The notes under the pieces are model-generated. The model had not been told where the DNA came from and ran no database searches. It saw nothing but the letters and a program-made list of their open reading frames with translations. Positions 1 to 34,168 of a DNA stretch of 34,168 nt are shown piece by piece (the first letter of the stretch is position 1; every line of letters begins with the position of its first letter). Made by a program: the position numbers and the translations under genes. The stretch is from Candidatus Sericytochromatia bacterium (GTDB lineage Bacteria; Cyanobacteriota; Sericytochromatia; UBA7694). Location of the stretch: positions 1-34,168 of the forward strand of contig JACYMC010000098.1 in NCBI GenBank assembly GCA_015272195.1, given 5' to 3'.

Positions 1-60
1 CTTTAATCTACAGATGTGATAACTTTAATCTACAGAAAGGAGCCAGTTTTTATCTACTGA
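1..60. repeat. short direct repeats at the left edge
   Basis: The 14-mer CTTTAATCTACAGA occurs at 1-14 and again, identical, at 23-36, a 22-bp period. A degenerate third copy (TTTTATCTACTGA) lies at 48-60. The array may continue to the left of the window. The period resembles that of iterons or tandem regulator sites, but no replication or phage gene is nearby, so the function is unknown. Confidence 0.5.
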
Positions 61-215
61 TCTGTTTGTGAGAAATGCAGGCTAAAATCTGTTAACACCC
101 TTTGGCTGCAGCAGGCACAACAACTTCACAAAACTTAACAAAAATGAAAGCACGGTGTTCAGGAAACTGACAGGCCAGCTGATTTCAACACCCCAAAGGC
201 GGTTTAAACCCGAAG

Positions 216-308
216 ATGTCGCTTCAGCAGATCCTGAAAATAGGCCTCAAGCTCATCCTTATTCTGGCCTGGGTAACCTTCTTTTTATGGGTGGTTCAGG
301 CCCTTTAA
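216..308 (+). CDS. possible 30-residue single-pass membrane peptide
   Basis: An ATG at 216 opens a 30-codon frame ending in TAA at 306-308. It starts MSLQQILKIGLK and continues as an unbroken hydrophobic stretch of about 17 residues containing two Trp and two Phe. The composition is that of a single transmembrane helix with lysines on the N-terminal side. ATG 216 is the only usable start, because the frame is closed by TGA at 180-182 with no other start codon between. No good Shine-Dalgarno sequence precedes it. Small membrane proteins of this type are often missed, but a frame this short can arise by chance. Function unknown. Confidence 0.3.
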   Translation: MSLQQILKIGLKLILILAWVTFFLWVVQAL

Positions 309-474
309 AGCAGAATCAAAAGCCTTTTTTAAGGCCTATAGGACTTAACAAAAGACTGTGATCTATGCTAAGGTGAATTTAGATGCAATTTAAAGCGTTT
401 TTTATTCTTTTTTAAGCGCTGCCGAATCCGGTTTTTGAAAATCGCATCCGATCACAAAAAACAGGAGTCGACAC

Positions 475-1005
475 ATGTCAACACAAACTTTAACCTGTCC
501 CCAGCTCAAAATCCAGCCCGCTACGCTGGAAGATATGCCCGTGGTGGCCAGCATGATTCGCTCATCGGCCGACTGGTATGCCGAATTTGTGGCCGAGGAT
601 GATCTGGCCGAACACTATGTGGATCGCGGCTGGCAGCTGCGCAACTTTCGCCGCCGGGAATTTTACCTGGGCTACGATGACAGCGAACAGGCGGTGGGCA
701 CCCTCTCACTGCAGTACTTTGGGGACTATGCCTATATCGGTTACCTCTATCTGGACGTGGCCCAGATGGGCAACGGCTATGGCCGGGCCCTGCTGAATTT
801 TGCCCGCGAACAGGCCCGTGAACAGGGCTGCAAAGGTCTCTGCCTGCTGGCCCACCCCAAAGCCGACTGGGCCGTGCGTGCTTATACCCGCTATGGTTTC
901 AGCCGCTACAGCCAGGACGCCCTCGACATTCTGGACTGGAACGAGAGCGCACTGAAGCCCTATTACGAAGCCGGTTTTGACCTCTATTTATACGACTTCA
1001 GCTAA
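475..1005 (+). CDS. GNAT-family N-acetyltransferase
   Basis: This 176-residue protein has the size and layout of a single-domain GCN5-related acetyltransferase, which moves the acetyl group of acetyl-CoA to an amine. The acetyl-CoA loop is visible as QMGNGYG (about residues 97-103), preceded by the beta-strand YIGYLYLDV and followed by the helix ending in EQG. The C-terminal part contains the usual AVRAYTRYGFSRY segment. The substrate cannot be read from sequence. The ATG at 475 is preceded by AGGAG at about 462-466. The stop codon overlaps the stop of the TPR gene on the other strand (CTAA at 1002-1005), so the two genes converge without a terminator gap. Confidence 0.9.
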   Translation: MSTQTLTCPQLKIQPATLEDMPVVASMIRSSADWYAEFVAEDDLAEHYVDRGWQLRNFRRREFYLGYDDSEQAVGTLSLQYFGDYAYIGYLYLDVAQMGNGYGRALLNFAREQAREQGCKGLCLLAHPKADWAVRAYTRYGFSRYSQDALDILDWNESALKPYYEAGFDLYLYDFS

Positions 1006-1985
1006 GGCCTGACGCTCGGTGCCGCAGCCGGTTGCGGTGCTGATGCTGCCGCTTGCGGAGCGGCTGCCGCCGGCGCTGCTGCAGCAGCCGGCGCTTCACT
1101 GGCCTCAGGCGTGGGCTCAGGTGTGGGTATGGCACAGGGCGCTTTGGTATAACAGGCATTTTTGCGGCCCAGACGACAGGCCTGGCGCAGGTCTTTAAGG
1201 GCCGCTTCACACATCTGGGGTCCTTTGGCAAGCGCCAGCTGAGCGCGCAGATGCAAAGCCTCTGCTTCACGCGGGGCCTGCTTCAGCAGCATATCCAGAT
1301 CGGCCAGCGCACCGTCACCCTGCTTCATCAGAATGCGCACCTTGGCCCGGGCCAGATACAGCGCCTGGGCCTTGTTGCCGTGCGCGATCATCTGACTCAG
1401 CGCAGATTCATAAGCCGGCCAGTTTTGCTGCTGATAATAAATATGGGCCATCTGCAGATAGGCCGCCTGCATGCCTGGGCGCACCCGAACCGCCAGCTTC
1501 AGGTCCTGCAGGGCGTCCTGGTGACGCTGCTCCTGCATATAAAACAGGGCGCGGGTATAAAGCAAATCAGCGTTATAAGGCAGGCGCAACAGGCCCTGAT
1601 CCAGATCGTAGAGGGCTTCGGCCCGCTGGCCCCGGCGCAGAAAATAATCGGAGCGCTGCAGATAGGCCTCGGCCAGCTTTGGATGCAGCTGCATGGCCTG
1701 ATCATAATCGGCAATGGCCCGCGCATGCTGACCCTGGGCGGCATAGACTTTGGCCCGGTGCAGATAGACTTCCCAGGCGTTGGGGTTCAGGCTCAGTGCG
1801 CGGTCATACTGGCGCAGGGCCGGCAGATAATGTTTTTGTCTGAAAAGGGATTGTCCCTGCATCAGCGGTGCTTTCCAGGCCTCGGCAGACTGGGCCTGAA
1901 CGGTCTGAAAAGGCACAGCCAGCAAGAGGCTGGCGCTCAGCAGCGTGGTGCTCAGCAATAGACGAAGGGGACGGTTGGCTGACAT
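1002..1985 (-). CDS. exported TPR-repeat protein
   Basis: The product has 327 residues when started at the ATG at 1985, which has AAGAGGT just upstream; the frame extends 25 codons further but without an equally good site. A signal peptide is clear: MSANRPLRLLL, a hydrophobic core, then VQAQSAEA. The body is a run of tetratricopeptide repeats, recognisable from units such as AWEVYLHRAKVYAAQGQ and AEAYLQRSDYFLRRGQ. The C-terminus is a low-complexity tail of about 40 residues made mostly of Ala, Pro, Ser and Glu. It is probably a periplasmic or envelope scaffold; the partner is unknown. It diverges from the exported ankyrin gene at 2086, about 100 bp away. Confidence 0.85.
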   Translation of the reverse strand: MSANRPLRLLLSTTLLSASLLLAVPFQTVQAQSAEAWKAPLMQGQSLFRQKHYLPALRQYDRALSLNPNAWEVYLHRAKVYAAQGQHARAIADYDQAMQLHPKLAEAYLQRSDYFLRRGQRAEALYDLDQGLLRLPYNADLLYTRALFYMQEQRHQDALQDLKLAVRVRPGMQAAYLQMAHIYYQQQNWPAYESALSQMIAHGNKAQALYLARAKVRILMKQGDGALADLDMLLKQAPREAEALHLRAQLALAKGPQMCEAALKDLRQACRLGRKNACYTKAPCAIPTPEPTPEASEAPAAAAAPAAAAPQAAASAPQPAAAPSVRP

Positions 1986-2049
1986 GGCTTTACCTCTTTT
2001 GTGCATTGCGTTTAATATCTTAACGCAACTGCGCCCAGAAATCCAGCTG

Positions 2050-2079
2050 CTGGCAGGCACAGGCTGCGTACGTTAAAAT
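2050..2079 (+). promoter_or_regulatory. promoter of the ankyrin gene at 2086
   Basis: CTGGCA (2050-2055), an 18-bp spacer, then TAAAAT (2074-2079). The ATG at 2086 comes 6 nt after the -10 box, where transcription would be expected to begin, so the mRNA may be leaderless. Confidence 0.5.
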
Positions 2080-2085
2080 AGGCCT

Positions 2086-3345
2086 ATGCTGAAATCATTC
2101 CTTGCGCTGAGCCTGTTGCCGGGGCCGCTGTTTGTGCCGGCCGCGCTGGCCGCTGAGACGCCCACCCCAACAGACTGGCAGCTCCTCAGCCGTGAAAGCA
2201 ATGCCGAAGCCCTGAGCGCCCTGCATCTGGCTGCTGGCTATGGCCTGCCAGAGTGGACGCGGATGCTGCTAGCCCAGGGTGCCGAGCTGCGCCTGGACGC
2301 CTCAGGCTGGAGCCCGCTGCATCTGGCCGCCCGCAATGGGCATTGCCAGACCCTTGAGCTGCTGCTCAAAGCCCACCCGCGCCTGGTCAATCAGGCTGCC
2401 CGCAACGGTCAGACCCCGCTGCAGCTGGCCGTTATGCATCACCAGACCCAGGCGGTCAGCTGCCTGCTCAAACAGGGCGCTCAACCCGATCTGGCCGATC
2501 AGCACGGCGTCACCCCCGTTTTGCAGGCCGTACTGCAGAGCCAGGATGAGATGCTGGAACACATGGCACGCAATGGCTTTGCGGTCAACAGCTGGCTCCA
2601 GCGCGCGCGGCCCGATGGCCGCTCCTGGCTGCACGTGCTGGCAGTACTGCCTGAAATGGCTGAGCCCCTGCAGCTGCTGATTCGCCGGGGAGTGCCCCTG
2701 CAAAGCCGCTTTAAAGGCCAGAGTGCGCTCTTGCTGGCCCTGGAGGCCGGCTATTTCGAAAATGTCCAGGCCCTGCTGGAAGCAGGTGATCAGGTCAACA
2801 ATGCTGAGGAAGCCGGCAGGCTGTGGCTGGCGCTTGAAAAGTACCTGCGCGAGGACGTGCTGCAAAAGCCGGCGCAGAGGGCTTTGCTGGCCCGGCTGAT
2901 TCAGACCCTGCTGCGCTACCAGGACGGCATCATTCAGTCCCCCAGAGACCAGACCTCTTTGCTGGCCCGCCGCATTCTGGAAGGAGACGTGCTGGCTGTG
3001 GATTTTTTACTGGGCTTTGGACCCGATCTGGAGGTGCGCAATGCCCGCAACCAGACCTTTCTGATGCTGGCCATTGCCGAATCGGTGCCCCAGCAAGGGG
3101 TGCTGGTAGCGCGCCTGCTGGAAGCGGGTGCGCGCACTGATATTGCAGATGAAGCCGGCAACACGCCCTTACACCTGGCGGTGAAACGGGGGCAGGCAGA
3201 TATTGTACGGCTGCTGCTGCCGCGTGTGGAGCGCCTGAGCAGCAATGCCGCAGGCCAGACCCCGCTGGATCTGGCCCGGATGCAGGGCGACGCGGAGCTG
3301 ATGGAAGAGCTGCGCCCGCTGTATATCCGTAGTCTGTTTCAGTAA
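2086..3345 (+). CDS. exported ankyrin-repeat protein
   Basis: The product has 419 residues. It begins with a signal peptide (MLKSFLALSLLPGPLFVPAALAA) and is otherwise built of ankyrin repeats, seen as SALHLAAGYGLPEWTRMLLAQGA, SPLHLAARNGHCQTLELLLKA, TPLQLAVMHHQ and near the end TPLHLAVKRGQADIVRLLL. The central repeats (about 190-300) are degenerate. Ankyrin repeats bind proteins, and export places this one in the periplasm or outside. There is no catalytic domain. The stop lies one base from the stop of the convergent endonuclease gene. A second exported ankyrin protein is encoded at 10760-12331. Confidence 0.88.
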   Translation: MLKSFLALSLLPGPLFVPAALAAETPTPTDWQLLSRESNAEALSALHLAAGYGLPEWTRMLLAQGAELRLDASGWSPLHLAARNGHCQTLELLLKAHPRLVNQAARNGQTPLQLAVMHHQTQAVSCLLKQGAQPDLADQHGVTPVLQAVLQSQDEMLEHMARNGFAVNSWLQRARPDGRSWLHVLAVLPEMAEPLQLLIRRGVPLQSRFKGQSALLLALEAGYFENVQALLEAGDQVNNAEEAGRLWLALEKYLREDVLQKPAQRALLARLIQTLLRYQDGIIQSPRDQTSLLARRILEGDVLAVDFLLGFGPDLEVRNARNQTFLMLAIAESVPQQGVLVARLLEAGARTDIADEAGNTPLHLAVKRGQADIVRLLLPRVERLSSNAAGQTPLDLARMQGDAELMEELRPLYIRSLFQ

Positions 3346-3346
3346 A

Positions 3347-4234
3347 TCAGTGAAAGCGGCCGACTAAGCGTACAAATTCAGGGCGGTCAATATAGGGGTT
3401 GCGGTTTTTCTGGTACTGAAAAATGCGTGCGTTGCGCAGCTGTTCGGTCTGATCCACCGGATCCTGGGCGTGCCACTGGTGCAACACGGGCTCTTCAATG
3501 CGGAAGTTGGCCGTGCTGGCCTGGCGGCCATAAACGGTATAAAAATAGAACAAAGCGCGGGCCACATCGCCTTTGTGGTCATCACGGGGCTCAAACACAG
3601 TCTGGCCCTGGGCATTGCGACCCAGCTTGCTGCCGCCATTCTGATACTCCACCTGCACCACTTCGCCAAAGGGAAAGGAGCTGCGCTTGCTGTTGGTGTC
3701 AATATCTGTCGGGAAGAGATGGTGCAGATCAGCTTTGGCAGGCCCGCCGCCGGCCCCTTTGCTCTTGGGCCAGGTGTGCTCTGTGTTGAGGCCGTGGCTA
3801 TACGCATCACCCCGGTTGTCGATATTTTGCTCATGGCGGTCAGTATAGGCGCAGACCACCACATTGTTGTCCTGCAGATCATCCACCACGCCAAACATCA
3901 CGTCGCGACCGTGATCATAGCCGAGATCCACATGGCGTGCCACAATCTGGTTCAGGCTCTGCAGCAGGCCCTGGCCCTGCATGCCTTCAGCCCCCTGGTA
4001 ATAACCATCGGGAGCCTGCGCACTCGCAAAACCCAGTCCTGCCGGCTGCTGGGGCACGTTAAAACGCTGAAACAGCATGGGGTTGGCGCCCATCTGGCGG
4101 GCCTGCATCTGCTGCATGGGCTGCAGCTGGGCCGGGGGCAGATAGGTCATGGGCATCTGCTGGGAACAGGCGCTCAGGGCGGCCAGACTGAGGCTCAGAA
4201 TCAGGACTTTTTTGAGGTGCTTGGCTAAGATCAT
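3347..4234 (-). CDS. endonuclease I family nuclease, lipoprotein
   Basis: The product has 295 residues from the ATG at 4234, preceded at some distance by AGAAGG. An upstream TTG at 4264 would add ten residues (MNFFRRRRVH) before the signal sequence and is less likely. The N-terminus is a lipoprotein signal with lipobox LSAC. The second half matches endonuclease I (EndA/NucM family, PF04231): NTEHTWPKS followed by DLHHLFPTDIDTNSKRSS and FPFGEV, the His-containing metal-dependent core. These enzymes cut DNA and sometimes RNA outside the cytoplasm, typically for nutrient scavenging. The Gln/Met/Pro-rich segment between the lipid anchor and the catalytic domain looks like a flexible linker. Confidence 0.9.
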   Translation of the reverse strand: MILAKHLKKVLILSLSLAALSACSQQMPMTYLPPAQLQPMQQMQARQMGANPMLFQRFNVPQQPAGLGFASAQAPDGYYQGAEGMQGQGLLQSLNQIVARHVDLGYDHGRDVMFGVVDDLQDNNVVVCAYTDRHEQNIDNRGDAYSHGLNTEHTWPKSKGAGGGPAKADLHHLFPTDIDTNSKRSSFPFGEVVQVEYQNGGSKLGRNAQGQTVFEPRDDHKGDVARALFYFYTVYGRQASTANFRIEEPVLHQWHAQDPVDQTEQLRNARIFQYQKNRNPYIDRPEFVRLVGRFH

Positions 4235-4419
4235 ATGTACTCTACGCCTTCTAAAAAAGTTCAAAATTAAAAGGTGCTGCTATTCAAGTCATAGCGTCTG
4301 GTGCCAACAAAATACTGGATTTAAATTTTAATTACTCCTTTTTTAAACTAAAATTAACATCGAAAACACACCCCTCCGGACAAAGACAGTTTTAACTGGT
4401 ATCTGCCCTGAAATTAAGC

Positions 4420-4425
4420 TACAAT
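4420..4425 (+). promoter_or_regulatory. candidate -10 box for the 58-residue gene
   Basis: TACAAT at 4420-4425, 44 bases before the ATG at 4469. The best -35 is poor (CTGGTA at 4396-4401, 18-bp spacer), so this is tentative. Confidence 0.35.
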
Positions 4426-4468
4426 GGGGCTAGATAAGAAATACCTCTAGGGGAGGCCAGAGTGCCCT

Positions 4469-4645
4469 ATGCTGGACAAACTGTTTAAACGCGCCGAAAA
4501 GAAAAAAGAAACGGCGCCGGCCCAGGAAAGCAAGCCCGCTGCTGAAGATATGGACGATGCCCTGGATGAAACCGGCACCTTTATGCTGGATGTCAACCAG
4601 CTGAAAGAATGTGAAGATCTCGAAGATTTGCTGAACGACGTCTGA
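4469..4645 (+). CDS. small acidic protein of unknown function (58 aa)
   Basis: ATG at 4469 to TGA at 4643-4645. The N-terminal third is basic (MLDKLFKRAEKKKE). A short Pro/Ala linker follows, and the rest is strongly acidic (DMDDALDE, ECEDLEDLL). Purine-rich GGGGAGG at 4450-4456 lies 12 bases before the ATG, slightly far for a ribosome site. A TACAAT box further upstream supports a transcribed unit. The basic/acidic split and the leucines near the C-terminus could form an amphipathic binding segment. It converges on a STAS-domain gene whose stop is 5 bases away. I do not recognise the family. Confidence 0.6.
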   Translation: MLDKLFKRAEKKKETAPAQESKPAAEDMDDALDETGTFMLDVNQLKECEDLEDLLNDV

Positions 4646-4649
4646 GCCT

Positions 4650-4973
4650 TCAGGCGGTCTGTTCAAACAAACTGTGAACCCGGCTGATGCGCAGCAGCAG
4701 CTGGGTTTTTCTTGTCATGCCACTCAGCTGCAGGCGTACACGGTGGCGCAGTGCCAGTTGCAGACAGCGCAACAGACTGATCATGCCACTGCCGTCTTTG
4801 AGCTCCACCTGGCCCAGGTTCAGACACCAGCGCTCGCACTCCGGATGAGCCGCAATGGCTTTTGCCAGCAGCTCTACCAGTTCCGAACCCGTCTGGCCGT
4901 CGAGACAGCCTGAGAGAAAAATATCGGCTTCTGAACCGTCAAAAAAGTACTCGTATTGCATACATTCCCACAT
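4650..4973 (-). CDS. STAS-domain protein (anti-sigma-factor-antagonist type)
   Basis: The 107-residue product fits a stand-alone STAS domain. The conserved segment is LNLGQVELKDGSGMISLLRCL, in which DGSG corresponds to the D-x-S-G phosphorylation motif of SpoIIAA/RsbV-like antagonists; the serine is present. The following helix and strand (RVRLQLSGMTRKTQLLLRISRVHSLF) match the C-terminal half of the fold. Such proteins relay partner-switching signals by binding or releasing a kinase/anti-sigma factor; none is encoded here. Two in-frame ATGs (4973 and 4961) are possible and neither has a strong ribosome site. Confidence 0.78.
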   Translation of the reverse strand: MWECMQYEYFFDGSEADIFLSGCLDGQTGSELVELLAKAIAAHPECERWCLNLGQVELKDGSGMISLLRCLQLALRHRVRLQLSGMTRKTQLLLRISRVHSLFEQTA

Positions 4974-5049
4974 CTATGTTGATTTGATGCATTGAATATA
5001 CCGCAAAAAACAGGCTGTGAGTGTGATTTGCGTTGCAGAAAACCTGGGC

Positions 5050-5436
5050 TCAGTCGCGGCTGGCACCCTGCTCAATCCAGCGACCGAGCAGCTCCCGCTC
5101 GGCGTCAGTCATGCCCGTGCTGTTGCCGGGTGGCATATTGCGCTGCTGCACCACCCGCAGGCGAATGCGGCTGGCGCGGGCCTGAATATCAGCCGGGTTG
5201 TCAAAGCTGATGCCTCCCTGCGGAAAGGGATTGGCGCTGTGGCAGCTGATGCAGCGCTGCTGCACAATGCCTTCAACATCGGCAAAGGCAACCTTTAAGC
5301 CAGGATCCGCCGGTTCAGACGAAGGCTGAGCGGGCGTGGCAGGGTTACCTGGATTGCTGGTGGCCGGCAGCGCAGCGGGGTTACAGGCAGTCAGCGCCAG
5401 GGCAATAACAAAGAGAGATGCAGCGGTTTTATTCAT
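5050..5436 (-). CDS. c-type cytochrome lipoprotein
   Basis: The product has 128 residues from the ATG at 5436, which has GGAG six bases upstream. The signal sequence ends in the lipobox LTAC. A Pro/Ser/Thr-rich linker follows, then one haem c site CISCH (about residues 60-64). The end, NMPPGNSTGMTDAERELLGRW, closely resembles the C-terminal cytochrome domain of PuuD-type urate oxidases, where the Met acts as distal haem ligand. Here the cytochrome stands alone as a lipid-anchored protein. It is probably a small electron carrier or redox sensor at the periplasmic face; no partner oxidoreductase is adjacent. Confidence 0.85.
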   Translation of the reverse strand: MNKTAASLFVIALALTACNPAALPATSNPGNPATPAQPSSEPADPGLKVAFADVEGIVQQRCISCHSANPFPQGGISFDNPADIQARASRIRLRVVQQRNMPPGNSTGMTDAERELLGRWIEQGASRD

Positions 5437-5517
5437 AAACAACTCCGGGCCTTGATCGCCTTTACTGTAGTGAAGGACCCGGTCTTTGTCAAGCCGGGTC
5501 GCTCACGGAAGGGACGT

Positions 5518-7494
5518 CTAACCGCGCCGGAAAGGCTTGGCGCTGGCGCCGCCGCCCTTTTTGCTGCGGGGCTTGTCGCTGAATTTGCCTTTGAACTTGC
5601 CCTTTTTTTCGAAAGGCACGCGGCGGGCAGGCGGCAGGCTGCCGGGGTCGTCCACTTTGGAGAGCTTCAGCAGGCGACCCGCCACGCGGGTGCGCTGCAG
5701 GGCACGACTGAGATGCGACTCCAGCGCTTCGGGCAGATCCACGGTGGTGAACTGCTCATAAAGCTGAATATCGCCAATATGGGCGCTGTCGAGACCGGCC
5801 TCGTTGGCGATGGCGCCCACAATCTGGCCCGGGCGCACACCGTGGGTGCGGCCCACTTCAATGCGGAAGGGCACCATTTCGACGTCAAAATTCATGCGGC
5901 GCTCACCACGCTTTTTGCCGGGCCGCTCTGCCGCTGCACCGTACTCACGGCGCTCAGTGGTTTTAAAGGCCGCTTTGGGTGGGGGCGGTGGATCTTTGGG
6001 CAGCAGCAGGGGTTTGTCACCCTGAAACAGGCAGGCCAGCGCAGCCGCCAGATCCAGCGGATCGGTGTTGCTTTCGCTCTGGTAAGCAGCAATCAGCTCG
6101 CGAAAAAAGGCGTGCTGTTTGCCTTCGAGGCCTTTGGTCAGCTGAGCTTTAAAGCGTTCAATGCGGCGGGCGTTGATCACCTCAGCGCTGGGCAGCTGCA
6201 TGGGCTCCACCGGCTGGCGGGTGACTTTTTCGATGGTTTTGAGCAGGCGCTGCTCGCGGGGACGCACCAGCAGAATGGCGTGACCACTGCGGCCGGCACG
6301 GCCCGTGCGGCCAATGCGGTGCACGTAGCTCTCGGGATCGTAGGGGATATCGTAGTTGATCACGTGGCTGATGCGCTCAACGTCGAGACCGCGGGCCGCC
6401 ACGTCGGTGGCCACCAGAATCTCGATTTTACCCTTGCGCAGCTGATCCACGGTGCGTTCACGCTGGGCCTGGGGAAAGTCGCCGTTGAGGGGTGCAACCG
6501 AGTAACCCTTGGCGTCGAGGTACTCAGCGACTTCGAGGGTGGCCTGCTTGGTGCGCACAAAGATCATCACGCCGTCGGTTTCTTCGGCTTCGAGCATGCG
6601 GCTGAGGGCTTCGTTTTTGTCGACGCCCTGCACCAGCCAGTAGCGCTGGTGAATGGTTTCGGCGGTCATGGTTTTGAGGCGGATGGTAACCTCAGCCGGA
6701 TCGTTGAGGTAGGTGTGCGCCAGGCGGCGGATTTCAGCCGGCATGGTGGCCGAAAAGAGAGCCATCTGGCGCTCTTCGGGCAGATGCTGCAGTACCCACT
6801 CCACGTCATCCACAAAGCCCATGCGCAGCATTTCGTCGGCTTCGTCCAGCACCAGGGCCTGCAGGTGCTCCAGGTTGAGGGTGCCCTTGCGCATATGGTC
6901 CATGACCCGGCCTGGTGTGCCGACCACAATCTGCACGCCGCGCGAGAGCTGCTTGAGCTGGGGTTCGTAACTCTGGCCGCCATAAATAGACGTCACGCGT
7001 ACGCCCTTGAGATCTTTGGTATAGCTTTCAAAAGATTCAGCCACCTGAATGGCCAGCTCACGGGTGGGGGCCAGCACCAGAATCTGGGGGGATTTCAGGG
7101 CCCGGTCGAGGCGGGTGATCAGGGGCAGGGCAAAGGCAGCGGTTTTGCCGGTACCGGTCTGGGCCTGGGCCAGCACGTCACGGCCTTTGAGCAGATGGGG
7201 GATGGTGGCTTGCTGTACAGCGGTAGGGCTTTCGTAGCCCTGAGCTTCTAAAGTGGGCAGCAGGCTGTCGGGCAGACCGAGCGCCACAAAGGGATGGATC
7301 GGGGGCAGGCTGTCTTCATCGTCAGCTGCTGCATCCATTTCGTCCAGCATCTCTTCATCGAGGTCTTCGTCCAGCTCGGGCCAGTCCAGGCTGTCTTCAG
7401 CAGGGGCTGCAGCAGCAGGGCTTGCGATGGGAGGGTGTTCCAGGCTTTTGATTTCTTGGGTCAGTTCAGGGGTCGGGAGCAGGGAAAGTAACAT
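5518..7494 (-). CDS. deaD: DEAD-box RNA helicase, DeaD/CsdA type
   Basis: The product has 658 residues from the ATG at 7494. It unwinds structured RNA using ATP, typically in ribosome assembly and cold adaptation. Visible motifs, in order: Q motif near 69-95, Walker A AQTGTGKT (111-118), PTRELA (143-148), TPGR (193-196), DEAD (217-220), SAT (248-250), ATDVAARGLD (362-371) and HRIGRTGRAG (392-401). Residues about 535-612 form the DbpA/CsdA RNA-binding domain, and the end is a basic Lys/Arg/Gly tail. An unusual acidic stretch (about 32-62) precedes the Q motif. No Shine-Dalgarno is seen at the ATG. A TTG at 7548 would add 18 residues but is no better placed. Confidence 0.93.
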   Translation of the reverse strand: MLLSLLPTPELTQEIKSLEHPPIASPAAAAPAEDSLDWPELDEDLDEEMLDEMDAAADDEDSLPPIHPFVALGLPDSLLPTLEAQGYESPTAVQQATIPHLLKGRDVLAQAQTGTGKTAAFALPLITRLDRALKSPQILVLAPTRELAIQVAESFESYTKDLKGVRVTSIYGGQSYEPQLKQLSRGVQIVVGTPGRVMDHMRKGTLNLEHLQALVLDEADEMLRMGFVDDVEWVLQHLPEERQMALFSATMPAEIRRLAHTYLNDPAEVTIRLKTMTAETIHQRYWLVQGVDKNEALSRMLEAEETDGVMIFVRTKQATLEVAEYLDAKGYSVAPLNGDFPQAQRERTVDQLRKGKIEILVATDVAARGLDVERISHVINYDIPYDPESYVHRIGRTGRAGRSGHAILLVRPREQRLLKTIEKVTRQPVEPMQLPSAEVINARRIERFKAQLTKGLEGKQHAFFRELIAAYQSESNTDPLDLAAALACLFQGDKPLLLPKDPPPPPKAAFKTTERREYGAAAERPGKKRGERRMNFDVEMVPFRIEVGRTHGVRPGQIVGAIANEAGLDSAHIGDIQLYEQFTTVDLPEALESHLSRALQRTRVAGRLLKLSKVDDPGSLPPARRVPFEKKGKFKGKFSDKPRSKKGGGASAKPFRRG

Positions 7495-7631
7495 AAAGGG
7501 CAATACCAATTCAATCTTAGGAAATAATGGCCTGGTGAGCGGGAGCAACGGTAGCAGATAAAAGGGATGTTAACGATGCGACAACGGATCAACAGGGGGT
7601 GTGACCTGATTTCGACGGCCACAACTTTATC

Positions 7632-7640
7632 ATTGTAACA
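7632..7640 (-). promoter_or_regulatory. extended -10 promoter of the helicase gene
   Basis: On the minus strand the sequence reads TGTTACAAT, an extended -10 (TGn plus TACAAT). Transcription would begin near 7625 and give an untranslated leader of about 130 bases before the ATG at 7494. No good -35 is visible. Confidence 0.5.
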
Positions 7641-7691
7641 CAGTGGGTACCCCGAACAGGATCAGATAGCGCGTATTTGACCGCATTTAAG

Positions 7692-8726
7692 CTAAAACAG
7701 GGCCCGTCCAAGGCGCTCCAGCAAACCGGGCGGCTGCTGCATATGGGCGATCACACCGGCCCAGCCGCTGCGCTGCAGACGGGTCCGCATCTGGCGGTAA
7801 CCCTCGCCATAGACCGGGCTGACGTCACTTTCGAGGCGCTGCAGCAGATAGGCCCCCAGCGGGGTGCTGTCCTGCTGAAAGATCAGGGCCGAACCCAGGT
7901 TGCAAAAGCCTTCGACTTCGACATCGCTGCGCTGATTGAGACCGCGATCATTGAGCCAGACGTGCAGCAGCTCGTGGGCCAGCACCCCGCAAAACAGCAG
8001 GCGCGGCAGGCCGTGCAGCACAAAAATACTGTGTTCGCGATACACCAGCTGGCTGTTTTCAAGCTTTTCGAGGGTTTTGGTCAGGCCCTGGCTATTGGCA
8101 TGGCGCGACACACCCAGGCGCTGGTTCAGCCGGCGCTGATCGGCCAGGGTCACGGCGATATAGCGCGGGATGTAGTCAAAGCCCACGCCGTGTAAGTATG
8201 CCAGCACCTCGGCTTTGAGCTGCTCAATCTCAGCGGGCTGGCTGACCTCTGAGATCTGGCAGAGGCCACAGAGCGTGCGGCCATCGCCAAAGCGCACCCC
8301 GCCGTTAGTCGTGCGCGCCCCGATAAAACGCCCGCAGGCATGGCACTGCTCGGTTTTGTGCCCGGCGTGGGTCGGGTGGGCGCACTGGCCCCAGGGGTCG
8401 ATCAGATATTTGCCGTTCAGAGCTTGCTCACAGAGCACGCAGCGCGGGGCAATCTCGGCATAACAGGCGTCATGGTAGGCCTGTTCCTGGCAGCGGGTAT
8501 AACTGCCGCTGATCGCCTGGCCGCAATGAGCGCAGTTCAGCGCCGTCGGCGCGGCCGGGGCCTTGCAGCGGGGATGGTAGAGGCGGTTCTGCTGCTGGCG
8601 GTACTCACCCTGAATGCGCTGGCCACAGCGGGCGCAGCAAAAACACTGGGGATGAAAGCGCCCGCTCTCAGCGCGGATATACTGCTTGCCCAGGCTGCGC
8701 CCGCAGGCACTGCAGCAGCCTGCCAT
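7692..8726 (-). CDS. LIM-domain DA1-like zinc metallopeptidase
   Basis: The product has 344 residues. The N-terminus is a canonical LIM zinc finger, with ligands C5, C8, H25, C28, C31, C34, H51 and C54. Further CxxC pairs follow (65/68, 96/99, 128/131, 153/156) with intervening histidines, as in the LIM-like region of plant DA1. The C-terminal half has a zincin motif HELLH (251-255) in the context GVLAHELLHVWL, then SDVEVEGFCN, the pattern DA1 shows after its HEMMH (probable third ligand E270 or E272). There is no signal peptide, so it should act in the cytoplasm. Its ATG overlaps the TGA of the symporter gene by one base (8726), so the two are co-translated. Substrate unknown. Confidence 0.85.
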   Translation of the reverse strand: MAGCCSACGRSLGKQYIRAESGRFHPQCFCCARCGQRIQGEYRQQQNRLYHPRCKAPAAPTALNCAHCGQAISGSYTRCQEQAYHDACYAEIAPRCVLCEQALNGKYLIDPWGQCAHPTHAGHKTEQCHACGRFIGARTTNGGVRFGDGRTLCGLCQISEVSQPAEIEQLKAEVLAYLHGVGFDYIPRYIAVTLADQRRLNQRLGVSRHANSQGLTKTLEKLENSQLVYREHSIFVLHGLPRLLFCGVLAHELLHVWLNDRGLNQRSDVEVEGFCNLGSALIFQQDSTPLGAYLLQRLESDVSPVYGEGYRQMRTRLQRSGWAGVIAHMQQPPGLLERLGRALF

Positions 8727-10054
8727 CAGGCGCCGGTCTCCGGGTCTGCCGCCGATGGCAAGGCCTCAGCTCCCCGGTCAAAACGGCTGACCACCGCCGC
8801 AGCCACCACATCACCCTGCACGTTAAGCACCGTGCGCGACATGTCCAGAATGCGATCGACACCATAAATAATGCCAATGCTCTCAGCCGGCACGCCCACC
8901 GAGACCAGAATGCTGGCCACCAGCGGCAGTGAACCACCAGGCACACCCGCCGTGCCCACACCGGCCAGAATTGCCATCAGCACCACCAGCACCTGCTGGG
9001 TCAGGCTCAGATCAATGCCAAAGCACTGGGCCAGAAAGAGCACGGTAATGCCCTCAAACAGGGCCGTGCCGTTCTGGTTGGTCGTGGCCCCGATGGTCAG
9101 CACAAAATGGGCCACCTCACGCGGTAGCTTGAGCTGTTCGACGGCCACCTGAATGGCCGTGGGCAGGGTGGCGTTGCTTGAAGACGTCGAAAAGGCCGTC
9201 AGCATCAGCGCGCGGGTGTTTTTAAAAAAGTACAGCGGCGACATGCGCGCCAGGCCCCAGAGCATCAGCGAATACACGATAAACAGCTGAATCGCCAGAG
9301 CCAGCAGCACCACGAGCACATAGCTCAGCAGCAGCTTTAAGATGCCCAGGCCCGTGCTGGCCATCAAGACAAAAAGCAGCGAGGCCACGCCAAAAGGGGC
9401 CAGGCGCATGCCAAAGCCGATCACATGCATCACCAGCTCATAGACCCCTTCTAAAAAGGCTTTGACCGGGGCCGTTTTAACCGGATCAGAGACCGAGAGG
9501 GCCAGGCCCAGAATCAGGGCAAAAAACATCACCGCCAGCAGGCCGCCGCCGCTGTAGCTGGCGTCAAAGGCCCGCACCATGTCTTCCAGCGGGTTTTTGG
9601 GCACCAGATTCACCAGCACCTCTGTCAGATGGGGCGGGTCGGCTTCGGCCAGCCGGGTCTGGACCTGCCGGGTTTCACCCGAAAAGCGCGCCAGCAAAAA
9701 GGCCCGGTCCTGCTCAGAAATCTGGCTGGCGGGCTGGAAAACATTAAAGACCAGCAGCCCGACACCCACCGAAATGGCCGAAGCAAAAAGGGTATAGGCC
9801 AGGGTTTGCAGGCCAATGCGCCCGATGCGGCTGAGATCCCCCAGTTCCGCCATGCCCAGAATCAGGGCCGACAGAATCAGGGGCATGACCATCATGAACA
9901 GCAGGCGCAAAAAGATTTGCCCCACGGGCTTGACCCACAGGATCAGGGTCTCGCTCAGCTCCGCAGGCAAGGGCAGCAGGTTGACGGCCAGGCCGGCCAG
10001 CAGGCCGACGACCATGCCAATCAAAATCTGGGTGTGCAAAGGGATGTTTTTCAT
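8726..10054 (-). CDS. dicarboxylate/amino acid:cation symporter (DAACS family)
   Basis: The 442-residue integral membrane protein belongs to the GltP/DctA family, which imports dicarboxylates or acidic amino acids with Na+ or H+. Diagnostic segments are the serine-rich hairpin STSSSNATLPTA, GATTNQNGTALFEGI, the second hairpin AGVGTAGVPGGS and the helix DRILDMSRTVLNVQGD. The last carries the Asp/Asp/Arg/Asn/Asp set used for substrate and cation binding in GltPh, including the Arg that contacts a side-chain carboxylate. The usual NMDGT is NQNGT here, so a cation-site Asp is replaced by Asn. It is the first gene of a two-gene unit with the DA1-like peptidase. Confidence 0.92.
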   Translation of the reverse strand: MKNIPLHTQILIGMVVGLLAGLAVNLLPLPAELSETLILWVKPVGQIFLRLLFMMVMPLILSALILGMAELGDLSRIGRIGLQTLAYTLFASAISVGVGLLVFNVFQPASQISEQDRAFLLARFSGETRQVQTRLAEADPPHLTEVLVNLVPKNPLEDMVRAFDASYSGGGLLAVMFFALILGLALSVSDPVKTAPVKAFLEGVYELVMHVIGFGMRLAPFGVASLLFVLMASTGLGILKLLLSYVLVVLLALAIQLFIVYSLMLWGLARMSPLYFFKNTRALMLTAFSTSSSNATLPTAIQVAVEQLKLPREVAHFVLTIGATTNQNGTALFEGITVLFLAQCFGIDLSLTQQVLVVLMAILAGVGTAGVPGGSLPLVASILVSVGVPAESIGIIYGVDRILDMSRTVLNVQGDVVAAAVVSRFDRGAEALPSAADPETGA

Positions 10055-10061
10055 GGTCTAC

Positions 10062-10090
10062 AGCATAGCGGATTATGGGCCTGATGCCAT
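10062..10090 (-). promoter_or_regulatory. promoter of the symporter gene
   Basis: On the minus strand ATGGCA (10085-10090), 17 bp, TATGCT (10062-10067). The start codon at 10054 begins 7 bases after the -10 box, so the transcript is predicted to be leaderless. No ribosome site is present, which agrees. Confidence 0.5.
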
Positions 10091-10091
10091 C

Positions 10092-10415
10092 TCAAAGAGC
10101 AAACATCTCCTGCAGACAATGACACACAGCCTCCTGCGCTGCTTTTGACAAGCTGCCAAGCTTCGTGATCAGGCGCTGCTTATCCACAGCACGTAGCTGA
10201 TCAAGCAGAATTAAACCCCGCTTATTCTGAAACGTACAGTTCACACGACAGGGGTATTCAAAGCCCTGGGTCGTCATGGGTGCCACAAGCACGGTAGACA
10301 AAGCTAACAACTCATCCGGGGATACAATGACACAGGGTCTGGTTTTGTTTATTTCGCGGCCCTGGGTAGGGTCAAGCTGAACCAGCCAGACCTGAAAGCG
10401 CTGGTGTCGTATCAT
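10092..10415 (-). CDS. mazF: MazF/PemK-family toxin endoribonuclease
   Basis: The 107-residue product matches the MazF/PemK fold. It has the N-terminal QVWLVQLDPTQGREINKTRPCVIVSPD segment, equivalent to the family's G-x-E-...-RP-V-(I/V)-S motif; a central strand TVLVAPMTTQG; and the RGLILLDQLRAVDKQRL stretch, where the family's conserved basic residue after DQ-x-R lies. Such toxins cut mRNA at short sequences when freed from the antitoxin. The start overlaps the antitoxin stop by 4 bases (ATGA), the usual coupled order antitoxin then toxin. Confidence 0.93.
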   Translation of the reverse strand: MIRHQRFQVWLVQLDPTQGREINKTRPCVIVSPDELLALSTVLVAPMTTQGFEYPCRVNCTFQNKRGLILLDQLRAVDKQRLITKLGSLSKAAQEAVCHCLQEMFAL

Positions 10416-10669
10416 TCCCAGCGCCAGTCATCTTCCGTCAGGCTCGCATCGAGCCATTCCTGATCAGGCGCTTCTGCACTACAATTTTGCAAGGTATCCT
10501 GAATCTGTTCAGCCCAACCGGCTCTGGGTTTGTTCAGGGGGCGAATGAGCAAGCCACCGCCTTTGGCGACTTCAAGGCTCAGTTCTTTGCCTTCAAGCAT
10601 GGCTTGCTCGATCAGGGGTTTAGGGATACGTATCCCTTGTGAGTTTCCGATCCGGATGAGCTGTGCCAT
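10412..10669 (-). CDS. mazE: MazE-family antitoxin (AbrB-type DNA-binding domain)
   Basis: The 85-residue product begins with the swapped-hairpin AbrB/MazE domain (IRIGNSQGIRIPKPLIEQA, then KELSLEVAKGGGLLIRPL). It ends in an acidic, aromatic tail (DQEWLDASLTEDDWRWE) of the kind that wraps over and blocks the MazF active site. The ATG at 10669 is preceded by AGGGGGT. The upstream palindrome over the -10 box is a probable site for autorepression by MazE/MazEF. Confidence 0.93.
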   Translation of the reverse strand: MAQLIRIGNSQGIRIPKPLIEQAMLEGKELSLEVAKGGGLLIRPLNKPRAGWAEQIQDTLQNCSAEAPDQEWLDASLTEDDWRWE

Positions 10670-10683
10670 GTTGTACCCCCTGG

Positions 10684-10704
10684 TGTAATCACATTGTTAT
10701 TACA
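10684..10704. promoter_or_regulatory. palindromic operator of mazEF
   Basis: A perfect inverted repeat, TGTAAT-N9-ATTACA. One arm is itself the -10 hexamer of the mazEF promoter, so a bound repressor would block polymerase. Binding by MazE is inferred from family behaviour. Confidence 0.6.
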
Positions 10705-10727
10705 TCATGTTTTTCAAGGCAAGTCAA
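10699..10727 (-). promoter_or_regulatory. mazEF promoter
   Basis: On the minus strand TTGACT (10722-10727), 17 bp, TGTAAT (10699-10704). The start codon at 10669 follows about 30 bases later. Confidence 0.65.
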
Positions 10728-10759
10728 GCCAAACACGCTGAAGCTCTGCCCTGCAAGGC

Positions 10760-12331
10760 TCAAAAGCTGAGCAACGCAGCCAGATCTTCCCGCTCATTGC
10801 GGCGGGCGATCTCAGCCGCTGTGAACCCGCGCTTGTTTTTGAGACGTTTATCAGCCCCTTTGGCCAGCAACAAGCGCAGCAGCTCCGGCCTGGCCTCGCG
10901 GTGGGTGGCGTACATCAGGGCCGTCATGCCGCCCTGGTCCTGGGCATTGACCGCCGCCCCGGCCTGCAGCAAAAAGGCCACCACGTCCTGGTGCTGGGCC
11001 AGGGCGGCTTCCATCAGCGGGGTCCGGCCCTCCGCACTGGCACTGTTGGCGCTTAAGCCTCTGGAGATCAGCATTTGCACCCACACCAGCAGGCCCCGGC
11101 GGGCGGCATGGTGCAGGACCTGCCGCCCATCTTCAGCCCGCAGCGTGATATCGGCCCCTGCTGCCAGCAGCTGGTGCATCATATCCTCCTGTTTGCTCAG
11201 GGCAGCCAGCATCAGGGCGGTTTCGCCCCTGAAATTTGTGGCGTTCGGCGCTGCCCGGTGCTGCAGCAACAAGGCCACGGCTTCTGGCAGCCCGGCTCTG
11301 ACGGCCTTCATCAGCGGGGTCTGGTCGTAAGTATCCGCCAGATTGACGTCAGCCCCGGCAGCCAGCAAAAGCCGAAGTGCTTCTATCTGCTTTTTTTCGA
11401 GGGCCGCATGCAGCGCGGTAGCGCCCTGAGCGTCAGCCTGATTGGGATCAGCGCCAGCGGCCAGCAGCAGGGCAATACTCTCAGGCTGATCAGCCCCAGC
11501 GGCCAGATGCAGGGCCGTGAGCTGGTGAATATTCTCCGACTGAACCCTGGCCCCGGCCTGCAATAAAAGACGCAGGGCTTCCACCTGGCCTTCGCCAGCG
11601 GCCGCCATCAGCGGGGTGCTGTTTTGCGCATCGGTCAGATTTACGATAGCACCGGCTGCCAGCAATTGCTGTATGACCGCCAGATGCCCTTCACGGGCGG
11701 CATAATACAGTGCGGTACCGCCAAAACCTTCTTCACGGATATTGGGATCCGCACCACGGGCCAGCAGCTGGGCGGTGATCTCGGCATCGCCACTGATGGC
11801 CGCATAAATCAGGGGCGTACGCCCATACTGACTGCGGCGGTTCACCTCTGCTCCCTGCGCCAGCAAATAGGCCGCCGTGTGACCCTGAGCAGCCTGCAGA
11901 GCCAGATGTAAAGGCGTCATGGTGTCTTTGTCGGCCTGGTGCAAATTGGCACCCCGCGCCAGCAAAGCGGCGCAGATAGCCGTTTGCCCGCCGGCAGCCG
12001 CATAAGCCAGCGCCGACTGGCCGTCTTTGTCGGGCGCATTGACATCCGCTCCCTTATCCAGCAGGGCCTGCACCAATGCGAGGTCTGACTGCATGGCGGC
12101 CCAGACCAGCAGCGGGGCTTCAAAATAGCCGTGTACCGTGGTCCAGCTGACCCGCTCAGGCAGGGTTTTACCGGCCCTGAGATCTGCGAGCACCCCGGCC
12201 GGGGTCTGTTCGCTAAAATCCATAACAGCCACCGTCGCGTTATCGGCCAGAGCTGGCCAAACCGGCAAAATCTGCCCCGTAAAGAAGCTGAGCCCACTCA
12301 CCAGCACGACACACTTTAACATTTCACGCAT
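10760..12331 (-). CDS. exported ankyrin-repeat protein
   Basis: The product has 523 residues from the ATG at 12331, which has AGAGGGG seven bases upstream. The open frame runs back to 12550, but the extra 73 residues precede the signal peptide and are not needed. The signal peptide is MREMLKCVVLVSGLSFF, more hydrophobic residues, then ALADN. The rest is about twelve regular ankyrin repeats, many with the consensus ...TPLM.A...G....V..LL.AGADVN..D. They are far more regular than those of the protein at 2086. No enzymatic domain is seen. The likely role is protein binding in the periplasm or outside. Confidence 0.9.
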   Translation of the reverse strand: MREMLKCVVLVSGLSFFTGQILPVWPALADNATVAVMDFSEQTPAGVLADLRAGKTLPERVSWTTVHGYFEAPLLVWAAMQSDLALVQALLDKGADVNAPDKDGQSALAYAAAGGQTAICAALLARGANLHQADKDTMTPLHLALQAAQGHTAAYLLAQGAEVNRRSQYGRTPLIYAAISGDAEITAQLLARGADPNIREEGFGGTALYYAAREGHLAVIQQLLAAGAIVNLTDAQNSTPLMAAAGEGQVEALRLLLQAGARVQSENIHQLTALHLAAGADQPESIALLLAAGADPNQADAQGATALHAALEKKQIEALRLLLAAGADVNLADTYDQTPLMKAVRAGLPEAVALLLQHRAAPNATNFRGETALMLAALSKQEDMMHQLLAAGADITLRAEDGRQVLHHAARRGLLVWVQMLISRGLSANSASAEGRTPLMEAALAQHQDVVAFLLQAGAAVNAQDQGGMTALMYATHREARPELLRLLLAKGADKRLKNKRGFTAAEIARRNEREDLAALLSF

Positions 12332-12466
12332 CAGATATCCCCTCTTTGCTTTGACTGAATCTGAGCCAAACCCCTTCGGCCACAGCCGCTCGGTTTGCAT
12401 CAGGTCTTTCGTTTTTTTTACAAGGATTTTAGTCAGTGTATCTGCAATCCCCTGACCTTGCCACCC

Positions 12467-12495
12467 TTGCCTGCGCGGCCAAAGCGGGCTAAAAT
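12467..12495 (+). promoter_or_regulatory. promoter of the aldehyde dehydrogenase operon
   Basis: TTGCCT (12467-12472), 17 bp, TAAAAT (12490-12495). The -10 sits in the context GGGCTAAAATCCCTT, which is repeated at the GMC gene promoter. Confidence 0.7.
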
Positions 12496-12527
12496 CCCTT
12501 TCAATACGCCCCCTGCAGGAGAACAGC

Positions 12528-14063
12528 ATGCCTGGCCTGACGGTCACCAACCCCCTTACTGGCGCCCCGCTTTACAGCCTCGACGAACCGGGGCCTGAAG
12601 CCCTGGCACAGATCTGGGCCCAGGCCCGGCAGGCCCAGGCCCAAATGCCCGCCCTGCGCGAGCGGGTGGCCGCCGTGACCCGCCTGCAACATCTGATCAC
12701 AGAGCGGCAGGAGGCCATTGTGGATCGCATTGTGGCCGAAACGGGCAAAAGCCGCTTTGACGCCCTCAGCTCAGAGATCTTTGGCAGCCTCGATGCCTGT
12801 GAGTACCTGGCCCGGCAGGCCCCCAAACAACTGGCAGATGAAAAGGTTCACACCCCGCTGGCGCTGCTGGGCAAAAAGTCCCGGCTCTGGCACGAGCCCC
12901 TGGGCACGGTGCTGGTGATTGCGCCCTGGAACTACCCTTTTTACCAGTTGCTGGTCCCTGCTCTGAGCGCTTTTTTAGCTGGCAACGCCGTGCTGCTGAA
13001 ACCCTCTGAACTCACGCCGCTCAAAGGCCTGCTCGAAGAACTGCTGCGTGCGGCGGGCTTCCCGGCACAGGCCCTGCAGCTGGTCTATGGCGGCAAGGCC
13101 ACGGGCCAGGCCCTGGTAGAGGCCGGGCCCGATCTGATCTTTTTTACGGGCAGCGTGGCCAGCGGGCAAAAAATCATGCAGGCGGCAGCCCATAAACTGA
13201 CGCCGGTGATTCTGGAACTGGGCGGCAAAGACCCCATGCTGGTCTTTGAGGACGTCAATCTGGAACGCACGGTCAATGGCGCCCTCTGGGGCGGTCTGAC
13301 CACCGCCGGGCAGTCCTGCACCTCCGTGGAGCGTCTTTATGTGCACCAGAATATTTACGCGGCGTTTGTCGACCTGCTGCAGGCCAAAATGCAGCAGCTG
13401 CGCAGCGTGGCCACCCACGGCGAGCCGGCTGAGATCGGCAATATGACCGCCCCCTTTCAGCTGCAGACCATCGAGAGCCAGCTGGCCGAGGCCGTGCAGG
13501 CCGGGGCCCGCATTCTCTGCGGCGGCGCGCGTGAACCTGGCAGCCTGTACTTTCCACCGACCCTGGTGGTCGACGTCACGCACAGCATGGCGCTGATGCG
13601 CGAAGAAACCTTTGGCCCCGTGCTGGCGGTGATGCCCTTTGCCGACGAGGCCGAAGCGATTGCCCTGGCCAACGACTCATCCTACGGCCTCAGCGCCAGC
13701 GTCTGGAGCGCCGATTTGCAGCGGGCCGAGCGCGTGGCGCGCCAGCTGCGCGTGGGCAATGTCTCGATCAACAACGTGATGCTGACCGAGGCCAACCCGG
13801 CCCTGCCCTTTGGCGGCCGCAAAGCCAGCGGTTTTGGCAGCTACAAAGGCCCGCGCCCGCTGGAGAGCTTCTGCAGCCGCAAAGCCGTACTGATCGACAG
13901 CCAGAGCGGCAAAATCGAGGCCAACTGGTACCCGTACACCACCGCGCGCTACCAGCTCTTCAGCCAGCTGGTGCAAAGCCTGTTTTCGGCCCGGCACTCT
14001 TTGCTGAAGATGCTGCGTACCGGCCTGCGCCTGGAAAGCCAGGCCCAGAAGGAGAAATTCTGA
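12528..14063 (+). CDS. NAD(P)-dependent aldehyde dehydrogenase, fatty-aldehyde-like
   Basis: This 511-residue ALDH-superfamily enzyme oxidises an aldehyde to the acid. Key residues: N135 in APWNYPF, K158 in LLKPSE, the GSVASG cofactor loop (208-213), general base E230 in LELGGKDP and nucleophile C264 in AGQSCTS. The C-terminus extends beyond the usual end (PFGGRKASGFGSYKG) by about 70 residues that include hydrophobic/aromatic stretches, reminiscent of the tail of membrane-associated fatty aldehyde dehydrogenases. AGGAG lies 6 bases before the ATG. It is the first gene of a run of plus-strand genes that includes an alcohol oxidase-like GMC enzyme and an acyl-CoA synthetase, which suits a long-chain aldehyde as substrate. 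Confidence 0.9.
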   Translation: MPGLTVTNPLTGAPLYSLDEPGPEALAQIWAQARQAQAQMPALRERVAAVTRLQHLITERQEAIVDRIVAETGKSRFDALSSEIFGSLDACEYLARQAPKQLADEKVHTPLALLGKKSRLWHEPLGTVLVIAPWNYPFYQLLVPALSAFLAGNAVLLKPSELTPLKGLLEELLRAAGFPAQALQLVYGGKATGQALVEAGPDLIFFTGSVASGQKIMQAAAHKLTPVILELGGKDPMLVFEDVNLERTVNGALWGGLTTAGQSCTSVERLYVHQNIYAAFVDLLQAKMQQLRSVATHGEPAEIGNMTAPFQLQTIESQLAEAVQAGARILCGGAREPGSLYFPPTLVVDVTHSMALMREETFGPVLAVMPFADEAEAIALANDSSYGLSASVWSADLQRAERVARQLRVGNVSINNVMLTEANPALPFGGRKASGFGSYKGPRPLESFCSRKAVLIDSQSGKIEANWYPYTTARYQLFSQLVQSLFSARHSLLKMLRTGLRLESQAQKEKF

Positions 14064-14099
14064 ATCCATGCCCACCAAATTTTGTGGTAAGTTAAAAAC

Positions 14100-14951
14100 A
14101 TGCCTTCATCACCTTTAAACCCCGACAGCGAAATTATCATTAACTTTTGCCCGACGGGCATGATCCCCACGCGGGAGATGAATCCGCATGTGCCCATTTC
14201 GCCCCAGGAAATCATCGAGCAAACCCATGAAGCCTACGAACTGGGCATCACGGTGGCCCATCTGCACGCCCGGCTGCCCGATCAAAGCCCCACCCATGAA
14301 CCCGAGATCTATGCTGAAATGATGCAGGGCCTGCACAGACACTGCCCGGATCTGATTCTCTGCCTGAGCACCTCCGGACGCAACGTGCCGGAGTTTGAAA
14401 AGCGCTCCGCGGTGATTGAACTATATCCAGACATGTGCTCTCTGACCCTCTCCTCGCTCAACTTTGCCCAGGGTGCCTCGCTCAACAGCCCTGACATGAT
14501 TCAGCGCCTGCTCGCCAAAATGCTGGGCTACGGAGTCACACCTGAACTGGAATGTTTTGATCTGGGCATGATCAACTATGGCAAATACCTGATTCAAAAA
14601 TATGAATTGCCCTCTGACAGAATTTATTGGAACCTTTTATTCGGCAATATTTTTGGGGCCCAGACACAGCTGAGCCAGATGGGCGCGATGCTGGATCAGA
14701 TTCCCCCTGCGCACTGGCTGAGCGTCGGGGGGCTGGGCGATTACCAGCTGCAAGCCCACGCCATTGCCATCGCCAGTGGACGCGGCGTGCGTGTTGGCCT
14801 CGAAGACAATCTCTGGCTGGACCGCCAGCGCAGCCGCCCTGCCAGCAACCTGGCCCTGCTGCAGCGGGTGCACCAGCTGCTGGAGATCCACGAAAAAACC
14901 TGCCTGTCGCCGCGCAAACTGAATCTCTACAATCCGCGGCGCAAGCGATGA
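14100..14951 (+). CDS. beta-keto acid cleavage enzyme (BKACE, DUF849)
   Basis: The 283-residue product belongs to the BKACE/Kce family of TIM-barrel zinc enzymes, which combine a beta-keto acid with acetyl-CoA to give acetoacetate and a new CoA ester. The zinc-binding H54 and H56 sit in AHLHAR. PTHEPEIYAEM follows as in the family, and RVGLEDNLW (E235) supplies the further ligand. The substrate pocket is not predictable by eye. It starts 36 bases after the dehydrogenase stop without a clear ribosome site. Its stop overlaps the start of the acyltransferase (ATGATGA at 14948-14954). Confidence 0.88.
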   Translation: MPSSPLNPDSEIIINFCPTGMIPTREMNPHVPISPQEIIEQTHEAYELGITVAHLHARLPDQSPTHEPEIYAEMMQGLHRHCPDLILCLSTSGRNVPEFEKRSAVIELYPDMCSLTLSSLNFAQGASLNSPDMIQRLLAKMLGYGVTPELECFDLGMINYGKYLIQKYELPSDRIYWNLLFGNIFGAQTQLSQMGAMLDQIPPAHWLSVGGLGDYQLQAHAIAIASGRGVRVGLEDNLWLDRQRSRPASNLALLQRVHQLLEIHEKTCLSPRKLNLYNPRRKR

Positions 14952-15657
14952 TGAGCACCGCCCTGGGCATTCTCGGCTGTGATCCTGTGCTGCTGAATCC
15001 GATCCTGGAGCTGGCAGAAGACAACCTCGGTATCGCGGACTTTCATATCCTGCTCAATATTCCCGTGCCCCTGACGGCGGCCTTTCAGCCGCTGGAACAC
15101 TGGCGCTACCGGATTTACGCCCCCGAAGACACCGCCGCAGCACCGCACGCAGAGCTGCACTATGCCTTTGGTTCAGCCGACAGCCGCATCAAGCAAATCC
15201 TTTATCAGGCCTTTGCCGAGCCCTTGCAGCTGCAGCCCGCCCGCTTTGTGAGCCTGCGGCACCCCAGCGCGGTGATTGCCCGCAGTGCCCGGCTGGCCGC
15301 AGGCCTGCAGATCGAATCGCTGGTGAGTGTCAGCGCCTGTGCCGAGATCGCGTTTGGCGTCAATATCAAGCGCAACAGCAGCGTGGGACACCACAGCCAG
15401 CTGGGCCCTTTGTAACCCTGAATCCCGGCGTGACGGTCAACAGCTCGGTCAGCATTGGCCAGGGCACGCGCATTGGCGCGGGCAGCGTGATTCGGGATCA
15501 TGTGCGCATTGGCAAAAACTGCCTGATTGGCATGGGCAGCGTGGTCACCAAAGACCTGCCCGACCATGTGATCGCCTTTGGCAACCCCTGCCGGATTCAG
15601 CGCGAACAGAGCGAACGCCTCTGCATCAGCCTCGACAGCCCGCAGCACAGCCCCTGA
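14948..15657 (+). pseudogene. hexapeptide-repeat O-acyltransferase, frameshifted
   Basis: Two adjacent frames together encode one NeuD/PglD-like acyltransferase of about 235 residues. The first part (ATG 14948 or 14951, stop TAA 15413-15415) has an N-terminal domain without the usual glycine-rich loop and the first left-handed beta-helix turns. The second (to TGA 15655-15657) continues with turns such as SVSIGQGTRIGAGSVIRDHVRIGKNCLIGMGSVV. The break is at about 15406-15411, where GGCCCTTTG stands in place of GGC-nnn-TTT-G; one missing base restores ...SQLG-x-FVTLNPGVTVN, exactly the family pattern. It could be a real mutation, programmed slippage or a sequencing error. It begins coupled to the BKACE gene. 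Confidence 0.75.
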
Positions 15658-15678
15658 GCGACCCCAACAGGCGCAGGC

Positions 15679-15707
15679 TTGCCCCGGGCTGCAAATCGGG
15701 CTAAAAT
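15679..15707 (+). promoter_or_regulatory. promoter of the GMC oxidoreductase gene
   Basis: TTGCCC (15679-15684), 17 bp, TAAAAT (15702-15707). The -10 lies in GGGCTAAAATCCCTT, the same 15 bases as at the aldehyde dehydrogenase promoter. Confidence 0.7.
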
Positions 15708-15794
15708 CCCTTCGGCAGGATTCATCGTGCCGTATCACAAGCAATTCAAAGGGCGTCTGCTGCCTTGCTGCGGCCCGGACAAAGGAGACAAAAC

Positions 15795-17189
15795 GTGCAC
15801 AGCCACTATGATGTGATTGTGATTGGCTCCGGAGCCGCCGGCGGTGTTTTGGCCCACGACCTGCAGCAGGCCGGCGCAAGCTGCCTGCTTTTAGAGGCCG
15901 GCAAGCACTACACCAAAGAGACCTTTCCGCGCAGCGAGCTGGAGTACAGCCCCCAGCTCTTCTGGGGCGGCGGCCTGGAGTTTGACAGCAGCGGCAAAAT
16001 GGCCTTTCTGCGCGCCCGCTGCGTGGGGGGTACGACCAACGTCAACCAGTGCCTGCTGGATCGCTTTGACGATCTGGCCTGGGCCGACTGGCAGCGCGAC
16101 AGCGGCGTGCCCTTTTTTAATACCGCCACCATGGCGCCCCATTATGAAGCCATCGAGTCGCGCCTCAGCCTGCAAACCATCGCCCCGGAGCAGTTTAACC
16201 ACAACACCCGGCTCTTTATTGAAGGCTGCGACAAACACGGCTTTGGCTGGGCGCCCCTGCGCCGGGGCCAGTCGGACTGCGCCCTGGATCAGGGCAATGA
16301 CTGCATCGGCTGCCTGGGGGGCTGCCACCGCGACTCCAAGCAGAGCACCCTGGTGGGCTTTATTCAGCCCGCGCTGAGAGCGGGCCTGAGCATTCAGGCC
16401 GGCTTTGAGGTGGGCCAGGTTGAACCCATCGCTGACGGCGTGCGGGTGCAGGGCCTTGTTGATGGCCGCAAGGTCAGCGTCACCGGCCGCAAGGTGGTAC
16501 TGGCTGCCGGGGCTCTGGGCAGCACCAAAATTTTGCTGCAATCGGGCTTTGGCAAGCATCTGCCGGCCCTGGGCCAGCATTTTTCGTCCCACCCGCAGTT
16601 TATGTCTTTTGGCCGCTTTGCCGACACCATCGACGCCCACAAAGGGGCCTTTCAGGGCGTCAAATCACAGGATGCGCACTTTCGCGCCGCGGGCTTCAAG
16701 CTCGAAAACGTCTTTGGCCCGCCGATCTCGATTGCCATGCTCTACCCGCGCCTGGGCGGGGCCCACCAGCGCTTTATGCAGCACTACCGCCAGCTGGCCT
16801 GCATTGAAGTCGCCATCCGCGATGAGGCCATTGGCCGCTTGCAGCTGGACCGCAAGGGCCGCCTGCGCATTCACAAGCCCCTCACACTTCAGGACCTGCG
16901 CCGCCGCGACCAGGGCCTGAGCACCGTACAGCAAATGTTCTGGAGCTTAGGCGCCGAAGAGGTCTTCAGCTCCGACTTTTATTTTGGCCTGCACCTGATG
17001 GGCGGCTGCCGCATGGGCAGCGATCCCCGCGAAGCGGTGGTGGGGCCTGATTTTAAGGTGCACGGCCAGCCGCATCTCTATGTGGCCGATTCGGCCCTGT
17101 TCCCTAACGCGCCGGGCATCAACCCGGCCCTCAGCATTATGGCCCTGGCCCAGCGCCTCGGGCAGCAATTGACGGGAGCCGACGCATGA
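15795..17189 (+). CDS. GMC-family FAD-dependent oxidoreductase (alcohol oxidase-like)
   Basis: The product has 464 residues from the GTG at 15795, which has AAAGGAG seven bases upstream. The FAD-binding motif is VIVIGSGAAGG (7-17), then LLLEAG. The C-terminal catalytic region has HLMGGCRMG (H400) and NAPGINPALSIMA (N443), the His/Asn pair of glucose-methanol-choline enzymes. A cysteine cluster C162-x7-C170-x2-C173-x3-C177 precedes RDSKQST, as in the cholesterol/long-chain alcohol oxidase branch. Predicted reaction: oxidation of an alcohol to an aldehyde. It overlaps the next gene by ATGA and lies between an aldehyde dehydrogenase and an acyl-CoA synthetase. Confidence 0.9.
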   Translation: MHSHYDVIVIGSGAAGGVLAHDLQQAGASCLLLEAGKHYTKETFPRSELEYSPQLFWGGGLEFDSSGKMAFLRARCVGGTTNVNQCLLDRFDDLAWADWQRDSGVPFFNTATMAPHYEAIESRLSLQTIAPEQFNHNTRLFIEGCDKHGFGWAPLRRGQSDCALDQGNDCIGCLGGCHRDSKQSTLVGFIQPALRAGLSIQAGFEVGQVEPIADGVRVQGLVDGRKVSVTGRKVVLAAGALGSTKILLQSGFGKHLPALGQHFSSHPQFMSFGRFADTIDAHKGAFQGVKSQDAHFRAAGFKLENVFGPPISIAMLYPRLGGAHQRFMQHYRQLACIEVAIRDEAIGRLQLDRKGRLRIHKPLTLQDLRRRDQGLSTVQQMFWSLGAEEVFSSDFYFGLHLMGGCRMGSDPREAVVGPDFKVHGQPHLYVADSALFPNAPGINPALSIMALAQRLGQQLTGADA

Positions 17190-17599
17190 GCCCGCCGATC
17201 TCCGCTTACTTTAACCGCCTGCAGCTGCGCGGCCTGGTCCGCCTGGCCGATCTGATGCTGCCGCGCAGCGGCGAGTACCCCGCTTTCAGCGAGCTGGGAT
17301 GCATCGAGCATATCGACGTGATCGCTGAGCATATTCCTGAGCCTGAATTAAAGGATCTGAAGCTGCTGCTGGGCGTGCTGGCGGCCACACCGCGCCCCGG
17401 CCTGCAGACCCTGCTGAAGCTGATGCAATCGCCCGCCCCCTGGCCCGAGAGCGTGGCCACCGTGCTGCGCCAGATGGACACGGGCCTGCGCGGCATTGTG
17501 ATGAGCCTCTACTATTCCGGCCGCAAAGGCAGCCATTACAACGGGCCCACACCGCTGGAGCTGATGGGCGTTGAAATCATCCGCGTGCCGCTGAACTGA
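17186..17599 (+). CDS. small partner protein of the GMC oxidoreductase, unknown family
   Basis: The 137-residue product starts inside the stop of the GMC gene (ATGA), so it is translationally coupled. It is mostly helical, with no signal peptide or membrane helix. The layout is short hydrophobic helices, a central LLLGVLAATPRPGLQTLLKLM segment and a conserved-looking YYSGRKGSHYNGPTPLELMG near the end. Position and size recall the small subunits that accompany GMC dehydrogenases (gluconate 2-dehydrogenase subunit 3 type), but I cannot confirm homology. Likely role: a subunit or maturation partner of the oxidoreductase. Confidence 0.75.
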   Translation: MSPPISAYFNRLQLRGLVRLADLMLPRSGEYPAFSELGCIEHIDVIAEHIPEPELKDLKLLLGVLAATPRPGLQTLLKLMQSPAPWPESVATVLRQMDTGLRGIVMSLYYSGRKGSHYNGPTPLELMGVEIIRVPLN

Positions 17600-17617
17600 A
17601 ACGCGTCTCCCCACCCT

Positions 17618-17646
17618 TTGCCAGCACCTGCAGCTGCACGTATAAT
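17618..17646 (+). promoter_or_regulatory. promoter of the acyl-CoA synthetase gene
   Basis: TTGCCA (17618-17623), 17 bp, TATAAT (17641-17646): the best -10 match in the window. The start codon at 17679 follows 32 bases later. Confidence 0.75.
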
Positions 17647-17678
17647 TGGGAGCAAGTATCTGTGCAAGGAGTTCAGCC

Positions 17679-19322
17679 ATGTCTCAATACCGTCACCAGT
17701 CTCTGGATCTGTTTGAAGGGACCCGGAAATGGGGCAGCCAGCCCCGCTTCTTTTTGCCCCAGGCCGATGACAGCTATACGTCTGTCAGCTGGCAGCAATA
17801 CGCCGACGACGTCCGTGCGATCGGCGGCTTTCTGGCGGCGGATGCGCCCGCTGAAGCCAAGGTGGCCATTCTGGGCCAGACCCATTATGAGTGGATTGTG
17901 ACCTACTCTGCCGTGCAGAGCATCGCCGCCGTGGTGGTGCCCATCTACCCCGCCAGCAAGGATGATCTGATCAGCTACTTCTTAAACCACGCTGAAGTCA
18001 GCGTGCTCTGCTGCGACGCCAGCTTTTTGCCCGTGCTCAGCGGTATTGATCTCGGCCCGGTCAAATCCGTGCTGGTGATGGACGGCCCCACCCCCGAAGG
18101 CCACGGCCTCAGCATTCCGGTGACCGGCTTTGCCCAGGCCCGCGAAAGCGGTGCAGCCGACAGCGCCGCCTTTGAGTCAGCCCATGCCGGCATCGACGTG
18201 GCCGATCTGGCCACCATTATCTACACTTCCGGCACCACCGGCCTGCCCAAGGGCGTGATGCTGACCCACCAGAACCTGCAGGCCAGCGCCCATGACTGGA
18301 TTGCCCTCAACGGCCCGCATATTCCCGAGCAGGCCGTGGATCTGCACTGGCTGCCCCTGGCCCATGCCTTTGGCATCGGGGCCATTATGCTGGGCAACCG
18401 CCTGGGCTGGCAGGCCTATCTGGCTGACCCGCGCAACGTGCTCGACAAAATGAACAGCGTGAAACCCCACACCTTTTTGTCGGTGCCCGCCTACTGGGAA
18501 AAACTCCACCTCAAAATCCAGGCCGCCGGCGGTGATCAGGCTGCCTTTGACACAGTCACCGGGGGCCGGCTGGTCTTTGGGCTCTCGGGCGGAGCCGGCT
18601 TAAAGCGCGAGATCAAAGAGGGCTTTCAGGCCCTGGGCCTGCTGATCATTGAAGGCTACGGTCTGACCGAATGCTCCCCCACCCTGACCATGAACCGCCG
18701 CGACCGCTATGACTTTGACTCGGTGGGCGTGCCCTACCCCAGCGTCGAGATCAAACTGGCCGAGGACGGTGAGATTCTGGCCAAAGGCCCCAATATCTTT
18801 GCCGGTTATTACAAAAACCCGGAAGCCACCGCCGAGGCCTTTGACGCCGAGGGCTGGTTCAAAACCGGCGACGTGGGCCGCTGGAACGCCGGCGGATTTT
18901 TGCAGATTATCGACCGTAAAAAAGAAATCCTGGTCACCAGCGGCGGTAAAAACGTGCCGCCCCAGAATATTGAGCGCCGTTTTCAGGACAACCCCTACAT
19001 TCAGCACCTGATCGTCTACGGTGACGGCAAAAAGTTTCTGACGGCCATGGTCACCCTCGAAGAAGCCGCCGTGCGCGAAGCTGTGGGCGATAGCAGCAGC
19101 GACTGGACCAGCCTCTGCAGCAGTGAAGCGGTCACCGCCCTGGTGGATCAGCAGGTGGCCGCCGTCAACAACGACCTGGCCTCCTTTGAAACCATCAAAA
19201 AGGTCTGGATCAACCCCGAGCCCCTGACGGTGGAGGACAACCTGCTGACAGCCTCCTTTAAGCCCCGCCGCAAGGCGATTTATGAGCGCTACAGCACCCA
19301 GATGGAAGCCCTCTACGCATGA
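17679..19322 (+). CDS. long-chain acyl-CoA synthetase (AMP-forming)
   Basis: The product has 547 residues from the ATG at 17679 (AAGGAG upstream). It activates a fatty acid to acyl-AMP and then acyl-CoA. Motifs: P-loop YTSGTTGLPKG (182-192), EGYGLTECSP with the adenylate-binding Y-G-x-T-E, GWFKTGDVG, and DRKKEILVTSGGKNVPPQNIE, which belong to the FadD/ACSL-like branch. The Lys of the C-terminal domain is probably in the SFKPRRK segment. It has its own strong promoter inside the alcohol/aldehyde gene block. The last codons overlap the regulator gene (ATGA). Confidence 0.92.
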   Translation: MSQYRHQSLDLFEGTRKWGSQPRFFLPQADDSYTSVSWQQYADDVRAIGGFLAADAPAEAKVAILGQTHYEWIVTYSAVQSIAAVVVPIYPASKDDLISYFLNHAEVSVLCCDASFLPVLSGIDLGPVKSVLVMDGPTPEGHGLSIPVTGFAQARESGAADSAAFESAHAGIDVADLATIIYTSGTTGLPKGVMLTHQNLQASAHDWIALNGPHIPEQAVDLHWLPLAHAFGIGAIMLGNRLGWQAYLADPRNVLDKMNSVKPHTFLSVPAYWEKLHLKIQAAGGDQAAFDTVTGGRLVFGLSGGAGLKREIKEGFQALGLLIIEGYGLTECSPTLTMNRRDRYDFDSVGVPYPSVEIKLAEDGEILAKGPNIFAGYYKNPEATAEAFDAEGWFKTGDVGRWNAGGFLQIIDRKKEILVTSGGKNVPPQNIERRFQDNPYIQHLIVYGDGKKFLTAMVTLEEAAVREAVGDSSSDWTSLCSSEAVTALVDQQVAAVNNDLASFETIKKVWINPEPLTVEDNLLTASFKPRRKAIYERYSTQMEALYA

Positions 19323-21937
19323 GCACCGCCCCGGCGGAGTCAGCCCCCGAACTGAGTCAGACTCAGCCTGCCGCCATCTGGGTGGCCCCGCCGGGCTTTG
19401 GCAAAAGCCAGCAGCTGCAGCAGCTGCTGACCCGGCGACCGGCCGAAGCGCTGGTGCTGGAAGCCGGGTTGCAGGCAGATTTTTCGGACAGCTATTTTGA
19501 ATTGCTCAGTGCTGCCTGTACAGCGCTGGCCCTGCACGCGCCGCCAAAACAAGCCGATCCGGCCCTGCAGGCGGCGACCTGGCTGCGCACGCTCAATGCA
19601 CAACTGAGCACTGAGCCTAAACAACAGCTCTGGCTGGTCTTTGACCCCTGGGAGCCGCTGGAGCGCCATGCGCGCGTGCTGGCCTTTTGGCAGGCCTTGC
19701 TGCAGGAGCACCCCACCTGGCTGCGCCTGCTGCTGGCCTCACGCAAGCCGCCGGAGCTGCCCCTGGCCACCTGGGTCGCTGCGGGCGCAGCATACCACGA
19801 TCGCAGCAGCCTGGCCTGGGATCTCAGCACGGCCCAGGCCCACTGGCAAAGCCTGGGGTTAAACTGGGAGAATGAAGATCAGCAGCAATTTGAAGCCCTG
19901 GCCGGCTGGCCCCTGGGCCTGTTGCTGGCCGCCCGCCAGCGTCAGGGTGAGCTGAGCGAAGCCAGCTGTCAGCATCTGCTGCAGCAGGCCCTGCTGGAAT
20001 GGCTGCCCCCTTTTGCCCGACAGCAGCCCGCCCAACTCTGGGAACCCGAACGCCAGGCCCTGCTCAGCGCCTGGCAGATGCAGCCCACACAATGGCCCCC
20101 GGCCCTGAGCGAACTGCTGGAGCCCAGGGCCCGTCAGCAGCCGCGCTACTGGCTGCAACAGGCTTTGCAGAGCGGTCCGGCCCGATCGCAGATTCTGCTG
20201 GAGCGGGCCCTGAGTCTTTGTGGCTCCGAACAGGCGGCCCTGCGCCTGAGCATTCTGACCCGCCAGGCCCACAACGCCTCGCTCAGCGGACAGGGCGAGA
20301 CGCTCGATCAGCTGCTGGCCGCCGGAGCTGAGCTGTTAGAAGATGGCCACAGCGTGGATCGGGCTGCCTGGCACTACCTCAAAGCCAACCGCCTGCGCCA
20401 GTGCTGCCACTACCCCGAAGCCCAGGCCGAAATCGACGCCCTGCTGGCCCTCAATGCCCGCCACCCCAGCGTGATGGCCTTTCAAACCCGCGCGCGCATT
20501 CTGCGCGGGCTGACCGCCTACCAGGCCGGTGACTATGCCCTGACCCGCACGGCCTACCAGCAGGCGCTGACCCTGGCCGAAAGCGACCACAACAGCGCCA
20601 TGCAGCTGGAGCTGCAAATCATGCTGGCCTTTCTGGACGCCCTGACCGGCCAGGCCGATGAGCCCCTGCCCGACACGATCGCTGAGCAGGTCAGCGCCCT
20701 GCCCCTGAGCGCGCAGCCGCTGGTCTGGCTCAACCTGGCCTTTTACCAGCTGCTGGGCGAACACCTCGATCTCAAACAGGGCCAGGCCATTCTGGAGCGG
20801 GTGCGCCAGAGTGCCGCCGCCCTGGAGTGGCAGGCCCTCGAACCCCTGATCGCCGATGTCGAAGCCCGGCTCTGGCGCTTTCACAAAGACTATGACCGGG
20901 CCCGCCACCTGCACCGCCAGGCCCTGGAGCAGCTGGAGCCCCAGACCTTTGACTGGCTCTACGCCAGTCTCAACTGTGCGTTGACCCTGCTGCGCCAGCA
21001 GGAAACCGGGGCTGCCCGTGAACTGTTGCAGACCGTGACCCGGCGCGCCGAGGCCAGCGGCAGCCTGGGGCTCTGGCGCGAAGCCCGCGCGGCCCTGCAA
21101 AGCCTTGATCCCGGCAGCATACAGGCACCCGACGCAGCTCCGGCTCCGCGCGAACCCCTGCGCCTGGGCGCGCGCCAGCCCCGGCTGCAGCTCAAAACCT
21201 TTGGGCACTTTCAGCTGCAGCTTGACCAGCAGCTGGTGGAGCGTTGGCCGCGCAAACGGGCCCGCAACGTGCTGATTCAGATTCTGCTGCACCCACACGG
21301 CATTCACCGCGAAACCCTGGCCGACTGGCTGACGGGTGCTGACGATCTGGAGCAGGCCCTGCGCAGCCTGGATGTACACATTCACACCCTGCGCAAGGTG
21401 CTGGAACCCGATCGCAAAGGCAAGCAGGCCTCGCATTTTGTGCAGTTTCACGACGCCTGCTACAGTTTCAACTGGCAAAGCCACTACACCTGGGACGCCG
21501 AAGACTTTGGCCGGGCCCACCAGCACTGGCTGCGCAGCCGCGAAGCCGAGCCCGACACCGCAGAAGCGGCGGCCAGCCAAGCCCTGCAACTGTACCAGGG
21601 GCCCTTTTTGCCCGAACTCGACTTTGCCGACGACTGGCTGGCCGAACGCGAAGGCTATGCCCGCAAGGCCAGCGATCTGGCCCTCTGGAGCCTGGATTAC
21701 CTCGTCAGACAGGGCCAGTACGAGGCCGCCGAAGAGCGGGCCGAGCAGCTGCTGCGCTGGGATCGCCTCTCAGAGACCGGCTTTGGCTGGCTGTTTCAGA
21801 TTGCCGCCCAGCGCAAAGACCGCCAGCGTCTGGAGCGCCTGGGCGAGCGCATGGAGCAGACCTACGAAAAAGAGCTGGGGATGAATCCGCCTGCAACGCT
21901 GATGCAGCGCTACCGGGAACTCAGCCGCCAGCTCTAA
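19319..21937 (+). CDS. STAND ATPase/TPR regulator with C-terminal SARP-like wHTH and BTAD domain
   Basis: The 872-residue product starts in the stop of the acyl-CoA synthetase gene. The N-terminus has a Walker A loop (APPGFGKS, 23-30) and a probable Walker B (LWLVFD, about 104-109) in the MalT/STAND style. Helical TPR-like repeats fill about 330-610. From about 625 comes a winged-helix segment (FGHFQLQLDQQLVERWPRKRARN...), then a bacterial transcriptional activator domain with DDWLAEREGYARKASDLALW. The DNA-binding domain is thus at the C-terminal side, reversed from classical SARPs. It is expected to activate genes on sensing a ligand or protein. The coupling suggests it controls the lipid/alcohol genes upstream. 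Confidence 0.85.
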   Translation: MSTAPAESAPELSQTQPAAIWVAPPGFGKSQQLQQLLTRRPAEALVLEAGLQADFSDSYFELLSAACTALALHAPPKQADPALQAATWLRTLNAQLSTEPKQQLWLVFDPWEPLERHARVLAFWQALLQEHPTWLRLLLASRKPPELPLATWVAAGAAYHDRSSLAWDLSTAQAHWQSLGLNWENEDQQQFEALAGWPLGLLLAARQRQGELSEASCQHLLQQALLEWLPPFARQQPAQLWEPERQALLSAWQMQPTQWPPALSELLEPRARQQPRYWLQQALQSGPARSQILLERALSLCGSEQAALRLSILTRQAHNASLSGQGETLDQLLAAGAELLEDGHSVDRAAWHYLKANRLRQCCHYPEAQAEIDALLALNARHPSVMAFQTRARILRGLTAYQAGDYALTRTAYQQALTLAESDHNSAMQLELQIMLAFLDALTGQADEPLPDTIAEQVSALPLSAQPLVWLNLAFYQLLGEHLDLKQGQAILERVRQSAAALEWQALEPLIADVEARLWRFHKDYDRARHLHRQALEQLEPQTFDWLYASLNCALTLLRQQETGAARELLQTVTRRAEASGSLGLWREARAALQSLDPGSIQAPDAAPAPREPLRLGARQPRLQLKTFGHFQLQLDQQLVERWPRKRARNVLIQILLHPHGIHRETLADWLTGADDLEQALRSLDVHIHTLRKVLEPDRKGKQASHFVQFHDACYSFNWQSHYTWDAEDFGRAHQHWLRSREAEPDTAEAAASQALQLYQGPFLPELDFADDWLAEREGYARKASDLALWSLDYLVRQGQYEAAEERAEQLLRWDRLSETGFGWLFQIAAQRKDRQRLERLGERMEQTYEKELGMNPPATLMQRYRELSRQL

Positions 21938-21950
21938 GCCGAAACAGACC

Positions 21951-23609
21951 CTATTTTTTGGTCAAAGGCCGGTATTTGATACGGTGGGGCTGATCAGCGT
22001 CAGCCCCCAGGCGCTTGCGCCGGTCTTCTTCGTATTCATCGTAGGTACCCGTAAAAAAGACCACCTGGCTGTCGCCTTCAAAGGCCATAATATGGGTGGC
22101 CACACGGTTCAGAAACCAGCGGTCGTGTGAGATCACCACGGCACAGCCGGGGAAGTTGTTGAGACCAGCTTCGAGGGCGCGCAGGGTATCCACATCCAGA
22201 TCGTTGGTGGGTTCGTCCAGCAGCAGCAGGTTGCCGCCGCGCTTGAGCAGCTTGGCCATGTGCACGCGGTTGCGCTCTCCGCCTGAGAGGCTGCCGACCT
22301 TTTTTTGCTGATCGCCGCCTTTGAAGTTAAAGCGGGCCACGTAAGCGCGGGCGTTCAGCTCTTTTTTGCCCAGCTGCACAAACTCATAGCCCTCGCTGAT
22401 TTCTTCATAGACGGTTTTGTCGTCATTGAGGGCATCACGGCTCTGATCGACATAGCCCAGTTCCACCGTCTCGCCCACGCGCAGGCTGCCGGAATCCGGT
22501 TTCTCTTCGCCGGTGATCAGGCGCATCAGGGTGGTTTTACCCGCCCCGTTAGGCCCAATCACGCCCACAATACCCGCCGGGGGCAGCTCAAAGCTGAAGT
22601 TTTCAAACAACAGCTTGTCGTCGTAGGCCTTGGTGAGATTTTTGGCCTCCACCACCACATTGCCCAGGCGCTCGCCAAAGGGAATGTAGATTTCGACGTT
22701 GTCGACCTGAATCTGCTGATCGGCCTCGACCAGCTTGTCGTAGTTTTTAAGGCGGGCCTTGTTTTTGGCCTGGCGGCCCTTAGGCGACATGCGCACCCAC
22801 TCCAGCTCCTGCTCCAGGGTTTTGCGATGCACGTCGGCCTGGCGCTGCTCCTGGGCCAGGCGCTGCTCTTTCTGCTCCAGCCAGGAGGAGTAATTGCCCG
22901 ACCAGGGAATCGAGCGGCCATTATCGAGCTCGAGAATCCACTCGGTCACATTATCGAGGAAGTAACGATCGTGGGTCACCACAATCACCGTGCCGGCATA
23001 GGCCTGCAGGTGACGCTCCAGCCAGGCCACGGTCTCAGCGTCGAGGTGGTTGGTGGGTTCGTCCAGCAGCAACAGATCAGGGGCTGAGAGCAGCAGGCGG
23101 CAAAGGGCCACGCGGCGGCGCTCCCCGCCGGAAAGGTTCTCCACGCTGGCATCACCCGGCGGGCAGCGCAGGGCTTCCATGGCCATTTCGACGCGGTTGT
23201 CGAGGTTCCAGCCGTCAGCGGCCTCGATTTCATCCTGCAGGCGGGCAAATTCGTCGGCGGTTTCTTCGGAGTAGTTCATGCTGAGTTCTTCAAAGCGCTG
23301 CATGATGTCACGCACGTGGCCCAGGCCGTCTTCGGCGTTTTCGCGCACGGTTTTGTTGGGGTCCAGTTCAGGTTCCTGGGAGAGATAACCCACCGTAAAG
23401 CCTTTGGTCAGCCGGGCTTCGCCCTGAAAATTGTCGTCAAGGCCGGCCATGATTTTGAGCAGGGTTGATTTGCCCGCCCCGTTGTGACCGATCACGCCAA
23501 TTTTGGCCCCCGGAAAAAAGCCCAGGGTCACGTCTTTGAGAATCTCACGGCGGTTGGCACCCACCACCTTGTTGAGCTTATAGGTTTGAAAAATATACTG
23601 TTCAGCCAT
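21951..23609 (-). CDS. ettA: energy-dependent translational throttle protein EttA (ABC-F)
   Basis: The 552-residue product matches EttA in length and sequence throughout. It is a soluble ABC-F ATPase that binds the ribosomal E site and gates the first elongation step according to ATP/ADP level. Two ABC domains: Walker A GHNGAGKST (41-49), LSGGERRRVA and LLLLDEPTNHLD in the first; GPNGAGKTT, LSGGERNRVHMA and LLLLDEPTNDLD in the second. The inter-domain linker has the basic EttA signature ...EWVRMSPKGRQAKNKARLKNYDKL. GAGGA lies 6 bases before the ATG. Confidence 0.96.
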   Translation of the reverse strand: MAEQYIFQTYKLNKVVGANRREILKDVTLGFFPGAKIGVIGHNGAGKSTLLKIMAGLDDNFQGEARLTKGFTVGYLSQEPELDPNKTVRENAEDGLGHVRDIMQRFEELSMNYSEETADEFARLQDEIEAADGWNLDNRVEMAMEALRCPPGDASVENLSGGERRRVALCRLLLSAPDLLLLDEPTNHLDAETVAWLERHLQAYAGTVIVVTHDRYFLDNVTEWILELDNGRSIPWSGNYSSWLEQKEQRLAQEQRQADVHRKTLEQELEWVRMSPKGRQAKNKARLKNYDKLVEADQQIQVDNVEIYIPFGERLGNVVVEAKNLTKAYDDKLLFENFSFELPPAGIVGVIGPNGAGKTTLMRLITGEEKPDSGSLRVGETVELGYVDQSRDALNDDKTVYEEISEGYEFVQLGKKELNARAYVARFNFKGGDQQKKVGSLSGGERNRVHMAKLLKRGGNLLLLDEPTNDLDVDTLRALEAGLNNFPGCAVVISHDRWFLNRVATHIMAFEGDSQVVFFTGTYDEYEEDRRKRLGADADQPHRIKYRPLTKK

Positions 23610-23639
23610 TTGCTTCCTCGTGTTTCAGAATCTTCAGGT

Positions 23640-23668
23640 ATTGTAGGGCAAAGCCCCGGTGCTGTTAA
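23640..23668 (-). promoter_or_regulatory. ettA promoter
   Basis: On the minus strand TTAACA (23663-23668), 17 bp, TACAAT (23640-23645), giving a leader of about 25 bases. Confidence 0.7.
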
Positions 23669-23891
23669 GGGGCTCAGGCAGTGGACAGATCACCCGGAGA
23701 CCCCATAAAAACACACAATAGCAGGGCACAACAGCCTGTCTGCCCAAGCCCTCGCCGCTGTTCACAGGACATGTTAAAATATAAACAAAGTTACTTTAAA
23801 ACGCATCTAAATCAAGCAGAGCCTGAGATTCTGATTTAAGCCACCTGTCCGCAGAAGCATGAAGGGCCCTGAAGCAAAGAGGTAAAAGCCC

Positions 23892-24848
23892 GTGGGGAAA
23901 CAGCAGCGTATTCTGATTGTCGATGATGAGCCTGAAATCAACGACCTGATTTACCGGAGCATTCTTGAAAAAGAAGGCTACTCAGACATTCTGACCCTGA
24001 CCTCGATTGACCAGCTGATGCAGACCCTCAATGCGTCTTTGCACCCCGACAACAAGCCTGTCGATCTGATTCTGATGGACGTGATTATGCCCGAAAAAGA
24101 CGGCATTCAGGGCGTTCAGGAAGTCAAGCGCTTTGATATGTTCCAGGACATTCCCGTGCTGATGCTGACAGCCATTTACGACAAACAGCTGCTCAAACAG
24201 GCCTTTGAATCGGGTGCGATTGACTACATCACCAAGCCCGTTGACCCGGTCGAGTTTATTGCCCGCGTGGGCTCGGCCCTGCGACTCAAGGAAGAAATTG
24301 ACCGCCGCAAAGCCTGGGAACACGAGCTGCTTGAAATGACGCGGGGTCTGATGGCCAGCAATTCCCGCCTGGAACAGGCCTCCTTTCAGGATCCCATCAC
24401 CGGTCTGCTGAACCGCAAAGCTTTTGACAAGCGCATCCGCGAAGACTGGACCCATTGTTATGTACAGAAAGTACCCATGACCCTGATGCTGATTGAAGTG
24501 CAAAATTTTCGCAGCTTTAACGAGCACAAAGGGGCCCTGCAGGGCGACCACTGCCTTCAGGCCATCGCCGAAGTGCTCTCTGAACGCATCCAGGATCGCG
24601 TGATGCTGTCGCGTTTTGGCGGTGCCCTGTTTGCCCTGCTCTACCCAGGTTATGATCCGGTCAGCGTAGAGGCGCTGAGCGCTGGCATTGCCGAAGATAT
24701 TGCGGCCTTACAGATTGCCCACCCTGACGGCGGACTGGTCAGCGTGGCCATTGGTGTGGCCAGCGTGGATCCGGGCAAAGAAGCAGGTCCTGAATCGCTG
24801 CTGCAGCAGGCCGATCTGGCCCTGGCTCACGACCGCATTGACAGCTGA
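23892..24848 (+). CDS. response regulator with degenerate GGDEF output domain
   Basis: The 318-residue product starts at a GTG with AGAGGT upstream. Residues 1-125 are a receiver domain: acidic pair DD (11-12), phospho-acceptor D63 in LILMDVIMPEKDG, and the Lys of TKPVDP. After a coiled linker comes a GGDEF fold (DPITGLLNRKAFDKR...). The active-site loop reads RFGGALFALL instead of R-x-GGDEF, and the first metal-binding Asp is replaced (LIEVQNF). It therefore should not make cyclic di-GMP and may instead bind a nucleotide or another protein. No sensor kinase is adjacent. Confidence 0.9.
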   Translation: MGKQQRILIVDDEPEINDLIYRSILEKEGYSDILTLTSIDQLMQTLNASLHPDNKPVDLILMDVIMPEKDGIQGVQEVKRFDMFQDIPVLMLTAIYDKQLLKQAFESGAIDYITKPVDPVEFIARVGSALRLKEEIDRRKAWEHELLEMTRGLMASNSRLEQASFQDPITGLLNRKAFDKRIREDWTHCYVQKVPMTLMLIEVQNFRSFNEHKGALQGDHCLQAIAEVLSERIQDRVMLSRFGGALFALLYPGYDPVSVEALSAGIAEDIAALQIAHPDGGLVSVAIGVASVDPGKEAGPESLLQQADLALAHDRIDS

Positions 24849-24853
24849 TCCGC

Positions 24854-24883
24854 TTGCGGCTCAGGACCACAAGCGACTACAAT
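24854..24883 (+). promoter_or_regulatory. tRNA-Leu promoter
   Basis: TTGCGG (24854-24859), 18 bp, TACAAT (24878-24883), ending 10 bases before the mature tRNA. Confidence 0.6.
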
Positions 24884-24893
24884 AGGCAAACGT

Positions 24894-24974
24894 GCGGGTG
24901 TGGCGGAATGGCAGACGCGCCAGACTTAGGATCTGGTGTCTTCGGACGTGGAGGTTCAAGTCCTCTCACCCGCA
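24894..24974 (+). tRNA. tRNA-Leu (anticodon UAG)
   Basis: The acceptor stem pairs GCGGGTG (24894-24900) with CACCCGC (24967-24973), with discriminator A at 24974. The anticodon arm is CCAGA-CTTAGGA-TCTGG, giving anticodon TAG (reads CUA and other CUN leucine codons). A long variable arm (TGTCTTCGGACGT region) marks a class II tRNA, and the T arm contains GGTTCAAGTCC. CCA is not encoded; a run of five T follows directly. Confidence 0.95.
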
Positions 24975-24998
24975 TTTTTCAGTGGCTAATGTGAAAAA
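24975..24998. terminator. possible bidirectional terminator between tRNA-Leu and icd
   Basis: TTTTTCA (24975-24981) and TGAAAAA (24992-24998) form a 7-bp stem with a 10-base loop, with a T-run on either strand. The stem is almost all A-T, so it is weak. Its place between convergent genes is the main support. Confidence 0.4.
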
Positions 24999-26419
24999 GC
25001 CGACTGGCCATCAATGGCAAACAAAAATTCACTTTTGATCCAGTGCAATTCAGCCTGCAGGGCCTGCTGCATCAAGGCCAGCACATCGCCCTGTTCAAGG
25101 CTCTGGCCTGCAGGGGCCAGAAAGCGGCAGTGCCAATGATCTGAAAGCCGGGTTTCAGGAAAGGCCTCTGGCCAGACCGTGACCCCCAGGTTGGTAATGC
25201 AGGCCAGACTCAGCGTTTTCTCATTCAGGCGCTGAAGCCGTTCAGCCAGCAAGGGCGGGTCTTCAATCTGCCAGTCTAAAAACAGGTCCACGCCCACCAG
25301 ACTTTTGCTGACCACCGGCGGCTGATAGGGAATATTGTGCTGCAGGGTCGGCGCAGAGGGCGTGCTGTAAACAACGGGCCGAAGGGTTTGCGGGCGCCGC
25401 CCCAGATTGGCGGCCACGGCAGCCCCAAAGGCCTGGGTGCCCAGTTTTTCACGATGGGCTTCAGCACGATAGATATCGGCGGTCAGCCGACCCTGTTCCA
25501 GGGTATACAGCCAGGCATTGTGAAGTTTTTCGGCCACCTCTGACTGGCCCATCTGCACCAGCAGCAGAATCGCGGCCAGCAGCAGGCCAGAAGGGTTGGC
25601 GCGGTCCTGACCCGCGATTTCCAGGGCCGGCCCGTGCAGGGTTTCAAACACACTGCAGTGCGGCCCCAGATTGGCTGCACACGACAGGCCGGTTGAACCG
25701 GTGGTCATCTGGGCCACCAGACCCGAAAGAATATCGCCGTAGAGATTGGGAATCACAATCACATCAAAGCTTTCGGGCGTTTCGATCAGGCGGGCGGTGC
25801 CCAGGTCCAGGCTTTCGTGCTCCGATTTAATCTCAGGGTAAGCGGCGGCAATCTCCAAAAAAATCTGATGAAAAAAGCCGTCAGTAAACTCCATGATTTT
25901 GTCTTTGGTCAGGGCCGACACCTTCTGACGGCCATGGGTCTGGGCGTAGTCAAAAGCATAACGGATAATTTTTTCGCAGCCGGGCCGGCTGAAAAGCTTG
26001 AGGCCGTGCGCCACATCAGTGGTCTGGCGATACTCCAGGCCGCCATACAAATCTTCTTCGTTTTCGCGAATAATCACCACATCCAGCGCGGGGTAGCGGG
26101 TCGCCACAAAAGGATGGTACGACAAACAGGGCCGCACATTGGCAAAAAGGCCCAGGCTTTTGCGCAGAATAATATTGGTATTGGCCTGCTGACGGGAACT
26201 GAGCACGGGGCCTTTCAGCAGCAGCCCCGTGCGCCGGACAGAGTCCCAGGCAGAATCAGCAATACCACTGCTGAAGCCGGCAGCCTGGGCCTGCTGACCT
26301 ATTTGCACAAACTCCGGGGCCAGGCTGGCCCCGGCAGCCGTCAGCAAATCCAGCACCACCGCCGTGATTTCCGGGCCTATGCCGTCGCCGGCAGCGACGG
26401 TGATAGCCTGGGATGTCAC
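24986..26419 (-). CDS. icd: isocitrate dehydrogenase, Thermus/Rickettsia type
   Basis: The 477-residue beta-decarboxylating dehydrogenase is predicted to convert isocitrate to 2-oxoglutarate in the TCA cycle. Family motifs: GDGIGPEI (11-18), NIILRKSLGLFANVRP (82-97), IIRENEEDLYGGLEY, the catalytic Lys in ALTKDKIMEFTDG, NLYGDILSGLVAQMTTG (the signature Asp) and FETLHGPALEIAGQDRANPSG. About 130 extra residues at the C-terminus, and the SRPGCEKIIRYAFDYA segment, match the long Thermus/alphaproteobacterial IDHs rather than 3-isopropylmalate dehydrogenase. The start is a GTG 4 bases after the stop of the ATP-grasp gene, so the two form an operon. Substrate choice remains inferred. Confidence 0.85.
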   Translation of the reverse strand: MTSQAITVAAGDGIGPEITAVVLDLLTAAGASLAPEFVQIGQQAQAAGFSSGIADSAWDSVRRTGLLLKGPVLSSRQQANTNIILRKSLGLFANVRPCLSYHPFVATRYPALDVVIIRENEEDLYGGLEYRQTTDVAHGLKLFSRPGCEKIIRYAFDYAQTHGRQKVSALTKDKIMEFTDGFFHQIFLEIAAAYPEIKSEHESLDLGTARLIETPESFDVIVIPNLYGDILSGLVAQMTTGSTGLSCAANLGPHCSVFETLHGPALEIAGQDRANPSGLLLAAILLLVQMGQSEVAEKLHNAWLYTLEQGRLTADIYRAEAHREKLGTQAFGAAVAANLGRRPQTLRPVVYSTPSAPTLQHNIPYQPPVVSKSLVGVDLFLDWQIEDPPLLAERLQRLNEKTLSLACITNLGVTVWPEAFPETRLSDHWHCRFLAPAGQSLEQGDVLALMQQALQAELHWIKSEFLFAIDGQSAFSH

Positions 26420-26423
26420 GCTC

Positions 26424-27971
26424 TCAGGCCTTTTGACCCTTCAGGGCAAAGACCGGAATAATACCGCCCCCCGCGCTGACGTTGATCACCTTGGATTCAG
26501 AGATACGTCCCAGGCATCCGGCATACTCGCCGTTAAAAACGTAGGGGTTCAGGTTGAGGTTTTTCTTTTCGAGACGCACCTGGCTGTCGCGGATCACCGG
26601 AAACTCATATTCAGGAATCTCGACAGCCTCCTGCACAATCCACCAGGGGCAGCCCATGGCCGACTCTACCGCGCTCTGCCATTTGCCTTTGTCGGTAAAT
26701 TTACCCACATAGACCTCATAGCCCCCGGCGGCCCAGGTGGGCTTGAGCACCAGATCTTCCTGGTGCTTGATTACATAGTCCTGCAGCGAGACGTCCCGAC
26801 CATCAGCAGACAGGGTAATGGTTTCGTCCATTTTGCGGGTCCAGGGAATATGGTCTTTGATGCACTGGGCTTCGGCGTCGGTAAAATAATGATGATTTTC
26901 TTCGTTGCTCAGAAAGGAGAGCATTTCTTTCTGGGAACCCAGGGTGGCCCGGAAGTGGTTAACCTGGCAGACCGCGTTATCGCGCAGGGCGTTTAAAAAG
27001 TCCTGCATTTCACGCGGAAAGCGCTTAAAAAAGGTAAAGCGCAGGCACATGTTGACGATATCAAAGGCCACGTTACCGGAGTAGAGTTTGCCGTTGCGGT
27101 ACTCAAAATCCCGCGGATCAATACAGTTGGCCTCAATGCCGTGTTCAATCAGATAGTCGCGCACAATTTCGTTGTCGGAGCCGGGCAGATACTCCTTGAG
27201 CGAAACCAGGGCCACGCGGGGTTTGGCTTTGCTGCCCCCCCACTCGCGGTAGCAGGCCAGCAGGGACTCTTTAAGCGCGTGCAGCATGGGGCGGTCTTTG
27301 ATCTGGCAATAATCGGCAATCAGATCTTTGTAAATTGGGGAGTGAATCAGCAGGTCCTCATAGGTATCAACCCAGCCCCGGCCGCCGGGGTTATCGGTAT
27401 TGAACTCAATAAACTTGAGGTTTTTGCCGTCAAACAGGGCGTCATGGCGGTTGAGGACGGTGGGCTTGCTGTACTTGGGATCCCAGTTGATCCATTCCAG
27501 CGGGATATCGGGGTAAGGAAAATAGCTTTTGACATAGTCATCTTTGAAGTAAAGGTGAATCGCCTTATCCAGAATGCGGTCCAGTTCCACGGCCACACGG
27601 GCAATGCGATCCACCGAACTCTCTTTTAAAAACATCGGGGCCAGCGTCACCGGCAGAATGCCGCCATCGCCATAGCTGCAGCGGCGCTTGATCAATTGCT
27701 GCATAAACTGCTGGCGGTGTTTGATCACCTCTTTGGGGTGGGCAATCATCCAGTCGGTCACGGCGGTTTCAGCCGCTGTAAAAGACTGCTCGATATCAGC
27801 AGCCGTACGCTGAGCCTGGGCTTTGGCAGGGGCTGTTTTTTTGGATGGCGCCGCTTTGGGGGTTTTGGCCGCTGCCTTTGGGGCTTTGGCCGCTGCCTTT
27901 GGGGCTTTGGCTACCGCTTTTTTTTCGGCGGCAGTGGAGACTTTGCTGGAAGCGGATGCTTTCTTTGCCAT
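26424..27971 (-). CDS. ATP-grasp-like enzyme with histone-H1-like N-terminal tail
   Basis: The 515-residue product has two parts. Residues 1 to about 55 are a Lys/Ala/Pro-rich tail with three heptads of the KAPKAAA type, like histone H1 or bacterial H1-like proteins. The remainder looks like a glutathionylspermidine-synthase/circularly permuted ATP-grasp protein: FIEFNTDNPGGRGW, PRVALVSLKEYLPGSDNEI, DLVLKPTWAAGGYEVYVGK (probable ATP-binding Lys and glycine loop), WIVQEAVEIPEY and a C-terminal NVSAGGGIIPVFAL. It should ligate a carboxylate to an amine or thiol; the substrates are unknown. It is the first gene of an operon with icd. AGGAG lies 15 bases before the ATG, rather far. Confidence 0.75.
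   Translation of the reverse strand: MAKKASASSKVSTAAEKKAVAKAPKAAAKAPKAAAKTPKAAPSKKTAPAKAQAQRTAADIEQSFTAAETAVTDWMIAHPKEVIKHRQQFMQQLIKRRCSYGDGGILPVTLAPMFLKESSVDRIARVAVELDRILDKAIHLYFKDDYVKSYFPYPDIPLEWINWDPKYSKPTVLNRHDALFDGKNLKFIEFNTDNPGGRGWVDTYEDLLIHSPIYKDLIADYCQIKDRPMLHALKESLLACYREWGGSKAKPRVALVSLKEYLPGSDNEIVRDYLIEHGIEANCIDPRDFEYRNGKLYSGNVAFDIVNMCLRFTFFKRFPREMQDFLNALRDNAVCQVNHFRATLGSQKEMLSFLSNEENHHYFTDAEAQCIKDHIPWTRKMDETITLSADGRDVSLQDYVIKHQEDLVLKPTWAAGGYEVYVGKFTDKGKWQSAVESAMGCPWWIVQEAVEIPEYEFPVIRDSQVRLEKKNLNLNPYVFNGEYAGCLGRISESKVINVSAGGGIIPVFALKGQKA
27861..27923. repeat. 21-bp tandem repeats inside the H1-like tail
   Basis: Three consecutive 21-bp units (27861-27881, 27882-27902, 27903-27923). 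The first two differ at one base and the third diverges in its second half. Each encodes one heptad of the KAPKAAA type. The near identity suggests recent slippage or unit duplication. Confidence 0.8.
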
Positions 27972-28016
27972 GACGGGGGATTGTGACTCCTGAAAACAAG
28001 CTGTGAAACTGGTAAT

Positions 28017-28047
28017 AATGTAGCACGAATCACCAGGCGGCGGGCAA
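28017..28047 (-). promoter_or_regulatory. candidate promoter of the ATP-grasp/icd operon
   Basis: On the minus strand TTGCCC (28042-28047), a long 19-bp spacer, TACATT (28017-28022). Confidence 0.4.
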
Positions 28048-28080
28048 GGATTTTTTGTACTGCGAATCAGGGACGGAGGG

Positions 28081-28089
28081 TGTTATACT
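28081..28089 (+). promoter_or_regulatory. extended -10 promoter of the Lon-N-domain gene
   Basis: TGTTATACT: the extended TGn motif plus TATACT (28084-28089). No clear -35 is needed for this class. The start codon follows about 25-30 bases later. Confidence 0.5.
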
Positions 28090-28114
28090 GCTTCAAAATT
28101 CAGAAAGGAAACGG

Positions 28115-28741
28115 GTGGGTATGGAGACGGTCCCCATTTTCCCGCTGGACCTGGTGGTGGTTCCCGGCGAGCCCGTTCCCCTGCATATTTTTGAGCCGCG
28201 TTACCAGCAGCTGATTGCCGACTGCGCCCCGGCTGAGGGTGATCAGCATTACCAGCCCTTTGGCATCAACTACGCCCGCAAAACCCAGCTGCACAACATT
28301 GGCTGCACGGTCCTGGTTGACGAGATTCTGCACAAATACCCCAACGGCGAAATGGACATCATGACCTATGGTCACCGCCGCTACCGCCTGCTGGACACCC
28401 GCGAAGAAAAACCCTATCTGCTGGGCGAAGTAGAGTGGATTGTCGAAGAGCCCGTCAGCCCGGACGGCGTACTGCGCAGCGCGGTTCTGGAACTTTACGA
28501 CAAGTTCCTGGCTGCCGTGGAAGTCGACGATCACACCCTGGATCGCAGCAGTGAACAGCTCTCGTTTGAAATTGCCTACCGCGTCAACCTCGAAAAACTG
28601 CCCAAACTGGAATTGCTGGAGGCAGAGCACGAAAACGAACGCCTGGAACTGCTGCATATCTATCTCTGCAAAACCGTGCCCGAAATCGAGAAGGCCCGCA
28701 GCTTTCAGCGCCGCATCCGTTCTAACGGATATTTTGCGTGA
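28115..28741 (+). CDS. Lon N-terminal-domain (LON substrate-binding) protein
   Basis: The product has about 208 residues from the GTG at 28115, five bases after AGAAAGGA; the ATG at 28121 is a close alternative. The N-terminus, ETVPIFPLDLVVVPGEPVPLHIFEPRYQQLI, is the signature of the LON substrate-recognition domain. There is no AAA+ or Ser-Lys protease domain, so it is one of the stand-alone LON-domain proteins whose role is not settled (substrate adaptor suggested). A perfect 8-bp inverted repeat begins at its stop codon. Confidence 0.88.
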   Translation: MGMETVPIFPLDLVVVPGEPVPLHIFEPRYQQLIADCAPAEGDQHYQPFGINYARKTQLHNIGCTVLVDEILHKYPNGEMDIMTYGHRRYRLLDTREEKPYLLGEVEWIVEEPVSPDGVLRSAVLELYDKFLAAVEVDDHTLDRSSEQLSFEIAYRVNLEKLPKLELLEAEHENERLELLHIYLCKTVPEIEKARSFQRRIRSNGYFA

Positions 28742-28764
28742 ACGCACTTTTGAAACAGTGCGTT
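28741..28764. other. perfect hairpin between the Lon-N gene and nadK
   Basis: AACGCACT (28741-28748), an 8-base loop, then AGTGCGTT (28757-28764). It lacks a T-run and overlaps the -35 of the nadK promoter, so it could be a weak terminator or an operator. Confidence 0.5.
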
Positions 28765-28779
28765 AATCTGTGTTATGAT
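28750..28779 (+). promoter_or_regulatory. nadK promoter
   Basis: TTGAAA (28750-28755), 18 bp, TATGAT (28774-28779) with an upstream TGT (extended -10). Confidence 0.6.
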
Positions 28780-28815
28780 GCAGCCATCAAAGCCTAGACA
28801 GGAAACGGCCACAGC

Positions 28816-29682
28816 ATGAGTGCCCCCGCCATCGGGATTGTATACAACCTCTACAAAACCTATAAATGCGATACCCAGCATATCGCCCAGGAAGTGGCCC
28901 AGTGGCTCTCAGAGCGGGGCGAAAACGTCTACCTGTTTTCATCACACTACAACTCCAACGAGGAGTTCGAAAAAGATACCGGCGATCTGCGCCTCAAAAT
29001 GGCCCTGGTCTTTGGTGGCGACGGCACGGTGCTCTATGCCGCCCGTCTGCTGGCGCCCCACGGCATTCCGCTGCTCTGTATCAACGCCGGTTCCCTGGGC
29101 TTTATTTCTGAAACCGCCCTCGAAGATCTCTACCCCTCGCTGGAGCGCCTGCTGGCCGGCGAGTACGTGATCCAGGAGCGCAGCATGCTCAAAATTGAGG
29201 TGCTGGACGAAAACTACCAGTCGCGCCTGCTGTTTCATGCCCTCAACGATGCAGCCATTATGCGCCACCCGCTCTCGTACATCATTGACCTGGCCACCTA
29301 TGTCGATGGCGAGTATATCAACACCTACCGCGCTGACGGCCTGATTATTGCCTCGGCCACCGGCTCCACGGCCTACTCCATGAGTGCCGGCGGGCCTTTG
29401 ATGATGCCGGATGTTTCGGCATATATTATCAACCCGCTCTGCCCCCACGCCCTGTTTAACCGGGCCGTGGTGATCCCCGAATGGAAAGAAACCATGGTCA
29501 AGGTGCTCTTGCGCGAAACCTCCCAGGACGTGCTGATCACCATTGACGGCCAGGCCCACCAGCAGCTCTACCACCGCGATATCGTCAAGGTCAGCCGCTC
29601 CTTTTACAAAACCCGGCTGGTCAAGTTCCAGAAAAACGACTTCTTCCACATCATGCGCCAGAAGCTCTTCTTTGGCCGCTGA
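28816..29682 (+). CDS. nadK: NAD kinase
   Basis: The 288-residue product phosphorylates NAD+ to NADP+. Motifs: catalytic GGDGT (67-71, D69), the NAD-binding NAGSLGF, ALNDAAI (the N-[DE] motif), and the glycine-rich YRADGLIIASATGSTAYSMSAGGP. Length and order fit bacterial NadK/PpnK. AGGAAA lies about 10 bases upstream of the ATG. ung follows after 6 bases, probably on the same mRNA. Confidence 0.95.
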   Translation: MSAPAIGIVYNLYKTYKCDTQHIAQEVAQWLSERGENVYLFSSHYNSNEEFEKDTGDLRLKMALVFGGDGTVLYAARLLAPHGIPLLCINAGSLGFISETALEDLYPSLERLLAGEYVIQERSMLKIEVLDENYQSRLLFHALNDAAIMRHPLSYIIDLATYVDGEYINTYRADGLIIASATGSTAYSMSAGGPLMMPDVSAYIINPLCPHALFNRAVVIPEWKETMVKVLLRETSQDVLITIDGQAHQQLYHRDIVKVSRSFYKTRLVKFQKNDFFHIMRQKLFFGR

Positions 29683-29688
29683 GGCCCC

Positions 29689-30378
29689 ATGTCCGAACGT
29701 CTGCGGGACCTGATCCCCGCCCCCTGGCGCGCGCTCTGGGACACCCCGGCCCTGGAGCCCCACTGGGCAAAGCTGGAAGCCTTTTTAGACGCTGAATACG
29801 CCAGCCAGACCGTTTACCCGCCCCGCAAGGATCTGTTTCAGGCCCTGCAGCCCTGCCCGCCAGAGGCCGTGCGGGTGCTGATTCTGGGCCAGGACCCCTA
29901 CCACCAGCCGGGCCAGGCCCACGGCCTGAGCTTCTCGGTGCCGCCGGGCCAGAAGCTGCCGCCCAGCCTGCGCAATATATTTACGGAGCTGCAGAGCGAT
30001 CTCGGCTGTGCCGCGCCGGCCAGCGGCAGCCTGCTGCCCTGGGCCCGGCAGGGCGTGCTGCTGCTCAATACGGTGATGAGCGTGCGCGCCGGTCAGGCAG
30101 GCTCCCATGCTGGCCAAGGCTGGGAACCTTTAAGCGACGCCCTGATTGCGGGTCTGAGTACACAAAGCAAACATCTGGTCTGCCTGCTCTGGGGCCGCTG
30201 GGCCCAGGCCAAAGCGCCGTTGATTGATCCACGGCACACGATCCTGCAGGGGCCACACCCTTCACCGCTCTCGGCCTACCGGGGCTTTTTTGGCTCGCGG
30301 CCCTTTTCGCAGATCAACGCCGCGCTGCAGGCCCACGGCCAGCCCGCCATTGACTGGGCCCTGCCCGCTCACAGCTGA
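29689..30378 (+). CDS. ung: uracil-DNA glycosylase, family 1
   Basis: The 229-residue product removes uracil from DNA as the first step of base excision repair. The catalytic GQDPYH (67-72, D69) is intact. LNTVMSVRAGQAGSH, which has A-G-x-A-x-S-H in place of the usual A-H-S-H, and the minor-groove loop HPSPLSAYRGFFGSRPFS (H190) follow in the expected places. It is probably co-transcribed with nadK. Its 3' end overlaps the convergent gene by 10 bases. Confidence 0.95.
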   Translation: MSERLRDLIPAPWRALWDTPALEPHWAKLEAFLDAEYASQTVYPPRKDLFQALQPCPPEAVRVLILGQDPYHQPGQAHGLSFSVPPGQKLPPSLRNIFTELQSDLGCAAPASGSLLPWARQGVLLLNTVMSVRAGQAGSHAGQGWEPLSDALIAGLSTQSKHLVCLLWGRWAQAKAPLIDPRHTILQGPHPSPLSAYRGFFGSRPFSQINAALQAHGQPAIDWALPAHS

Positions 30379-32120
30379 TAATTCAGAAACAGCCCAAACA
30401 CCGGCCCGGAAGCCGCCAGACCATAACACAGATCACTGTCACCCGCGCTGCTGCGCCAGCGGGTGCCGGCAGCAGGGTACTCGCGCCAGCCCAGATCCAG
30501 CCCCAGAATCAGATCGGGGTTGAGCTGCAGGGCCGCCCCGGCAAAAGGCGTGCCCCCCAGGGTACTCTGGCTGAGGGTGCTGGGCCCGTCTGACTGCACG
30601 CCGTTCATAAAGCCCAGGCGCAGCCCCACAGCCAGCATCAGCTGGCGAAAATAAAAGCGTTTACTGAGGCCCAGCTCGCCGGTCAGCGCGGACACATTGG
30701 CCGGTGGGGCCCTACCCCGCACACCCGGCCAGCCCACCATGCCATAGGCCCCATTGAGTCCCAGGTAAGTTTCTGACCAGCCCAGTGCCTGGGCCAGACT
30801 GTAATAGAGCGTGCCCGAAAACTCCGGGGCCGTGTCGGCATAAATGCCGCTGCGGGGTCCCAGCAGTGCCAGAGAACCCGTGCCGCCGCGCAGGCGCAGT
30901 TCAAAGGGTGTTTTGGGGTATTCCAGATGCTGATCACCCGGCTCAAAGGGGCGCGCCGCCAGAATGGTCTGTACAGAAAACTGCTGTTCTTCAAGGGCGC
31001 GCACTTTGGTAAAGCCAATCTCAACGGGTTGCATGCCCTCCGGGGTCTGGCGGTACTCGATAATGCGATAGCCCGCATCCAGATGAATGCCCAGACTGCT
31101 CACGCTTTCGCTCTCAGACAGGCTCAGCTGGCTCAGATCGCTCTGGGGGTCAAATGCGCTGACCTGGCCTTTAAGCTGAAACTCCGGGGTTTTGCGAATC
31201 TCAGCCAGCAGGTTCTGGAGTTTGTACAGCGCGCTGACCCCTTCCAGAAAGGCGCCGCTCTGCTTCAGACCGTCCGGGTGCAGCAGGTTCAGGCTGCCGC
31301 TCAGGCCCAGAACCAAAGCCTGATCTGAGAGTTTGGCCATTTTTTCGGGCGACGACAGCTCCAGTTCCAGCACCTTGCGGGCGGTATCCTGCAGATAGCG
31401 CGCCGGGTCCTGGCTTTCAAGGGCGGGCAGCAGCTGGTCAAAAGGCGGCAGCCGGCGCAGAGTCGTTAAAAAAGCAGCGGTGTCCTCAGGTGCTGGGCTG
31501 GCGCCCAGTTCATCCTGCATGCGCTGGCGCAGCAGGGGCATATCCATGCGCAGCAGTTTGACAATCTGCCAGTTTTCCTGAAACGCGGTCAGGGCTTGCG
31601 GCTGGTCTTCGCGGACTTTGTACAGGGGCAAATCCAGGCTAAAACGGCTTTTGAGCACCAGATACCAACCCTGGCCCTCAGTCTGGCCACTGTACTCCGG
31701 GCCGCTGATCTCAAGGGGTGAAAAAGCCCAGCGGGGCGCAAAGACATAGGCTGAATCCAGCACCTGCCGGGTCTGGCTCCAGGTGACCACCCGCTCGCCA
31801 AAGCGCAGATCTTCGGGGGTCTGACCCGCCGCCAGCAGACCGGCCTGCTCACTTTGATACTGCCGGGCCCGCGCCAGAAAATCAGGCAGGCTGCCCTCAC
31901 TCAGAATCAGGGGGTAATCAAAGCGCGGCAGCTCGCGCTGAAAAAAGCGCACCAGAAAAGCATCCAGTTGACTCTGCTGCGCCTGATAAAACGAAATATA
32001 GCGGGGCTGATAGGTTTCCAGTGCGGGGGGCTGCTCAGCAACTGCCGGGGCAGCGGCTGCCTGACCCCGCACCAGCAAAAGGCTCAGACAGCCGGCAGCC
32101 ATGATCTTAAGAAGTTTCAT
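30369..32120 (-). CDS. exported protein of unknown function, possible outer-membrane barrel at the C-terminus
   Basis: The 583-residue product has a signal peptide (MKLLKIMAAGCLSLLLV...AAA). Its first 350 residues are mainly helical with no recognised motif. From about 330 the sequence alternates in beta-strand fashion (VSSLGIHLDAGYRIIEYRQ, FELRLRGGTGSLALLG, LGLSKRFYFRQLMLAVGLRLGF, LILGLDLGWREYP). It ends in FGLFLNYQL, like the closing strand of an outer-membrane beta-barrel. I do not recognise the family. The start codon is 9 bases after a TATACT box, so the leader would be only a few bases. Confidence 0.8.
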   Translation of the reverse strand: MKLLKIMAAGCLSLLLVRGQAAAAPAVAEQPPALETYQPRYISFYQAQQSQLDAFLVRFFQRELPRFDYPLILSEGSLPDFLARARQYQSEQAGLLAAGQTPEDLRFGERVVTWSQTRQVLDSAYVFAPRWAFSPLEISGPEYSGQTEGQGWYLVLKSRFSLDLPLYKVREDQPQALTAFQENWQIVKLLRMDMPLLRQRMQDELGASPAPEDTAAFLTTLRRLPPFDQLLPALESQDPARYLQDTARKVLELELSSPEKMAKLSDQALVLGLSGSLNLLHPDGLKQSGAFLEGVSALYKLQNLLAEIRKTPEFQLKGQVSAFDPQSDLSQLSLSESESVSSLGIHLDAGYRIIEYRQTPEGMQPVEIGFTKVRALEEQQFSVQTILAARPFEPGDQHLEYPKTPFELRLRGGTGSLALLGPRSGIYADTAPEFSGTLYYSLAQALGWSETYLGLNGAYGMVGWPGVRGRAPPANVSALTGELGLSKRFYFRQLMLAVGLRLGFMNGVQSDGPSTLSQSTLGGTPFAGAALQLNPDLILGLDLGWREYPAAGTRWRSSAGDSDLCYGLAASGPVFGLFLNYQL

Positions 32121-32129
32121 AGGGTGCTC

Positions 32130-32135
32130 AGTATA
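32130..32135 (-). promoter_or_regulatory. -10 box of the exported protein gene
   Basis: TATACT on the minus strand; the -35 is poor. The Fnr-type box at 32151-32164 lies where the -35 should be, so the regulator could repress this gene while activating the divergent one. Confidence 0.4.
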
Positions 32136-32150
32136 GCCCCAGGCAGAAGA

Positions 32151-32164
32151 TTGCGCCAGCGCAA
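32151..32164. promoter_or_regulatory. Fnr/Crp-type binding site
   Basis: TTGCG-CCAG-CGCAA is a perfect 5-4-5 palindrome, the half-site layout of Fnr-like regulators (TTGnn-N4-nnCAA). Its centre is at 32157.5, about 41.5 bases before the start expected from the -10 TATGCT at 32187-32192, the classic class II activation position. The obvious candidate protein is encoded two genes downstream. Confidence 0.6.
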
Positions 32165-32186
32165 AGACACAGGTTCACGCCCTGCG

Positions 32187-32192
32187 TATGCT
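32187..32192 (+). promoter_or_regulatory. candidate -10 box of the hemerythrin operon
   Basis: TATGCT; a partial -35 AAGACA (32164-32169) lies 17 bp upstream and overlaps the Fnr-type site by one base, as expected for an activator-dependent promoter. Confidence 0.4.
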
Positions 32193-32200
32193 GTAAAAAA

Positions 32201-32215
32201 ACAGTTTGAAACTGT
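32201..32215. promoter_or_regulatory. palindrome in the leader of the hemerythrin operon
   Basis: ACAGTTTGAAACTGT is a perfect 15-bp palindrome centred on G32208, just downstream of the predicted transcription start. It may be a repressor site or an mRNA hairpin; which one cannot be told from sequence. Confidence 0.45.
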
Positions 32216-32236
32216 GATGCCAAAGGAGCTTCTGTT

Positions 32237-32776
32237 ATGACACCCTCACCTGCCAGCACCTCTCTTTCCCAGAGCATTCCCGAACTCTGCCAGGATCTGG
32301 TGGAAAACCACCACGAATACATCCGCGCGGTGGGCCCGGCCCTGCTGCGCCAGGCCGTGGATCTCGGCCCCCATGACACCCGGGCCGATCTGCCGGCGCT
32401 GATCCTGCTGCTGCGCACCCTGCTGCGCGATCTCGACACCCATATGCTCAAAGAAGAGGCCATTCTGTTCCCCTACTGTCAGCGCCTGGCCAGCGCCACC
32501 GAAGCGGTCAGCATGCATTGTGGCAATACTGCCAACCCGATCCGGGCCATGGATGCCGAGCACAAACACTGCCAGAGTCAGTTGATCACGCTGGCCCGTC
32601 TGACCGATAACTACACGCCGGCAGCGGGCAGCAGCGCGGTTTATGCCGGCTGGCTGGAGCAGCTGAAGCTGTTTGCCGAAGATCTGAAGATCCACATCTA
32701 CAAAGAAGACCAGCTGCTGTTTCCGCTGGCCCTGGCGCGCGATGCCGAGCTGCGTGGCGCGGATATGGTAAGCTGA
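32237..32776 (+). CDS. hemerythrin-like di-iron protein (RIC/YtfE type without ScdA N-domain)
   Basis: The 179-residue product is a four-helix hemerythrin domain. Candidate iron ligands are H25/H26 in ENHHEY, H69 and E73 in DTHMLKEEAILFPY, H109/H111 in DAEHKHC, and H153/E157 in KIHIYKEDQLLFPL. The spacing and the LFP motifs match the RIC family (YtfE/ScdA/DnrN), which repairs iron centres damaged by nitric oxide or oxidative stress. The usual N-terminal ScdA domain is missing. AAAGGAG precedes the ATG. It is followed directly by a Crp/Fnr regulator, a common partner for NO-stress genes. Confidence 0.87.
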   Translation: MTPSPASTSLSQSIPELCQDLVENHHEYIRAVGPALLRQAVDLGPHDTRADLPALILLLRTLLRDLDTHMLKEEAILFPYCQRLASATEAVSMHCGNTANPIRAMDAEHKHCQSQLITLARLTDNYTPAAGSSAVYAGWLEQLKLFAEDLKIHIYKEDQLLFPLALARDAELRGADMVS

Positions 32777-32809
32777 ATGACGGTCTGCACAACTTTACAG
32801 AGGTTTACC

Positions 32810-33553
32810 GTGAGTCCCATCCGTCCCGAGATGCTCGATGCTTTACAGCACACGCCCCTGTTTCAGGGTCTCAAGCGTGAAGAAGTCAGCCGAATTCTGG
32901 AGCACGCCCGCCCCACACGGGTCGAGACAGACGCCTATTTTTTTCGCCAGGCTGAACCGGCCGGCCGGCTGTATATTCTGCTGAATGGCCAGATCAAGGT
33001 CACCCAGCTCACGCCTGACGGGCAGCAGGTGGTCATGCGCATGATCAACCCGCTGGAGCTGTTTGGCTGTGTAGCAGCCCTCAGCGGGGGCGAATACCCA
33101 GCCTCGGCCCAGGCCACCAAAGACTGTGAGGCCCTCTGCCTCTATGACCGGGATATCCATAAGCTGATGCAGATCTACCCCAGCATGGCGGTCAACGCCT
33201 TTCAGATCATGGTCAAACGCACCCATGAGCTGCAGGATCGCTACCGCGAGCTGGCCACCGAGTGCGTCGAGCGTCGCCTGGCCCACGCTCTGCTGCGTCT
33301 GATGCAGCAGAGCAGCCACCGCGAAGGCGATCTGATCGTGCTGGACACGCCCCTGGCCCGTCAGGATCTGGCCGAAATGATTGGCTCCACCCTCTACACC
33401 GTCAGCCGCATTCTGAGCCAGTGGGAGTCACATCAGCTGATTGTGGCAGGTCGCGAAAAAATCTCCCTGGCCGAGCCCGAGCAGTTGCAGCGCATTGCCG
33501 AAGCCCAGGTGTTTTCAGCTGACCTCAAAAAAGCCCCGCTGGGCGAGGCCTAA
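32810..33553 (+). CDS. Crp/Fnr-family transcriptional regulator
   Basis: The product has 247 residues from the GTG at 32810, which has AGAGG five bases upstream. The ATG at 32777, right after the preceding stop, would add 11 residues but lacks such a site. The N-terminal cyclic-nucleotide-binding-like beta-barrel runs from HTPLFQGLKREEVSRIL to DREIH-like YDRDIHKL. A long dimer helix follows, then a winged HTH with LARQDLAEMIGSTLYTVSRILSQWE as recognition segment. No Fnr-type cysteine cluster is seen at the N-terminus, so it is closer to the DNR/NnrR group, which senses NO through haem. It probably controls its own operon through the TTGCG-N4-CGCAA site. Confidence 0.9.
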   Translation: MSPIRPEMLDALQHTPLFQGLKREEVSRILEHARPTRVETDAYFFRQAEPAGRLYILLNGQIKVTQLTPDGQQVVMRMINPLELFGCVAALSGGEYPASAQATKDCEALCLYDRDIHKLMQIYPSMAVNAFQIMVKRTHELQDRYRELATECVERRLAHALLRLMQQSSHREGDLIVLDTPLARQDLAEMIGSTLYTVSRILSQWESHQLIVAGREKISLAEPEQLQRIAEAQVFSADLKKAPLGEA

Positions 33554-33886
33554 AGCTCACGCGGCCGGGCTCGAAATTCAGCCGTCAAGCGCTTTAGAAC
33601 CGGCCTCTGTCTGATTTTCTCTGAATGCTGTACTGCCTGCACACGCCCCGGCGATGGCCTGCAGGCCTGAATGTTTTATGAGGCAAAGCCATAGCCCGCA
33701 TTTCTCACAAAGGTGCGTTCACATAAGGTGTAGGGTATATTTCGGGAGTTTTTACTGAACTCGGTAGCCTCTGAACAGGCCGTTTCACGCTTGATTCATT
33801 GTCTTTGTTCGTTCGCTGGGTGAAAGACGACAGGCCAAAGATAACCTGGTTTCAGGCGATTGAGATCTTGGTGAAGGGGCTCAGGC
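33554..33886. other. non-coding stretch between the Crp/Fnr gene and the IS element
   Basis: No gene is seen. A 12-bp palindrome GGCCTGCAGGCC lies at 33656-33667. The part from about 33680, including GCCCGCATTTCTCAC, resembles non-coding sequence found after IS1380-family transposase genes, so the IS border probably lies here. The terminal inverted repeat cannot be identified without the other end. Confidence 0.5.
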
Positions 33887-34168
33887 TCACGGTATTCGCA
33901 ATCGCTTCAGAACCTGTCCCCACAGAGAACGAAAGGGGCACGCGCTCGCCAATTGACAGATCAGGTGCCCACCGACATGCAGGACGCGCGCCGCTACCTT
34001 CAACAGCTTGAGCCGAATTGTTCCGGCCTGTGCTTTGGCGAGCTTTGTGCCCGTCAATCCGAGCCGGCGAATCGCTTGCATCAGAACATACGCCAGCCCT
34101 GAAAACCAGAGCCGAAGCTGGTTGGCCCGAAACAGATGCGCTGACGTTCGTCCCGCAGCGAGGTCGTG
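33680..34168 (-). mobile_element. IS1380-family insertion sequence, partial (3' end)
   Basis: The transposase C-terminus plus downstream non-coding DNA lie at the right edge. The left border is approximate and the right part lies outside the window. Confidence 0.75.
33887..34168 (-). CDS. IS1380-family transposase, C-terminal part
   Basis: The minus-strand frame is open from the window edge to the stop at 33887-33889, about 93 residues. It contains DLAAGRTSAHLFRANQLRLW, then FSGLAYVLMQAIRRLGLTG and AGTIRLKLLKVAARV, which match the end of IS1380-type DDE transposases closely (ANQLRLW and GTIRLKLLK are typical). Whether the gene is complete outside the window is unknown. Confidence 0.88.
   Translation of the reverse strand, partial: HDLAAGRTSAHLFRANQLRLWFSGLAYVLMQAIRRLGLTGTKLAKAQAGTIRLKLLKVAARVLHVGGHLICQLASACPFRSLWGQVLKRLRIP

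Follow-up and report, generated by a model that had tools for sequence, protein, structure and literature searches.

Among the closest described relatives of the protein reported here are the plant DA1/DAR proteins (Arabidopsis DA1; Pfam PF12315). Plant DA1, an organ-size protease, cleaves proteins by means of a HEMMH motif, and the cysteine C274 in its LIM-like region is required for activity (PMC5322733). Bacterial members of the family have been published as well. The plant LIM-like region is highly similar to predicted proteins from Roseiflexus (Dong 2017, PMC5322733), in a remark that, as given there, cites Burroughs et al. 2011 on prokaryotic treble-clef domains. A substrate or an activity was found in the literature for none of the bacterial members.

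The window, the whole stretch of 34,168 nucleotides that was analyzed, is an entire contig of a 4.17 Mb genome of a Candidatus Sericytochromatia bacterium, a relative of the cyanobacteria. It contains an open reading frame whose protein product, P0001, was assigned the following features from its translation, Pfam, AlphaFold2 models and the alignment of relatives.

7692 to 8726, minus strand: gene for P0001 (344 residues), a predicted LIM/DA1-like zinc metallopeptidase
8565 to 8714, minus strand: complete eight-ligand LIM domain, fingers 1 and 2 (PF00412; solved LIM domains by profile and fold)
8463 to 8534, minus strand: third half-LIM finger (sequence; alignment of relatives)
8259 to 8441, minus strand: LIM-like module (conserved ligands)
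7695 to 8258, minus strand: DA1-like peptidase domain, residues 157–344 (PF12315; domain model)
7962 to 7976, minus strand: HELLH zinc-binding and catalytic motif, H251, E252 and H255
7911 to 7913, minus strand: E272, probable third zinc ligand
7794 to 7811, minus strand: conserved YGxGxR motif, Y306 to R311

P0001 matches the Pfam DA1-like family PF12315 with 57.3 bits (E 1.9e-15; cut-off 25 bits) and the LIM family PF00412 with 36.9 bits over residues 5–50 (E 4.5e-9; cut-off 22.9 bits). The ligands of the LIM domain, as read from the sequence, are C5/C8-H25/C28 for finger 1 and C31/C34-H51/C54 for finger 2. Beyond this domain there are three more zinc-finger units. The third half-LIM finger is formed by C65/C68-H85/C88, and the LIM-like module, which abuts the peptidase domain without a gap, by C96/C99-H117/H120 and C128/C131-C153/C156. 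The first-pass annotation of this DNA had described a perfect eight-ligand LIM finger, more zinc-finger pairs and a HELLH motif with its glutamate at position 252. All of these are present in the translation, and the numbering is correct (H251-E252-L-L-H255). The protein starts directly with the LIM domain, and a signal peptide was not seen, which suggests that P0001 is probably cytosolic. Many of its relatives, unlike P0001, begin with a hydrophobic stretch that resembles a signal peptide.

The AlphaFold2 model of the whole protein has a pLDDT of 93.2 and a pTM of 0.78, and that of the peptidase domain alone has a pLDDT of 95.1 and a pTM of 0.90. In the confident peptidase-domain model the HExxH motif sits in a long helix; for the LIM part, both profile and fold match LIM domains of solved structure. 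The predicted fold agrees with the family models and bears out the earlier proposal of a LIM domain joined to a peptidase domain. Searches of the Protein Data Bank by sequence and by fold returned significant matches for LIM domains only, and they revealed no solved structure of a DA1-like catalytic domain. The best match of the peptidase domain is weak (E 0.13). Second among these weak matches is 1oz9 (Aquifex AQ_1354), and ACE2 entries account for several of those that follow (all with E > 0.1); we take both to be HExxH metalloenzymes. A zincin fold is likely for the catalytic domain on the basis of the model. Because this domain has no significant match among solved structures, the zinc-peptidase activity that we infer for P0001 rests on motif, family and prediction.

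Residue conservation was counted over 76 aligned relatives of P0001. Four cysteines of the LIM-like module (C128, C131, C153 and C156) and E272 are identical in all 76, C96 is kept in 74 and C99 in 73, and position 117 (His or Cys) and H120 have a few exceptions at most. The YGxGxR motif is also well kept (Tyr in 75, G307 and G309 in 74 each, and Arg in 68). The HExxH motif occurs in 76 of 76, a count that is partly circular, as most loci were fetched with a HELxH-type pattern; it is also kept in all 18 members that were found by the Pfam family search without that pattern. Among 18 aligned relatives compared with Pfam, the DA1-like domain scores above cut-off in all and the LIM domain in 16. 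With these four LIM-like cysteines, C128, C131, C153 and C156, and E272 invariant throughout the alignment, the pattern of ligand conservation in these sequences is far beyond chance.

P0001 and the plant DA1/DAR proteins share a LIM domain, a LIM-like module and a HExxH peptidase domain in the same order, and by position and order the LIM-like module of P0001 corresponds to the LIM-like motif of plant DA1 (PMC5322733). In both, the glutamate that would serve as third ligand lies 17 residues past the histidine that ends HExxH, and the motif is of the clan MA type. In P0001 this residue is E272, within an EG pair, and it corresponds to the second Glu of the plant motif HEMMHX15EE (PMC5322733). 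The differences are that P0001 is bacterial, that it has an extra half-LIM finger and that it lacks ubiquitin-interacting motifs. No Pfam match to such a motif was obtained in P0001, and there is no room for one at the N terminus because finger 1 begins at residue 5. Activation driven by ubiquitin, as in DA1, is therefore not expected. The first-pass annotation had seen the plant DA1 arrangement reproduced in a bacterium; this holds for the order of LIM, LIM-like and peptidase domains, which Pfam and the predicted fold both support, and fails for the ubiquitin-interacting motifs. The Roseiflexus homologue, to the extent that it is described in PMC5322733 with reference to Burroughs et al. 2011, resembles P0001 in its paired CxxC/H motifs and its DA1-like similarity but comes from a different lineage.

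A scan of genome contigs with a single-sequence query found no DA1-like relatives, and an alignment query was needed. With the latter, a scan of named genomes yielded 72 wider DA1-like loci. According to the tree labels, the relatives belong to 13 named bacterial phylum-level groups, among them Zixiibacteriota, Ignavibacteriota, Bacteroidota, Chloroflexota, Calditrichota and Gemmatimonadota. P0001 is a genuine member of the LIM/DA1-like peptidases, a known family that is widespread among bacteria. In view of the published members (PMC5322733) and of the many bacterial phyla, the surprise expressed at first over a LIM/DA1 protein in a bacterium was overstated. The number of N-terminal fingers differs among family members. 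Short DA1-like proteins from gut Bacteroidales (Alistipes, Rikenellaceae and others; loci L114, L119, L123, L125–L127 and L131–L133) have one LIM-like module each. A gene neighborhood with dUTPase-like and TPR-like genes recurs around these genes and in no other group, and it is the only conserved context seen.

Closer to the window, 14 of the 18 genomes of the same class carry PF12315, whereas it was found in none of the 368 genomes sampled from elsewhere in the phylum. Each of five genomes of the same family carries two DA1-like paralogues, a copy of the window type and a long-tailed copy. In the genome of the window the latter (L004:3250-4602, contig C240) is 41% identical to P0001 and has the same fingers and the HELLH motif. 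It differs from P0001 by a long low-complexity C-terminal tail and falls, in all five genomes, into a separate clade. The tails of the long-tailed copies (L004:3250-4602, L035, L036, L037 and L038) are rich in Pro, Ala and Lys and have an LGKxK-like end. Nine sequences of the family, comprising both paralogue types, form one clade in the tree (support 100/99), which groups with Bacteroidota, Verrucomicrobiota, Myxococcota and one proteobacterium and not with the rest of the class. This position may reflect transfer or deep paralogy, with the proviso that binned genomes can mislead. Two orthologues of the window type (L030:6667-7845 and L033:6331-7482) have one additional half-LIM finger (CxxC...HxxC) that is absent from P0001. 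This difference suggests that half-LIM fingers are gained or lost as units.

Taken together, P0001 is likely to be a LIM/DA1-like zinc metalloendopeptidase that acts on its own in the cytosol, with an N-terminal LIM adaptor and a catalytic zinc domain, and with the adjacent transporter gene as an incidental neighbor. The catalytic zinc would be held by H251, H255 and E272, and E252 would activate the water. The tandem N-terminal LIM fingers are probably a protein-binding adaptor that would deliver the substrate to the C-terminal domain; the substrate class of P0001 is likewise a prediction. The invariant LIM-like module before the peptidase domain probably has a structural or gating function in the enzyme, as plant DA1 depends on the matching module for its activity. 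This division, in which LIM-like module and peptidase domain would make up the enzyme and the N-terminal fingers would bind the substrate, is drawn by analogy with plant DA1. Such an enzyme would work without ubiquitin-interacting motifs. Extended to the family, the proposal becomes tentative, and we regard it as possible rather than probable. Bacterial LIM/DA1-like proteins would then be ubiquitin-free, LIM-gated proteases in which the invariant LIM-like module and the peptidase domain act as one catalytic unit and half-LIM fingers, in varying number ahead of this unit, pick the substrates. The lineage of the window would keep two paralogues that differ in adaptor and tail, and this mode of action would be ancestral to that of plant DA1.

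Alternatively, the HExxH domain could have ceased to be a protease, leaving the protein as a LIM scaffold only. The window copy does have a long terminal branch in the tree (0.37, compared with 0.10 in its closest orthologue), and it is without one half-finger found in two family members; against this, every catalytic residue and the YGxGxR motif are intact, and loss of activity appears unlikely. No match was obtained with PADLOC, and a role in defense was set aside; carriage on mobile elements was likewise discarded, there being no match in plasmids or phages.

The gene that immediately precedes the peptidase gene encodes a transporter, P0002, and the two overlap.

8726 to 10054, minus strand: gene for P0002 (442 residues), an SDF/DAACS (GltP-like) transporter (PF00375)
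8724 to 8728, minus strand: TGATG, the transporter stop and the peptidase start

P0002 matches PF00375 over its full length (365 bits, profile positions 1–386 of 387). It is nearest to the GltP glutamate/aspartate model, below the cut-off of that model, and is an ordinary member of the SDF/DAACS transporters, a family without a conserved link to DA1-like genes. The 1-base overlap with a carboxylate transporter gene, reported by the first-pass annotation, is real: the stop codon TGA (8728-8726) and the start codon ATG (8726-8724) have one base in common. Overlaps of 1 or 4 bases occur in 11 of 65 same-strand neighbor pairs (17%) in eight stretches, which makes the one in the window a common type and nothing special. 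In this genome transporter and peptidase may be carried on one mRNA, and the overlap suggests translational coupling here.

The same overlap had been taken as a sign of joint function, for example in transporter turnover. In this reading the two genes would be a functional pair with coupled translation, and the protease would trim or degrade the transporter to control uptake. The genes do share a strand and the one-base stop/start overlap, and no promoter-like site was detected between them, but the same scan was negative for the entire region. In related genomes, however, the arrangement is not seen. Orthologues of P0002 (66–67% identical) in three genomes of the same family lie on contigs other than those of the DA1 genes (C9 and C65 in G001; C1107 and C896/C908 in G003; C18 and C1/C8/C49 in G004), and the fourth, G002, has no transporter match. 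The transporter is followed in G001 by another gene with a short overlap (L062 ORFs 5979-7292 and 7289-7570), in G004 by an unrelated gene and in G003 by a gene on the opposite strand. Absence of the gene pair from all relatives had been named beforehand as a result that would refute the proposal, and for the pairing this was the outcome, with no instance in the four other family genomes, in any other member of the class or at any of the 72 wider loci. A transporter query detected no SDF gene in the flanks retrieved for about 90 DA1 loci, those of the class and the 72 wider ones (flanks of up to about 6–8 kb, some contigs being short), and a partnership with the transporter was rejected on this result. 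The reverse search around five transporter orthologues found no DA1 gene. Few of the genes that flank DA1 members (9 of 148, P0002 included) seem to encode multi-span membrane proteins. The neighbors of the other DA1 family members vary from genome to genome, and a search for recurrent neighbors turned up nothing that would account for the gene in the window. A functional pair is thus very improbable, and the transporter is most likely an incidental upstream neighbor of the peptidase gene.

Least probable of all is a role of P0001 in a bacterial ubiquitin-like conjugation pathway, for which the activation of plant DA1 by ubiquitylation (PMC5322733) would be the precedent: P0001 has no region for ubiquitin-interacting motifs, and no E1, E2, RING or Ubl domain was found among the window proteins scanned against Pfam.

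Several other genes were observed in the window. Upstream of the transporter gene and on the same strand is a MazF/PemK-like toxin gene (10092-10415, minus strand), preceded with a 4-base overlap by an ORF of 85 residues (10412-10669, minus strand) that resembles a MazE-type antitoxin. As 37 bases separate the end of this pair from the start of the transporter gene, a four-gene transcript of toxin/antitoxin-like pair, transporter and peptidase is possible. Two long ankyrin-repeat proteins are encoded near the locus (2086-3345, plus strand; 10760-12550, minus strand), the second with about 13 repeats. Two further ORFs, 26424-27971 (515 residues) and 30369-32120 (583 residues), both on the minus strand, have no Pfam match at E 0.001.

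The window adds a further member to the LIM/DA1-like family, not a new kind of protein. The distribution of PF12315, in 14 of the 18 class genomes but in none of the 368 sampled elsewhere in the phylum, argues against an arrival of DA1 in plants together with the chloroplast, the tree being one of bacterial sequences only. Because the ubiquitin switch of plant DA1 is absent from the bacterial proteins, they offer a simple test of what the LIM modules do for the peptidase, and they could account for the ground state of plant DA1.
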